From assembly GCA_021372435.1 (NCBI GenBank), contig JAJFUK010000145.1, forward strand, positions 1-46,270: a stretch of DNA of 46,270 bases, read 5' to 3'. The notes below the pieces were generated by a model. That model saw only the letters and a list, made by a program, of their open reading frames with translations, did no database searches and was not told where the DNA came from. Origin of the DNA: Actinomycetes bacterium (GTDB lineage Bacteria; Actinomycetota; Thermoleophilia; RBG-16-64-13). Both the position numbers and the translations under genes were made by a program. This document shows, piece after piece, positions 1 to 46,270 of the stretch (its first letter is position 1; the number at the start of each line of letters is the position of its first letter).

Positions 1-78
1 GTGGTGGTCATCTGTTTTGCGATATTCGCCTGGGTGGCGTTCACGTACCTGCTGACGGGAGAGGGGGTGGCAGGGTGA
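1..78 (+). CDS. sdhC: Succinate dehydrogenase cytochrome b subunit SdhC, C-terminal tail (partial)
   Basis: Only the last 25 codons are in the window, reading VVVICFAIFAWVAFTYLLTG followed by EGVAG and a TGA at 76-78. This is the end of a hydrophobic membrane segment. The next gene starts at GTG 75, overlapping the stop by four bases (GTGA), and is itself a three-helix membrane subunit followed by sdhA and sdhB. From that context I infer the second membrane anchor subunit of complex II. The identity rests on operon position and hydrophobicity, not on a diagnostic motif. Confidence 0.6.
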   Translation: MVVICFAIFAWVAFTYLLTGEGVAG

Positions 79-437
79 AAGCCGAAGTCGTCTCGGCCCA
101 CAAGGGAGGCATGTGGGCCTGGCTGTTCCAGCGGATCACCGCCGTTCTTCTCATAGTATGCCTGGCCATCCACCTGCTGTTCACGCATATCCTCAACATC
201 GGCGAACTCGACTATGAGAACGTCGCGAACCGTCTGGCCCACGGCACCCTGACCGCGGTCGACATCATTCTTCTGGCGGCCGCTCTTTACCATGCTCTGA
301 ACGGTTTCCGTATGGTCCTCATGGACTATTGGTTCACCTCCCGAACACGAGCCCTGGCCTTGACCGTCGTCCTTTGGGTGGTAGGTGTTGCGTTCATGGC
401 TTACGGGACCTGGGCCCTCTGGCCCTGGATCAGTTAG
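75..437 (+). CDS. sdhD: Succinate dehydrogenase/fumarate reductase membrane anchor subunit SdhD
   Basis: A 120-residue membrane protein with three hydrophobic helices at about residues 19-39, 62-82 and 93-116. The second carries His73 in LYHALNGFRM, the usual position of a haem b ligand in this family. A basic, Trp-rich N-terminus (KGGMWAWLFQR) precedes helix 1, as in SdhD and SdhC anchors. It would hold SdhAB to the cytoplasmic membrane and pass electrons between the Fe-S subunit and quinone. GTG start overlaps the preceding stop. The gene is followed 10 bases later by sdhA, so the four genes form one operon whose promoter lies outside the window. Confidence 0.85.
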   Translation: MKAEVVSAHKGGMWAWLFQRITAVLLIVCLAIHLLFTHILNIGELDYENVANRLAHGTLTAVDIILLAAALYHALNGFRMVLMDYWFTSRTRALALTVVLWVVGVAFMAYGTWALWPWIS

Positions 438-447
438 GTAAGGTGAG

Positions 448-2163
448 GTGGAAATGATCCATCATGACGTGATCGTTGTCGGAGGGGGTCTCGCCGGTCT
501 CCGCGCTGCCATCGAGGCAAAGAAGGCCGGGGTCGACGTGGCCGTGTTGTCCCAGGTCCATCCGGGTCGCAGCCACTCCGGCCAGGCCCAAGGGGGCATC
601 AACGCGGCGCTCGGCAACCACCCCGAGGGCCGCGACGACAACTGGGAGAAGCATGCGTTCGACACCGTCAAAGGCGGTGACTTCCTGGTCGACCAGGACT
701 GCGCTGTGCAGATGGCGAAGGATGCCCCTGGAGTCATCTACGAGATGGACCACTGGGGTTGCCCGTTCAGCCGGTTCGACGACGGGACCATCGCCCAACG
801 GCCGTTCGGCGGCGCCGGTTTTCCGCGCTGCTGCTACGGCGCCGACAAGACCGGTCACTACCTGCTGCACACCCTGGTGGAACAGGCGTACAGGCTGCAG
901 GTCAAGATGTATGTGGAGCAGTACGCGGCCGGTCTCATCGTGCACGACGGTGTGTGCCAAGGTGTCGTCGCGTACGACATGATCCACGGCGGATTCGAGG
1001 CCTTCACGGCGAACGCCGTGGTCATTGCTACCGGGGGGGCCGGCCGTACCTACAGTAATACCACCAACAGCCTCATCAGCACGGGTTCCGGCATGTTCAT
1101 GGCCTACTACGCCGGCGTGCCGCTCAAAGACATGGAGTTCGTCCAGTTCCACCCCACCGGGCTGTACACCACCCAGATCCTCATGACCGAAGGAGCCCGG
1201 GGCGAGGGAGGCTACCTGATCAATGACAAGGGCGAACGCTTCATGGAGAAGTATGCGCCCAAGTTCATGGAGCTGGCTCCACGCGACATCACCGCCCGGT
1301 CGATCCAGATAGAGATCGACGAAGGCCGGGGGATCGGCGGCAAGGGGTATGTATACCTGGACCTGCGGCACCTGGGAGCCGAGAAGATCCTGGAGCGCCT
1401 GCCGGGGATCCGCGATCTCGCCATCCACTTCGAAGGTGTGGACCCGATAGAGGAGCCGATCCCGGTCGTTCCCAGCCAGCACTACTGGATGGGGGGCATC
1501 GATACCGATGTGAACGGGGCCACGGTCATGCCGGGTCTCTACGCTGCCGGCGAGTGCGCCTGTGTGTCCGTGCACGGAGCCAACCGCCTGGGCGGCAACT
1601 CGCTGCTCGAGACGATCGTGTTCGGCCGGAGGGCCGGAGCCGAAGTCGTGAGGTATCTGGGATCCTTGAGCGACAAGCGGCCCAATGCCCGGACCGCGTT
1701 CGCCGCCATCCAGACGATGGAGCAGAAGGTCGAGGAGCTGGGAGCGCGCAAAGGTACCGAGAACGCCTACGAGCTCAGGGCTGTGATGACGGGGGTGATG
1801 AAAGAGCACTTCTTCCTCTTCCGTGACGAGCCGACCATGACGGCCGGTTTGGAGAAGCTCCTTGGCGTGAAGGCGCGGGTCAAGGACATCAACCTCCGCT
1901 GGACGGGCAGCGTCTTCAACGTCGACATGATCCGCACCATGGAGTTGGAGGGGATGGTCGACCTCGCCCTCTGCGTCGCGATGGGCGCACTGGCCCGGCA
2001 GGAGTCCCGGGGGGCGCACTACCGCACCGACTTCAACACGCGCGACGATGTGAACTGGCTCAAGCACACTCTGGCTTACTATCAGCCGGACGCGGCCGGT
2101 CCGCGCCTCGACTCCAAGCCTGTGACCCTCGGCCACTTCGAGCTACAGGAGCGGAAGTACTGA
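448..2163 (+). CDS. sdhA: Succinate dehydrogenase/fumarate reductase flavoprotein subunit SdhA
   Basis: Catalytic flavoprotein of complex II (succinate to fumarate or the reverse). Of 571 residues, the N-terminal Rossmann motif VGGGLAGLRAA (about 11-21) binds FAD. HPGRSHSGQAQGG (38-50) contains the His that covalently carries FAD in this family. The substrate-site region FHPTGLYTTQILMTEGARGE and the later GANRLGGNSLLE segment are intact. Length is typical. Start could be GTG 448 or ATG 454; a purine-rich GTGAGGTG precedes both. The stop overlaps the start of sdhB by one base. Whether it runs as dehydrogenase or fumarate reductase cannot be told from sequence. Confidence 0.95.
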   Translation: MEMIHHDVIVVGGGLAGLRAAIEAKKAGVDVAVLSQVHPGRSHSGQAQGGINAALGNHPEGRDDNWEKHAFDTVKGGDFLVDQDCAVQMAKDAPGVIYEMDHWGCPFSRFDDGTIAQRPFGGAGFPRCCYGADKTGHYLLHTLVEQAYRLQVKMYVEQYAAGLIVHDGVCQGVVAYDMIHGGFEAFTANAVVIATGGAGRTYSNTTNSLISTGSGMFMAYYAGVPLKDMEFVQFHPTGLYTTQILMTEGARGEGGYLINDKGERFMEKYAPKFMELAPRDITARSIQIEIDEGRGIGGKGYVYLDLRHLGAEKILERLPGIRDLAIHFEGVDPIEEPIPVVPSQHYWMGGIDTDVNGATVMPGLYAAGECACVSVHGANRLGGNSLLETIVFGRRAGAEVVRYLGSLSDKRPNARTAFAAIQTMEQKVEELGARKGTENAYELRAVMTGVMKEHFFLFRDEPTMTAGLEKLLGVKARVKDINLRWTGSVFNVDMIRTMELEGMVDLALCVAMGALARQESRGAHYRTDFNTRDDVNWLKHTLAYYQPDAAGPRLDSKPVTLGHFELQERKY

Positions 2164-2918
2164 TGCCTGACATCAAGTTTCGCGTAAAGCGCCAAGATCC
2201 GGGCGACAATAACAACCCCGAGGCCCACTGGGAGGAGTACACGGTCCACTACGAGGGGGAGAACCTGACCGTGCTCGAGGGGCTGTTCTACATCCAGGAG
2301 AAGTTCGACGGGAGTCTCTCGTTCCGGTTCTGCTGCCGAGCCTCGGTCTGCGGCAGCTGCGCCATGTACATCAACGGAGCCTACCGGCTGGCCTGTCAGA
2401 CCAACGTGAAGCACCTCGACACCGACCTGATCACGGTCGCTCCCATGCCGCACCTGCCGCTGGTGAAGGACCTGGTCGTCAACATGGACGAGTTCTTTGC
2501 CAAATACGAGTACGTGATGCCCTGGTTGGTCCGGCATTCGCCCGATCCGGAGAAGGAGATCATCCAATCGCCCAAAGAGCGGAAGAAGATCGACATGCCG
2601 GTGGACTGCATCCTATGCGGCTCCTGCTACTCGAGCTGCCCCTCGGTCTGGAGCCTTGGCGCATCACTGGGATCGAAGTCGGAGGAGTACTATCTGGGGC
2701 CCGCGGCCCTGCTCAAGGCCTACCGGTTCGAGGTCGACTCGCGTGATGAAGGAGGGAAGGAGCGGATCGCCCGCTGGAACAACGAGCGCGGCATCTACCG
2801 GTGTCACACCATCATGAACTGCGTGGAGGCCTGCCCCAAGGAACTCAACCCCACCGAGGGCATTCAGTGGCTGAAGAGGGCGGCGGTCCGGAGGAAGCTC
2901 TTTAGAAAGGCCAAATAG
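2163..2918 (+). CDS. sdhB: Succinate dehydrogenase/fumarate reductase iron-sulfur subunit SdhB
   Basis: Electron-transfer subunit of 251 residues. The N-terminal ferredoxin domain has the [2Fe-2S] ligands at Cys58, Cys63, Cys66 and Cys78 (within FCCRASVCGSC and RLAC). The C-terminal half has CILCGSCYSSCPSV (149-162) and CHTIMNCVEACPKELNP (214-230) for the [4Fe-4S] and [3Fe-4S] centres. All expected cysteines are present. ATG overlaps the sdhA stop, so translation is coupled. It ends 65 bases before the stop of the converging dehydrogenase gene. No U-rich terminator is evident in that gap, only two short direct copies of TCTGTCGSCGG. Confidence 0.95.
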   Translation: MPDIKFRVKRQDPGDNNNPEAHWEEYTVHYEGENLTVLEGLFYIQEKFDGSLSFRFCCRASVCGSCAMYINGAYRLACQTNVKHLDTDLITVAPMPHLPLVKDLVVNMDEFFAKYEYVMPWLVRHSPDPEKEIIQSPKERKKIDMPVDCILCGSCYSSCPSVWSLGASLGSKSEEYYLGPAALLKAYRFEVDSRDEGGKERIARWNNERGIYRCHTIMNCVEACPKELNPTEGIQWLKRAAVRRKLFRKAK

Positions 2919-2983
2919 CCGGGTCCGTCGGCGATTCTGTCGGCGGCTCTGTCGCGGTAAAGCGCGGGAAGGCGCCGTGACTC

Positions 2984-5900
2984 TCAGAGGCCGGCTGTTG
3001 TGATCGAGGGCCCCTCCGGCGCAGTACGCCACACCCCGTAGGCTTCGGCCAGCAGCAGCGCGGGATGCAGGGTCTCAATCCCGGTGGCGTGAGCGAGCTG
3101 CATGCGGCAGGTGCTGCATTCGCTGGCCAACAGATCGGGTTCCGTCTCGCGGATGCGTCCGAATAGAGGCGCGCCTGCCTGCATCGAAAGCTCGTAGGTG
3201 GCCTTCTTCATACCGAACGTCCCGGCCATGCCGCAACAACCGGCCGCCAAGTCGACTACCTCTACGCCCGGGATCTCGCGGAGCAATTCGAGACCGGGGT
3301 TGCCGACCTGCTGGGCCTTGAGGTGGCACGGTTGGTGATAGCCGATACGAAGCGGCCGCCGGGCCCGCAGGGGACCCGCTACAGGGGCCTTCTCCGGGTG
3401 GTCGGCGCGCCATCTGACCAAGAACTCTCCGAGGTCGCGGGTCGCATTTGCCACCAGTGAGCAGTCGGGACTGCTAAGGTAGTCGGGGTAGTGGACCTTG
3501 AACGCGAAGGTGGCGGTCGGCTCGGCGCTGACAAGGAGGGCGCCGCTGCTCACGTGGGGCAGCACCGCGCCGACGTTGAACTCGGCCGTCCGGCGGGCGC
3601 TCTCCGCATATCCATAAAGCATCTCGGGGATCCCACTGGCCCGTTGCTTGGGCAAAAGCACGCATAGGCCGTGGGCCTGCAGGATCCGTTCCACCGCGAG
3701 CGCCAGATGCGGGGCATTGTAGTTCGCGAAGAGATCGTAGAAGTAGACGACTGCGGGAGCCGATGCGGTCGCGCCGGGAACCACCCCGGTGTATACCTCG
3801 ACCGGCGGCTCCGTCGCCCGGCGCCTCCCGCGCTCAGCGGCCATCTGCGCGAAAGTCTCGCGGGCGAAGGCAGGCATAGGCCGCCGCCGGTCGATACCGA
3901 GCACCAGTTCGGCGGCGCGCCGCAGGGCCGGGCGGTTCAGCAGGGGATTGACGACCGGCGCGGCGAGTCGGCCGATCCGCGAGGCGGTCTCCGGTCTCCC
4001 AAGCACCGCCTCGACGGGGGCGGCCCGGTGGGCGGCCCGATATCTGCTTTTAGCCTCCAGCATCAACTTGGGGATGTTGACGTTCGACGGACATTCCACC
4101 GCGCACATGCCGCACTCTATGCAGTAGTCCGTGACGGTCTTGGTGGCCGCCCGGCCGTAGGCGGTCTCGGGATCGAGCGCGCCGGTGATCACGGCCCGTA
4201 GGAGGTTGGCCTTCGCCCGGGGGGAGGCATGCTCGCGCCGGGTCGCCTTGTATGTAGGGCACATCGTGGTAGCCACCGCGCTCTTGCAGACGGCGCACCC
4301 GTGGCACCGTTCTATCTCGCCCTCGTACCCACTGGGCGGGAAGTGCAGGATCGGCTCCTGGGGAAGGGTCCGGTACCCTGCTCCATAACGGACGTTTCGG
4401 AACAGCGTACCGCCCGCGTCCTGGGGACCGATCTTCTTGCCGGGATTCAGCAGGCCATCGGGGTCGAACGCCTTCTTGATGCGCGTGAAGAGCCCGTAGA
4501 GCTCCTCTCCGTACATCTCCTGGAGCCGAGGCGTGTGGACCAGGCCGTCGCCGTGTTCGCCCGCCATGGTGCCGCGTACGCCGAGCACGTACGCCGTGAC
4601 CTCGTCGTAGATGCGCTGCATGATGAGGGAGTCGTCAGGATTCTTCGGATCGAGCACGGGGCGGGTGTGGAGGTTCCCGTCGCCGGCGTGCCCCACCATC
4701 ACCGCCTGTACGCCCTCCCGGTCGAAAAGCCTCTGCAGGAAGTCGACACACGAGGGGAGCTCCGTCGGGTGGACGGTGATGTCCTCGATGAAAGGGAGCG
4801 GCCGGCGCGGTCCCGGCATGCGCTGCATGAGGGCGACCGCCGATTTGCGCACCTTCCACAGATGCTCGGTCTCGGCGGCCGTCGTCGCCCGGACCATCCG
4901 TAGAGCGGCCGTGCCGGCCAGGTGTCGTCGAAGCGCCTCGAACTTGTCGTCGACCTCCTCATCATCCTCCCCTTCGAATTCGATGAGAAGTGCTGTGTCG
5001 GTGCGTTCGGGAAGCATGGCGTCGATCTTGGAGTCGTGCCTGCGGACCAGAGCTAAGAAGCGCGAGTCCATGATCTCGCAGGCGCTGGGCGACAGGGCGA
5101 GGATCCCCGGCACGGCCTCCCCGGAGGCGAACACGGAGGGGAAATAGGCCATGGCGATACCGCGCGCCGCGGGGAGAGGCACGAGGTTAAGGGTGGCTTC
5201 GGTGACGAGTCCCAGGGTGCCTTCGGCACCTACGAACAGCCTCTGGAGGTGGGCTGAGGCGCGCGTGGCCCCGGCCGCCGGGCCTCCCTGGTCAAGAACG
5301 GCCTCTATGCGGTACCCGCAGGAGTTCTTGACCACTCGGGGCATCCGTTCTTGGATGGCGGGCTGGGCCGCCTGCAACTCGGGTAGTACAGTGCTGAAGG
5401 CCTCTCCGGCCGCGGTTCCCGAGGAGAGGAGCGAGCCCAGCTCGGATCCCTCCAACGCCAGCGGCGCGGCTTTGAAGAGACTCCCGTCGGCGAGCACCAC
5501 GTCGAGGGCGAGCACGTGGTCTTTCGTGGAGCCGTAAGCCACCGACCGGGCTCCCGACGCGTTCGTCCCTATCATCCCGCCTAGGCTGCAGTGGTTCTCG
5601 CTGGAGGGATCAGGGGCAAAGAAGGCGCCGTACTGTTTCAGGTGACGATTGAGCGAGGCCATGACCACTCCCGGCTGTACCCGGACCCAGGACACATCCG
5701 GTGCCACTTCCAGGATCGAACTCATGTAGCGGGTAAAATCCACTTGGATGCCGGCGCCGACGGCTGCGCCGTTCAGGCCCGAGCCCATCCCCCGAGCGAC
5801 CAGCGGTATGCTCTTTTCCGCGGCATAACCGACCAGACGGACGACGTCCCCGGCATCTCGGGGGGAGACCACACCGAGCGGTTCTATCTGGCTGAGTCCG

Positions 5901-6001
5901 GCGTCGGTGGCATACAGACGCCGGCTGATGGGATCGAATTCGACGTCCCCCCGGATGATCGAGCGGAGGTCGCGTGCAGTGGTGTCCCGGGGGATCGTCA
6001 T
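2984..6001 (-). CDS. FAD-linked 2-hydroxyacid dehydrogenase fused to Fe-S/CCG module (YdiJ-like)
   Basis: A 1005-residue fusion. Residues about 30-270 form a PCMH-type FAD-binding domain, with the family segment GGMIGTNASGARSVAYGSTK. About 280-530 is the FAD-oxidase C-terminal domain with HAGDGNLHTRP, GEHGDGLVH and FDPDGLLNPGKKI. Two [4Fe-4S] motifs follow, CHGCAVCKSAVATTMCPT and YCIECGMCAVECP. A single cysteine-rich domain ends the protein, with CCGMAGTFG and SECSTCRM. Length and order match E. coli YdiJ (1018 residues), a D-2-hydroxyglutarate dehydrogenase; D-lactate or glycolate oxidation is also possible. Electrons would go to quinone or another acceptor. No Shine-Dalgarno precedes ATG 6001, and a TATCAT box ends 8 bases upstream. 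Confidence 0.85.
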   Translation of the reverse strand: MTIPRDTTARDLRSIIRGDVEFDPISRRLYATDAGLSQIEPLGVVSPRDAGDVVRLVGYAAEKSIPLVARGMGSGLNGAAVGAGIQVDFTRYMSSILEVAPDVSWVRVQPGVVMASLNRHLKQYGAFFAPDPSSENHCSLGGMIGTNASGARSVAYGSTKDHVLALDVVLADGSLFKAAPLALEGSELGSLLSSGTAAGEAFSTVLPELQAAQPAIQERMPRVVKNSCGYRIEAVLDQGGPAAGATRASAHLQRLFVGAEGTLGLVTEATLNLVPLPAARGIAMAYFPSVFASGEAVPGILALSPSACEIMDSRFLALVRRHDSKIDAMLPERTDTALLIEFEGEDDEEVDDKFEALRRHLAGTAALRMVRATTAAETEHLWKVRKSAVALMQRMPGPRRPLPFIEDITVHPTELPSCVDFLQRLFDREGVQAVMVGHAGDGNLHTRPVLDPKNPDDSLIMQRIYDEVTAYVLGVRGTMAGEHGDGLVHTPRLQEMYGEELYGLFTRIKKAFDPDGLLNPGKKIGPQDAGGTLFRNVRYGAGYRTLPQEPILHFPPSGYEGEIERCHGCAVCKSAVATTMCPTYKATRREHASPRAKANLLRAVITGALDPETAYGRAATKTVTDYCIECGMCAVECPSNVNIPKLMLEAKSRYRAAHRAAPVEAVLGRPETASRIGRLAAPVVNPLLNRPALRRAAELVLGIDRRRPMPAFARETFAQMAAERGRRRATEPPVEVYTGVVPGATASAPAVVYFYDLFANYNAPHLALAVERILQAHGLCVLLPKQRASGIPEMLYGYAESARRTAEFNVGAVLPHVSSGALLVSAEPTATFAFKVHYPDYLSSPDCSLVANATRDLGEFLVRWRADHPEKAPVAGPLRARRPLRIGYHQPCHLKAQQVGNPGLELLREIPGVEVVDLAAGCCGMAGTFGMKKATYELSMQAGAPLFGRIRETEPDLLASECSTCRMQLAHATGIETLHPALLLAEAYGVWRTAPEGPSITTAGL

Positions 6002-6009
6002 GAACCTGA

Positions 6010-6039
6010 ATGATAGCGCGAGTGGGCGGTGATAGCGCG
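6010..6039 (-). promoter_or_regulatory. Candidate -10 box and direct repeat upstream of the FAD/Fe-S dehydrogenase
   Basis: On the minus strand TATCAT (6015-6010) ends 8 bases before the ATG at 6001. The 10-base word TGATAGCGCG occurs at 6011-6020 and again at 6030-6039, a 19-base period (about two helical turns), so the second copy sits just upstream of the -10. This layout suits either a tandem -10 or a regulator site. No good -35 hexamer is visible. Confidence 0.4.
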
Positions 6040-6069
6040 GGCAGGCAGTTCGTGAGAGAATGCTCCGGG

Positions 6070-6090
6070 CCCGGACGACACACGTCCGGG
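6070..6090. promoter_or_regulatory. Dyad CCCGGAC-N7-GTCCGGG between divergent genes
   Basis: A perfect 7-bp inverted repeat with a 7-base spacer lies between the dehydrogenase start (6001) and corA (6171). It could be an operator or a small leader hairpin of the corA mRNA. Nothing else in the 169-base gap is recognisable apart from the dehydrogenase promoter elements. Confidence 0.3.
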
Positions 6091-6170
6091 GTGGTCAGGG
6101 TTCGCGTGTTCGGAGGCTTCAAGCGATATGGAACGCGGTGCGTCCGCCTGTCCGGTGAAGGGGGTGAGTC

Positions 6171-7103
6171 ATGCTTGCCATTCTCAAAACGACCCCAACA
6201 GGTCTGAAACGACTGGAGGAGTTCGAGCCCGGCTCTTGGATCGATCTGGTCAGCCCCACCGAGGACGAACTCGAACGGGTCAGCCGGCAGTTGGAGATCC
6301 CGCTCGATCTTCTCAAAGGTCCCCTGGACGAGGAAGAGAAGTCGCGGATAGACGTGGAAGACGGGCTGACTCACGTCATCGTGGACATCCCGGTGCTCGT
6401 CCGGGAGGATGCCCAACAGGGCTACGAGACCATACCGCTGGGCATGCTCATCCATCCCGAGTACTTAATCACTACCTGCCTTAGACCCAACCCCATTCTT
6501 GGAGAGTTCGAGCGCGGTACCATCCGGGGATTCGCCACGTTCTGGAAGACCCGCTTTCTCCTGCAGATCCTGCAACAGGTGTCGGCCTTCTACTTGAGGT
6601 ATCTGGGCCGCATCGACCGGGAGACCGACAAGGTGGAGAAAGAGCTGCGCGCCTCCATGAAGAACGCTGAGATCTTCGACCTGCTCAGTCTGCAGAAGTC
6701 ACTGGTGTACTTCACCACGTCGCTGCGCGCCAATGAGGCGGTCCTGCAGAAGCTGCTGCGCACCAAGACGGTCAAGATGTACGAAGAAGACCAGGAACTG
6801 CTTGAGGACGTCATCATCGAGAACCGGCAGGCGTCTGAGATGGCCAAGATCTATACGGACATCCTCACCGGCATGATGGACGCGTTCACCTCGGTCATCT
6901 CCAACAACCTGAACCGGGTGATGAAATTACTGACGTCGATCACCATAATCCTGTCTATCCCCACGATCGTGGCTTCATATTTCGGGATGAACGTAGACCT
7001 GCCGCTACAGGATTACCCTCATGCCTTCGCCCTTACCCTGGCGATAGCGTTCGTCATAGCCGCGGGGTTCGCGCTTGTCTTTTGGAGGAAGAGGTACCTC
7101 TAG
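6171..7103 (+). CDS. corA: CorA-family magnesium/divalent cation transporter
   Basis: A 310-residue cation channel. The N-terminal two thirds are cytoplasmic, ending in a long helix (about 140-250) typical of the CorA stalk. Two C-terminal membrane segments follow: about 246-266, ending in the signature YFGMN at about 268-272, and 283-302, ending in the basic FWRKRYL tail. The intact GMN motif supports Mg2+ (or Ni2+/Co2+) uptake rather than ZntB-type Zn2+ efflux, although GMN alone does not decide this. GGGGGTGAG lies just upstream of the ATG at 6171. Its stop overlaps the stop of the convergent gene by four bases (CTAG). Confidence 0.9.
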   Translation: MLAILKTTPTGLKRLEEFEPGSWIDLVSPTEDELERVSRQLEIPLDLLKGPLDEEEKSRIDVEDGLTHVIVDIPVLVREDAQQGYETIPLGMLIHPEYLITTCLRPNPILGEFERGTIRGFATFWKTRFLLQILQQVSAFYLRYLGRIDRETDKVEKELRASMKNAEIFDLLSLQKSLVYFTTSLRANEAVLQKLLRTKTVKMYEEDQELLEDVIIENRQASEMAKIYTDILTGMMDAFTSVISNNLNRVMKLLTSITIILSIPTIVASYFGMNVDLPLQDYPHAFALTLAIAFVIAAGFALVFWRKRYL

Positions 7104-8935
7104 CGCCAGGGCGATAAGGGCGGACGCGAGGGCGCGCGCGGCTTGCGCCGCGCGCGCGGCACAGGCGGCTCGAGCAGACTCAATTCGTCGGTGACTTCGA
7201 GCGTCTCTATGGGTATCACCCGCATGCGCTTGACACCGAGCAGGACGGCGAAGCCGGCTGTGATGAACACCACGGCCAGCGGCCCCAGCGCGCCGTACGC
7301 TCCCGACACGGTCTGGACGATCAGGAACCACCAGGTCCGCCACCACCCCACGCCGTGAGCCACCGCGACATAGATGTAGAGGGCAACGGGAGCGAACAGG
7401 CCCAAGAGAAGGACCGGGGCGTTCGTGGTCAGCCGGTGCCGCCAGAGCGCACCCGTGTAGACCGGCTCGGCAAAGCAGGTGGCCAGCGGCCATGCCCAGG
7501 CGGCGGTGATGCAGGGAAGGATCAGAAACGCAGACCGGGAGATCATGAGTACCAGACCGATAAAAAAGCTGAAAAAGCCGGTGGCGAGCCGCGCCATCTC
7601 GGTACTGGCCCTCCCTTCCTGTGGACGGAAGTAGCCGAGAAAACGCCGGGAGACGACGAACACCAGCAGTCCGACCAGGACGAGGATGAGGGTGGCCGCC
7701 AGGCGGGGTCGAGTGCTCGGACCGTCCGTGGTAGGGACCTGGAAGCGGTAGACAGGGATCAGCCCGGTCTGGGCCAGCACATACATGATGAGGAAAAGGA
7801 TGCCGACGGGGAGCGCGAACGACACGAGGTTCCGCAGGTGTCGGAGCGCTGCCCTTGCGCTGATGCGGGATGAGAACAGCCAGATGAGGAAGACGGCGAA
7901 AGTCGGCAGCAGCATGAGCACCGCTAAGAAGGTCACTGCCTGCTGGGTCAGATAGCGTCCCGAGTGCAAGAGCAGGGCCGTGCCCGGGTCGGGCGGAACC
8001 TCGGTGCCCGTGTCCAGAGAGAGGATGAGGCGCTCGATCGCTGCTCCCTGAGTGGCCAGGCCGGCGGCCGTCGGGTTGCCGGTCCCGTCGTCGTATAGTC
8101 GCAGAGAGGCGATGCCGCGGTTGAGCCCTGCCACCTGATCGCCTCGGGAGAGAGACAAAGCGTGATCGGCCGCTTGGCTGAGCAGCCCGGGTACTTTGAG
8201 CTGGAGTCCGACGTCGGCCAGCACCCGGCCGACGAGCTGCACGTACCAACCGGGAGTCGTGCGTTGGGGAGCCGTCACGCCGGCCGTCAGCGCTTGGGCG
8301 CGCTCTCTCCCCAGCATGTACATCGTGAGGACCGTCGATACGTTCTCCGCGAGGTCGCTCCTATCAAGGAACCGGTCGATGCCGATCCCGCCGGTGCTGC
8401 CGTCTTCGGTGGAGAGAAAGACGAGGGTCTTCTGATGAGGACGGGCGACGAAGACCTGGATGAGTTCAAGTAGGACCGCGGTGCTGCTTGTGTAGGCAAG
8501 GGGCGTGTCCTTGACGTCGGGGGGGACGTCGCGCGGGGCGGCGATGACGATGGTCTCCTCGCTTGGTCCTTGGAGGACGACGGCCACGTTGCGGAGGGTC
8601 ACTTCCCGATCCCCCATGGGGGCTTCGTACACATCCACCAAGGCCATGTCGGGATCGGGGAGTTCTTCGACGAACCAATTGACGACATCCTCTGAATCCG
8701 CTGAGCCCAGCGTACGATCGGGGTACAGCTGATACATGCGATCGGCTGCGCGGAAGGCCCGGTTGGAGTCGAAGAAGGTCGGCCCCGAGGCCAGTTCCAC
8801 GCTGGAGGCCGGCGAGGAGACGGAGAGAAAGACGGCGGCCCCGGCTAGGATCACGAGTCCGGCACAGACGGCGTAGGCCGTCTTCCGCCACTGACGGATG
8901 CGGTCGACGAGGCGCCGGCGGATTGTGAGGGGCAT
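7100..8935 (-). CDS. Polytopic membrane protein with degenerate M28-peptidase-like extracytoplasmic domain
   Basis: A 611-residue protein of unknown role. One N-terminal helix (about 18-36) is followed by an extracytoplasmic domain (about 40-330) and then seven or eight hydrophobic helices (about 335-560) with a basic Pro/Arg-rich tail. The ectodomain has the outline of an M28 aminopeptidase: RNVAVVLQG, then ETIVIAAPRDVP where active enzymes have a His-x-Asp zinc ligand, then TAVLLELIQVF and KTLVFLSTEDGSTGG where they have a Glu-Glu pair. The key metal-binding His/Asp are missing, so it is probably a non-catalytic relative, like the Gaa1/nicalin-type fold. ATG 8935 has GGAG 7 bases upstream. 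Confidence 0.55.
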   Translation of the reverse strand: MPLTIRRRLVDRIRQWRKTAYAVCAGLVILAGAAVFLSVSSPASSVELASGPTFFDSNRAFRAADRMYQLYPDRTLGSADSEDVVNWFVEELPDPDMALVDVYEAPMGDREVTLRNVAVVLQGPSEETIVIAAPRDVPPDVKDTPLAYTSSTAVLLELIQVFVARPHQKTLVFLSTEDGSTGGIGIDRFLDRSDLAENVSTVLTMYMLGRERAQALTAGVTAPQRTTPGWYVQLVGRVLADVGLQLKVPGLLSQAADHALSLSRGDQVAGLNRGIASLRLYDDGTGNPTAAGLATQGAAIERLILSLDTGTEVPPDPGTALLLHSGRYLTQQAVTFLAVLMLLPTFAVFLIWLFSSRISARAALRHLRNLVSFALPVGILFLIMYVLAQTGLIPVYRFQVPTTDGPSTRPRLAATLILVLVGLLVFVVSRRFLGYFRPQEGRASTEMARLATGFFSFFIGLVLMISRSAFLILPCITAAWAWPLATCFAEPVYTGALWRHRLTTNAPVLLLGLFAPVALYIYVAVAHGVGWWRTWWFLIVQTVSGAYGALGPLAVVFITAGFAVLLGVKRMRVIPIETLEVTDELSLLEPPVPRARRKPRAPSRPPLSPWR

Positions 8936-8966
8936 CTGTCACTCCGGTTCGCTGGGGGCGTGTGTG

Positions 8967-8995
8967 ATTGTAGGCTCCCACGAACCCGGAGGCAA
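8967..8995 (-). promoter_or_regulatory. Sigma-70-type promoter TTGCCT-N17-TACAAT for the M28-like gene
   Basis: On the minus strand TTGCCT (8995-8990) and TACAAT (8972-8967) are separated by exactly 17 bases, giving a leader of about 25 bases before ATG 8935. The same two hexamers with the same spacing occur at 10607-10635 on the plus strand. Confidence 0.65.
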
Positions 8996-8996
8996 A

Positions 8997-9242
8997 TCAG
9001 CGTTTGTGGCTCCGCTTCTCGGTGAGCAGGCGGTCGATGATGCAGTCTGCGATCGCGGGCGCGGGCACGTGGTACTCACCGGAGCTGACCAGATCATGGA
9101 TGGCCCGCAGGCGGGCGTCGGACTTGGACGGAGCCGGCCGGGCCTCGGCGATCGAAGCGCCTGAAGGGAAGATCTCCGGCATCTCTCGTACCGCTGCGTC
9201 CGGCTGCGCTTCGCCGGCCGGTTTGTCACTCTTAGTGCTCAT
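8997..9242 (-). CDS. flgM: FlgM-like anti-sigma-28 factor
   Basis: An 81-residue protein. The first 40 residues are low-complexity and probably disordered. The C-terminal half, ARLRAIHDLVSSGEYHVP and IADCIIDRLL (about 43-73), matches the FlgM pattern of an amphipathic helix, an SGEY/V turn and a helix beginning IA. FlgM binds and inhibits the flagellar sigma factor FliA/SigD. The start at ATG 9242 is chosen because AGGAAG lies just upstream and the sequence above it is promoter. A longer start at 9272 would read through the promoter. No other flagellar gene is in the window, so motility is implied but not shown. Confidence 0.65.
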   Translation of the reverse strand: MSTKSDKPAGEAQPDAAVREMPEIFPSGASIAEARPAPSKSDARLRAIHDLVSSGEYHVPAPAIADCIIDRLLTEKRSHKR

Positions 9243-9252
9243 GCTATGCTTC

Positions 9253-9280
9253 CTATCGGCCGGAGTCATCAAACGGTTTA
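9253..9280 (-). promoter_or_regulatory. Sigma-28-like promoter TAAA-N16-GCCGATAG upstream of flgM
   Basis: On the minus strand TAAA (9280-9277) is followed after 16 bases by GCCGATAG (9260-9253), 10 bases before the FlgM start. The sigma-28/sigma-D consensus is TAAA-N14-16-GCCGATAA/T, so all but the last base fit. The Shine-Dalgarno overlaps the downstream edge. flgM is itself a sigma-28-dependent gene in many flagellated bacteria, which supports both calls together. Confidence 0.65.
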
Positions 9281-9333
9281 CACGCAGAGTGCAATCTCGG
9301 GTTCGGGGATCACACGACCGAAGAAGCGGGAGG

Positions 9334-10569
9334 TTGGCGATCAAGCTGATCAGCATAGAGGAGGCGCGGGCCCGGGTGCTCGCCGAGGCGTTGCCGCTCC
9401 CGGTCGAATCGTGTCCGCTGCCTGACGCTCTCGGGATGGTCCTGGCCGAGGACGTGGTGTCGTCGCAGAGTGTGCCGGTCTTTGACAATGCCGGCATGGA
9501 CGGGTATGCGGTCAGGGCTCAAGACACTATCGATGCGGACTCGGACTCGCCTTGCCGGCTCACCGTCGTGGAGACGATTCCGGCGGGTCAGGTGTCCACC
9601 CGCATCCTCGGTAAGGACGAGGCTGCCAGGATCATGACCGGGGCTCCCATCCCCAGCGGGGCGGATGCGGTCATCCAGTCGGAGGCAGTGGAGGAAGAGC
9701 AGGATGAAGTCCTGGTGTTCGAGCCCGTCAAGCCGGGGAAGAACATCCGGCGCGCGGGCGAGGATGTCATGGCGGGTGACCGGGTGCTTGCGACCGGGAG
9801 CTTGCTCGGTCCGGCGGAGATAGGGCTGCTGGCGAGCCTCGGCCGGCCGACCGTTCAGGTCCATAGGCTCCCCCGAGTCGCCATCCTTTCGACGGGGAGC
9901 GAGTTGGTCGAGGTGGACCGGCCGTTGGGCCCGGGGCAGATCCACAACTCCAACACCTACTCACTGCAGGCCCAGTGCAGGCAGATGGGCATCCAACCGG
10001 TGGTGATGGGCATCGTCCCCGACGACTACGAATCTACGCGCCGGCTCATGCAGCAGGGTCTTGAGTACGATGTGCTGATCACTTCCGGCGGGGTCTCGGT
10101 GGGCCGGTTCGACTTCGTCAAGGATGTGCAGGAAGAACTCGGAGTCGTTCGCCGCTTGTGGGGAGTCGCGATGAAGCCCGGCAAACCCCTCGCCTTCGGG
10201 GTGCGGGATCGCACTCTGGTGTTCGGCCTGCCCGGAAACCCCGTCTCCGTGATGGTCTCGTTCGAGCTATTCGTCAGGCCGGCGCTTCTGCGCCTGATGG
10301 GGTACCGAAAGACGACAAGACCTTCGTACCGGGCCATCATCTCGGAGGACGTGGTGAACTCCGACGGCCGCGTTTTCGTCGTCAGGGTCAGGGCTTGGCG
10401 TGAGGACGGCGTGTGGCACGTGAGTCTGACCGGCGCCCAAGGATCCGGGATCTTGCGTTCCATGGTTGGAGCGAACGGTCTGGCTTTCGTTCCCGGGGGT
10501 CCTCGAGGGGTGAGGGCCGGCGAAGAGGTCGAGTTTCTGCTTCTGCGCGAAGATCTCGAGGAGCCTTGA
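9334..10569 (+). CDS. moeA: Molybdopterin molybdenumtransferase MoeA
   Basis: Inserts molybdate into adenylylated molybdopterin, the last common step of Mo cofactor synthesis, in the cytoplasm. About 411 residues. It has the MoeA N-terminal domain (ISIEEARARVL, then FDNAGMDGYAVRA), the MoCF-binding domain (VAILSTGSELVEV, then DVLITSGGVSVGRFDFV), and a C-terminal barrel with LPGNPVSVMVSFELF. The start is uncertain. TTG 9334 directly abuts GCGGGAGG, so the true initiation codon may differ slightly; GTG 9289 is the next upstream option. The open frame runs further upstream across the flgM gene, but that part has no MoeA similarity. No molybdoenzyme is in the window. Confidence 0.9.
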   Translation: MAIKLISIEEARARVLAEALPLPVESCPLPDALGMVLAEDVVSSQSVPVFDNAGMDGYAVRAQDTIDADSDSPCRLTVVETIPAGQVSTRILGKDEAARIMTGAPIPSGADAVIQSEAVEEEQDEVLVFEPVKPGKNIRRAGEDVMAGDRVLATGSLLGPAEIGLLASLGRPTVQVHRLPRVAILSTGSELVEVDRPLGPGQIHNSNTYSLQAQCRQMGIQPVVMGIVPDDYESTRRLMQQGLEYDVLITSGGVSVGRFDFVKDVQEELGVVRRLWGVAMKPGKPLAFGVRDRTLVFGLPGNPVSVMVSFELFVRPALLRLMGYRKTTRPSYRAIISEDVVNSDGRVFVVRVRAWREDGVWHVSLTGAQGSGILRSMVGANGLAFVPGGPRGVRAGEEVEFLLLREDLEEP

Positions 10570-10606
10570 CCAAGGGGCGCGCGGGGCCGGTTCAGTGACT
10601 CCATGG

Positions 10607-10635
10607 TTGCCTCGGCCCCGTGGTGGGGATACAAT
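10607..10635 (+). promoter_or_regulatory. Sigma-70-type promoter TTGCCT-N17-TACAAT
   Basis: TTGCCT (10607-10612) and TACAAT (10630-10635) are separated by 17 bases. It lies 38 bases after the moeA stop and points towards the structured RNA candidate and the small HTH gene. Start of transcription is expected near 10642. Confidence 0.7.
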
Positions 10636-10640
10636 GATGA

Positions 10641-10751
10641 TGATGAGTCGGTTACGTCGACATTGGCGTGGGAGTGATGCGCACGGCATACCCGCGTCGG
10701 TGCCAAGGGTGGTTCGGGAAAGTCCGGTGGCCTGTGCCGCTGGGCTTTTTT
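10641..10751 (+). ncRNA. Candidate structured RNA or attenuator leader, about 110 nt
   Basis: The segment lies between a good promoter and an intrinsic terminator and can fold into three helices. Helix 1 is GTCG (10647-10650) with CGAC (10658-10661). Helix 2 is TTGGC-GTGGG (10663-10672) with CCCGC (10691-10695) and GCCAA (10702-10706), capped by ATGC/GCAT (10677-10689). Helix 3 is the terminator at 10724-10743. The joining stretch GGGTGGTTCGGGAAAGTCC is unpaired in this model. It could be a free small RNA or a riboswitch/attenuator controlling the gene at 10797. I do not recognise the class. Confidence 0.45.
10724..10751 (+). terminator. Intrinsic terminator ahead of the HTH gene
   Basis: CCGGTGGC (10724-10731) pairs with GCCGCTGG (10736-10743) through eight pairs including two G-U wobbles, with loop CTGT. 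It is followed by GC and six T (10746-10751). It lies 45 bases upstream of ATG 10797, the classic position of a conditional leader terminator. Confidence 0.65.
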
Positions 10752-10796
10752 GTTTGTGGGCTTTCGGGTGATTCTCTACCCTGGAAAGGAGATCTG

Positions 10797-10982
10797 ATGG
10801 CCAACCACTTCACCCCCGAAGAGCTGGCAGCGGAGTTTGGGATCGAGACTCGGGATGTGATCCGGCTCTGTGTCAAAGAAGGCATCCCCATCTACAAGGG
10901 GAAGATAGATCGCAGTCTTCTAACGGCGGTGATAAAGGCCAAAGGTATCCGGCTTCCCAAGACCCAAGGGGCTGCCGTCTAG
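10797..10982 (+). CDS. Small helix-turn-helix-like protein
   Basis: A 61-residue protein. Residues 1-35 (FTPEELAAEFGIETRDVI, then KEGIPIYKGKIDR) look like a winged or MerR/excisionase-type HTH: a helix beginning FTPEELA, a turn, a recognition helix, and a short basic strand. A Lys-rich tail follows. A DNA-binding role is therefore likely, but no family name can be given. ATG 10797 has AAAGGAG 5 bases upstream. The open frame continues upstream, but that part covers the terminator and is not coding-like. The stop overlaps the stop of the convergent exonuclease gene as CTAG. Confidence 0.7.
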   Translation: MANHFTPEELAAEFGIETRDVIRLCVKEGIPIYKGKIDRSLLTAVIKAKGIRLPKTQGAAV

Positions 10983-12991
10983 AAGCTGGCCGGCCTCGTC
11001 TTCTCACCCGCGGAGGGTATCTTCGACAGGAGGGTATTCGCTTCCCTCGCCAGGCGGATCCTAGTCGCCTCCCAGTCGGCCGCGTCGGCTTCTGGCCTCG
11101 GGATGGACGCCTTCGTTATGTGTTCGGCCTCATAGAACCAACGCCGGACTGCAAGGAGCGAGTCGAGTTCTTGTTGCCCTACCGCCACTAGGTCGCCGCC
11201 CGTCCTGCCTCGGCATCCTCGTGCACCGGCGCGCGCAGCCTCGACTGCTGCGCCGATCGCCGGTTCGACACGGCCCGGGTACAACGAGACCGGCTCAAGG
11301 AGCCTGCCGTCGCACACCAGGTTCAGTCTGACCGACGGGCCGCCCCCGTTACCGGCCTGCGGCCAGAGAAGCGCGAACCGAAGGCTCCGGGCCTCAGCCA
11401 ACGAGGCGTACGAACGGCGGACGCTCATCAGATGTTCACACGCCTTCTTGATTTCTTGTGCCTCTTCGTATCGCCGCTGCCGGGAGAGGCGTCTTGCCTC
11501 GTTGTCCGCGTACTCCACAGGGTCCGGCAGGCCGGTGTCGACCCGGCCGGCCAGCCAAGCGACGATCCTCAGCACGAGCTCATCGTGCCGGAGTTTCGTC
11601 CGTGGATCGGCGACGCAGGGCGCAAGACACCGGCCGTGCTCTGAGCGGGCGCAGGGACGGCCATTCACTCTCTGTGGACAATGGCGGATGGGGTAACACC
11701 GTTGGAGGAGATCGAGGGCGGCGTGCAATCGCGCGCGGCCGCGAAAAGGCCCCATGACCAGCGGCGCGCCGGGAGGACGGCTCGAGGCATCCGAGCCGTC
11801 CTCGGCGCCGCCGATCCACTTAGGTGCGCGGCTGCTCGTCGAGAGGCTGAGTCCTCGTCCGGAATGACCGACTCTGATGTAGGCGTATGTCTCCGGCCGG
11901 GTGCCGCATATGTTGCAGGGAGGCCGGTGCTCCCCTATGAGGTGTTGTTCACGGACCACCGCCTCCAGGGGCGTGCAGGCTTCATCCCAATCTATTCGCT
12001 CTACGAGCCGCACCGCCTGGCGCACTCTGCGGGCATTGCCGGCACCGGCTATGAAGTGCGAACGGACCTCCTCGCCGAGCCTATCGGCTTTGCCCACGTA
12101 GACGATACGCCCCTCCTTGTCCACGAAGCGGTAGGTGCCCGGACACTTCGGCAGGTCGCGGGTCAAACGCAGCTTGTCGAGGGCGGACCGCGATGAGCGA
12201 TCCAAGTACGCACGGAGCTCGCCCAGCCGGGTGATGCCCTGATCCTGCAGGCGGCCGGCCAAATTCAGGAAAATATATGCGGCGGCCTGGGCATCGGCGA
12301 GGGCGCGATGACAGGGGACGACCGGGGCGCCAAGGGCCTCGGCGACCGTGTGGAGACGGTAGTTGGGCAGGCCTGGAGCCAGGGCTCGGGCCAGCGGTAA
12401 GGTGTCGATGGCTCCGTCACCCAGCCTGCACCCTTTGAGCCTTCCCAGTTCGTAGTTGAGGAACCCGACATCAAAGGCCGCATTGTGCGCGACGACCACC
12501 GCGCCGTCGAGAAACCGGACAAGGTCGGGGATGACGTTCTCAATGCGAGGAGCGCCGGCCACCATCTCTTGAGAGATGCCGGTGAGTCGAGTGATCATTG
12601 GAGGGATCGGCCGCAGAGGGTTGACCAGAGTAGCGAAGTGGTCCACTACCTGGAATCCCTCGATCCTGACGGCCCCGATCTCGGTGATCTTGCTCGTCCC
12701 GGCTCTGGCCCCCGTGGTCTCCAGGTCTAAGGATATGAAAGGGACATCGGCAAGGTCGGGATCGGGCAACTCCCAATGGCATAGGGATAAGGGACTGTCT
12801 TCAGCACCGTCCCATATGAAGCGCCCGTCGTTTCGCACAAGGGCGGCGAGGATCTCGCGGCACAGGTCCGCCGGCGCGTCGGGGCAGGCGACAAGCATCC
12901 GCGCCGCCTCGACGGCGTCGAGCGGCTCTCCGCGGACCAGCAGGGTCTCGTGGAGCCGGTCGGCCACGCTCAGCGAAAGCTGTAACTGCAT
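10979..12991 (-). CDS. DEDDh exonuclease fused to UvrC-like GIY-YIG endonuclease
   Basis: A 670-residue DNA repair fusion. Residues about 82-250 form a DnaQ-type 3'-5' exonuclease: ISLDLETTG supplies the Asp/Glu pair and VVAHNAAFDVGFL the second Asp. Residues about 283-365 form a GIY-YIG domain (GTYRFVDKEGRIVYVGKA), as in UvrC and Cho. CARSEHGRCLAPC, resembling UvrC's Cys cluster, and a UVR-like helix pair (RRLSRQRRYEEAQEIKKACE) follow. The RNase H-like half of UvrC is absent. This architecture is common in Actinomycetota, for example mycobacterial Rv2191. It probably takes part in damage excision. An N-terminal segment of about 80 residues is unassigned. Confidence 0.85.
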   Translation of the reverse strand: MQLQLSLSVADRLHETLLVRGEPLDAVEAARMLVACPDAPADLCREILAALVRNDGRFIWDGAEDSPLSLCHWELPDPDLADVPFISLDLETTGARAGTSKITEIGAVRIEGFQVVDHFATLVNPLRPIPPMITRLTGISQEMVAGAPRIENVIPDLVRFLDGAVVVAHNAAFDVGFLNYELGRLKGCRLGDGAIDTLPLARALAPGLPNYRLHTVAEALGAPVVPCHRALADAQAAAYIFLNLAGRLQDQGITRLGELRAYLDRSSRSALDKLRLTRDLPKCPGTYRFVDKEGRIVYVGKADRLGEEVRSHFIAGAGNARRVRQAVRLVERIDWDEACTPLEAVVREQHLIGEHRPPCNICGTRPETYAYIRVGHSGRGLSLSTSSRAPKWIGGAEDGSDASSRPPGAPLVMGPFRGRARLHAALDLLQRCYPIRHCPQRVNGRPCARSEHGRCLAPCVADPRTKLRHDELVLRIVAWLAGRVDTGLPDPVEYADNEARRLSRQRRYEEAQEIKKACEHLMSVRRSYASLAEARSLRFALLWPQAGNGGGPSVRLNLVCDGRLLEPVSLYPGRVEPAIGAAVEAARAGARGCRGRTGGDLVAVGQQELDSLLAVRRWFYEAEHITKASIPRPEADAADWEATRIRLAREANTLLSKIPSAGEKTRPASF

Positions 12992-13027
12992 CTACGACCG
13001 GTCAGATTCCGGGAAAGGGGCGTTTCC

Positions 13028-13061
13028 TTGAAAAGGGCAGAGCCATCCTGGAAAATACTAG
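13028..13061 (+). promoter_or_regulatory. Possible promoter of the fatty-acid operon
   Basis: TTGAAA at 13028-13033 is followed by an AT-rich GAAAATACTAG (13051-13061), the only AT-rich patch upstream of fabZ. The spacing to the best -10 (AAATAC, 19 bases) is long, so this is tentative. The rest of the 115-base gap holds a weak GGAAA/TTTCC hairpin at about 13014-13026 and no recognisable operator. Confidence 0.3.
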
Positions 13062-13106
13062 CACCCTGGAGCCGGGGGACGCGACGACTGCCAGACAGGG
13101 AGAGAG

Positions 13107-13535
13107 GTGTTGGACCGGCGACAGATCGAGGCCATCTTGCCCCATCGAGATCCGTTCTTGCTGATCGATAGGGTGATTGAATTGGTGCCCGGCGAATACG
13201 CGGTCGCAGAGAAGGACGTTCTCCCCACCGACGACGTGTTCAGAGGCCATTTCCCGGGCCACCCCGTCTTTCCAGGCGTCCTTCAGCTGGAGGCGCTTGC
13301 GCAGACCGGGGCGGTCGCTCTTCTCTCAGAGCCCGAGTTCCTGGGGAAGATCGTCCTCTTCGCCGGGGTCGACCACGTGCGCTTCCGCCGGCCGGTGGGG
13401 CCGGGCGACACTCTGCGACTGGAAACACGCCTGGCAGAACGCCGCGGACGGATCGGTAAGGGCGAGGGCAAGGCCTTCGTGGGTTCGGACCTCGTCTGTA
13501 GCGGCATTCTCACCTTCGCAGTGGCAGAACCATAG
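13107..13535 (+). CDS. fabZ: 3-hydroxyacyl-ACP dehydratase FabZ
   Basis: A 142-residue hot-dog fold enzyme that dehydrates 3-hydroxyacyl-ACP in fatty-acid elongation. The signature HFPGHPVFPGVLQLEALAQ (about 49-67) holds the catalytic His, with the Glu in the following helix. ILPHRDPFLLIDRV near the N-terminus is also typical. GTG start at 13107 has GGGAGAGAG just upstream. It is the first gene of a seven-gene operon that ends with accA, with only 3 bases before fabH. Confidence 0.93.
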   Translation: MLDRRQIEAILPHRDPFLLIDRVIELVPGEYAVAEKDVLPTDDVFRGHFPGHPVFPGVLQLEALAQTGAVALLSEPEFLGKIVLFAGVDHVRFRRPVGPGDTLRLETRLAERRGRIGKGEGKAFVGSDLVCSGILTFAVAEP

Positions 13536-13538
13536 GTC

Positions 13539-14615
13539 ATGCCGGCCAGCAGACCCGCCTCCTTGTCCGGTAGACCTGTGGCCATCAGCGGCCTCGGCGC
13601 TTACGTGCCCAAGAGGGTCGTCACCAACGATGATCTGGCCGCCGTGCTCGACACGTCGGACGAGTGGATCACGCAGCGAACGGGCATCAGGGAGCGACGG
13701 GTGGCCGACGAAGGTCTCAGTTCGTCGGACCTGGGGATCGTGGCCGCGCGTGCCGCCCTCACCGATGCCGGGCTGCCGCCGGCGGAGATCGACCTGGTCA
13801 TAACCGCCACCATCTCACCCGACCGGATCATGCCGGCGACTGCTTCCCGAGTGGCCAAGGAGTGCGGCTGCGGAGGGGCCGGGGCCTATGACCTATCGGC
13901 CGGCTGCAGTGGCTTCGTATACGCGCTGGCCATGGCGGCCGGCGCCGTCGCGGCCGGCCTGCATGACCACGTGCTGGTGGTGGGGGCAGAGACCATCTCG
14001 CGGATGCTTGACTGGGAGGACCGCTCGACGGCGGTTCTCTTTGGGGATGGAGCGGGGGCGGTGGTGGTCTCTCCATGCGACGTAGGGGGGACGGCCCAGG
14101 CCTCCGAAGGACGCTTTCCGGGAGGCATCCTCGGCTTCGATCTGGGAGGAGACGCCTCAGGGGAGGAATACTTGATGATCCCGGCGGGGGGATCGCGGCT
14201 GCCGGCCTCCAGGGCGACGGTCGAGGGACGCCAGCATTTCATGAAGATGAACGGCGGCGAGGTGTATAGGTTTGCCACGAGGGTGGTGGCCCAGTCGGCC
14301 GGGCGGGTGCTCGGACGTTGCGGCCTCACGGTGGACGACATCGACGTTTTCGTGCCACACCAGGCCAATCTGCGTATCATCGAGAAGGCGGTCAAGAAGC
14401 TGGGCATGGACGAAGACCGCGTGTACACCAACCTGCAGAAGTATGGGAACACCTCATGTGCGTCCATCCCGCTCTGCTTGAGCGAAGCCCGGGCAGAGGG
14501 CCGTCTCAAGGATGGCGATATCGCGCTGCTCATGGGTTTCGGCGCGGGCCTCACATGGGGTGCGTGTCTACTGGAGTGGGGCCGTGGACGCGACCCCGAG
14601 CATGAAAGAGGCTGA
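13539..14615 (+). CDS. fabH: 3-oxoacyl-ACP synthase III FabH
   Basis: Starts fatty-acid synthesis by condensing an acyl-CoA primer with malonyl-ACP. Of 358 residues, the catalytic triad is visible: Cys in DLSAGCSGFVYAL, His in VFVPHQANLRIIEK, and Asn in YGNTSCASIPL. The N-terminus carries about 20 residues before GLGAYVPKRVVTNDDL, slightly longer than usual. A later in-frame start is therefore possible, but ATG 13539 sits only 3 bases after fabZ. The stop at 14613-14615 lies just before the fabD ATG. Confidence 0.95.
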   Translation: MPASRPASLSGRPVAISGLGAYVPKRVVTNDDLAAVLDTSDEWITQRTGIRERRVADEGLSSSDLGIVAARAALTDAGLPPAEIDLVITATISPDRIMPATASRVAKECGCGGAGAYDLSAGCSGFVYALAMAAGAVAAGLHDHVLVVGAETISRMLDWEDRSTAVLFGDGAGAVVVSPCDVGGTAQASEGRFPGGILGFDLGGDASGEEYLMIPAGGSRLPASRATVEGRQHFMKMNGGEVYRFATRVVAQSAGRVLGRCGLTVDDIDVFVPHQANLRIIEKAVKKLGMDEDRVYTNLQKYGNTSCASIPLCLSEARAEGRLKDGDIALLMGFGAGLTWGACLLEWGRGRDPEHERG

Positions 14616-14616
14616 C

Positions 14617-15558
14617 ATGGGAGGACTACTCATCCTCTGTCCGGGTCAGGGCAGCCAGGCGCCCGGCATGGCCGAATACCTCTGGGATCATCCGGTCGCG
14701 AGGGAGACCTTCGCTGAGGCCGGCGACACTCTCGGCTGGGACGTCGGAGAGCTGTGCCGCCACGGGTCCATGGAGGAACTGACCCGTACCGACCGGACCC
14801 AACTGGCCATCTTGACGTGCAGCGTGGCCGTGTGGAGGGTCCTGGCGGATCGAGAAGCGACCTGCGCGGTCGCCGCGGGACATTCCCTGGGGGAATACTC
14901 GGCTTTGGTGGCTACCGGCCACATGGCTTTCGCCGATGCTCTGCGGGTCGTAGACGTGCGCGGGCGTGGTATGCAGACCTGCGCCGAGCGACGCGGCGGA
15001 ACGATGGCCGCTATCATCGGGCTCGAGAGCGGGATCGTCGAGGAGATCTGTGCCTGTATCCCGGAGGTCTGGGTCGCCAATTACAACTCCCCCGGCCAGG
15101 TGGTCATATCCGGTTCGATCGAAGGGGTGCGAGCGGCCGGAGAGCGGGCGGGGACTGAGGGAGCGAGACGAGTCCTGCCGCTGCCCGTTTCGGGGGCGTT
15201 TCATACTCCTTTCATGGATGGTGCGGCCGAGGCGCTGGCCGAGGCCTTGGCCGGCGTGCGGTTCGCTGCGGGCCGTGCCCGGTTCTTCTCCACTACCGAA
15301 CTCCGCTATCCGGAGCCGGGTGAGCTTGCACACGTACTTTCTCGCCAGCTGATGTCACCCGTCAGGTTCACCCAGAGTATGGAGATGCTTCTGGGCGGAG
15401 CGGACGCGCCGGACCGGGGTCTGGAGGTCGGGCCTGGCGAGGTGCTCACAGGACTCGTCAAGCGGATCCGGCGCGATCTTCCGATGGCGGCTACAGGAGA
15501 CGCTGATGCGCTGCAGAAAGCGCTCGCCGCCGAAGCCGAGACAAGGAGGCCGAGATGA
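14617..15558 (+). CDS. fabD: Malonyl-CoA:ACP transacylase FabD
   Basis: Transfers malonyl groups from CoA to acyl carrier protein. It is 313 residues from ATG 14617, the usual length. LCPGQGSQAPGMAEYL begins the fold and GHSLGEYSAL (about 89-98) holds the nucleophilic Ser; GAFHTPFM near 205 holds the His. ATG 14617 is preferred over in-frame ATG 14602 because GAAAGAGG lies 5 bases before it and the protein then begins at the family start. It ends in an ATGA overlap with fabG. Confidence 0.94.
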   Translation: MGGLLILCPGQGSQAPGMAEYLWDHPVARETFAEAGDTLGWDVGELCRHGSMEELTRTDRTQLAILTCSVAVWRVLADREATCAVAAGHSLGEYSALVATGHMAFADALRVVDVRGRGMQTCAERRGGTMAAIIGLESGIVEEICACIPEVWVANYNSPGQVVISGSIEGVRAAGERAGTEGARRVLPLPVSGAFHTPFMDGAAEALAEALAGVRFAAGRARFFSTTELRYPEPGELAHVLSRQLMSPVRFTQSMEMLLGGADAPDRGLEVGPGEVLTGLVKRIRRDLPMAATGDADALQKALAAEAETRRPR

Positions 15559-16328
15559 ACGAGTGCGGGGGGCGGGCGGCAAGACCCACGCCGCTGGAAG
15601 ACAGAGTGGCGCTTGTCACCGGCGGAGCCCGAGGTATCGGCCGGGCTATCGCTCTGCGGTTGGCGGAGGATGGGGCCAGGGTGGCCGTCATCGACCTGTC
15701 CGATACCGGCGCGCAGACTGCGCGCGAGATCGAGGAGACCACCGGGCGCGCGACGACGTTCGTCAAGGCGGACATCTCAAAGGAGCCTGAAGCCAGGGCG
15801 GCGGTGGCGGCTGTGGAGACGGCCCTGGGGCCCGTGGACATCTTGGTGAACAACGCAGGTATCACCCGCGATGGTCTCATCCTGGTCATGGACGAGGGTG
15901 ACTGGGATGCCGTGCTGGCGGTGAACCTGAAGGGCGCGTTCCTCATGAGCAAGGCGGTGCTCAGGGGGATGATCAGGCGCCGGCGAGGCTCGATCATCAG
16001 CATCTCGAGCGTAGTCGGACGGCGCGGGAACGCCGGGCAGGTCAACTACTCGGCTGCGAAGGCTGGGCTCATCGGCCTGACCAAGTCGCTCGCGAGAGAG
16101 GTAGCATCGCGCGATGTGCGGGTCAACGCGGTGGCCCCGGGCTACATCGAGACCGACATGACGGCCGCGCTGGACGAGCCGGCAAGGAACGCGATCATGA
16201 AGCAGGTGCCGCTCGGTAGGATCGGGACGCCCGAAGCCGTCGCCGACGCCGTGGCCTTCTTGGCCGGCGACTCGGCCTCGTTCATCACCGGAGTGGTGCT
16301 GCCGGTCGACGGCGGCCTGGGCATCTAG
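15555..16328 (+). CDS. fabG: 3-oxoacyl-ACP reductase FabG
   Basis: NADPH-dependent reduction of 3-oxoacyl-ACP; a short-chain dehydrogenase of 257 residues. The cofactor motif is VTGGARGIGRAIAL (about 21-34), with the NNAGITRDGL segment. Catalytic Ser lies in ISISSVVG, and Tyr/Lys in VNYSAAKAGLIGL. C-terminal GVVLPVDGGLGI is typical. About 15 extra residues precede the SDR core. ATG overlaps the fabD stop. Confidence 0.94.
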   Translation: MNECGGRAARPTPLEDRVALVTGGARGIGRAIALRLAEDGARVAVIDLSDTGAQTAREIEETTGRATTFVKADISKEPEARAAVAAVETALGPVDILVNNAGITRDGLILVMDEGDWDAVLAVNLKGAFLMSKAVLRGMIRRRRGSIISISSVVGRRGNAGQVNYSAAKAGLIGLTKSLAREVASRDVRVNAVAPGYIETDMTAALDEPARNAIMKQVPLGRIGTPEAVADAVAFLAGDSASFITGVVLPVDGGLGI

Positions 16329-16339
16329 AGGAAGCAGAG

Positions 16340-17611
16340 GTGGCGGTCATGGGCGTTCCCCGGAAGGTGGTGGAACTGAAGCGGGTGGTCATCACCGGGA
16401 TCGGTATCGTATCACCCCTCGGCATCGGCAAGGGACCGTTCTTAGAGGCCCTTCTGGCAGGGCGCTCAGGAGTGCGGCGGATCGAGCGGTTCGACACCAC
16501 CGGGTTCCCGGTTGAGATCGCCGCCGAGGTACGGGATTTCGATCCCCTGGTCTTCATCGACAAGAAGTGGACCAAGCGGATGGACCGCTACGCCCAGTAC
16601 GGAGCGGCGGCGGCTACCCTGGCCCTGGACGATTCGGGGTATCCGATTGCCGAGGACCCCTATGCCGTAGGGGCGCTCATCGGCTCGGGAGTGGGCGGTC
16701 TCGACACCTTTATGGAGCAAACGGGGGTGCTTCTCGAGAAGGGTCCTACCCGGGTCAGCCCCTTCTTCATCCCGATGATGATCCCCAACATGGCTTCCGC
16801 CTGCAGTTCGATCCTGCTGGGGCTGAAGGGTCCGGTCAACGCCACCTGCACCGCCTGCGCCGCCGGCACCAACGCGTTGGGAGACGCCTTTTCCATCATC
16901 AGGAGAGGGGACGCGACCGCCATGTTCGCCGGGGGGGCCGAGGCCGCCGTCAACCAGGTGGGTATGTCGGCCTTCGCGGCTCTGCGGGCGATTTCGTCCC
17001 GCAACGATGAGCCCGAGAGGGCGAGTCGTCCTTTCGACGCGGAACGTGACGGTTTCGTCATGGGTGAGGGCGGCGGGGTCCTGGTCTTGGAAGAGGCGGA
17101 GCACGCCCTCCGGCGCGGAGCCCACATCTATGCCGAGTTCGCCGGATACGGGATGTCCGGAGACGCTTCCCACCTGACCGAGCCCGACGAGACCGGCGAG
17201 CCCGCCGCCATGGCGATGACCAGGGCCTTGGTCGATGCTGGGATCGACCCGGCCGAGGTGGACTACGTGAACGCTCACGGCACGTCCACGCCTCTGGGCG
17301 ATGTGATGGAGACCCGGGCCATCAAACGATCGCTCGGGGTTCATGCCGGCGAAGTGATGATCAGCTCCAACAAGAGTATGTTCGGCCATTGTCTCGGCGC
17401 CGCGGGGGCGCTCGAGGCGGCGGCGACTGTGCTTTGCATGGAAGCGGGCAAGGTGGCGCCTACCATCAACCTGGAGCATCCCGACCCGGAATGCGATCTC
17501 GACTACGTCCCGAATGTGGCTAGAGAGGCTGAGATAGACGTGGCTATGTCGAACAGCTTTGGCTTCGGCGGGCACAATGCCGCGATCGTCTTGCGCGGGT
17601 GGCATGGCTAA
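16340..17611 (+). CDS. fabF: 3-oxoacyl-ACP synthase II FabF
   Basis: Chain-elongating condensing enzyme of about 420 residues. The catalytic Cys lies in TACAAGTNALGDAF, the two His in VNAHGTSTPLGD and NKSMFGHCLGAAGALEA. RVVITGIGIVSPLG marks the beginning of the fold. GTG 16340 has GCAGAGG just upstream; ATG 16349 is an alternative. Only 11 bases separate it from fabG, so the acpP gene usually found between fabG and fabF is absent. Its last codons overlap the accD start by 8 bases. Confidence 0.94.
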   Translation: MAVMGVPRKVVELKRVVITGIGIVSPLGIGKGPFLEALLAGRSGVRRIERFDTTGFPVEIAAEVRDFDPLVFIDKKWTKRMDRYAQYGAAAATLALDDSGYPIAEDPYAVGALIGSGVGGLDTFMEQTGVLLEKGPTRVSPFFIPMMIPNMASACSSILLGLKGPVNATCTACAAGTNALGDAFSIIRRGDATAMFAGGAEAAVNQVGMSAFAALRAISSRNDEPERASRPFDAERDGFVMGEGGGVLVLEEAEHALRRGAHIYAEFAGYGMSGDASHLTEPDETGEPAAMAMTRALVDAGIDPAEVDYVNAHGTSTPLGDVMETRAIKRSLGVHAGEVMISSNKSMFGHCLGAAGALEAAATVLCMEAGKVAPTINLEHPDPECDLDYVPNVAREAEIDVAMSNSFGFGGHNAAIVLRGWHG

Positions 17612-18449
17612 GTACGTCACTATACAGGTCACGCGGAGGGAGCCGCCGCCCGGGGCGCAGCCCCCGGGCGAGCATTGCAAGAAGTGCAACGCTCCTTTGG
17701 CCGAGGGCGAGTTGGAGCGCTCGCTGCGGGTGTGCCCCCATTGCGGTTATCACTATCCCCTGCCGGCGCATGAGCGGGTGGCGCAACTGGCGGACAAGGG
17801 CACGGTCAGCTTCGTGGCCGAGGAGGTCCAGCCGGTCGACCCGCTGGCGTTCGTCGATCTGCGGGCGTATCCGGACCGGCTGGCTGAAGCCAAGTTCGAG
17901 ACCGGCCTGAGCGAGGCGTTCCTGGCCGCGCTGTGTGAGATATCGGGTATGCCGGCGGCGTTGGGGGTGTTGGACTTCAGGTTCCTGGGGGGATCGATGG
18001 GCTCGGTGGTGGGAGAGCGCTTCCACCGACTGGCCAAGGCCGCCGTCGAGCAGCGGAGACCGCTGGTGGTCGTGGCCGGCTCGGGCGGCGCCCGCATGCA
18101 GGAAGGGCTGTTCTCCCTGATGCAGATGGCCAAGACCGTCGTCGCTGCCCAGATGCTCGTCGAAGCCCGACTACCCTACGTCACCATCCTTACTCATCCC
18201 ACTACAGGCGGTGTGTTCGCCAGCTTCGCGACGATCGCCGACATCATCATCGCCGAACCTGGGGCCGTGATGAGCTTCGCCGGCCCGCGGATCATCGAGC
18301 AGACCACGCGCGAGAAGCTCCCTCCCGGGTTCGGCTCGTCGGAATCGCAGTTGGCGCACGGCCAGGTGGACATGGTGGTCGATCGCCGGGACCTGAAGGA
18401 CCGCCTGGTGCGGTGCCTTTCTTTCTTGCGGGGGAGAGCCGATGGCTGA
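17604..18449 (+). CDS. accD: Acetyl-CoA carboxylase carboxyltransferase subunit beta AccD
   Basis: With AccA it transfers CO2 from carboxybiotin to acetyl-CoA, making malonyl-CoA for FabD. It is 281 residues from ATG 17604. The N-terminal zinc ribbon is CKKCNAPLAEGELERSLRVC followed by PHCGYHYPLP. The carboxyltransferase core has GGSMGSVVGERFHR and VVVAGSGGARMQEG. The start is taken at ATG 17604, inside the end of fabF (ATGGCTAA overlap), since the upstream frame is just fabF read in another phase. accB and accC are not in this window. Confidence 0.93.
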   Translation: MAKYVTIQVTRREPPPGAQPPGEHCKKCNAPLAEGELERSLRVCPHCGYHYPLPAHERVAQLADKGTVSFVAEEVQPVDPLAFVDLRAYPDRLAEAKFETGLSEAFLAALCEISGMPAALGVLDFRFLGGSMGSVVGERFHRLAKAAVEQRRPLVVVAGSGGARMQEGLFSLMQMAKTVVAAQMLVEARLPYVTILTHPTTGGVFASFATIADIIIAEPGAVMSFAGPRIIEQTTREKLPPGFGSSESQLAHGQVDMVVDRRDLKDRLVRCLSFLRGRADG

Positions 18450-19269
18450 ACCCATGACTCCTGAAGCCGCCTGGGAGGCCGTTCAACTTGCCCGTCATCA
18501 GGACCGGCCCCAGAGTCTTGATTATGTCGCGCACGCGCTTCCCGACTTCCTCGAACTCAGCGGCGACCGCCTGCACGGCGACGACAAGGCGGTCGTGGGC
18601 GGGTTCGCGACCCTCGGCACCCACCACATCGTGCTCATAGGGCACCAGAAGGGTCACACCCTGAAAGAGCGGCAAGAACGCAGCTTCGGCATGAGCCGGC
18701 CGGAAGGCTACCGGAAGGCGATGCGGCTGGCCCGTCTGGGTGAGAAGTTCGGTCTGCCCGTCGTGACTCTCGTCGACACCCCTGGCGCCTATCCCGGCAA
18801 GGACGCCGAGGAGGGCGGCCAGGCGGGCGCCATCGCCCGCAGCATAGAGACGTTCGCCGGGCTCATGGTACCAACGGTGACGGTGATCATAGGCGAGGGC
18901 GGTTCGGGTGGGGCTCTGGCGCTGGCGCTCGCGGACCGGGTGCTCATGCTGGAGAACTCCATATACTCGGTCATCTCTCCGGAAGGATGCGCCGCGCTGG
19001 TCTGGCGCGACGCCGCGGAGGCGTCCCGTGCTGCTGCCGCCCTCCGCGTTGGAGCTCGGGGGCTCTTCGAGCTCGGCCTGGTCGACAAGGTGATACCCGA
19101 ACCTCCGGGAGGGGCGCACACCGATCACCGGGCGATGGCGGAACGAGTCATGGCGGAAGTGCGACTGGCCGTGGAGGAGCTTCTGCGGCTCGACGCCCGG
19201 GACCGACTACGGCTCAGGCACGAGAGATACCTGAAGATGGGGAGCTACACGGTGGTGGATTCCCGATAG
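18442..19269 (+). CDS. accA: Acetyl-CoA carboxylase carboxyltransferase subunit alpha AccA
   Basis: Partner of AccD; 275 residues, slightly shorter than E. coli AccA (319). Typical segments are GHQKGHTLKERQERSFGMSR, TLVDTPGAYPGKDAEEGGQ and IGEGGSGGALALALADRVLM, followed by the YSVISPEGCA segment. The ATG lies 8 bases inside accD (ATGGCTGA), repeating the fabF/accD arrangement, so the two subunits are translationally coupled for 1:1 output. It is the last gene of the operon. The 50-base gap to rarA contains a -10-like TAGAAT for the next gene. Confidence 0.93.
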   Translation: MAEPMTPEAAWEAVQLARHQDRPQSLDYVAHALPDFLELSGDRLHGDDKAVVGGFATLGTHHIVLIGHQKGHTLKERQERSFGMSRPEGYRKAMRLARLGEKFGLPVVTLVDTPGAYPGKDAEEGGQAGAIARSIETFAGLMVPTVTVIIGEGGSGGALALALADRVLMLENSIYSVISPEGCAALVWRDAAEASRAAAALRVGARGLFELGLVDKVIPEPPGGAHTDHRAMAERVMAEVRLAVEELLRLDARDRLRLRHERYLKMGSYTVVDSR

Positions 19270-19307
19270 GGCAGCCACGCTTCGACGACGTTGTTCCGCC
19301 CCGCTGC

Positions 19308-19313
19308 TAGAAT
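19308..19313 (+). promoter_or_regulatory. -10 box TAGAAT immediately before rarA
   Basis: TAGAAT ends 6 bases before the rarA ATG at 19320. With no Shine-Dalgarno in between, this suggests a leaderless transcript. No convincing -35 is seen. Confidence 0.4.
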
Positions 19314-19319
19314 CCAGGC

Positions 19320-20675
19320 ATGGATGATGAGGATCTTTTCGGGGCGGGCCTGCAGGCCGATCTCTCCATGAATGCTCCTCTGGCGGCGCGCCTGCGCCCG
19401 CGCAGGCTCGACGAGGTGGTCGGTCAGCCTCATCTGCTTGCTAAGGACGCTGCTCTTCGCGTGGCCATCGAGACGGGCACCGTCGGCTCGATGATCTTCT
19501 TCGGTCCTCCCGGTACCGGCAAGACCACGGTGGCCCGCCTGGTGGCGGCGGAAACGCAGGCGGCCTACGAGGAGCTATCTGCCGTCAGCTCAGGGGTGGC
19601 GGAGGTACGAAGGGTCATCGAGCGGGCTCGTGACCGCCGGGCCCAGACGGGTCGGCGGACCGTGCTGTTCATCGATGAGATCCATCGCTTTTCGAAAGCC
19701 CAGCAAGACGCCCTCCTGCATGCCGTCGAGGACGGGATCATAACCCTGATCGGAGCGTCGACCGAGAATCCCTATTTCGAGGTCATCCCGGCCCTCATCT
19801 CCCGCTGTGAGCTCTATCAGTTCCGGCCACTCTCGAAGAGCGATATCCGCGTGCTCCTTGATCGCGGCCTGGTGGTTCTCGGCAGACGTACCCAGACCGG
19901 CAGGGAGGCACCGTCGGTGGACGACGCGGTGCTCGACCTGATCGCCGACGGCGGTCTCGGTGATGGGCGGCGGGCCTTGACCATACTCGAGCGGGCCCTC
20001 GTTCTGGCTAAGACCAAGGGGCTCGAGAAGTTGGATGCGTCCACCGTCCAAGAGGCCGCGCAGCGCAAGCTGGTGCTCTACGATAAGGGGGCGGACGCCC
20101 ACTATGATGTCATCTCCGCCTTCATCAAGAGCCTGCGGGGCTCAGATCCGGATGCGGCGCTCTACTATCTTGCGGTCATGCTGAGTGGGGGTGAAGACCC
20201 CAAGTTCATCGCCCGCCGCATGATCATCTTCGCGTCGGAGGACATCGGCAACGCCGACCCGCGGGCACTCGAGGTCGCGGTAGCGGTGGCGCGGGCAGTC
20301 GAATTCGTCGGGCTGCCCGAATGTCGGATCAACCTGGCCCAGGGGGTGACCTACCTTAGTTGCGCGCCGAAGTCGAACGCGTCGTACATGGCTTTGGAGG
20401 CGGCTCTCAGAGAGGTGGAGGAGCATGGGGCCCAGGCTCCGCCGGTGTTCCTGCGGAGCACCGGATATTCCGGGGCGAAGATGCTGGGGCACGGTGTAGG
20501 ATATGAGTATCCTCACGACAGCGGAGGCTACGTGGCTCAACGCTATCTACCGGAGGGTCTTTTGGGACTGGAGTTCTACCGGCCGACCTCCGAGGGAGAA
20601 GAGGGCCGGGCGAGGGACTTTCTGGAGAGGATGAGGGCTCTTCGCGGCCGGATGCCGGAGGACCGCAAGACATGA
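19320..20675 (+). CDS. rarA: Replication-associated recombination protein A (RarA/MgsA), AAA+ ATPase
   Basis: A clamp-loader-like ATPase that acts at stalled replication forks. Of 451 residues, Walker A is [16 protein letters not shown] (about 60-75) and Walker [41 protein letters not shown] holds sensor 1 and the arginine finger. [20 protein letters not shown] and the later [17 protein letters not shown] are the C-terminal tetramerisation-domain hallmarks of RarA. N-terminal [17 protein letters not shown] is also typical. No Shine-Dalgarno; see the -10 box at 19308. Confidence 0.93.
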
Positions 20676-20832
20676 CGGTAAGTCAAGAAAACGGGGTAGT
20701 GGCCGATAACAGTAGGGCGAAGGCCGCGAAGGAAAGCCAGCGGTATGGGCTCTCGAGGTATGGCGGTGAAGGAAGATGAGCCGGCCGGACACGACCAACG
20801 GTCACAGTGAGGCAGCAAGGAGGAGACTCACG

Positions 20833-22020
20833 ATGGATGGTATTGCAACCTTCCTTCTGGGCGGAGCCGTGGGAGCCGTCCTTGGCTACCTTGCCTCGCG
20901 AAAAAGACCGCAGCAGACTATGACCAAGATGCCTGGGCGCCCGCTCGAGGCCCCTCCTGTGGGTCCTCCGGCGGCGGCCGAGGAAGTAGCGGTCGAGGCA
21001 CCTTCGGCCGAGGAAGTAGCGGTCGAGGCACCTTCGGCCGAGGAAGTAGCGGTCGAGGCACCTCCGGCCGAGGAAGTAGCGGTCGAGGCACCTTCGGTGG
21101 CTACGGCCGCAGAAGAAACGCCCGAGGCCACCGCTCTTGAGGGCATGATCGCTGAGGAGGAAGAGGAGGTGGGTCCTGGTCGGCCGACGGCACGTGTCGT
21201 CGAAGCGCCTGAGGGGGAGGAGGCCGGCGCGGAAGGTCTCCGTGAAGAACCGCCCTCTGAACCGCCGGCTGAGTCTGTCGGGGAGCCCGTGGCTGCGGTG
21301 CCGGTCGCGGATATCGCCGTCGACAATACCCTACTCGGCACGGAGGAAGAGTACGTCCCGTGGGAGTCCGCTGAGGCCGGCGTCGGTTTGGAGGAGATCG
21401 GGGGGGAGGCGGCGGTCCTCGCAGAGGTCGACATCACCGAGATCGGTTTTGTCGAGGTTGTAGAACTCGAAGCGCAGGCGGGGCCCGAGACGGCAGTAGG
21501 ACCCGAAGAAGCGCAGACGGGATCCGAGACGGCGGCAGAACCCGCGGCGCCGGTAGAACCTGAAGGGGCGGTGATCTCGCCGATCGATGACCTCAAGGCG
21601 CGTATCGAGGAGACCCGCCGCCGCATCCGCCGCGAGCTGGAGCGCCCGTTTGTCTCTATTGACGAGGTCCGACAGGAAGGCGATTGGGAGATGTCGTCGA
21701 CGGTCCGGGCGGCAGAGGAGGTCGTCGAGCCTGAGCCGGTCGAATCCGGGGCGGTCGGCCCGTTCGCCGAGACGGGGATCTCGGACGCGGGTCCCGGACC
21801 GGGCCCGGGCGAGGTCCTGGACTACGAGTCGGTCAAGAACCGCATCGAGATGACCCGCAGCCGGCTCAAGGCGAAGGCTTTCGACGCAATGATGACCGGG
21901 GAGTCGGCGTTATTGGGGCGTGAGCCGGAAGACGCGCCGCCCAAGCGGCCGGTGATGCCCGTTATCGACAGCGAGATCGATCAAACCATCGAGACCGGGC
22001 TGCGCGAGCAAGAAGAGTAG
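20833..22020 (+). CDS. Acidic, membrane-anchored repeat protein of unknown function
   Basis: A 395-residue protein. Residues 1-25 form one hydrophobic segment (IATFLLGGAVGAVLGYLA) ending in SRKRP, so it is probably N-anchored with a cytoplasmic body. The middle is almost entirely Glu/Ala/Pro/Val, including four tandem AEEVAVEAPS decapeptides (about 47-88). The C-terminal third has two similar amphipathic helices, IDDLKARIEETRRRIRREL and YESVKNRIEMTRSRLKAK, likely the functional part. ATG 20833 is preferred to ATG 20776 because AAGGAGGAG lies 8 bases upstream and the hydrophobic segment then starts the protein. I cannot assign a function. The 157-base gap upstream shows no other feature. Confidence 0.75.
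   Translation: MDGIATFLLGGAVGAVLGYLASRKRPQQTMTKMPGRPLEAPPVGPPAAAEEVAVEAPSAEEVAVEAPSAEEVAVEAPPAEEVAVEAPSVATAAEETPEATALEGMIAEEEEEVGPGRPTARVVEAPEGEEAGAEGLREEPPSEPPAESVGEPVAAVPVADIAVDNTLLGTEEEYVPWESAEAGVGLEEIGGEAAVLAEVDITEIGFVEVVELEAQAGPETAVGPEEAQTGSETAAEPAAPVEPEGAVISPIDDLKARIEETRRRIRRELERPFVSIDEVRQEGDWEMSSTVRAAEEVVEPEPVESGAVGPFAETGISDAGPGPGPGEVLDYESVKNRIEMTRSRLKAKAFDAMMTGESALLGREPEDAPPKRPVMPVIDSEIDQTIETGLREQEE
20975..21097 (+). repeat. 30-bp in-frame tandem repeat, four units
   Basis: Period-30 copies begin at 20971, 21001, 21031 and 21061, with a fifth partial unit at 21091. Units 2 and 3 are identical, unit 4 differs by one base (T to C), and unit 1 diverges only in its first bases. Each encodes AEEVAVEAPS or a near copy. 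Near-identity at the DNA level, including synonymous positions, indicates recent slippage or unequal exchange. Confidence 0.95.
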
Positions 22021-22029
22021 GCCGTAAGA

Positions 22030-23091
22030 CTAGGCTGAACCGGCAGGCTCGTCCTCGCTGGGAGGTAGGAAGTCGTCCTCCTGGTGGGCGGCACGAGGTA
22101 TGTGCAGCGGCCTGCGGAAGAGATTGCGCAGATCGGTCCACGAGGCGTCGCGCGACCCTTCCACGATCTCGAGGAACCCCTTCACCTTGGCGTCGAGGTT
22201 GTCGACATGGTGGAGGATCAATGCCTCGATGGTCTTGGGCCGCTTAGGTGAGCCCCACTCCAGCTCGCCATGGTGGCTCACGATGCAGTGTAGCAGTTGC
22301 TGGAGCTTTGCTTCGGGGAAGGAGGGCAGTTGCTTGGCCTTATCAGACACCAGGGTGACCCCCTGTATGACATGTCCGATAAGGCGCCCGGCGTCGGTGA
22401 AGTCGATGGTCGTCTCGAAGGCAAGCTCCCCGGTCTTGCCGACGTCGTGCAGGAGGGCGGCGGTCAGAAGTAGGTCACGATCCACCCGTCCGTACTGCTG
22501 GCCGACGAATTCGCAGAGGTCTGCGACCGCGACCGTGTGCTCGATCAGTCCTCCGAGATAGGCGTGGTGATACAGCTTGGCGGCGGGCGCCGAGCAGAAG
22601 GCCTCAGAGAAATCAGGGTCACCGAAGACGATCTCCAATAACGCCCGGTAGTCTCGGTCTTGGACCGACTCGATGTGGAACTGCAGGAAACCTCGGAGCT
22701 CATCGACGTCGCGGTAGGTCGAGGGGAGAAAATCGCGAGGTTGGGCCGATCCGGGAGGCGCCGGCGCTACTCTCGAAGCCTCCAGCTGGGCCTTGTTCTG
22801 GTACTCAGTGACTCGGGCGGTGACTAAGACCAGATCTCCGACCTCGATGCCGGGGTGCATCCAGTCGGTCTCCCAGACCGTACACTCCACCGTGCCGGTC
22901 CGGTCGCTCACTCTCAGCTTGAAGAAGGGCTTGCCCGCCTTGGTCTGGCGGGTCTCTTTGCTCGAGAGCAGATAGACGCTCTCCACGGAGGAGCCCGGCG
23001 TGAGCTCACGAACGGGGAGCCGCCCAGGGTGCCGTCTTTCGGGGTCTGCGGCGCTGAACGAAGATCCCAGGTCCAATTGGTGGTCGTTCAC
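22030..23091 (-). CDS. OB-fold/HD-domain nucleic acid phosphohydrolase, YhaM-like
   Basis: A 353-residue protein. Residues about 25-120 form an OB-fold (VYLLSSKETRQTKAGKPFFK, then VGDLVLVTARVTEYQ). Residues about 165-300 form an HD domain: HHAYLGGLIEHTV, then LLLTAALLHDVGKTGEL with the metal-binding HD pair, and a later CIVSHHGELEWGSP. The order and length match YhaM/CbfA 3'-5' exoribonucleases. A Pro/Glu-rich tail follows. The GTG start at 23091 is preferred because GAGGAC lies 5 bases upstream; the frame stays open further upstream, but that DNA is antisense to the MFS gene. It lies downstream of the exporter on the same strand, possibly in one operon. Confidence 0.8.
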   Translation of the reverse strand: MNDHQLDLGSSFSAADPERRHPGRLPVRELTPGSSVESVYLLSSKETRQTKAGKPFFKLRVSDRTGTVECTVWETDWMHPGIEVGDLVLVTARVTEYQNKAQLEASRVAPAPPGSAQPRDFLPSTYRDVDELRGFLQFHIESVQDRDYRALLEIVFGDPDFSEAFCSAPAAKLYHHAYLGGLIEHTVAVADLCEFVGQQYGRVDRDLLLTAALLHDVGKTGELAFETTIDFTDAGRLIGHVIQGVTLVSDKAKQLPSFPEAKLQQLLHCIVSHHGELEWGSPKRPKTIEALILHHVDNLDAKVKGFLEIVEGSRDASWTDLRNLFRRPLHIPRAAHQEDDFLPPSEDEPAGSA

Positions 23092-23146
23092 AATGTCCTC
23101 GTTTGCTGTGTTCGGGTCCGGCTCGTCTTTATGGCCTATTGTGTCT

Positions 23147-23152
23147 ATTGTA
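23147..23152 (-). promoter_or_regulatory. Possible -10 box TACAAT upstream of the OB-HD gene
   Basis: TACAAT on the minus strand (23152-23147) lies about 55 bases before GTG 23091, in an AT-richer patch with a duplicated CTATTGT. No clear -35 at 16-18 bases. The gene may also be read from the exporter transcript. Confidence 0.35.
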
Positions 23153-23201
23153 TCCGTGTGACTGGACAGAATCGTTCGACGGCCGACCGCCGGCTTCGAT
23201 A

Positions 23202-24800
23202 TCAGTGGGGCAAGAAGGGAAGCCGGCTTGCTCCTCTGGCCCTTTCCTTGTAGAAGAAGAACGCCGGAATCACCGCGACCGCGATCACGATCGCAGCGAT
23301 GAGGAAGAACTCGCCGAAGACCGTGTGCGCCGCCTCCTTCGTGGCGAGCGCGGCGGCGTCCTTCATGGCCTGCCACTCGGCGTCGGTGAGGCCGGGAGGT
23401 CTGATGATCGGCGTCGTGATGCCGGCGGCGAGCCCGTTGAAACGCCGGACCCCCCAGGAACTGAGGGCAGACAACCCGACCACCATCCCTACCATGCGCG
23501 AGACCGTCACCAGTGCGGAACTGGTGGTCATCCACTGGGGCCCACCGGCCGAGATCACGCTGGCGCCGATAGGGCCGATCACGAGGCCGAACCCCAGGCC
23601 GCTTATCATGAGATCTCTCGTCATAGCGAGACCGCTTGGGTCGAGCGGCCAACGGCTGACGAGCAGATACCCCCCCGCTGCCACTAAGAAGCCGAGAATG
23701 GCGGTGGCTCGGTAACCCACCCAGTCTGCCAGCCACCCTCCGATGACCGCCCCTATTGGGATCATCAGCGTCAGACGGATAAGCAACAGACCGCCTTCGA
23801 TCTCGGTCATGCCGAACAAGGTGTACGCGTACAGGGGGATCTCCACCATCCCGATGATGAGGGCCGCCCCCACCAACATGTGGGCGATGTTCGCGGCCGC
23901 GAACGCGGGCCGTTTGAAGAAGTCCAGACGGATCAGCGGCCGCTCATGGTGGCGCTCGTAGAGCACGAAAGTGACGAACGCCGCCGCGCTGATCACCAGC
24001 CACTCCCATCGGACCGGCGTGGCGGTCGTGGCTGCCGAAGCCTCGATCATCTGCGTGCCCGTTCCGAGTCCGATGGTGATGCCGGCCAAAGCCAAAGCCA
24101 TGAGACAGGCTCCAGCGTAGTCGACCTGTCCACGCCGCCACCAGGGCGCCTTCCTGGTGGCGAGCGGTCCGGCGGCAGGGGTCACCTGCTCGGCGGGTTC
24201 GATGCCGGACGGCCCGGCGATCGGCCGCTGCCCCGTTGCGCCTGCGCCGGCATAGCTGAGTCCCGGGCGCAGCAATCGCCAGCATACCGGGATGAGGATC
24301 AGACAGAGGGGTATGTTAACCAAGAAGATCAGTCGCCAACTCCACAGCGCCGATAAGCCGGCGCCGTAGATGGGCCCCAGCACACCGCCGGCCTCGGCGG
24401 CTCCGCCGATGATGCCGAGAACCAGAGCACGTCTTCCCGGAGGGAACATGTCGGCGGCGCCCGCCATGGCGATGGGCACCAGCGCACCCCCGCCGGCGGC
24501 CTGCACCACCCGCGCGGCCACGAAGAACCTGAGCTGATCGAGGACGACGCAGAAAGCGCTTGCTACCATGAAAAGCACCAACGCCAAGATCGCCATCGAG
24601 CGGCGCCCCCGCACGTCGGCCAACCGTCCGAACAAAGGCATAGCCACCGTGTAGCCGAGGAAATAGGCGGTGATTATCCAGCCCGCGTCATTAAGGTGAG
24701 CCAGGTCGATGTAGAGAGAACGCATGATCGACGGCATGACGGTGAGGACCATGGTCTGATCGAGCGCGGCCACGAACACGGCCGTGCAGAGCACCGTCAT
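23202..24800 (-). CDS. MFS exporter, DHA2/EmrB-QacA type, P55-like
   Basis: A 532-residue polytopic protein with about 14 hydrophobic helices. Motif A is GRLADVRGRRSM (about 58-69), motif C the GGAAEAGGVLGPIYGAGL segment (about 131-148), and LDQTM in helix 1 is the usual LDxT motif. Proton-driven export of lipophilic compounds or lipids is expected. It lies 68 bases downstream of an LppX/LprG-type lipoprotein on the same strand, the arrangement of mycobacterial lprG-Rv1410c (P55), where the pair exports triacylated (glyco)lipids. ATG 24800 lacks a clear Shine-Dalgarno, but no better start codon is visible upstream. Confidence 0.85.
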   Translation of the reverse strand: MTVLCTAVFVAALDQTMVLTVMPSIMRSLYIDLAHLNDAGWIITAYFLGYTVAMPLFGRLADVRGRRSMAILALVLFMVASAFCVVLDQLRFFVAARVVQAAGGGALVPIAMAGAADMFPPGRRALVLGIIGGAAEAGGVLGPIYGAGLSALWSWRLIFLVNIPLCLILIPVCWRLLRPGLSYAGAGATGQRPIAGPSGIEPAEQVTPAAGPLATRKAPWWRRGQVDYAGACLMALALAGITIGLGTGTQMIEASAATTATPVRWEWLVISAAAFVTFVLYERHHERPLIRLDFFKRPAFAAANIAHMLVGAALIIGMVEIPLYAYTLFGMTEIEGGLLLIRLTLMIPIGAVIGGWLADWVGYRATAILGFLVAAGGYLLVSRWPLDPSGLAMTRDLMISGLGFGLVIGPIGASVISAGGPQWMTTSSALVTVSRMVGMVVGLSALSSWGVRRFNGLAAGITTPIIRPPGLTDAEWQAMKDAAALATKEAAHTVFGEFFLIAAIVIAVAVIPAFFFYKERARGASRLPFLPH

Positions 24801-24868
24801 TGCCAGGATTGCCCGGCGGGGGGTACGAGCGTCTACGGCCTTCGTGTCGGTCGCTTGTCCGGGCTCGG

Positions 24869-25597
24869 CTATTGTGGAGCCTCGACGTCTACGTGCGTAT
24901 CCAGGTTCGAGAGGACGATGCTGCGCCAGACCTTGGAGTCCTCGTTGGTGGTGGCGGCTCCGGCGATATCGACCTCGTAGACGAGGCTATCCTCGACGCC
25001 GATCCAGATATCGGTCGGAAAGCTCTCGGTCACACCCAGGTCGACCAGGCCGGCGATGGCTTTGACCTCCTCATCTGCGACCCGGCCCGTGATGTGATGG
25101 GTCTTTACACCACCTTTGTCTTCCTGGCCCTCATACGACACGTCGGTGATGCGGTCGAGGATACGTATGGTGCCGGCACTCAGACTCAACTGTCCTACCG
25201 GGCTGTCGGCGGCCGCGACGCTCGTCCACTTTTGCGAGATCGGGTCTTGGATGTAGTAGGTATCACCCAGTACGACGATGCCCACCGTGACGGGCAGGCC
25301 CCCGTAGGTCGCGTCGACCGTCGATTTCATGTCCCCCGCGGCGTTGATGTCGCCGATCATGCGCGCTATCTCCAGTCCGGCGCTCGGTTTGGCCGACTCA
25401 GGCTTATGGACCTCGTAGACGAAGTGAAAGCCCTTGATCTCTTTCATCTTGGCGGAGGCCGCTGCTAGGACCGCCTGCGGATCCACGTCCTCGTCAGTGC
25501 CGCCACAGGCGGCAAGGCCGCCGAGGGCGAAGGACGCGACCAGGGCCACCGCGATGACGGCGGCAGAGGCGAGACTGCGCTGCAGGCGTTTTGTCAT
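24869..25597 (-). CDS. LppX/LprG-family lipoprotein
   Basis: A 242-residue lipoprotein. A basic start (MTKRLQR), a hydrophobic stretch and a lipobox-like LGGLAAC (Cys at about 31) form a type II signal peptide. The mature part begins AVLAAASAKMKEIKGFHFVY and has the alternating-strand profile of the LppX_LprAFG domain, a half-barrel with a lipid-binding cavity. Late segments such as IWIGVEDSLVYEVDI are family-typical. Length is close to LprG (236). It is thought to shuttle lipids to or from the partner MFS exporter immediately downstream. ATG 25597 lies 6 bases from a CATAAT box without a Shine-Dalgarno, suggesting a leaderless mRNA. Confidence 0.8.
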   Translation of the reverse strand: MTKRLQRSLASAAVIAVALVASFALGGLAACGGTDEDVDPQAVLAAASAKMKEIKGFHFVYEVHKPESAKPSAGLEIARMIGDINAAGDMKSTVDATYGGLPVTVGIVVLGDTYYIQDPISQKWTSVAAADSPVGQLSLSAGTIRILDRITDVSYEGQEDKGGVKTHHITGRVADEEVKAIAGLVDLGVTESFPTDIWIGVEDSLVYEVDIAGAATTNEDSKVWRSIVLSNLDTHVDVEAPQ

Positions 25598-25603
25598 GGG
25601 TCC

Positions 25604-25632
25604 ATTATGTATCGTGACTGTGGAGCGCACAA
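25604..25632 (-). promoter_or_regulatory. Promoter TTGTGC-N17-CATAAT, leaderless, for the lipoprotein-exporter operon
   Basis: On the minus strand TTGTGC (25632-25627) and CATAAT (25609-25604) are 17 bases apart. The -10 ends 6 bases before ATG 25597, placing the transcription start at or next to the A of the ATG. Confidence 0.55.
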
Positions 25633-25641
25633 GCGCCGGCC

Positions 25642-25677
25642 GGGCGTGGACCCGCAGGGTCCACGCCCTGGTACAAT
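25642..25677 (+). promoter_or_regulatory. Perfect 12-bp palindrome adjoining a TACAAT box
   Basis: GGGCGTGGACCC (25642-25653), loop GCA, and GGGTCCACGCCC (25657-25668) form a perfect inverted repeat. TACAAT follows at 25672-25677, 38 bases before the start at 25715. The palindrome covers the spacer and -35 region of that promoter and lies between divergent genes, so an operator is more likely than a terminator (no T run). Confidence 0.5.
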
Positions 25678-25714
25678 GAGATGGACAGTGTGCTCCAGTG
25701 CGACGGGGGATGCT

Positions 25715-26188
25715 ATGACGCCCGAGAATCGACACGCGCATCCGAACTACGCCTCGGGCGAGGACTACATCCTCGAGTTCCGCAGCTTCCGGTACGGGTT
25801 CAACAGCATCGATTTCGCCCAGAGGGTGGAGATGGCGGCGCTGGAGCTAGGATTGGTCGACTCGGGCCCGCTGCTTCGGGACGAGCGCGCCGACCTCGTG
25901 CAACTGGTGGCCGTCGGGCGCATCGAGTTCCCGGTCAGCCCTTTGGGTGATTACCTTCTCCAACGCGGGGATGAAGTGCTGAGCCTGCACGGCGAAGACC
26001 TGGTCTATTGGTTGCGCGAGCTGGTGTTCCGCGGCGCCTGGCTCGACCTGCGGCTCATCGAGGGTCAATTGGAGGTCGCGTTCGACGATGAGACCGGGAC
26101 CTTCGCCTACTATCCTGTCGGACACCGCTCGCGCCGCATCGGTCCGCCCCCGCACCCGTCCTGGCGAGAGGTGGCGTACACCCGCTGA
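25715..26188 (+). CDS. Hypothetical protein, 157 residues
   Basis: I do not recognise this protein. It is soluble in appearance, acidic and without a signal peptide. Notable stretches are YILEFRSFRYGFNSIDFAQR near the N-terminus and a core rich in strands and leucines with WLRELVFRGAWLDLRLIEGQ. It ends in a basic, Pro-rich tail. The start is ATG 25715, with GGGGGA just upstream; an in-frame ATG at about 25679 would read into the promoter. It is followed after 8 bases by another unknown gene, so the two probably form an operon under the palindrome-associated promoter. Confidence 0.6.
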   Translation: MTPENRHAHPNYASGEDYILEFRSFRYGFNSIDFAQRVEMAALELGLVDSGPLLRDERADLVQLVAVGRIEFPVSPLGDYLLQRGDEVLSLHGEDLVYWLRELVFRGAWLDLRLIEGQLEVAFDDETGTFAYYPVGHRSRRIGPPPHPSWREVAYTR

Positions 26189-26196
26189 GCAGCGCC

Positions 26197-26538
26197 GTGT
26201 CTCATGGTCCTGTCCGATCTTCGAGGTTGGCCTTCAAGAAGGCCTTTGCCGCCTACTATGTGAGTTTGAGCACTCCCGGCATCGCCGATCCCACGCACGT
26301 CTTCGCCGCTGCCGAGGGGTACTTGGCTGCGCTTCGTGAGCAGCTGGGATCAGAAGAGTTCGTACGCAGGCTCGACGACGAGACTACCAACCTGGCCGGG
26401 CAGGTGGAGCAAGACCTCCGGCAGAGATGGCGGGGGCGCAGCGACCAACCGGACGTCGCCGACCTCGAAGACCGGCTACGCGAGTGCTTCGAGCATGGTT
26501 TGAGCCGGCTTGACCCGCCTCATACGCGCTCCCGGTAG
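26197..26538 (+). CDS. Hypothetical protein, 113 residues
   Basis: Unknown. Predicted mostly helical, with AFKKAFAAYYVSLSTPGI near the N-terminus and charged helices (EEFVRRLDDETTNLAGQVEQ, then LEDRLRECFEHGLSRL) afterwards. No signal peptide or metal motif. GTG 26197 gives the longest product but has only a weak ribosome site; TTG 26227 directly after CGAGG is an alternative. Co-oriented with and 8 bases after the previous unknown gene. The downstream dedA gene has its own -10 box overlapping the stop of this gene. Confidence 0.55.
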   Translation: MSHGPVRSSRLAFKKAFAAYYVSLSTPGIADPTHVFAAAEGYLAALREQLGSEEFVRRLDDETTNLAGQVEQDLRQRWRGRSDQPDVADLEDRLRECFEHGLSRLDPPHTRSR

Positions 26539-26541
26539 ACT
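26536..26541 (+). promoter_or_regulatory. -10 box TAGACT before dedA
   Basis: TAGACT ends 8 bases before ATG 26550 with no Shine-Dalgarno between, suggesting a leaderless transcript. TTGACC at about 26510-26515 is 20 bases upstream, longer than optimal. Confidence 0.4.
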
Positions 26542-26549
26542 AGCCGGTC

Positions 26550-27260
26550 ATGGGTTTTTTCCAAGACTGGCTCCTTCCGCTGTTGCGGGACTATGGGCTG
26601 CTGATCGTCTTCGTGACGATGGTGGCGGAGAGCGCCTGCATTCTCATTCCGAGTGAGGTGGTGGTCCCGTACGGGGGCTTTCTAGCCGCGCAGGGACACA
26701 CTCACCTTTGGATGGTGATCGCAGTGGCCACCACCGCCAACCTGGTGGGATCTCTGATCGCCTACTATGCGGGGTACTACGGCGGGAGGGCGCTTTTCCT
26801 GAAGTACGGGCGCTACGTGGGCGTAAGGACGCATCACCTTGACAAGGCGGAATGGTGGTTCGAGCGACGCGGGCAGGTGACGGTGTTCTTCACGCGCATG
26901 ATGCCGGGGGTCCGCACGTTCATCTCGTTGCCGGCCGGGATCGCGAAGATGCCGCTGGGCAAGTTCCTGCTCTATTCGCTTCTGGGCTCTGTCCCCTGGA
27001 ACACCGCTCTAGCGTATCTGGGCTATGGGGCGGGCAAAGCCGCCGGAGAGGACCCGTGGGGCCGGTTGCAGGAGCAGTTCCAGCGCTACAACGAGATCTT
27101 CTACGTGGCGTTGGCAGTCGCGGTAGCTGCGCTTGTTGTCTGGGGCATTCGGCGCCGGCGCCGGAATCGCCGGACGGCTGCGAACACGCCGGTGGACGAG
27201 CAGCGGGCCGACACCGCGCCGGCGCAGGAGTCGCCGCCAGAGGGGTCCGAGGATTTCTAG
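26550..27260 (+). CDS. DedA-family (SNARE-associated/VTT) membrane protein
   Basis: A 236-residue inner-membrane protein with four or five hydrophobic segments. Family motifs are ESACILIPSEVVVPYGGFLA near the N-terminus, then FTRMMPGVRTFISLPAGIAK and GSVPWNTALAYLGYGAG. The Arg in FTRMMPGVRT and the acidic residue in ESA are the functional residues known in E. coli DedA proteins, which act as lipid flippases/proton-dependent transporters (undecaprenyl phosphate or phosphatidylethanolamine recycling). A basic RRRRRNRR stretch and an acidic tail end the protein. The substrate cannot be told. Confidence 0.88.
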   Translation: MGFFQDWLLPLLRDYGLLIVFVTMVAESACILIPSEVVVPYGGFLAAQGHTHLWMVIAVATTANLVGSLIAYYAGYYGGRALFLKYGRYVGVRTHHLDKAEWWFERRGQVTVFFTRMMPGVRTFISLPAGIAKMPLGKFLLYSLLGSVPWNTALAYLGYGAGKAAGEDPWGRLQEQFQRYNEIFYVALAVAVAALVVWGIRRRRRNRRTAANTPVDEQRADTAPAQESPPEGSEDF

Positions 27261-27292
27261 CGCCGGCGCCCGGCTCCGGGGGCCCTCAACAT

Positions 27293-27454
27293 TCCGTCTT
27301 TCAAAATGAAGCCGCCGCCCGGTGCGCATCGGACGGCACGATAGCGCGTCCTCGGTCGCGCAAGCAGCGCTATCTGCTGTTCACGCTCCCTGCGTCCTTT
27401 TCCCACGCCCGCCCAGCTCGTCCCTTGGGCCGGAGCTGCATCTTGAGACGAGCC
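27293..27454. repeat. Dispersed TIR-bounded repeat, copy A (162 bp)
   Basis: Fills the gap between the convergent dedA and ABC ATPase genes. Ends are TCCGTCTTTCAAAATGAAGC (27293-27312) and its diverged inverse (27435-27454). The centre has TCCTCGGTCGCG and CACGCTCCCTGCGTCC flanking a hairpin AGCAG (27363-27367) / CTGCT (27374-27378). It aligns along its length with copies B and C. The right end abuts the stop of the ATPase gene. Confidence 0.85.
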
Positions 27455-27455
27455 G

Positions 27456-28187
27456 TCAGAGCACCATGCTCAAGAACTTCTGAGTCCTCACTTCCTTGGG
27501 GTTGACGATCATCTCTCGAGGATCGCCCTCCTCCACCACCACGCCACCATCCATGAAGATCAGCCTCGTCCCCACCTCTCGGGCGAACCCCATCTCGTGC
27601 GTGACGACCACCATGGTCATGCCCGACTCGGCGAGGTTGCGCATGACGCTCAGGACTTCGGCGACCAGCTCCGGATCGAGGGCGGACGTCACTTCGTCGA
27701 AAAGCATCATGTCGGGCTTCATGGCCAACGCCCTCGCTATCGCGACCCGCTGCTGCTGTCCACCGGACAACTCCTCCGGAAGGACCTCGGCCTTCTCAGC
27801 CAAACCGACTCGGCCTAGGAGGTCGCGGGCGATCTCCTCGGCCTCCGCCTTCGGCTTCTTCTGTACCTTTATGGGAGCCATCATGACGTTCTGCAGGGCG
27901 TTCTTGTGCGGGAAGAGGTTGAAGCTCTGGAAGACCATCCCGATGCGCTGGCGGATCTTGTTCGGGTCGGTCTTGGGCCCATGCAGGTCTTCGCCCTCGA
28001 TCATGACCTTGCCCTTCTGAATGGGCTCGAGGCCGTTGATACAGCGCAACATGGTCGACTTGCCCGAGCCGGACGGCCCGATGATCACGACTACTTCCTT
28101 CTTTTGGACCGTAAGGTTGATCCCTTTCAGCACGTGCAGATGCCCGAACGACTTGTGGACATCTATGAGTTCGATCATGGCTACCAA
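27456..28187 (-). CDS. Polar amino-acid ABC transporter ATP-binding protein
   Basis: A GlnQ/HisP-class ATPase of about 243 residues. Walker A is [20 protein letters not shown], the Q-loop lies in [12 protein letters not shown], the signature is [16 protein letters not shown], and Walker B is [16 protein letters not shown] with TSALDP rather than the commoner SALDP. The switch His is in [13 protein letters not shown]. It powers the permease and binding protein encoded upstream on the same strand. Start is probably TTG 28187, nine bases after AGGAGG; ATG 28178 and GTG 28196 are alternatives. A repeat element separates it from the permease gene. Confidence 0.9.
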
Positions 28188-28201
28188 CCCGCCCACCTCC
28201 T

Positions 28202-28364
28202 AACTACCCGGTCCAAGATGAGACCGCGGGCGCAGAGTCCGCATCGCACGGCGCAAGGGGGCATCCTCGGTCGCGCTCGTAGCGGCGCTACGAGCGCTCC
28301 CTGCGTTCTCGCCTCCACTCGTTCATCGCAGCCCGATCGGCGTTGCTTCATTTCGAATCGATTC
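28202..28364. repeat. Dispersed TIR-bounded repeat, copy B (163 bp)
   Basis: Lies inside the ABC transporter operon, between the permease stop (28365) and the ATPase start. Left end AACTACCCGGTCCAAGATGA (from 28202), right end GCTTCATTTCGAATCGATTC (28345-28364). The centre has TCCTCGGTCGCG and CGCTCCCTGCGT around an 11-bp perfect stem: GCGCTCGTAGC (28273-28283), loop GGC, GCTACGAGCGC (28287-28297). Confidence 0.85.
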
Positions 28365-29108
28365 CTAGGGCAGCTGACCGGCGACGTCGGCCGTCTGCAG
28401 GTCTCCCCCGACCTCGACGGAGGGCGTGCCTCCGCTCTTCCCTCCCCGGGGCTTACGTCTGCCGCGCTGACTCTCCATCCGCGCGGCCACGCGGATCAGC
28501 GGCACGGTGAAGACGATGTAGATCAGCGCCGCGACCGTCAGGGGGGTCGAGTTGACGACCACACCCATCTTCTCCTTTGCCGTGAAAAGCAACTCAGGCA
28601 CCGAGATGACCGACATCAACGACGTGTCCTTGATCATCGCGATGAACTCGTTCGTCAGCGGGGGAACCACGAGTCTCACCGCCTGGGGCAATATGACGTG
28701 ACGCATGGCCTGGCCGTGCGTCATGCCGAGCGAGCGCGCTGCTTCGGTCTGCCCTTTCGGTATCGCCTGGATCCCGGCGCGGAAGATCTCGGCCGCGTAG
28801 GCTCCGTAGCACAGAGCGATGCCCAGAACTCCGGAAGCAAGGGGACCGAGGCGGATCCCGGCGTGAGGCAGGCCGTAGTAGATGAAGATGAACAGCAGGA
28901 GCAGCGGCAGCCCCCGGAAGAGGTCTATGTAGGCGCCGGCCAGGTAGCGCAAGGGCCGGACGTGGGAGAGCCGGATCAGCGACAAGATGAGGCCCCAGCT
29001 CCACGCGCAGATCAGGCCGAGGATCAGTACCTCGAACACGGTCGGGAGCGTCTTGACAAGAAGCCAAAGGGATTCCTTGAAGATCTCCCCGTTGAAGAAC
29101 GCGTTCAC
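28365..29108 (-). CDS. Polar amino-acid ABC transporter permease
   Basis: A 247-residue HisM/GlnP-type permease with five hydrophobic segments. YIDLFRGLPLLLLFIFIYYG begins the family core, followed by GAYAAEIFRAGIQAIPKGQT and ARSLGMTHGQAMRHVILPQA, the EAA loop that docks the ATPase, then IAMIKDTSLMSVI. The GTG start at 29108 has a very strong ribosome site, GGAGGTGATC, close upstream. A Gly/Arg-rich C-terminal tail follows the last helix. It lies 151 bases downstream of the binding-protein gene, with a hairpin in the gap. Confidence 0.92.
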   Translation of the reverse strand: MNAFFNGEIFKESLWLLVKTLPTVFEVLILGLICAWSWGLILSLIRLSHVRPLRYLAGAYIDLFRGLPLLLLFIFIYYGLPHAGIRLGPLASGVLGIALCYGAYAAEIFRAGIQAIPKGQTEAARSLGMTHGQAMRHVILPQAVRLVVPPLTNEFIAMIKDTSLMSVISVPELLFTAKEKMGVVVNSTPLTVAALIYIVFTVPLIRVAARMESQRGRRKPRGGKSGGTPSVEVGGDLQTADVAGQLP

Positions 29109-29180
29109 CAGATCACCTCCGGTAGTCTCCTAGCGACTACGGCCCGCCTTGCCCGAGCACCGCTTTAGCATACAAGAGAA

Positions 29181-29212
29181 GAAGGGGCCGAAGCCGGAGC
29201 TTCGACCCCTTC
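29181..29212 (-). terminator. Strong hairpin between binding-protein and permease genes
   Basis: GAAGGGGCCGAAGC (29181-29194) and GCTTCGACCCCTTC (29199-29212) form a 14-bp stem with one mismatch/wobble and a 4-base loop. Read on the minus strand it is followed by TTCTCTTGT, a weak U-rich tract. It would reduce read-through from the binding-protein gene into the permease gene, or protect the upstream mRNA end. Confidence 0.6.
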
Positions 29213-29259
29213 CAGGCTCTTGACCGAGTAGCTTGTCGAAGCCGTTGTCGGACCGTCTC

Positions 29260-30105
29260 CTACTGCACGCCCGTCAGGCTCCACTTGTCGCATATCTTCT
29301 GATAGACGCCCTCGTCGATCAGTTCGGCCAGGGCGGCGTTCATGGCCTCGAGAAGGTCGGTGTTCTCCTTCTTGATGGCATAGCCGTAGTCGTTGGGGGT
29401 GACGATGCCGCCGGTATTGGCGAATCTTGCCTTGTAGTCCTCGTTGGTCTCGACGATGTAGGCGTTCACCGGCTCGTCATTGACGACGCACTCGACCCGT
29501 CCTGCCGCCAAATCCTGGAAAGCGGTAAGGATATCGGGGTATTTCTTGATCTCCTTGACCCCCGCGATCTCTTCGACTGCGAACTGTCCGGTGGTGTCGA
29601 CCTGCACCCCTACGATCTTGCCGGCCAGCTCCTCGGGCGAGGTGATGGGCGCATCGAGCGGAGCGGTGATGGCCAGGATGCCGGGCAGATACGGGTCGGT
29701 GAAGTTGACCTGCTCCAGCCGCTCCTCAGTGATGCTCATCGCCGACATGATGATGTCGTAGCGATCACCCAGCAGACCCGGGATGATGCCGTCCCACGCC
29801 GTGGAGACGACCTGGAGCTTCAGACCCATCTTGTGCGCCAGAGCCGTACAAAGGTCGATATCGAAACCGATGTAGCCTCCAGCCCCGTCCGAGAACTCCA
29901 TGGGCGGGAAGGCCGTGTCTGAACCGCCCTGGATCCACCCGTCCTCGATGGTATCCGGCGTATCGATGGCATCGGACTTCTCGATCGAGGCGATGAAGTC
30001 GTCGACCTTCTGCTCGGTGAAATCACTTCCGCAACCCGTCGCGGTTGGGATGACGAGCGCTGCGAGCAGTAACAGCGCGATCACCAGAACATGGTTTCTT
30101 TTCAA
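29260..30105 (-). CDS. Amino-acid ABC transporter substrate-binding lipoprotein
   Basis: A family-3 (HisJ/GlnH) binding protein of 281 residues. A signal peptide LKRNHVLVIALLLLAALVIP ends at TATGC, a plausible lipobox. The ligand-binding core has GAGGYIGFDIDLCTALAHKM, then WDGIIPGLLGDRYDIIMSAM, SITEERLEQVNFTDPYL, and VGVQVDTTGQF. The binding-site Asp and Arg pattern suggests a polar or cationic amino acid, but specificity is unknown. Start is taken at TTG 30105 because AGGAGGAGGG lies 6-9 bases upstream; the in-frame ATG at 30138 has no ribosome site. First gene of the transporter operon. Confidence 0.9.
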   Translation of the reverse strand: MKRNHVLVIALLLLAALVIPTATGCGSDFTEQKVDDFIASIEKSDAIDTPDTIEDGWIQGGSDTAFPPMEFSDGAGGYIGFDIDLCTALAHKMGLKLQVVSTAWDGIIPGLLGDRYDIIMSAMSITEERLEQVNFTDPYLPGILAITAPLDAPITSPEELAGKIVGVQVDTTGQFAVEEIAGVKEIKKYPDILTAFQDLAAGRVECVVNDEPVNAYIVETNEDYKARFANTGGIVTPNDYGYAIKKENTDLLEAMNAALAELIDEGVYQKICDKWSLTGVQ

Positions 30106-30211
30106 CTGGTCCCTCCTCCTGGATCCGTGTCCGGGCATTCTGTCCGATAGGCTTATGGACGTGGAGCCGGCCTGCGCCCTGAATGACCATAACCCATACT
30201 CTATCTTTTAG

Positions 30212-30230
30212 CACGGCGAGGCCCGCCGTG
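30212..30230. promoter_or_regulatory. Dyad CACGGCG-N5-CGCCGTG between divergent genes
   Basis: A perfect 7-bp inverted repeat (30212-30218 and 30224-30230, loop AGGCC) sits in the 198-base gap between the transporter operon and the radical SAM gene. Operator or leader hairpin; no T run follows closely on either side. Confidence 0.3.
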
Positions 30231-30285
30231 TCTAACTCTTGGGCAGATCCCCGGCCAACGCGGACCAAGGCGCGACGCGCGGGCG

Positions 30286-30291
30286 TATACT
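30286..30291 (+). promoter_or_regulatory. -10 box TATACT before the radical SAM gene
   Basis: TATACT (one base from consensus) ends 12 bases before ATG 30304. GGACCA, 18 bases upstream, is a poor -35. A very short leader without a Shine-Dalgarno is implied. Confidence 0.45.
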
Positions 30292-30303
30292 CGGCCATCG
30301 ACC

Positions 30304-31383
30304 ATGGACCGCTCTGAGCCGATCACAGGTATCCCCACCGTCCACCCCGGCGGGCAGGCGCCCACCGTCGAGGCCCTTTTCTGCGAGGAAGCCGGCGGCG
30401 GTGCGGTGCGTTGCAGGTTGTGCCCGCACCTGTGTGTGGTGCGCGAGCACGAAGAAGGGCTGTGCAAGGTCCGTGGAGTGCGTGGTGGGCGCATGTTCGC
30501 CCTCACCTACGCGCGGCCGGCGACCATCATCAGCGACGAGATCGAGAAGAAGCCGCTCTTCCACTTCCACCCCGGGACTCGGGCCCTATCGCTAGGAAGT
30601 TATGGATGCAACGTCCTTTGCGCCGGGTGTCAGAATTGGCAGATCTCGCACGCGAGTGCGCGCACCGAGACCGCCCGGTTGCCGGTGCTCATGCCGGCCG
30701 ATGCCGTCGCCATGGCTTTCAAGCACAAACTGGCCGGGGTGGCCTTCACCTACAACGACCCGGTGGTGTGGATCGAGTACGTCCATGATGTCTGCGCGGC
30801 GTTCAAGAAGGCCGGGTTGTATACGGCGTTCATCACCGCCGGCTATCTGACCGAGGCGGCGCTCGACTACGTGGGCCCGCTCGTGGATGCTTTCAAGTTC
30901 GACCTGAAGGCGGCGACGGCGGAGGGTTGGGGACGGCTGACCAAGGTCAAAGACCCGGGTCCCGCATATGCCGCCGCGATACGGGCCAAGGAGGTACACG
31001 GCTGCCACTTGGAGGTGGTTTCGAATATCGTGCCCGGGTTGAACGATGATGATGACAGCCTCACCGGCATGGCCTGCTGGGTGCGCGACAATCTCGGCCC
31101 GGGGATTCCCTGGCATGTCACCCGCTTCCTCCCGGAGTTCGAGCTCTCGTATCTGCCTCCCACTCCCATAAAGACGCTGGAACGGGCCGTACGGATCGGC
31201 AAAGCGTCCGGTCTCCGTTTCGTCTATCTGGGGAACGTGCCCGACCACGCCGGGCGGCATACCGTGTGCCCGAGGTGTGGACGCACGGTCGTTCGACGGA
31301 GCGAACCCAAGGTCGACCTCGCGGGGCTCGGACACGGTTTCTGCCTTGCGTGCGGAGAGGATCTGGGGATCGTGCAGGCGTAG
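30304..31383 (+). CDS. AmmeMemoRadiSam system radical SAM enzyme (AmrS-like)
   Basis: A 359-residue radical SAM enzyme related to pyruvate formate-lyase activases. The [4Fe-4S]/SAM motif is C102NVLCAGC109 (Cx3CxxC). An N-terminal cysteine cluster (CRLCPHLC, then GLCKVRG at 52-58) and a C-terminal one (CPRCGRTV, later CLACGEDLG) are family features. The GVAFTYNDPVVWIEYVHD and AFKFDLKAATAEGW segments are also typical. The family often lies beside AMMECR1 and Memo genes; neither is in this window. Its substrate is not established. ATG 30304 has no Shine-Dalgarno. Confidence 0.85.
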   Translation: MDRSEPITGIPTVHPGGQAPTVEALFCEEAGGGAVRCRLCPHLCVVREHEEGLCKVRGVRGGRMFALTYARPATIISDEIEKKPLFHFHPGTRALSLGSYGCNVLCAGCQNWQISHASARTETARLPVLMPADAVAMAFKHKLAGVAFTYNDPVVWIEYVHDVCAAFKKAGLYTAFITAGYLTEAALDYVGPLVDAFKFDLKAATAEGWGRLTKVKDPGPAYAAAIRAKEVHGCHLEVVSNIVPGLNDDDDSLTGMACWVRDNLGPGIPWHVTRFLPEFELSYLPPTPIKTLERAVRIGKASGLRFVYLGNVPDHAGRHTVCPRCGRTVVRRSEPKVDLAGLGHGFCLACGEDLGIVQA

Positions 31384-31473
31384 ACCCGGGTCCGTGGCCG
31401 GGCGCTTGTTTAGGGGCTCGGGCATGAGGGGTAGCATCTCGGCGGAACACTCTGCGAACCGCTACGGAGATCG

Positions 31474-31974
31474 GTGGATACAAACGCGGAACAGATCGAT
31501 GAGAAGGGTGCGGGTGGGCAGTGGCCCATATCGTTGGTCATACCCTGCAAAGCTGAGTACGTCGGTCTGTGCCGTTTGATCGCCGGCGTGGTCGGCGCCC
31601 ACGAGTCGCTCGACGAAGACGTCATCGCCGACCTCAAGTTGGTGGTGACAGAGGCATGCACGTGCTTTGTTCTTGGATCGGAAGGCGATCTCTCAGGCGG
31701 CGGAGTGTCTAGGCCAGACCGACCCGGCGCCCCAGGCTTTCTTCGCATAGAGTTCCACATAATGCCGGACTCCTGGGAGATCAGCGTGTTCGACCCGGAT
31801 CACCGCCGCCACCTCTCCAGCGCGTGCCGGTGCGACCCCCTGAGTGAGGGGGGCTTGGGGCTCACTATCATCAAGGCCCTTGTGGACAAGGTGGAGCAAC
31901 TGGATAGCGAATCCGAGGGCAGCGTCCTTCGCTTGGTCAAGCGGTTGCCCGCCCGCCGGCTTCCTGCCGATTGA
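31474..31974 (+). CDS. RsbW/SpoIIAB-like HATPase-domain protein
   Basis: A 166-residue protein with the outline of a serine-kinase anti-sigma factor. It has LVIPCKAEYVGLCRLIAGVV at the N-terminus, then DLKLVVTEACTCFVLG (N-box region), WEISVFDPD (G1 region) and GGLGLTIIKALVDKVE (G2 box). The N-box Asn that holds Mg-ATP is replaced (EACTCF where EAvtNA is usual) and the DxGxG of the G1 box is absent. ATP binding may therefore be weak or lost. No sigma factor or anti-anti-sigma gene is adjacent. GTG 31474 has GGAG 5 bases upstream. Confidence 0.65.
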   Translation: MDTNAEQIDEKGAGGQWPISLVIPCKAEYVGLCRLIAGVVGAHESLDEDVIADLKLVVTEACTCFVLGSEGDLSGGGVSRPDRPGAPGFLRIEFHIMPDSWEISVFDPDHRRHLSSACRCDPLSEGGLGLTIIKALVDKVEQLDSESEGSVLRLVKRLPARRLPAD

Positions 31975-32026
31975 GCCGGCCCCCGAGTCTCGCCGTCCCC
32001 GCTCCGGGCGCCGGACGCGGGGATGC

Positions 32027-32032
32027 TACACT
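32027..32032 (+). promoter_or_regulatory. -10 box TACACT that fixes the start of the DUF6049-like gene
   Basis: TACACT ends 8 bases before ATG 32041. The frame has an earlier ATG at 32023, but that codon would lie upstream of the expected transcription start. This supports 32041 as the real start and a leaderless mRNA. Confidence 0.4.
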
Positions 32033-32040
32033 GGGACACC

Positions 32041-34203
32041 ATGAGGGCGGCCCGTTCCCGATGCCGATGCTTCCCGGTCATGGCGGCTGTTCTGGCTGCT
32101 GTGTTTGGTATTGCCCTTGCATCGGTCGTGTCGACGGCCGCTCTGGCCTCTCCGGCCGGGGCCGGCGTCGCGGGGCTCACCGTGGGCGTGGACCGTCCTC
32201 TCAGCCTGGTGGGTGAAGCGATCAGCGTCACCGTCGGGGGACGGTTATCGGGTTCGCTCGAGGGTGACAGGCTGGTGGTCCGCATCAAAGGCCCGGCCGA
32301 GCCTTCTCAAGTGGGGCAGTCTGCACCTGAGCTTCCCGAGGTGGGCAAGATCGTGGTGGAGCTGGGCGCGGTCTCTACCCCGACGGCCGGCGCCGGTCCA
32401 ACGGGCGAAGGCACGAGCCCAGACCTCCATGCCGGCGGGGCCGGCGAGGAGGGCGAGACGGCGGGTCAAGCACTCCGGCTCGGTTCCCTCGTTAACATGC
32501 GGGCCGGGATCCTGGAGGCCGAAGTGGGTGTGCCCGCCGGTCTTGCGGCCGACCCCGGGGCATATCTGGTGGTGGCGGAGGTGAGATCGGCCGGAGAGTC
32601 GATCTCCGCCGGGCAGATATGGGTGGGCAGAGTCACTCCGCGCGACGTTCCGTTGGATGTGGCCTTCGTCTGGCCGGTCTCTCTCGGGATCCATCGGAAC
32701 GCGGACGGCGTGTTCTTCGACCGGGTTCTCGAGGAAGCGGTCTCGGCCTCCGACGGCGCTGGGGATCTTGGCGGTGTGCCGGCCCTCTCGAGCCGCTTCT
32801 CCGACTGGGACTTCACTCTGGCGATAGAGCCCATACTGCTGACCCAACTGCGCGACATGGCCGATGGGTACACGCGCGCTGATGTATCTGGAGCCGAGGT
32901 CCAGGTGGCCGCGGACGCTTTGCCTGCGCGGAACGCCGCCGAAGTCCTGAAGGCCTTTGCAGTGCTGGCCGAGGACCCGTCGGTGGAGATGATCGTAGGG
33001 CCCTACTCGGGGGCCGATCTGGGCCTGCTTGCCGCCGAGGGGTGGTACGACGGGCTTCAGCAGATCCAGATGGGCAAGCAGGAGGTGCAGCAGACGTTGG
33101 GTCTTGCCATACCCCCTGCCGGAGGCTATTCACCCGGGCTCACGCTTACCTCGGACGGCCTGTCGTGCTATGCGGGAGCTTCGATCGACTACGTGGTAGT
33201 CTCGCAGGCGCTTGCCACTCTTCTTACCGAACCGGTCACGGCCGGCACGGACGCCGTGAGAGCGCGCAACGCGGACAACGACCGGGTTACGCTGGTCCTG
33301 GCCAACGACCGGCTGGCCGCCCGCCTGACGGCTCCGTGGGACTCGGGAGTGTTCGTGGCAGCCCTCGCCGCGGAACTGACTGGTGAGTCCGAAGAGGCCA
33401 TCGTCGTGACTCCCAGTATCGAGTTCGGGCTGGTGCCCACGCACTTCCTGGAGCGCATCGGTGAGATCCTGGCGGGGGTGGACTGGATAAGGACCCAGAC
33501 GCTGGCCGGGTTGCTGCGCACGCACGGTCCCGACACGCGGCCGGTCCTTCTCAAAACCGGCGCGGCGGGAACGACGGGCTATGTCGAGGAGTCGCTGCTG
33601 GCCGGGCTGCGGATTGCCCACGCAGTGGTGAGCGACCTGGCCGCGATGGCGGACCCCACCAGGGCTCCGGTGGCGGAGGCCCTGCGGCTGCTGTACACGG
33701 CCGAAAGCCGGTGGTGGTCGCGTCCAGAGACGAGTCCCGAAGAGGCCACGATCGGGATGGAGTATGCGGAAAAAGCCCGGCAGATCGCCATGCAGGAAAT
33801 GGGCAAGATCCGGTTCTTGGATCCTCGTCCGCTATCGATCGTCGGGGACGAGGGCACGGCCGGCGTCGTCGTCCAGAACGATACCGGCTACCCGGCAACG
33901 GTCCGGCTGGGTCTCGAGGGGACGGGGGTCACTCTGTCCGAAGAGCGGCTGCTTGATGTCGAACTGGCAGTGGGCCGGAACGAGATCCCGGTACGGGTGC
34001 TGGGAACCGGCGGATCACAAGAGGTCCGCGCCGTGCTGCTCGCGGGCGGCACTGTTCTCGATGAAGCAGGCTATCCTGTTCGTTTCGTCACGGTCTGGAC
34101 CATCCTGCCGGGGGTGATCGTGGGTGTGGCGGTCGTCACCCTCGGCGTCTTTCTGGCCCTCCGTTGGACGACGCGGCGACGCAAGGCGGGCAAAACGGCC
34201 TGA
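32041..34203 (+). CDS. Envelope protein with signal peptide and C-terminal anchor, DUF6049-like
   Basis: A 720-residue exported protein. Residues 1-37 form a signal peptide (MRAARSRCR, then a hydrophobic run ending at ALASPAGA). The body (about 40-670) is extracytoplasmic. The C-terminus has one helix (ILPGVIVGVAVVTLGVFLAL) and a basic tail (RWTTRRRKAGK), so both ends sit at the membrane. Residues about 200-480 (DVAFVWPVSLGIHRNADGVF, then DFTLAIEPILLTQLRDMADG and EMIVGPYSGADLGLLAAEGW) resemble the barrel-like domain of actinobacterial DUF6049 proteins near murJ (mycobacterial Rv3909). A beta-rich domain precedes the anchor. Function is unknown. Start chosen from the signal peptide and -10 box. 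Confidence 0.6.
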   Translation: MRAARSRCRCFPVMAAVLAAVFGIALASVVSTAALASPAGAGVAGLTVGVDRPLSLVGEAISVTVGGRLSGSLEGDRLVVRIKGPAEPSQVGQSAPELPEVGKIVVELGAVSTPTAGAGPTGEGTSPDLHAGGAGEEGETAGQALRLGSLVNMRAGILEAEVGVPAGLAADPGAYLVVAEVRSAGESISAGQIWVGRVTPRDVPLDVAFVWPVSLGIHRNADGVFFDRVLEEAVSASDGAGDLGGVPALSSRFSDWDFTLAIEPILLTQLRDMADGYTRADVSGAEVQVAADALPARNAAEVLKAFAVLAEDPSVEMIVGPYSGADLGLLAAEGWYDGLQQIQMGKQEVQQTLGLAIPPAGGYSPGLTLTSDGLSCYAGASIDYVVVSQALATLLTEPVTAGTDAVRARNADNDRVTLVLANDRLAARLTAPWDSGVFVAALAAELTGESEEAIVVTPSIEFGLVPTHFLERIGEILAGVDWIRTQTLAGLLRTHGPDTRPVLLKTGAAGTTGYVEESLLAGLRIAHAVVSDLAAMADPTRAPVAEALRLLYTAESRWWSRPETSPEEATIGMEYAEKARQIAMQEMGKIRFLDPRPLSIVGDEGTAGVVVQNDTGYPATVRLGLEGTGVTLSEERLLDVELAVGRNEIPVRVLGTGGSQEVRAVLLAGGTVLDEAGYPVRFVTVWTILPGVIVGVAVVTLGVFLALRWTTRRRKAGKTA

Positions 34204-34204
34204 T

Positions 34205-34365
34205 AACTCGTTTCAAAATGAAGCCGCGGCCGCCGAGTGCGCGCCGGACGGCGCGATATTGGGTCCTCGGTCGCGCCAATAGCGCCGCTATTCACGCTCC
34301 CTGCGTCCTTCTCTCGCATCCGCCCGGCTCGTCCCTTGCGGCGGAGCTTCATTTCGAAACGAGTT
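34205..34365. repeat. Dispersed TIR-bounded repeat, copy C (161 bp), best-preserved ends
   Basis: Between the DUF6049-like gene (stop at 34203) and the convergent citrate synthase. Left end AACTCGTTTCAAAATGAAGC (34205-34224); right end 34346-34365 is its reverse complement with a single mismatch in 20 bases. The centre holds TCCTCGGTCGCG, a perfect hairpin AATAGC/GCTATT (34278-34292, loop GCC), and CACGCTCCCTGCGTCC. Confidence 0.9.
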
Positions 34366-34399
34366 CTGAGCGCTCCCGGCCCCGGGGCGGGATGCGCTG

Positions 34400-35686
34400 T
34401 TAGCCGCGCCGGTCGATCGGTATGTAGTCGCGTGGACCGAGGCCCGTGTACACCTGGCGAGGACGGTATAACGTAGCCCCGCCGTCGTTGACCTCTCTCC
34501 AGTTGGCGATCCAGCCGGGCATCCTGCCCATAGCGAATATCACCGGGAACATGTTCACCGGTATCCCCATGGCCCGGAGGATGACGCCGGAGTAGAAGTC
34601 CACGTTGGGGTACAGGCGGCGTTCGATGAAGTAAGGGTCGTTCAGGGCCACGTCTTCCAGGCGCTTGGCGATCTCCAGCAGGGGGTCGACGCCTTTGAGC
34701 CTACCCAGGAGCTTGTCTGCCATTTCTTTCATGATGCTCGCCCGCGGGTCGTAATGCTTGTAGACACGGTGGCCGAATCCCATGAGACGGAGGGGAGAGT
34801 CCTTGTCCTTGACCCGGGCTATGTGGTCGTTAAGGTCGACATTGTCGTCGTGCAGCCGTTGGAGCATCTCGACGACCGCCGCATTGGCGCCTCCGTGCAG
34901 GGGTCCCCACAGAGCGCACACACCGGCCGCGCAGCTTGCGAACATGTTGGCCCCGGAGGAGGCGACCATCCGTACCGTGCTCGACGAGCAGTTTTGCTCG
35001 TGGTCTGCGTGCAGGATGAGGATGAGCTGGAGCGCGGCCACCGTCTCAGGGTCGGGCTCATAGTCTCTGAACGGTATGGAGAACATCATGTGGAGGAAGT
35101 TGGTGCAGTAGTCGAGATGCGGCTTGGGATAGACGATCGGCTGCCCGATCGAGGTCTTGTAGCTGGCTGCGGCGATGGTGCGGATCTTGCTTATGAGGCG
35201 GGCCGCGGCCACCTGGAAGGTGGCCGGGCTCTCCATCTCCATCAAGCCCGGTTCGTAGCAACTCATGGCGTTGATCATCGCGGACAAGATGGCCATCGGG
35301 TGTCCGGTCGCCGGGAAACCGTCAAAGTGTTTGTAGAGCCCCTCGTGGATCATCTCGTACTTGGTGAAAAGGCCGCTCCAGCACCTCAGTTGTTCCCGAG
35401 TGGGAAGCTCGCCGTAGATCAGCAACCAGCATGTCTCCACAAAGGTGCTGTGGCGCGCCAATTGCTCTATCGGGATGCCCCGATAGCGCAGGATGCCCTT
35501 GTCTCCGTCGACGAAGGTGATGGCCGACCGGCATGACCCGGTGTTGAAGTAGCCTTCGTCGAGCGTGATATGCCCTGTAGCGTCACGGAGTCTCGCTATG
35601 TCGATAGCACGCTCGCCCTCAGTTCCGACCACGATGGGCAGGTCGTACGTCGCTCCATCGATAGTGAGTCTGGCCGTATCTGACAT
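34400..35686 (-). CDS. gltA: Citrate synthase, type I hexameric form
   Basis: Condenses oxaloacetate and acetyl-CoA to citrate. It is 428 residues from ATG 35686, the length of the larger, NADH-regulated bacterial type. Active-site segments are HADHEQNCSSSTVRMVASSG with the first catalytic His, LWGPLHGGANAAVVEML, and LMGFGHRVYKHYDPRASI with the second His; the later MGRMPGWIANWRE is also typical. The start is chosen because AAGGGTGG lies 5 bases upstream and the N-terminal beta domain (ARLTIDGATYDLP) then begins correctly. Divergent from korA, which consumes the later TCA intermediate 2-oxoglutarate. Confidence 0.95.
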   Translation of the reverse strand: MSDTARLTIDGATYDLPIVVGTEGERAIDIARLRDATGHITLDEGYFNTGSCRSAITFVDGDKGILRYRGIPIEQLARHSTFVETCWLLIYGELPTREQLRCWSGLFTKYEMIHEGLYKHFDGFPATGHPMAILSAMINAMSCYEPGLMEMESPATFQVAAARLISKIRTIAAASYKTSIGQPIVYPKPHLDYCTNFLHMMFSIPFRDYEPDPETVAALQLILILHADHEQNCSSSTVRMVASSGANMFASCAAGVCALWGPLHGGANAAVVEMLQRLHDDNVDLNDHIARVKDKDSPLRLMGFGHRVYKHYDPRASIMKEMADKLLGRLKGVDPLLEIAKRLEDVALNDPYFIERRLYPNVDFYSGVILRAMGIPVNMFPVIFAMGRMPGWIANWREVNDGGATLYRPRQVYTGLGPRDYIPIDRRG

Positions 35687-35821
35687 GTATGCCACCCTTC
35701 TCACTTTGTCACCGCCGCTCCCCGTCTGAACATCGCCGATCCAGGATTCGACCCCGGTCCTGAGGCGCCGCGTCAGGCGCGCAGGATAGTCTACCTTCCC
35801 CGCTGGGTGGGCACCGGATGG

Positions 35822-35827
35822 TAAACT
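35822..35827 (+). promoter_or_regulatory. -10 box TAAACT before korA
   Basis: TAAACT ends 10 bases before ATG 35838, with no Shine-Dalgarno. No convincing -35 is visible in the 151-base divergent gap. The rest of that gap shows only a fortuitous tRNA T-arm-like hairpin. Confidence 0.35.
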
Positions 35828-35837
35828 CCCCGATGAC

Positions 35838-37016
35838 ATGGAACCCTGGCACGGTCACCTTCTCAAAGAACGCGTCGATCAGAGCAGCCTGCTGATTCAG
35901 GGCAACCGGGCCTGCGTCTTAGGCGCCCTCGACGCGGGTGTGCGCTTTTATGCCGGTTACCCGATTACCCCCAGCTCCGAGATCATGGAGGCGATGGCCT
36001 TCGAGTTGCCGCGGGCCGGTGGAGTGTTCGTCCAGATGGAGGACGAGATAGCGTCCATCTGCGCCTGCATCGGCGCTGCGCTCACGGGCGAGGTAGCCAT
36101 GACCGCGACCTCCGGTCCGGGCTTCTCGCTCATGCAGGAGGCCATAGGGTACGCGATCATGGTCGAGGCGCCTTTGGTCATCGTGAACGTCATGCGGGCC
36201 GGGCCCTCGACGGGCCGGCCGACCGCCCCGTCGCAGGGGGACGTCATGCAGGCCCGCTGGGGCACTCACGGCGATCATCCCGCCATCGTTCTCGCGGCCT
36301 CGAATGTGGCCGACATGTACCGGCTGACCATGGCGGCAGTGCGTTTCGCTCTGCGCTTTCGGACGCCGGTGACCCTGCTTGCCGATCAAGTCGTGGGCCA
36401 GATGCGGGAGAGCTTCTCTGAGGAGTTGATCGGCCGGTACCGTCTTACCAGTGGCGACTTCGACTTCACGCCCGGGTATCTTCACCCCGACGTGGCGCGA
36501 GAGGTGCGCCGGCCCCACATCCTGGGCTCGGGCGAGCATCCTCACGTGACCGGGCTCTTCCACGACGAGACCGGTTTTCCGACCAACGACCCTGAGAAGA
36601 CCGATAAGTTCTTGCGCGACCTATACAACAAGGTGGCCCACCACCGCGACGAGCTCTGCCTGTACGATGTCAAGAACGAGGGCAACGGCCGGGTGTGCAT
36701 CGTCGCCTACGGTTCCTGCGCCAGAAGCGCCCGGGCGGCCTGGCGGTTGGCCGACCAGGAGGGCCTGTCTGTAGAGATCCTTCATCTCTACACGCTGTTT
36801 CCTCTGCCTGTGGAGATCATCCAGAAGGTGGCCAGGCGGGTGGAGTTCATGATCATCCCCGAACTGAACCTCGGCCAATACGCGCACGAGGTCCGCAAGA
36901 TGGCCGAGCAGTGGACCACGGTCATCGGAATGAACAAGACCGACGGGACGCTGATCACTCCACGCGAGATCCTCGACCGGATCGCCGAGCTCGTGGGCAA
37001 GTACGAGAGCGTGTAG
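35838..37016 (+). CDS. korA: 2-oxoglutarate:ferredoxin oxidoreductase subunit alpha KorA
   Basis: Part of a coenzyme-A-dependent 2-oxoacid oxidoreductase that reduces ferredoxin. A 392-residue alpha subunit with the pyrimidine-binding domain (GNRACVLGALDAGVRFYAGY, then PITPSSEIMEAMA), VQMEDEIASICACIGAALTG, ATSGPGFSLMQEAIGYAIM and PSTGRPTAPSQGDVMQARWG. These segments fit the KorA/VorB group better than pyruvate oxidoreductases. The transketolase C-like domain follows residue 270. Next to gltA, 2-oxoglutarate is the most likely substrate, but a branched 2-oxoacid is not excluded. No Shine-Dalgarno; see the -10 box at 35822. Confidence 0.88.
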   Translation: MEPWHGHLLKERVDQSSLLIQGNRACVLGALDAGVRFYAGYPITPSSEIMEAMAFELPRAGGVFVQMEDEIASICACIGAALTGEVAMTATSGPGFSLMQEAIGYAIMVEAPLVIVNVMRAGPSTGRPTAPSQGDVMQARWGTHGDHPAIVLAASNVADMYRLTMAAVRFALRFRTPVTLLADQVVGQMRESFSEELIGRYRLTSGDFDFTPGYLHPDVAREVRRPHILGSGEHPHVTGLFHDETGFPTNDPEKTDKFLRDLYNKVAHHRDELCLYDVKNEGNGRVCIVAYGSCARSARAAWRLADQEGLSVEILHLYTLFPLPVEIIQKVARRVEFMIIPELNLGQYAHEVRKMAEQWTTVIGMNKTDGTLITPREILDRIAELVGKYESV

Positions 37017-37019
37017 CCG

Positions 37020-37871
37020 ATGACCCTTGAGATAGAACAGCTCCTACACCGGGAGCGGCTGCCCCACATCTGGTGCGCGGGGTGCGGGGTGGGCATCGTC
37101 GCGGGAGCGTTTCTCCGTGCCGTCCTCGACCTCGGCCTCAAACGCGAGAACACCGTGGTAGTGAGCGGCATCGGCTGTTCGAGCCGGGCCGCCGGGTACA
37201 TCGATCTGAACACGGTGCATGCCATCCACGGCCGGGCGCTTCCCGTCGCCACAGGCATCAAGATGGCCCGTCCCGAGTTCACCGTGATAGTCCTCACCGG
37301 CGACGGCGACGGAGCGGCCATCGGGGGGAATCATCTCATCCACTCCTGCCGGCGCAACATCGACCTGACCTGCATCCTTTTCAACAATCAGATCTATGGG
37401 ATGACCGGAGGTCAGTTCTCGCCGACCACGGAACCGGGCGATATCGCTACCACTGCTCCTTACGGCCAGTTTGAGCCGCCGTTCGATCTCTGCCGCCTGG
37501 CCGAGGCGGCAGGCGCCACGTTCGTGGCCCGGGGGACGGCGGCCAACATCCGCCAGACCGAGAAGCTTATCAAGCAGGGCATCCAACACTGCGGCTTCTC
37601 GTTCATCGAGGCGGTGGTGCCCTGTCCTACGGAGTACGGCCGGCGTAACAAGCCCGCGAAAGCAGTGGACATGCTGGAGGCCGAACGGGCCCGGTCGATC
37701 TCCAAGACCAAGGCCGCCCGTCTCTCGCCCGAGGAACTAAGGGACAAGATCGTGACGGGAGTGCTGTACGAGGACACGCAGAAACCGGAGTTCCAGCGCA
37801 CCTACGCGGAGGTCAGCGCCGGCGTGCGGGCGCAGGTGGGCAGAAGGTTCGCTGAAGAGGACGAGAAATGA
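37020..37871 (+). CDS. korB: 2-oxoglutarate:ferredoxin oxidoreductase subunit beta KorB
   Basis: Thiamine-diphosphate-binding subunit of 283 residues. WCAGCGVGIVAGAFLRAV carries cluster-ligand cysteines. VVVSGIGCSSRAAGYIDLNT has another, and TVIVLTGDGDGAAIGGNHLI, then LFNNQIYGMTGGQFSPTTEP form the TPP-magnesium motif (GDGD...NN). All are intact. It starts 3 bases after korA and overlaps korC by four bases (ATGA). Confidence 0.92.
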   Translation: MTLEIEQLLHRERLPHIWCAGCGVGIVAGAFLRAVLDLGLKRENTVVVSGIGCSSRAAGYIDLNTVHAIHGRALPVATGIKMARPEFTVIVLTGDGDGAAIGGNHLIHSCRRNIDLTCILFNNQIYGMTGGQFSPTTEPGDIATTAPYGQFEPPFDLCRLAEAAGATFVARGTAANIRQTEKLIKQGIQHCGFSFIEAVVPCPTEYGRRNKPAKAVDMLEAERARSISKTKAARLSPEELRDKIVTGVLYEDTQKPEFQRTYAEVSAGVRAQVGRRFAEEDEK

Positions 37872-38530
37872 GCTCACCGGCGAACACACCCCAGGACCCG
37901 GCTATGAGCGGTGCTCGAGGAGGCACCTCTCCCGAACAGAAGCCCTGGGATCTCCTGGCCGGCCGTGACTTCATCGAGGTCCGTTTCGGCGGCAGCGGCG
38001 GCCAGGGAGTCATACTCATGGGAGTCATACTGGCCACGGCAGCCACCCTCGACCATCGTCGCGTCGTCCAGACTGAATCGTACGGGCCCGAAGCCCGGGG
38101 AGGCTACAGCCGGAGCGACGTCATCATCTCAAACGAAGCCGTGGACTACCCGGAAGTGGAGCGGGCCGATCTCCTCGTGGCCATGTCTCAGCCGGCGGCG
38201 ACACAGTACATCGGGTCCCTGCGGGAAGAGGGGATCTTCATCTACGATTCCGAGAGCGTCACAGAGCCTCCCTTGTTCCGCGGAACGACGTTCGCCGTTC
38301 CCTTTGCCCGGATGGCTCTGGAGGAGACCGGGCGGAAACAGACGACCAACATCCTGGCGCTGGGCGCCGTCGCCACTATCACCGGGATCGTGTTGGCGGA
38401 TTCGCTGCGCAAAGCGGTGATGGGCAAGGTGCCCCCCGGTACCGAGGAGCTGAACAGCCGGGCCCTCGCCCGGGGCTTGGCGCTGGACCCTGCAGAATGG
38501 CAGCGGGGCGGAGCGGGGGCACACTCGTGA
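37868..38530 (+). CDS. korC: 2-oxoglutarate:ferredoxin oxidoreductase subunit gamma KorC
   Basis: A 220-residue gamma subunit with the family core EVRFGGSGGQGVILMGVILA, ESYGPEARGGYSRSDVIISN and RADLLVAMSQPAATQY. About 35 extra N-terminal residues are low-complexity. With KorA and KorB it makes a three-subunit enzyme. The KorD ferredoxin subunit of four-subunit enzymes is missing, but a ferredoxin-like protein is encoded at 40437. After its stop comes repeat copy D, then the two ATPase genes on the same strand. Confidence 0.9.
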   Translation: MSSPANTPQDPAMSGARGGTSPEQKPWDLLAGRDFIEVRFGGSGGQGVILMGVILATAATLDHRRVVQTESYGPEARGGYSRSDVIISNEAVDYPEVERADLLVAMSQPAATQYIGSLREEGIFIYDSESVTEPPLFRGTTFAVPFARMALEETGRKQTTNILALGAVATITGIVLADSLRKAVMGKVPPGTEELNSRALARGLALDPAEWQRGGAGAHS

Positions 38531-38549
38531 CCCACAGCGCGCTCTTCGG

Positions 38550-38649
38550 ACTCGCTTCGAGATGAAGCCACGCCTCCACCGCATGCAAGGACGCCGCTTC
38601 GTGCCCTCCGGTGCGGACTCGGCGGCCGCCGCTTCATCTTGGATCGAGT
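38550..38649. repeat. Dispersed TIR-bounded repeat, copy D (100 bp, short form)
   Basis: ACTCGCTTCGAGATGAAGC (38550-38568) and GCTTCATCTTGGATCGAGT (38631-38649) are inverted repeats with 3 mismatches in 19. The ends match those of copies A-C, but the interior is shorter and lacks the conserved centre. It sits between korC and the BcrD-like gene, 19 bases after the korC stop. Confidence 0.75.
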
Positions 38650-38672
38650 AGTTGGCTTGGTAGGAGCTGCCT

Positions 38673-39455
38673 GTGCTTGTGGCCGGCATCGATGTGGGAG
38701 CGAAGAACGTCCACGCCGTCTTGCTTAGAGACGGGGTCCCCATAGCGCGGGTGGTGGTGGCCTCAGGGTTCGATCATGAGGGATCGGCCGGCCGGGGTCT
38801 GGACGAAGCCGCGGCCCTCGCGGGTGTGCGTAAGGAGGACATCGACCGGGTAGCTGCGACGGGGGCGGGACGCAAAGCCCTCGTTTTCGCTGCAGATCAG
38901 CCCACCGAGATCGCCGCCGATGCGCGGGGCGCCTTCGCCCTTTTCCCGCCGGCCCGGACGGTCATCGACGTGGGTGCCGACGAAGCCCGGGCGATCCGGC
39001 TCGGCCCCGGCGGGAAGGTGGTCGACTTCGCCATCAATGAGAAATGCGCGGCCGGAGCCGGCGCCTTTGTAGAAGCGATGAGTCGCGCCCTCGAGATGTC
39101 CTTGGAGGAGTTCGCCCGTGTCTCGCTCGATTCCACCGAGGTCATCCCCATGAACGCGCAGTGCACGGTGTTCGCCGAGTCGGAGGTGGTCAGTCTCATC
39201 CATGCCAACACCCCGCCGGCCGACATCGCCCGCGCCGTCCACGACGCGATGGCGGGCAGGGTGTCGACGGTAGTGCGACGCATCGGCATCGAAGATCCGG
39301 TCGTGCTCGGAGGCGGCACCGCCCTCAACGCCGGGTTCGTCAAGTCTCTTTCGTGCGCGCTCGGCGGGGTCGCCATCCAGGTGCTCGGGGAGGCTCCGTA
39401 CCTGGGAGCGCATGGGGCGGCCTTGATCGCCTGGGACGCGGCCCAGGGGGCTTAG
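38673..39455 (+). CDS. BcrD/BadG/BzdQ-type ATPase subunit (2-hydroxyacyl-CoA dehydratase activase family)
   Basis: A 260-residue ASKHA-fold ATPase. GIDVGAKNVHAVLL is the first phosphate motif, VIDVGADEARAIRL the second and VLGGGTALNAGF the adenosine motif. Cys125 in INEKCAAGAGAFVEAMSRAL and Cys164 in PMNAQCTVFAESEVVSL are the ligands of the [4Fe-4S] cluster shared by two subunits. The NEKCAAGAGAF form and the DVGADE variation (instead of GGQDxK) match the BcrD/BadG/BzdQ branch of class I benzoyl-CoA reductase rather than HgdC-type activators. GTG 38673 has AGGAG 7 bases upstream. It is probably a heterodimer partner of the next gene. Confidence 0.82.
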   Translation: MLVAGIDVGAKNVHAVLLRDGVPIARVVVASGFDHEGSAGRGLDEAAALAGVRKEDIDRVAATGAGRKALVFAADQPTEIAADARGAFALFPPARTVIDVGADEARAIRLGPGGKVVDFAINEKCAAGAGAFVEAMSRALEMSLEEFARVSLDSTEVIPMNAQCTVFAESEVVSLIHANTPPADIARAVHDAMAGRVSTVVRRIGIEDPVVLGGGTALNAGFVKSLSCALGGVAIQVLGEAPYLGAHGAALIAWDAAQGA

Positions 39456-39459
39456 ATCC

Positions 39460-40434
39460 GTGGACGGGCAAAGAGAGTTCTGGCGATGGAGCGAGAGGTC
39501 ATGGCAGGCGCCCGACCTCGACCGGCAGGCCGTCACGGCCGTAACGGCCGGCATCGATGTCGGTTCGGTCAGTTCCCAGGCGGTCCTGTTGGCCGGTGGC
39601 AGATTGGTGTCGTTCTTCTCAACCCGCACGGGCTCGTCGAGCCCCGACAGCGCGGTCCGGGCCTTCAAGGGCGCGGGCGAACCTCTCGGCATCACCCTGG
39701 ACGATGTGAGCTACACGGTCGGCACCGGGTATGGGCGGGTGAACGTGCCGTTCGCCGATCGGACCATCACCGAGATCGCCTGTCACGCCCGGGGGGCCAA
39801 CTTCATGGCCGGACCGGCGGTGCGCACCATCCTGGACATGGGCGGGCAGGACTGCAAGGTCATCCGCTGTGATGAGCGCGGCAAAGTGCTGAACTTCATA
39901 ATGAACGACAAATGCGCGGCCGGGACCGGCCGAGGTATGGAGGTCATCGCCGATGTGCTTTCGGTCCCGATCGAAGAGATCGGCCGGCGCTCGTTCGAGA
40001 TCGATGACGAACCGCCGCCGGTCAGCAACGTCTGTACGGTCTTCGCCAAGTCGGAGGCCACCTCGTTGCTCCGGGCCGGGTGGAGCGTCGAGCGGGTCCT
40101 GGCCGCCTACTGCGCGGCGATGGCCCAACGGGTCGCCGGTCTCATCGAGCGCATGGGCGTGGAGCGCGAGTTCTTCATCACCGGCGGGATCGGCAAGAAC
40201 GTCGGCGTGACCCGCCGCATCGAGCGCCTCATAGGGGTCGAGGCCCTGAGGCTGCCCGAGGACTCGGTGTTCGATCCGCAGATCGCGGGAGCGCTGGGCG
40301 CGGCGCTGTTCGCTCACTCTCTGCACCGGAAGAGGGAAAAAGAGAGGGGCGTCGCGGCAGGGGCGGGCGCCGTCATGCCGCCGGTGGATACCGCGGCGCG
40401 CAAGGACCTTTGGCCGCCGGCTGCGGGGCGGTAG
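39460..40434 (+). CDS. BcrA/BadF/BzdP-type ATPase subunit (2-hydroxyacyl-CoA dehydratase activase family)
   Basis: A 324-residue companion ATPase. AGIDVGSVSSQAVLL (30-44), TGYGRVNVPFADRTITEIAC (89-108), TILDMGGQDCKVIRC (123-137) and ITGGIGKNVGV are the nucleotide motifs. Cys152 in MNDKCAAGTGRGMEVIADVL and Cys192 in VCTVFAKSEATSLL bind the bridging [4Fe-4S] cluster. The MNDKCAAGTGRGMEVI form and TITEIACHARGAN are characteristic of BcrA/BadF/BzdP. It lacks the long N-terminal extension of some BcrA proteins. ATP hydrolysis would drive electrons to a very low-potential acceptor subunit. GTG start 4 bases after the previous stop, so the pair is made together. The tail (about 298-324) is Arg/Ala/Pro-rich. 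Confidence 0.85.
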   Translation: MDGQREFWRWSERSWQAPDLDRQAVTAVTAGIDVGSVSSQAVLLAGGRLVSFFSTRTGSSSPDSAVRAFKGAGEPLGITLDDVSYTVGTGYGRVNVPFADRTITEIACHARGANFMAGPAVRTILDMGGQDCKVIRCDERGKVLNFIMNDKCAAGTGRGMEVIADVLSVPIEEIGRRSFEIDDEPPPVSNVCTVFAKSEATSLLRAGWSVERVLAAYCAAMAQRVAGLIERMGVEREFFITGGIGKNVGVTRRIERLIGVEALRLPEDSVFDPQIAGALGAALFAHSLHRKREKERGVAAGAGAVMPPVDTAARKDLWPPAAGR

Positions 40435-40436
40435 CC

Positions 40437-40730
40437 GTGATCGCCAATTATGGATACGAGGACGGTTCAGGCTTCTACTACATCACCATCGACGGCGATC
40501 TGTGCGCCGTTTGCAGCCACCGGAGGTGTGTGGAGGCGTGCCCCCAGGGCGTGTACGCGATCGAGATGGACGACTACGACGAGTTCGTGGCTGTCGTCAC
40601 GGAAGCTGCCAGAAAGCGCCTGCGCGAACTCTGTTCACCCTGCAAGGGCCAGAACGGAGGCGGAGGACCGCAGCACAGACTGCCCTGCACCAGCGCCTGC
40701 CCGGCCGGCGCTCTACGGCACAGTTGGTAG
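40437..40730 (+). CDS. Two-cluster ferredoxin-like protein
   Basis: A 97-residue Fe-S protein. Cys23, 26, 31, 35 (CAVCSHRRCVEACPQG) and Cys66, 69, 84, 88 (CSPCKGQNGGGG, later PCTSACPAGAL) give two likely [4Fe-4S] sites with unusual Cx2Cx4Cx3CP and Cx2Cx14Cx3CP spacing. IANYGYEDGSGFYYITIDGD precedes the first site, and an acidic helix links the two. GTG start lies 2 bases after the BcrA-like stop. It probably carries electrons between the oxoglutarate oxidoreductase and the ATPase pair. This reading frame is only the end of a longer open frame overlapping the previous gene, hence the chosen start. Confidence 0.75.
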   Translation: MIANYGYEDGSGFYYITIDGDLCAVCSHRRCVEACPQGVYAIEMDDYDEFVAVVTEAARKRLRELCSPCKGQNGGGGPQHRLPCTSACPAGALRHSW

Positions 40731-40768
40731 GCGCGCGGCCGGTGGGTGCGGGCGGGGAGGGGTCCGCC

Positions 40769-41887
40769 GTGCATCTGCGGATAGACGGAGAGGCCGTCGC
40801 CGTCCCCGGCGGGTCGAGCATCCTGGATGCCTGTGATGCCGCCGGGCGCTACGTCCCTCGTCTGTGTCACTATCCCGGGCTGTCACGGCCCTGGGCAGCA
40901 GCCGAGGGAGGCGGCCCGGCACTCTGGGATGAATGCGGTCTGTGTGTGATCCGGTCGGGTGACGGGTCTGAGGTCCTCGCGTGTGCGACCGCCGCGGCTC
41001 CCGGCATGGAGATCGTTACCGACGACCCCGAGCTGCGGGCCATCCGGCTGGGGCGACTTGCGTCGATTCTGGCGGGGCACCCCCACATCTGCTTGAGCTG
41101 TCCCGACCGCGATGGTTGCTCTCGTGATGTCTGTACTTACGGCAATGCTCCTGAAGCGCGCTGCTGCGCCGAGTTCGGCCGGTGTGAACTGGGTGCGCTG
41201 GTGGGCTTCGTCGACGCCGCTCTGGCTCTGCCGCGCCGGGCGGTGACCGCGTCGCGTGATGCGGTCACCGAGGGACGGATCCGGCGGGAGATGGGGCTCT
41301 GTATCGGATGCGGACGCTGCGCGCGGATCTGCGACGAAGCGCCTGAAGCCGGCCGCGCGCTGGAGATGGGTGCCGCGGATGCGCCGGCGGCCGGCGCTCA
41401 GGAGCGGCCCCGGCCGGTCGCCCGGCCGAAGAAGGGGACGTTGCAGGCAGCGGGCTGCACCTTCTGCGGCCGGTGCGGCCCTGCATGTCCGGCGGGCGCC
41501 CTGAGTACGCCCGGTGGCGCAGGGGCGCGTCGGCCGGGCCGTCGGCGGGCCGGAAGCCGGCCGGCGACGCCTGTACTCCCCCCGGTGGGTCGGGAACCCC
41601 TGACGGAGCAGGCGGTCGGGGCCGTCCCGTCGAAGGCCGGCGTGCTTCATCTTCTGGACGGTGCAGGACGGGTGTTGCGCATAACCGGCGCCGCCGACGT
41701 CCGGCGGGCCCTTACCGAAGCCCTGGCCGGTCAGGCCCGCGGAGAGGCCGCGTACTTCCGGGTCGAGCTGGACGACCTCTACACCCAGCGTGAGAGTGAG
41801 CTTCTGGCCCGCTATGCGCAGCAAAACGGCCATCTTCCTCCCGGTAACGAGGTGGATGATGACCTGTTCGGCGATGATCTCCCGTAG
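40769..41887 (+). CDS. NuoG-like multi-cluster Fe-S protein with unusual C-terminal domain
   Basis: A 372-residue electron carrier. The N-terminal [2Fe-2S] domain has Cys33, 56, 59 and 72 (PRLCHYPGL, DECGLC, LACAT). A NuoG-like His/Cys site follows: His104 or 106, Cys108, 111 and 117 (HPHICLSCPDRDGC). Two [4Fe-4S] motifs follow: CIGCGRCARIC (178-188) and CTFCGRCGPACPAGAL (230-245). After an Arg/Pro-rich linker, residues 290-372 form a separate alpha/beta domain (GVLHLLDGAGRVLRI, YTQRESELLARYAQQNGHLP) ending DDDLFGDDLP, with no cysteines. GTG 40769 has GGGGAGGGG 5 bases upstream. It probably links ferredoxin or NAD(P)H chemistry to the BcrAD-like pair. Confidence 0.75.
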   Translation: MHLRIDGEAVAVPGGSSILDACDAAGRYVPRLCHYPGLSRPWAAAEGGGPALWDECGLCVIRSGDGSEVLACATAAAPGMEIVTDDPELRAIRLGRLASILAGHPHICLSCPDRDGCSRDVCTYGNAPEARCCAEFGRCELGALVGFVDAALALPRRAVTASRDAVTEGRIRREMGLCIGCGRCARICDEAPEAGRALEMGAADAPAAGAQERPRPVARPKKGTLQAAGCTFCGRCGPACPAGALSTPGGAGARRPGRRRAGSRPATPVLPPVGREPLTEQAVGAVPSKAGVLHLLDGAGRVLRITGAADVRRALTEALAGQARGEAAYFRVELDDLYTQRESELLARYAQQNGHLPPGNEVDDDLFGDDLP

Positions 41888-42428
41888 CGCAGACGCCGCC
41901 CCCGGCGGGCTGCTCTCGGGGCTCATCACCGTCGGAGTACTCTCCGATACGCACGGGGAGCTGCACCGGCAGGTGGCGCAGGCCCTGGCGGGAGTCGATC
42001 ACATCATCCACGCGGGCGACGTGGGAGCGGCGCAGGTCCTGGTCGAACTGAGAAGACTCGCACCGGTCACGGCCGTCAGAGGCAATTGCGATCTCGACGC
42101 TTGGGCGGAGGCCCTGCCCCTGAGGGCCGAGTTGGAAGTGGGCGGCGTCCGCATCCTGGTGGGGCACGTCGCCGCCAGGCTTCGCGATCGCCTGGAGACG
42201 GCCGCCGGAGATGGCGGGGACGGCTTCGCGGTCGTGATCAGCGGCCATACTCACCTGGCTGCTGTGGAGAGACGGGACGGGACGCTTCATCTCAATCCCG
42301 GGTCGGCAGGACCACGGCGGTTCGGACGTCCCCGGACCATCGCCCGGCTCACCATCCGGCCCCCCGTCGCGGACGAGCCGCGCGGCGCTCCTCATGTCGA
42401 TGTTGCGATCGTCACAGTCGATTCGTGA
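41859..42428 (+). CDS. YfcE/MJ0936-type metallophosphoesterase
   Basis: A calcineurin-like phosphodiesterase of about 189 residues. Metal-binding motifs are VGVLSDTHGE (DxH), IIHAGDVG (GD), AVRGNCDLD (GNCD), ILVGH, and VVISGHTHLA (GHTH), followed by HLNPGSAGPRRFG. All expected ligands are present. The first 25 residues before GLITVGVLSDTHGE are not conserved-looking. The start is uncertain: ATG 41859 has GAGG 6 bases upstream, ATG 41874 is another choice, and both lie inside the previous gene. The substrate is unknown; family members hydrolyse phosphodiesters in vitro. Confidence 0.82.
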   Translation: MTCSAMISRSADAAPGGLLSGLITVGVLSDTHGELHRQVAQALAGVDHIIHAGDVGAAQVLVELRRLAPVTAVRGNCDLDAWAEALPLRAELEVGGVRILVGHVAARLRDRLETAAGDGGDGFAVVISGHTHLAAVERRDGTLHLNPGSAGPRRFGRPRTIARLTIRPPVADEPRGAPHVDVAIVTVDS

Positions 42429-42456
42429 GCACCCCGGGCAGAGGGGCGCCCTTCCA

Positions 42457-42473
42457 GGCCGCTCCGGGCGGCC
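42457..42473. terminator. Short GC hairpin between convergent genes
   Basis: GGCCGC (42457-42462), loop TCCGG, GCGGCC (42468-42473) lies in the 70-base gap between the phosphoesterase and the GAPDH-like gene. There is no T tract, so a termination role is only suggested by position. Confidence 0.3.
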
Positions 42474-42498
42474 GACAGGGGGGCGGACGGAACCTTGG

Positions 42499-43713
42499 CT
42501 ATAGGCTCTTGGCTACGTGCGTGGTGAGCTCGCCCAGCCGGTAGGTGTAACTGCCCATCTCGTTGTCGTACCAGCCGAACACCTTCACATGGGTGAGAGG
42601 GATGCGGTGCTCTCCACAGGTTCCGGGCAGCTTCAAATCGACGAACCCGGTACGAGTATGGGTCTCCACTCCTTCGATCACCACCGCCGCATCCTCGCCG
42701 AGCATGTCGGCCGACACGTTCTGTTCGTCACTGTACTTGACCAGTCCCCGGGCCTCGCCCTCGGCCGCCTCCTTGTAGATGGCGTTGATCTGGTCACGGT
42801 CGATGGACACTGTGCCGTCAGGCGCGGCCTCGGTCTGAAAGGTCACATTGAGGATGATGAGGCTCACGCTCGCCGTGGGTATGCGCACCGAGTCGGCCAT
42901 GAAGCCGATGCGGGCGATCTCGGGCATGACCTGCTCGAGCGCTTTGGCCGCGTTGGTCGAAGTGATGATGACGTTGTTCATGCCCGACCTGGTCTTGCGG
43001 AGATCGGTCGCTCCCGAGCCGGGGACGGCATCGAGGACGGGCTGGCTGTTGGTGACTGCATGCACCGTGCTCATCCCGGCGGTGATCATGTTGCGGGTGA
43101 GATCTCGGGCGAGCAAGGGCCGCATCATGTGGGCAAGGGCCGTGGTGGTACAGGACGCAGCCGAAACCAGCTTGTGCCTGCCGGGATCGAAATCGAGATG
43201 ATTGATCCCGTGGATCAACACGGCTGAATCCTCCGGAAGCGGCACTCCCTTCACCTTGCTCTTGAACGGCGCGCTGACCAACACCGTTCTGGCGCCGGCG
43301 GCCAGGTGCCCTCGTATCGACCCCTTGGGGGAGTCCGCGTCGGCGTGTGGGTCGAGGAACTTGCCGGTGCAGTCGACCACCAAGCATACGCCGTGGTCGC
43401 GCCAGGGGATCTCCTTAGGGTTCCTGACCTCCCTCAAAAAAACGATCTCCTTGCCATGGGCGCGGATCACACCGGTAGCCTCGTCGACCACCTTGACGTC
43501 CGGTCGGCCGCGGTGGCCTTCGAGATAGCGATGGAGTGGGCCGTATGTGCTGTCTTTAGCCACGTACTCCGCGACGGACTGGAGCGATGTCCCTACGGGC
43601 CGGCCGACATTGACCACGAATCGATCGAAACCGTTGTGACCCAGGTGATACCACAGGGTCAATTTGCCGATGCGGCCTAGACCATTGATCCCCAATGTTC
43701 TCGGAGCGCTCAT
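42499..43713 (-). CDS. Long GAPDH-like dehydrogenase
   Basis: A 404-residue relative of glyceraldehyde-3-phosphate dehydrogenase (usual length about 335). The N-terminal NAD motif is GINGLGRIGKLTL (8-20). Catalytic Cys188 lies in SAASCTTTALAHMM, where the classical enzyme has SNASCTTNCLAP. His218 in STVHAVTNSQ and the C-terminal WYDNEMGSYTYR are kept. Extra sequence is spread through the NAD domain (about 55-160). The chemistry (aldehyde oxidation via a thiohemiacetal) should be retained, but the changes around Cys and the added length leave the substrate open (GAP, erythrose-4-phosphate or another phosphorylated aldehyde). Confidence 0.82.
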   Translation of the reverse strand: MSAPRTLGINGLGRIGKLTLWYHLGHNGFDRFVVNVGRPVGTSLQSVAEYVAKDSTYGPLHRYLEGHRGRPDVKVVDEATGVIRAHGKEIVFLREVRNPKEIPWRDHGVCLVVDCTGKFLDPHADADSPKGSIRGHLAAGARTVLVSAPFKSKVKGVPLPEDSAVLIHGINHLDFDPGRHKLVSAASCTTTALAHMMRPLLARDLTRNMITAGMSTVHAVTNSQPVLDAVPGSGATDLRKTRSGMNNVIITSTNAAKALEQVMPEIARIGFMADSVRIPTASVSLIILNVTFQTEAAPDGTVSIDRDQINAIYKEAAEGEARGLVKYSDEQNVSADMLGEDAAVVIEGVETHTRTGFVDLKLPGTCGEHRIPLTHVKVFGWYDNEMGSYTYRLGELTTHVAKSL

Positions 43714-43759
43714 CCGTGTCCCTTTCTAGTCGCTCGGGTCGCTCTGCACTCTACCACCG

Positions 43760-46270
43760 TCAGGGCGTCTCCGACGCGCGTCCGCGCATGGGGATGCGAC
43801 CAAGGAAGATGTTGCCGGTACGGCCGTCTATCGATAGCCAATCTCCCGGCCGGATCTCCGTGCCGGCCAGCCGGGCGATGCCCTCGTGTTCCAATACCTC
43901 CAAGGCCCGACAGTCCACCACAGCGGTCTTGCCCAGACGCTTCGCGGTAACGGCCGCGTGCGACGTGGAACCTCCCCGGGCGGTCAGCAGCCCGGAAACC
44001 CTGGTGATCATCGCGATATCCTCCGGAACGGTGTCGGGCCGCAGAAGCACGATGTTGTCGCCGGGGGCCTCAGCCTGCAGGCGGTCGATCTGCTCGATAT
44101 CGATGGCCGCCCGGCCGCAGAACGCGCCGCCGGCCACCCCCATCCCCACTGCGATCGGGGGGCCGTACTCGGATGAAGACACGTCGAAGAACGGCGCGTC
44201 TTCCCGGCGATCCTGGAGCATGGCCCGCTTCTGCAGGATGTACAGGTCGTCGCCCGACGCCGTCTCGAAGGTGAACTCGATCTCCTGCGGGTCGTGCTCC
44301 CGGATACCCACCAGGTCGCGGGCCACCTCCAGCAGTCTCTTGTAGACCCCAGGGTAGTCCTTCTCCAGAGAATGCTCTATCCCCTGGTACGTGGGACTGC
44401 CGAGCCGCTGCGCCTCTGAGATGGGCCACGGGAAGACCAGGCCGCCCACCAGGTCCTCTCCCTGGCTGCGGACGGTGAAGTCGCCGAACAGGCGAACCTG
44501 GCTGCTGTAGGGCTCCAGGGGGTTGCGGGTGAAGGTCACCCCCGACCCCGACTCCCGGCTCAGGTTGCCGAACACCATCCGTTGGACCACGACGGCCGTG
44601 CCCCACTCCGGGGCGACGCCCAGGTAGCGACGGTACAGTTGGGCCTCGGGCGAATCCCACGATTGAAGTACCTTCTGGATGCAGGCCACGACTTGGCGGA
44701 ACGGGTCCTCGATGAACCTCACTCCCAACTCCGCAGATCGCGTTTTGTACGTGAGCGCGAGTTCGCGCATGTGCTCGGGAGTGAAGTCGAGCTTGCGCTC
44801 GATCCCGTAACGCGTCTTGAACTCCCCCATGATCGCGTCGAAGAAATCGCGGTCCACTCCAGAGGACATCGCCCACGATTGGAGGAAGCGCCGGTATGAA
44901 TCCCAGGCGGCCCATTCGAACCCCGGTTTGCGGGAGAGAGCCACCGCGAGCCCGTCATTGAGCCCGACGTCGACGAACGTGGACATAAGCCCGGGCATGG
45001 AGATGGCCGCTCCGGAGCGGATGGAGAGCGTCAGAAGACGGACGGGGTCGCCGAGCCGGAGCCCGGTCTCCCTCTCCAACCGGGCGATGGCTGTTCGGAT
45101 GCGCTCGAGAGTGTCGTCGAACAAGGGCCGGTATCTCATGGCCGGTGTTGCGCTGAACAACTCGGTCGAGAGGATGAAGCCCTCGGGGACCTGGTGGCCG
45201 TATGATGCCACCTGCTTCAGCCCCAGGCCTTTGAAGCCGAGCGTCATCTGGTCGTCTACCCCGGGTCTGGGCTCATGTATGGGTGAGACGAGGCGCTCCG
45301 GGTCGTAGTTCATCATCCGCGTGAGGGCGTGGTTGGAGAGGCGGCCCGTGAGAGTGGAGATCTGGCGGAGCGCGGCTGAGACGTACCGGTCGAGGGCCTG
45401 CATGCCCAGTGCCGAGACGAGGACCTCGCGCAACACCATCTCGGACACGGCATCCACCGACATCCCTCGTATCTCGCACTGCCTGGGATCGTGCTCGAGG
45501 ACTGTGTGCAGCACCTGGTCGTGACTGAGGATCGACGTGCGGGAGAGCTCGGTCACGGACCCGGCGATGAACTGGAAGACGTTGTGATACTGATGGAACG
45601 TGAAGTTGTAACTACTGAGACCGGATTCGAGCAGACGCAGATTCGCGGCCAGACTTCGCGAATCGATGCCGTCTGCGGAAAGCGCGCGCGCGAACCGGTG
45701 GATGGAGGCCGCCATCCGGCGGAGAGAGTCCCGGGTCACGTAGGAGTACGTGCTCTCGGCCACGAGATCATCCAAGAGGCGGGCCACCAGTCGTTCCACT
45801 CGGAACGACAGGCCGAGGGCGTCGAACTTGGGTTCGGTATAGGTCCCGTACATGGAGGGGATGCCGGCGGCAATATGGCGCTTTTGATAGATGTTCTCCA
45901 CGGCGACCGAGGGAGTGGGGTCGAGGATGATCGCCTGCAACTCCTCGAGAACGGCCAAGGCGGCATCGAGCAGACGTTCGCGAGTGGCCTCACCGGGTTT
46001 TTTCTGCCAGGAGGCGAGAGCCTTGGCGAACGTCCGGCGGCTACGGGGGCCGAGTCGCAAGTGGCGGTCGACGGCCGGTCCGACGTCGTCGGCCGAAAGC
46101 GAGTACTTTTGGGCGAGAAGTTGGTGTGTACGCACCATCAGGGCGACGCGCCGGGCGCCGCGGGTGCCGGCATGCTTGGACGGGGGTAGTTGCGCCAGCA
46201 GCTCTTGCAGCGCGGCGGGACTCAGGCCGGCCAGACGGTCAAGGAAGGCCTCGGTGTCGGGGGGGGGGGG
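43760..46270 (-). CDS. PPDK-related phosphotransferase lacking the PEP-binding barrel (partial at its N-terminus)
   Basis: The frame stays open to the window edge, with coding-like sequence upstream of ATG 46138 (for example EAFLDRLAGLSPAALQELLA), so the true start is outside. Counting from ATG 46138, residues 1-290 are a helical region of unknown type. About 298-650 is an ATP-grasp domain like pyruvate phosphate dikinase: GFKGLGLKQVASYGHQVPEG, then LSIRSGAAISMPGLMSTFVD, later GSGVTFTRNPLEPY and QGEDLVGG. Residues 700-780 are the swivel domain with phospho-His727 in GGSTSHAAVTAKRLGK. The protein ends there, without the C-terminal PEP/pyruvate barrel. The acceptor is unknown. Confidence 0.75.
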   Translation of the reverse strand, partial: PPPPDTEAFLDRLAGLSPAALQELLAQLPPSKHAGTRGARRVALMVRTHQLLAQKYSLSADDVGPAVDRHLRLGPRSRRTFAKALASWQKKPGEATRERLLDAALAVLEELQAIILDPTPSVAVENIYQKRHIAAGIPSMYGTYTEPKFDALGLSFRVERLVARLLDDLVAESTYSYVTRDSLRRMAASIHRFARALSADGIDSRSLAANLRLLESGLSSYNFTFHQYHNVFQFIAGSVTELSRTSILSHDQVLHTVLEHDPRQCEIRGMSVDAVSEMVLREVLVSALGMQALDRYVSAALRQISTLTGRLSNHALTRMMNYDPERLVSPIHEPRPGVDDQMTLGFKGLGLKQVASYGHQVPEGFILSTELFSATPAMRYRPLFDDTLERIRTAIARLERETGLRLGDPVRLLTLSIRSGAAISMPGLMSTFVDVGLNDGLAVALSRKPGFEWAAWDSYRRFLQSWAMSSGVDRDFFDAIMGEFKTRYGIERKLDFTPEHMRELALTYKTRSAELGVRFIEDPFRQVVACIQKVLQSWDSPEAQLYRRYLGVAPEWGTAVVVQRMVFGNLSRESGSGVTFTRNPLEPYSSQVRLFGDFTVRSQGEDLVGGLVFPWPISEAQRLGSPTYQGIEHSLEKDYPGVYKRLLEVARDLVGIREHDPQEIEFTFETASGDDLYILQKRAMLQDRREDAPFFDVSSSEYGPPIAVGMGVAGGAFCGRAAIDIEQIDRLQAEAPGDNIVLLRPDTVPEDIAMITRVSGLLTARGGSTSHAAVTAKRLGKTAVVDCRALEVLEHEGIARLAGTEIRPGDWLSIDGRTGNIFLGRIPMRGRASETP
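46259..46270. other. Terminal 12-G run, probable assembly artefact
   Basis: The last 12 bases are all G, directly after ordinary coding sequence. Such runs at a contig end are typical of two-colour Illumina read tails. Bases here should not be trusted for translation. Confidence 0.6.

What the first reader, a model, noticed from the sequence alone, without database searches (positions are those of the whole stretch)
10607..10796. Promoter, three-helix RNA and terminator upstream of a small HTH gene: candidate new riboregulator
TTGCCT-N17-TACAAT is followed by about 110 nt that fold into two nested hairpins and a terminator (8 pairs plus T6). The gene for a 61-residue HTH-like protein starts 45 bases later with its own AAAGGAG. 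This is the arrangement of a leader attenuator or of a free small RNA. The joint GGGTGGTTCGGGAAAGTCC faintly resembles parts of cobalamin riboswitch and RNase P sequences but fits neither. Position after moeA makes a Mo-related ligand thinkable, though nothing proves it.
Basis: seen in the sequence. Interest (0 to 1): 0.7.

Follow-up and report, generated by a model that had tools for sequence, protein, structure and literature searches.

The report
Conserved mini-ORF terminator leader
In front of a small DNA-binding-protein gene sits a roughly 110-nt transcript that appears to start directly with a start codon, folds a hairpin and ends in a terminator; this layout is kept across many Thermoleophilia bacteria and probably throttles the gene, but it matches no known RNA family and its exact mechanism is untested.

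Summary
In detail: promoter, hairpin P1, terminator, then a 61-residue HTH gene with its own SD. The leader is not a lone curiosity. The HTH family is restricted to one class (Thermoleophilia), and two large groups keep the same layout: the window's own family and Gaiellaceae-type genomes. In nearly every leader a start codon lies 6-10 nt after the -10 box, so the transcript looks leaderless (AUG at its 5' end). In Gaiellaceae-type genomes the mini-ORF is 8-10 codons and its stop, almost always UGA, lies in the loop of a covarying hairpin. In the window's family the start is kept but the stop is not. Solirubrobacterales-type orthologues have a short plain 5' UTR. The leader occurs once per genome, beside this gene; no Rfam family matches. 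The terminator lies so close to the gene that expression must depend on read-through. Best reading: a cis-acting attenuator with a leaderless uORF as an input. I found no conserved antiterminator and no conserved peptide, so it is not a classical trp/whiB7-type attenuator, and ribosome control is inferred. A molybdenum ligand or trans-acting sRNA is not supported. Nothing was tested experimentally.

The parts
10607..10635 (+). promoter: -35 TTGCCT (10607-10612), 17-nt spacer, -10 TACAAT (10630-10635)
   Evidence: same position in family members
10643..10645 (+). inferred leaderless start codon and transcription start (ATG 7 nt after the -10); in-frame ATGs also at 10637 and 10640
   Evidence: RTG 6-9 nt after the -10 in 17 of 17 family leaders (L019 read by eye); CM boundary 10643
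10643..10771 (+). upstream ORF opened by that ATG, 42 codons, TGA at 10769-10771; its stop position is not conserved in this family
10661..10702 (+). hairpin P1 (outer stem 10661-10672/10691-10702, inner 10677-10680/10686-10689)
   Evidence: kept in 8 family leaders with some compensatory changes
10715..10752 (+). intrinsic terminator: stem 10715-10731/10736-10752, U-tract 10746-10751
10643..10754 (+). whole leader RNA, about 110 nt, as matched by covariance model R2
10785..10791 (+). Shine-Dalgarno AAAGGAG of the HTH gene
10797..10982 (+). gene for a 61-aa winged-HTH protein (MerR/Xis/BldC-like predicted fold), restricted to its class

Best explanation
A cis-acting transcription attenuator of the HTH gene, with a leaderless upstream ORF built into it. 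RNA polymerase starts at or next to the ATG at 10643, so the RNA begins with a start codon and a 70S ribosome can load without a Shine-Dalgarno. The ORF runs straight into hairpin P1, which a translating ribosome must open. About 80 nt from the start lies a strong intrinsic terminator, followed almost at once by the SD and start of the HTH gene, leaving little or no room for another promoter; HTH mRNA therefore arises by read-through, and most starts should yield a roughly 110-nt RNA. Shown by comparison: conserved start codon after the -10, conserved P1 and terminator, single copy in cis, and (in Gaiellaceae-type genomes) an 8-10-codon frame whose stop lies in the P1 loop. Inferred: that the ORF is translated, that termination is frequent, and that translation of the ORF sets the level of read-through. 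The most likely route is that P1 acts as a pause or timing hairpin opened by the ribosome; whether translation raises or lowers read-through cannot be told.
For: 68 of 69 Gaiellaceae-type leaders have ATG/GTG 6-10 nt after the -10; 67 of these ORFs are exactly 8-10 codons, with no such clustering in the other frames. At least 7 length changes on the tree, all multiples of 3. The stop lies in a hairpin loop: own arms fold better than swapped arms (-14.35 vs -12.21 +/- 0.29); RNAalifold finds P1 and terminator unaided; 0/500 shuffles reach the covariation score; a P1 pair is the top covarying pair against a tree-simulated null (E 0.003 in the P1 region, E 0.04 over the whole leader). Terminator to HTH ATG is typically 24-30 nt in Gaiellaceae-type genomes. 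Window family: start 6-9 nt after the -10 in 17 of 17, start-to-terminator 75-82 nt in 15 of 17, structure kept. Contrast group: 14 Solirubrobacterales-type orthologues have 23-47-nt 5' UTRs, RTG in that position in only 3, and no terminator seen. One copy per genome, next to the gene. [quoted passage not shown]
Against: No conserved antiterminator: terminator probability stays about 0.99 whether or not the ORF is masked by a ribosome, and neither spacer nor P1 matches its own terminator arm better than a swapped one. No conserved peptide or regulatory codons. In the window's family the ORF's stop is not conserved and P1 is not unusually stable in the window itself (z -0.09). Among single P1 pairs only one passes the tree-simulated null, and the P1 region's second-ranked pair lies outside the stem register. 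No expression data.
Confidence: 0.55

Rival explanations
1. Fixed throttle: the terminator merely keeps HTH expression low by constant partial read-through, and the ORF and P1 serve RNA stability or ribosome loading rather than regulation.
For: No alternative RNA fold found; the peptide is not conserved.
Against: Seven in-frame length changes and a stop kept in the hairpin loop are more than a throttle needs; Solirubrobacterales-type orthologues do without any leader.
Confidence: 0.2
2. The roughly 110-nt RNA is itself the product: a small RNA or micro-protein mRNA acting in trans, the HTH gene being fed by leakage.
For: Own promoter and terminator; primary sequence of the terminator is conserved within each group.
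Against: No convincing copy away from the HTH gene in 199 class genomes or the 18 family genomes (strict filters may lose weak copies); peptide not conserved; terminator abuts the HTH gene.
Confidence: 0.12
3. Protein-controlled leader: the HTH protein or another protein binds the leader and changes termination (autoregulation).
For: The leader is tied to this one gene in two groups of the class; the HTH has a small nucleic-acid-binding fold.
Against: The HTH family also exists without the leader; the fold is a DNA-binding type; no conserved protein site was identified.
Confidence: 0.1

Closest known systems
whiB7/wblC uORF attenuator (mycobacteria, Streptomyces)
   Same: Actinobacterial; uORF and Rho-independent terminator ahead of a small regulator gene, read-through deciding expression (PMC11550727).
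   Different: There an antiterminator forms when uORF translation fails; none was found here.
trp-type and ilvB1 amino-acid attenuators
   Same: Leader ORF, first hairpin, terminator; the M. tuberculosis ilvB1 uORF ends in UGA ahead of a terminator (PMC13236596). The stop codon in the loop of the first hairpin resembles E. coli trpL (own knowledge, not tested).
   Different: No run of regulatory codons and no conserved competing hairpin.
Leaderless short ORFs of mycobacteria, including polycysteine attenuators
   Same: Short ORF at the very 5' end; ATG/GTG at +1 suffices for initiation (PMC4633059).
   Different: No cysteine run; a transcription terminator is present. The polycysteine paper (Canestrari 2020) was not held and is known here only from a citation.
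vmlR / ARE-ABCF uORF attenuators
   Same: Very short uORF, hairpins, terminator; RNA polymerase pausing contributes in vmlR (PMC9226507, PMC12421871).
   Different: uORF with its own ribosome binding site and an anti-antiterminator/antiterminator switch; here leaderless and no switch found.

Membership tests
uORF-dependent transcription attenuator (trp/whiB7/vmlR kind) | Intrinsic terminator between promoter and regulated gene | tested here: met
   (by sequence and structure, not by experiment)
uORF-dependent transcription attenuator (trp/whiB7/vmlR kind) | Conserved upstream ORF in the leader | tested here: met
   start and 8-10-codon frame in Gaiellaceae-type genomes; in the window's family only the start is conserved
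uORF-dependent transcription attenuator (trp/whiB7/vmlR kind) | Mutually exclusive antiterminator | tested here: not met
   on Gaiellaceae-type leaders: no switch in fold ensembles, no covariation with the terminator arm; a non-covarying or protein-stabilised one is not excluded
uORF-dependent transcription attenuator (trp/whiB7/vmlR kind) | Regulatory codons or arrest peptide conserved | tested here: not met
   mini-ORF peptides differ between species
uORF-dependent transcription attenuator (trp/whiB7/vmlR kind) | Termination responds to uORF translation | not testable with these tools
   needs expression data or reporters
Known Rfam family (riboswitches, RNase P, sRNAs) | Match at the curated gathering score | tested here: not met
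   window 9000-13000: best overlapping match ar35 22 bits vs gathering 45; ten relatives: no leader match
Trans-acting small RNA | Occurs independently of the neighbouring gene | tested here: not met
Leaderless mRNA | Transcription start at the A of ATG or G of GTG | not testable with these tools
   spacing from the -10 is consistent but the start site is inferred
BldC / excisionase / MerR-type HTH | Winged-HTH fold | tested here: inconclusive
   model pLDDT 84; BldC 6ama Z 6.2 (rmsd 2.6, 49 aligned), phage Xis 4j2n Z 6.0, Z under 8; Pfam HTH_17 14.5 bits, below its cut-off 27

The most novel reading that the evidence does not exclude
An attenuator without an antiterminator in which the sensed event is translation termination: a leaderless ribosome must reach a UGA stop placed inside a hairpin loop, and the opening of that hairpin, not an alternative RNA fold, decides whether RNA polymerase passes the terminator.
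Probability: 0.12. Interest if true: 0.75.

Novelty: new variant of a known kind. Interest (0 to 1): 0.5.

Why it matters
It gives a leader RNA family with no Rfam match, found in two large groups of a little-studied bacterial class and tied to a class-specific small DNA-binding protein. Its conserved geometry (start codon at the 5' end, stop codon in a hairpin loop, terminator abutting the gene) without a detectable antiterminator is a testable case of translation-linked termination on leaderless RNAs.

Tried and rejected
Antiterminator by masked folding and arm swapping: none. Molybdenum ligand: moeA is adjacent in the window and the family genomes checked, not in Gaiellaceae-type contexts. 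Rfam: none. Trans copies: none convincing; two marginal R1 hits at E about 0.007 in G049 and G037 were fetched but not examined. Coding constraint in the window family's ORF: codons of four close leaders compared by eye, no third-position excess, not computed. PDB sequence search for the HTH: nothing significant. Papers on Thermoleophilia leaders: none found in the held library. Two cited papers were not held. Start and stop choices in the scripts used length filters; the count without a length filter is, where the promoter was still chosen by score. The tree was built partly from the P1 columns themselves.

Full report
Observation. The promoter, hairpin, terminator, SD and HTH gene are present at the stated places. 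The terminator is stronger than described (12-17 pairs). Energy alone is not striking (z -1.75), so the weight rests on comparison.

Relatives. The window lies in contig C115 of genome G000. A 61-genome search found the HTH gene in 41; an alignment search found it in 215 of 299 class genomes, and in a phylum-wide sample the 22 genomes with a hit were all of the same class. Assignment of the other handles to orders, Solirubrobacterales included, is my inference.

Gaiellaceae-type leaders. Of 69 leaders with a scored promoter, 68 have ATG or GTG 6-10 nt after the -10, and 67 of these open a frame of 8-10 codons; the two other frames show no such clustering. In the selected set of 63 the stop is TGA 62 times and TAG once, whereas the HTH genes themselves mostly end in TAG (56 TAG, 16 TGA, 9 TAA). 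Length changed at least seven times on the tree, always by whole codons. The stop lies in the loop of hairpin P1, which RNAalifold finds with the terminator in a 30-sequence alignment; 27 cells change on both sides against 7.7 in shuffles. Against alignments simulated on a tree, one P1 pair stands out; the other P1 pairs vary too little or do not pass. The terminator ends typically 24-30 nt before the HTH start. Model R1 finds one copy in each of 37 f4 genomes, next to the HTH gene wherever that gene is on the contig (in G109 the contig ends first).

Window family. In 17 leaders a start codon lies 6-9 nt after the -10 (L019 read by eye; L013 has lost or displaced the leader). Start-to-terminator distance is 75-82 nt in 15 of 17. 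Stops fall before, inside or beyond the terminator, so the frame length is not under visible selection. P1 in eight leaders is 85% paired, with three pairs changed on both sides; its stability against shuffles varies. Model R2 finds the leader at the HTH locus in 16 of 18 family genomes, the weakest at E 0.12.

Contrast group. Fourteen Solirubrobacterales-type orthologues have 23-47 nt between -10 and start, no terminator seen, and a start codon at the comparable place in only three. The leader is therefore not a by-product of the gene's promoter.

Mechanism. With 45 nt (window) or fewer between U-tract and HTH start, part of it SD, read-through is the likely source of HTH mRNA; no second promoter was found in the window by the consensus scan. 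Leaderless initiation on ATG/GTG is established in mycobacteria, and uORF attenuators are known there and in Streptomyces. The usual switch was looked for and not found. I therefore describe the element as working like a uORF attenuator, without filing it as a classical one. That ribosomes translate the ORF and that this alters termination are inferences.

The HTH protein. The model resembles Xis, BldC and MerR-type winged helices at Z 4-6.5, below the level that marks clear homology; DNA binding is likely but not shown.

Noticed in passing
HTH promoters of Gaiellaceae-type leaders and L142-L153, L160, L161: CGTC at exactly -16 from the -10 box in 44 of 63 Gaiellaceae-type promoters and 9 of 14 Solirubrobacterales-type ones, 0 of 17 in the window's family: possible operator in the promoter spacer, perhaps for the HTH protein itself. 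Not tested against other promoters.
   Followed up: partly
L030, L031 (family f2): Upstream of the HTH gene a 10- or 11-codon ORF ending in TAG follows a -10-like box, then a GC-rich hairpin without a clear U-tract: possibly a third form of the leader.
   Followed up: partly
Gaiellaceae-type leaders, between P1 and terminator: A purine-rich GGAGG/GAGGG-like stretch recurs in the spacer, resembling a Shine-Dalgarno but with no start codon at a suitable distance.
   Followed up: no
L006 (G003:C17): The upstream ORF runs through the terminator and overlaps the HTH gene in another frame.
   Followed up: no
window 9344-12991; L176-L178: moeA, leader-HTH and a convergent DnaQ/UvrC-like gene are neighbours in the window; moeA-like genes are also beside the HTH gene in L176, L177 and L178.
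   Followed up: partly
L028, L109: Two terminator-like hairpins in series between mini-ORF and HTH gene.
   Followed up: no

Follow-up and report, generated by a model that had tools for sequence, protein, structure and literature searches.

The ATP-consuming unit of a benzoate-ring-reducing enzyme has been parted from the catalytic subunits that it normally serves and placed behind a central-metabolism enzyme able to donate electrons; its present target is probably another, undescribed Fe-S enzyme encoded elsewhere in the genome. The preferred reading, to which a probability of about 0.6 is given, is that a BzdPQ activator fed by a 2-oxoacid:ferredoxin oxidoreductase (KOR) energises the double-cubane enzyme HgdX1/HgdX2 in trans. 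The identities of the parts, the lack of bzdNO in the draft genomes, the conservation of cluster ligands and the co-occurrence of the genes were read from sequence; from these, we infer the pairing and every electron-transfer step.

The block lies in a window of 46,270 nucleotides, which is the whole stretch of DNA analysed. An open reading frame and Pfam check of the window confirmed the co-oriented korABC, ATPase, two-cluster ferredoxin-like and NuoG-like genes described in the initial annotation. All of these are present, in the same orientation and tightly spaced; they are listed here with the flanking genes:

34400..35839, minus strand: citrate synthase (Pfam PF00285, E 2e-131), divergent from korA
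35838..37016, plus strand: korA, 2-oxoacid:ferredoxin oxidoreductase alpha subunit (POR_N; NF006412, 472.4 bits, cut-off 411)
37020..37871, plus strand: korB, beta subunit, ThDP-binding (TPP_enzyme_C, PF02775, E 6.7e-35)
37868..38530, plus strand: korC, gamma subunit (POR, PF01558, E 2.4e-35)
38673..39455, plus strand: ATPase 1, BzdP orthologue (PF01869; TIGR00241, 196.0 over 125.4; BzdP clade)
39460..40434, plus strand: ATPase 2, BzdQ orthologue (TIGR03192, 401.7 over 380.2; BzdQ clade)
40437..40730, plus strand: two-cluster ferredoxin (FdX) in the BzdM position (CxxCx4CxxxC and CxxCx14CxxxC; PF13187, E 7.5e-5, below cut-off)
about 40769..41887, plus strand: NuoG/HoxU-like Fe-S protein, BzdV-type but lacking the FAD/NAD(P) region (Fer2_4 plus Fer4; PF13510, PF12838, PF24348)
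41790..42428, plus strand: phosphoesterase-like gene at the downstream edge of the block (homologue in the relatives G004 and G016)

Pfam domains place the alpha, beta and gamma subunits in the KOR family, and the NCBIfam cut-off is passed by alpha alone. The best NCBIfam models are 2-oxoglutarate:ferredoxin oxidoreductase beta for korB (302.6 bits, under the cut-off of 364) and 2-oxoacid:ferredoxin oxidoreductase gamma for korC (179.7 bits, under 235). Citrate synthase homologues also adjoin kor in G058, G064, G046, G010 and G034; as regards 2-oxoglutarate as the substrate of KOR, the position beside korA is suggestive only. The gap between korC and ATPase 1 measures 142 bp in the window, and no terminator-like site was found in it. 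In G058, G046, G086 and G034, where distances are based on mechanical gene starts, it is 10 bp or less, or the genes overlap.

By phylogeny and profile scores, the ATPase pair can be firmly assigned to BzdP and BzdQ of the BZD-type class I benzoyl-CoA reductase. Both proteins carry a BcrAD_BadFG domain (Pfam, E 9.5e-45 and 1.4e-54). In the tree, ATPase 1 falls inside the BzdP clade with a support of 0.997 and ATPase 2 inside the BzdQ clade with 0.93, or 1.0 when the second copy of the relative G076 is included. The initial annotation had placed the two in the BcrD and BcrA branches, an assignment that has to be given up. The Thauera-type profiles TIGR02259 (BcrA) and TIGR02261 (BcrD) gave at best 138.1 bits (cut-off 578) and 117.2 bits (cut-off 312.85). 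ATPase 1 has Cys125 and Cys164 as its cluster cysteines, and ATPase 2 has Cys152 and Cys192, both of which are invariant in the 11 sequences aligned.

FdX keeps its eight cysteines in 12/12 family members, and a homologue occurs at 67/74 BzdQ loci outside the family. Three Aromatoleum loci (L149, L176, L184) gave no FdX match; therefore, FdX and the Aromatoleum BzdM may be different proteins. As for the NuoG-like protein, it matches a BzdV-type protein minus the FAD/NAD(P) region. It aligns, with a central gap, to BzdV-type open frames of 828-1025 aa, which account for 45/53 of the non-family BzdV-type hits, and the middle is absent in 7/7 family copies. In the two BzdV-type examples scanned, the missing region is occupied by Fer4_20 and Pyr_redox_2. 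The gene is present in 7/12 family blocks and is not part of the core. BzdV-type proteins are short also in G076 and G080, which have no adjoining kor, and in Pelotomaculum (L167), so that the truncation is not tied to a kor in cis.

The loss of the NuoG-like gene from the other 5/12 blocks, its rank as the fastest evolving gene of the block in the dN/dS comparison, and the insertion of unrelated genes between the ATPase genes in two genomes would be expected if the block were what is left of a benzoyl-CoA reductase operon, decaying and now without function. Such decay is nevertheless highly improbable. Both ATPases are retained even where 6-10 kb separate them, the cysteines of FdX and ATPase 2 are conserved as described above, and dN/dS points to purifying selection (ATPase 1, below 0.05 to 0.22; ATPase 2, 0.06-0.11; FdX, 0.08-0.29; the values are rough because dS is high).

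ATPase 1, ATPase 2 and FdX were found together in 12 genomes of the host family; given this co-occurrence and the low dN/dS, the association of the genes is not due to chance. The family consists of bacteria known mainly from metagenomes. In eight genomes of the window's clade, here called kor-layout genomes, korABC stands before the ATPases in place of bzdNO. Outside the family, korABC lies directly upstream of BzdQ at 0/62 loci with upstream DNA. At the 74 non-family BzdQ loci, bzdN and/or bzdO are found upstream in 58; four are without them, and in the remaining 12 the contig breaks off. Weak kor homologues occur farther away at 5/74 of these loci, so that the host family is not alone in having a KOR in the vicinity of bzd genes. 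Orthologues of korA with 79-94% identity are present in 13 other family genomes. These include the ATPase-less G004 and G016, in which a gnd-like gene lies between korC and the phosphoesterase-like downstream gene (both names being readings of sequence alone).

In the relative G076, true BzdN (567.4 over 453.8) and BzdO (584.4 over 448.6) adjoin the orthologous ATPases, which follow bzdNO. In four genomes (layout-b), a further HGD-D pair lies next to the ATPases, and HgdX is encoded elsewhere; the ATPases may therefore serve more than one partner. The assembly of the window genome (G000) is a 197-contig draft, 96% complete, in which bzdNO could have been missed, so that the enzyme would be a normal BZD benzoyl-CoA reductase whose operon is split. 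There is very little chance of this: none of the PF06050 matches of the eight kor-layout genomes (87-97% complete) groups with BzdN or BzdO, and BamA (TIGR03200) passes its cut-off in 0/8 of them, against 4/4 layout-b genomes. The initial annotation had also pointed to ring-cleavage genes as a check; TIGR03200 gave no BamA match in the window genome. Within the scope of this BamA search, benzoyl-CoA degradation is unlikely in this organism.

No catalytic subunits are encoded at the locus, as first noted, and a search of the window genome for HGD-D (PF06050) proteins returned solely one pair unlinked to the block, neither member being BzdN or BzdO. This pair, named HgdX1/HgdX2, gives the earlier idea of a reductase encoded elsewhere a concrete candidate with double-cubane ligands, although the pairing is deduced and HgdX and ATPase genes are linked in none of the 11 genomes carrying both. 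HgdX1/HgdX2 are likewise the sole PF06050 proteins of G010 and G034. The PF01869 proteins of all three genomes are solely the ATPase pair and a fused protein, the latter being found also in genomes without HgdX.

Ligands were assigned by alignment of distant sequences, with positions taken from PMC11971306. On this basis, HgdX1 has all six BzdN double-cubane cysteines in 10/10 full-length rows, and the truncated row L108 keeps the three ligands within its span. HgdX2 keeps W46, E65, C95, C128 and C380 of BzdO in 11/11 full-length rows; in all of these and in the truncated L109 row, Lys replaces the acid/base His131. HgdX1 reached 16.3 of 453.8 bits against the BzdN profile, no match to BzdO was listed for HgdX2, and HgdX is separate from the BzdN and BzdO clades in both subunit trees.

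In a sample of 299 genomes, HgdX is present in 12, the ATPase pair in 12 and both in 11. On an rpoB tree, the two agree in 15/16 genomes across three separate absent groups, a co-occurrence confined to one family, on a tree that is small and weakly supported at some nodes and in which G097 is only 76% complete. G052 (87% complete) has the ATPases without HgdX, G092 (64% complete) has HgdX without the ATPases, and the HgdX2 frame is broken in G040. Distantly related pairs, in which the beta subunit has the six cysteines and the alpha subunit the W-E-C-C-A-C pattern, are known from four further families of the phylum and one deltaproteobacterium. Distant relatives in L247 and L260 have a single ATPase in cis, so a PQ pair is not required by the HgdX fold.

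HgdX-like pairs of other families with one cis ATPase (L247, L260), or with no ATPase in the DNA read around them (11 contexts), and the lack of linkage would also suit an activator whose acceptor is not an HGD-D protein but some other low-potential enzyme or, e.g., a corrinoid protein, HgdX being activated otherwise. ATP-dependent activation is known for corrinoid proteins (PMC6739815). This explanation is nonetheless rather unlikely, as the ATPases branch within BzdP and BzdQ, which are known to work with an HGD-D dimer, and HgdX is the sole HGD-D pair of three genomes and tracks the ATPase pair on the rpoB tree.

HgdX1/HgdX2 could, less probably, be energised as proposed and yet be a 2-hydroxyacyl-CoA dehydratase (one-electron, recycling), not a net reductase. 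CoA-transferase genes flank HgdX in kor-layout genomes, a glutaconate-CoA-transferase-like pair being found at 6/7 HgdX loci read (the seventh contig ends earlier), and among PDB entries the HgdX2 profile matches 2-hydroxyisocaproyl-CoA dehydratase alpha best (E 9.6e-10). However, no CoA-transferase was seen beside HgdX in layout-b genomes or G092, and the HadB/HadC cut-offs are missed by HgdX2 (37.9 of 750 bits) and HgdX1 (22 of 700). The HgdX1 profile has the double-cubane protein 7yyl/6eno as its top PDB match (E 6e-15), followed by BzdN. Moreover, its six double-cubane cysteines contrast with 0/15 other beta-side rows (BzdN, the DCCP side and HgdX-like pairs excluded).

For activation of HgdX1/HgdX2 in trans by the BzdPQ pair, the following mechanism is proposed. 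KOR would oxidise a 2-oxoacid, probably 2-oxoglutarate, and reduce the BzdM-like ferredoxin. The ferredoxin would in turn reduce a [4Fe-4S] cluster held between the two subunits of the BzdPQ-like dimer; each subunit was seen to have two cysteines, and the bridging position is assumed by analogy with the known family. ATP hydrolysis would push an electron into the separately encoded HgdX1/HgdX2 heterodimer via transient docking. In HgdX1, the six cysteines would ligate an [8Fe-9S] double cubane serving as electron collector, and HgdX2 is predicted to carry an open [4Fe-4S] site acting on the substrate, probably a CoA thioester.

According to PMC9973337, KOR has precedents as electron source in Thauera and some R. 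palustris strains; among the R. palustris strains, korAB and the Nfn-like aadN are mutually exclusive. The electron supply and activation module originally proposed is partly supported, with the corrections that its ATPases are BZD-type and the NuoG-like gene is variable. Contact between the PQ and NO dimers of the BZD type is predicted to be no more than transient (PMC11971306); therefore, separated PQ and NO genes are less strange than they would be for BcrABCD.

More tentatively, the activator may have been freed from aromatic degradation and captured by an oxidoreductase of a 2-oxoacid (probably TCA-cycle 2-oxoglutarate), now driving a second heterodimeric double-cubane enzyme in trans. 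Because distant relatives exist in other families, ATP-driven double-cubane enzymes that act on a non-aromatic substrate may form a class not yet recognised. No description of the korABC-BzdPQ arrangement was found in the literature searched, most subscription papers being outside its scope. If true, a second heterodimeric double-cubane family with a nameable activator and electron source would be a testable system, and the step that costs most energy in anaerobic aromatic degradation would be re-usable in other roles. The case also cautions that bzdPQ- or bcrAD-like genes alone are insufficient to call benzoate degradation in a genome.

The block resembles the BZD-type reductase system of Aromatoleum/Azoarcus (BzdNOPQ, BzdM, BzdV) in its orthologous ATPase pair, the position of its ferredoxin and its BzdV-type remnant. 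It differs in having korABC in front, in the BzdV-type protein lacking the FAD/NAD(P) region, and in that no BzdN/BzdO or BamA was found. As in the Thauera-type supply, in which KorAB feeds benzoyl-CoA reductase, KOR adjoins the activator and is expected to reduce ferredoxin (PMC9973337). In contrast to that supply, KOR is here encoded by a korABC that belongs to the family itself, often lies beside citrate synthase and is present also in ATPase-less members, and the reductase is missing from the block. HgdX1 shares with DCCP (6ENO, 7YYL), its best PDB match, the six cysteines of the DCCP-clade rows; unlike DCCP and its reductase, HgdX is a heterodimer with a BzdO-type alpha subunit, and its proposed activator is the two-gene BzdPQ pair. 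From the BzdNO dimer (8S02), HgdX is set apart by the Lys at His131 of HgdX2 and by its separate clades in both subunit trees, but like that dimer, it is predicted to combine a double-cubane beta subunit with a three-Cys alpha subunit carrying Trp46 and Glu65.

The module in the window is securely an activator of the BZD type that stands behind KOR; neither bzdNO, the catalytic subunits of the BZD-type benzoyl-CoA reductase, nor the ring hydrolase BamA was found in its lineage. It lies on contig C115 of a 2.8 Mb draft genome (G000, 96% complete). The order korA-korB-korC-ATPase 1-ATPase 2-ferredoxin (FdX)-NuoG-like, all on the + strand, was present where the initial annotation had located it. 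The BcrD and BcrA labels proposed there for the ATPases did not hold. Both proteins score far below the BcrA and BcrD cut-offs, neither of which is approached, and a BcrAD identity is therefore ruled out. ATPase 2 exceeds the BzdQ equivalog cut-off (401.7 vs 380.2 bits). In a tree of 76 domains, ATPase 1 falls within the BzdP clade (support 0.997) and ATPase 2 within a BzdQ clade that includes Aromatoleum (support 0.93, or 1.0 with the second copy of G076), while DCCP-associated and other activases branch elsewhere. Scanning for promoters and terminators gave no promoter-like sites, and the gap from korC to ATPase 1 has no terminator-like site. Compared with G000, ATPase 1 has dN/dS values from below 0.05 up to 0.22, ATPase 2 of 0.06-0.11, FdX of 0.08-0.29 and the NuoG-like gene of 0.22-0.36; HgdX2 and HgdX1, the unlinked pair discussed below, have 0.11-0.17 and 0.19-0.29. 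These values are rough because dS is high, but they speak against decay of these genes. Alignment A1 omits G058, whose two ATPases share one frame.

Scanning genomes with the ATPase 2 family yielded at least 579 confirmed loci. The best 80 of these, spread over many phyla, comprise six loci of the window's family and 74 others. Among these 74, BzdN and/or BzdO stand upstream in 58, the contig ends upstream in 12, and four have at least 3 kb upstream without bzdNO. Upstream DNA is available for 62, and korABC is directly upstream in none of them. Five of the 74 have weak kor homologues at a greater distance; the best match, in L129, is 41-49% identical and lies about 9 kb downstream. An FdX homologue occurs in 67 of the 74 listed loci, and FdX is therefore placed in the position of BzdM, which is described as an electron donor in PMC5658619; three Aromatoleum loci gave no FdX match. 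The BzdPQ-type ATPase pairs at L136, L138, L164 and L185, all outside the family, have at least 3 kb upstream with no bzdNO there. They are possibly other orphan activators, and other HGD-D proteins exist in the three genomes searched (L136, L138 and L185).

Within the class, 299 genomes were sampled with a match threshold of E ≤ 1e-30. Eighteen match the ATPase, and 12 of these carry orthologues (at least 73% identity), every one in the window's family. The order korABC-ATPase 1-ATPase 2-FdX is present in eight family genomes including the window's (kor-layout). The block stands without kor in G080, G070, G076 and G040 (layout-b), where an HGD-D (PF06050) pair accompanies it. Downstream of the block, G040 carries an enoyl-CoA hydratase, an ApbA-type dehydrogenase and an acyl-CoA ligase (Pfam); by eye, the neighbours in the other three are similar. 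In G076, the genes for true BzdN (567.4 vs a cut-off of 453.8 bits) and true BzdO (584.4 vs 448.6 bits) immediately precede the ATPase genes. ATPases of the kor-layout group in a single clade (support 1.0 for ATPase 2, 0.985 for ATPase 1), and the tree favours neither a position nested within the layout-b ATPases nor one beside them. Genomes of both layouts have korA orthologues (79-94% identity), and so do G004 and G016; these two lack the ATPases, and in them a gnd-like gene (named by eye) separates korC from the downstream gene that they share with the window. Because bzdNOPQ is the usual order elsewhere, we infer as the simplest history that the bzdPQM block moved in this direction, into the kor locus of one clade.

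BamA scored above its cut-off in all four layout-b genomes, in none of the eight kor-layout genomes, and in three of six other family genomes searched (G022, G028 and G092). On this search, BamA-dependent benzoate degradation was rejected for the window's genome. Separately, ATPase 1 and ATPase 2 are split apart by unrelated genes at L042 (G052) and L044 (G064), both ATPases being retained; among the genes scanned, these are nucleotidyltransferase-like in both genomes and Wzz-like in G052. G076 also has a second, divergent ATPase pair (L052, G076:C1:1665000-1684500; 33-48% identity to the window pair), adjoined by an HGD-D pair that is itself very divergent, with most of the cluster cysteines lost from its beta-side row.

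A reductase encoded elsewhere had been suggested as the partner of the activator. The genome-wide search for catalytic subunits found no bzdNO but did find one PF06050 pair, HgdX1 and HgdX2 (413 aa each), on contig C170, the sole such pair of the genome. HgdX is likewise the sole PF06050 pair in G010 and G034, and the PF01869 proteins of all three genomes are only the window-type pair and one fused protein. This 1312-aa double-ATPase fusion (contig C43) was rejected as the HgdX activator, because such fusions also occur in G004, G016, G022, G028 and G097, without HgdX or the ATPase pair. HgdX2 and the ATPase pair were each found in 12 of the 299 class genomes, and both in 11; the genomes with one of them are both drafts of limited completeness, G052 (87%; ATPases, no HgdX) and G092 (64%; HgdX, no ATPases). 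On an rpoB tree, the two agree in 15 of 16 family genomes. Their shared absences fall in three separate groups, namely G022 with G028, G004 with G016, and the 76% complete G097. Two or three gains or losses thus appear to be common to both. Parsimony gives three changes for the ATPases and four for HgdX. A naive tip shuffle, which ignores relatedness, gave P = 0.0014 for the agreement. Several nodes of the rpoB tree are weak, and supports were possibly displaced by re-rooting; a second tree was made without G032, for which an incorrect stretch of sequence had given a branch of 4.8, and G080 and G092 gave no rpoB match.

The cluster ligands were compared with those given for the BzdNO structure (PMC11971306). 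Residue numbers were assigned to the A. evansii sequences so that the published cysteines had to coincide; for BzdO, the numbering starts one residue before the frame's first Met. Alignment A2 is without G040 (frame break), A3 holds eight HgdX1 copies, and HgdX1 N-terminal overhangs were trimmed before the beta alignments. All six double-cubane cysteines are kept in 10/10 full-length HgdX1 rows aligned to A. evansii BzdN, as in 7/7 BzdN rows, 8/8 rows of the DCCP clade (two scanned, both above the DCCP cut-off) and the neighbouring L076 row. Of the 15 remaining beta-side rows, none has the full set. All 11 full-length HgdX2 rows keep the equivalents of Trp46, Glu65, Cys95, Cys128 and Cys380 and have Lys in place of His131. 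HgdX1 and HgdX2 form long-stemmed clades apart from BzdN and BzdO. A search across the phylum at E ≤ 1e-25 detected distant relatives, many of them partial, in 52 of 396 genomes, counting that of the window. The 14 fully read pairs (13 from this search, in four other families, and L247 from a deltaproteobacterium) all combine a six-Cys beta with a W-E-C-C-A-C alpha subunit. One ATPase lies in cis at L247 and L260; none was seen near the pair in the 11 other contexts read.

Elimination, the pattern of joint presence and absence, and the conserved ligands lead us to propose that the activator probably powers HgdX1/2. The two are unlinked in all 11 genomes, on different contigs or, in G076, more than 1 Mb apart. 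Action in trans is plausible, since the activator and catalytic dimers of the BZD type are predicted in PMC11971306 to meet only transiently. A literature search on the window's lineage gave no lead. In the nearly complete genome G040, HgdX2 is split by a frame break (L109, G040:C5:104289-105514), for which faulty assembly or decay of this copy may be the cause.

In kor-layout genomes, HgdX is flanked by CoA-transferase, LeuA-like and aconitase-like genes (the last two named by eye). As a substrate hint this is weak, because the layout-b HgdX loci have no CoA-transferase beside HgdX. About 10 kb from HgdX on contig C170, L004:1413-2570 encodes a 385-aa protein with two 4Fe-4S motifs; it reads like a reductive-dehalogenase relative, with only Fer4 domains matched. 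An NYN-domain gene (L004:15251-16129; Pfam run on L004 only) lies downstream of HgdX2, as in 11 of 12 HgdX loci, some with intervening genes; the twelfth contig ends first. In 7 of 13 contexts of the distant HgdX-like pairs (L250, L251, L252, L254, L255, L256 and L261, families f26 and f40), the pair has a conserved neighbour that by eye resembles a flavo-diiron/A-type flavoprotein.

As for electron entry, the NuoG-like protein has one match, an open frame or a frame pair, at each of 53 non-family loci among the best 80 of 579. Of these listed matches, 45 are frames of 828-1025 aa, and 44 of them align in two pieces, one covering NuoG-like residues 1 to about 245 and the other about 269 to 370, separated by several hundred subject residues; L153 aligns by the first piece only. 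Matches at seven loci are cut or split. L167:2201-3232 (Pelotomaculum PtaU1.Bin035), outside the family, encodes a short protein of BzdV type that lacks the FAD/NAD(P) region. In two long examples scanned, the stretch missing from the window protein holds Fer4_20 and Pyr_redox_2. By position and domains, the long homologues would be BzdV, described in PMC5658619 as a putative NADPH:ferredoxin oxidoreductase. This FAD/NAD(P) middle region is absent from 7/7 family copies, and 5 of 12 family blocks lack the gene altogether. The family protein is therefore unlikely to take in electrons from NAD(P)H, and KOR is the natural electron source for the activator. In Rhodopseudomonas palustris, as reported in PMC9973337, an Nfn-like aadN occurs in six strains, all without korAB, and the benzoate cluster of two strains includes korAB.
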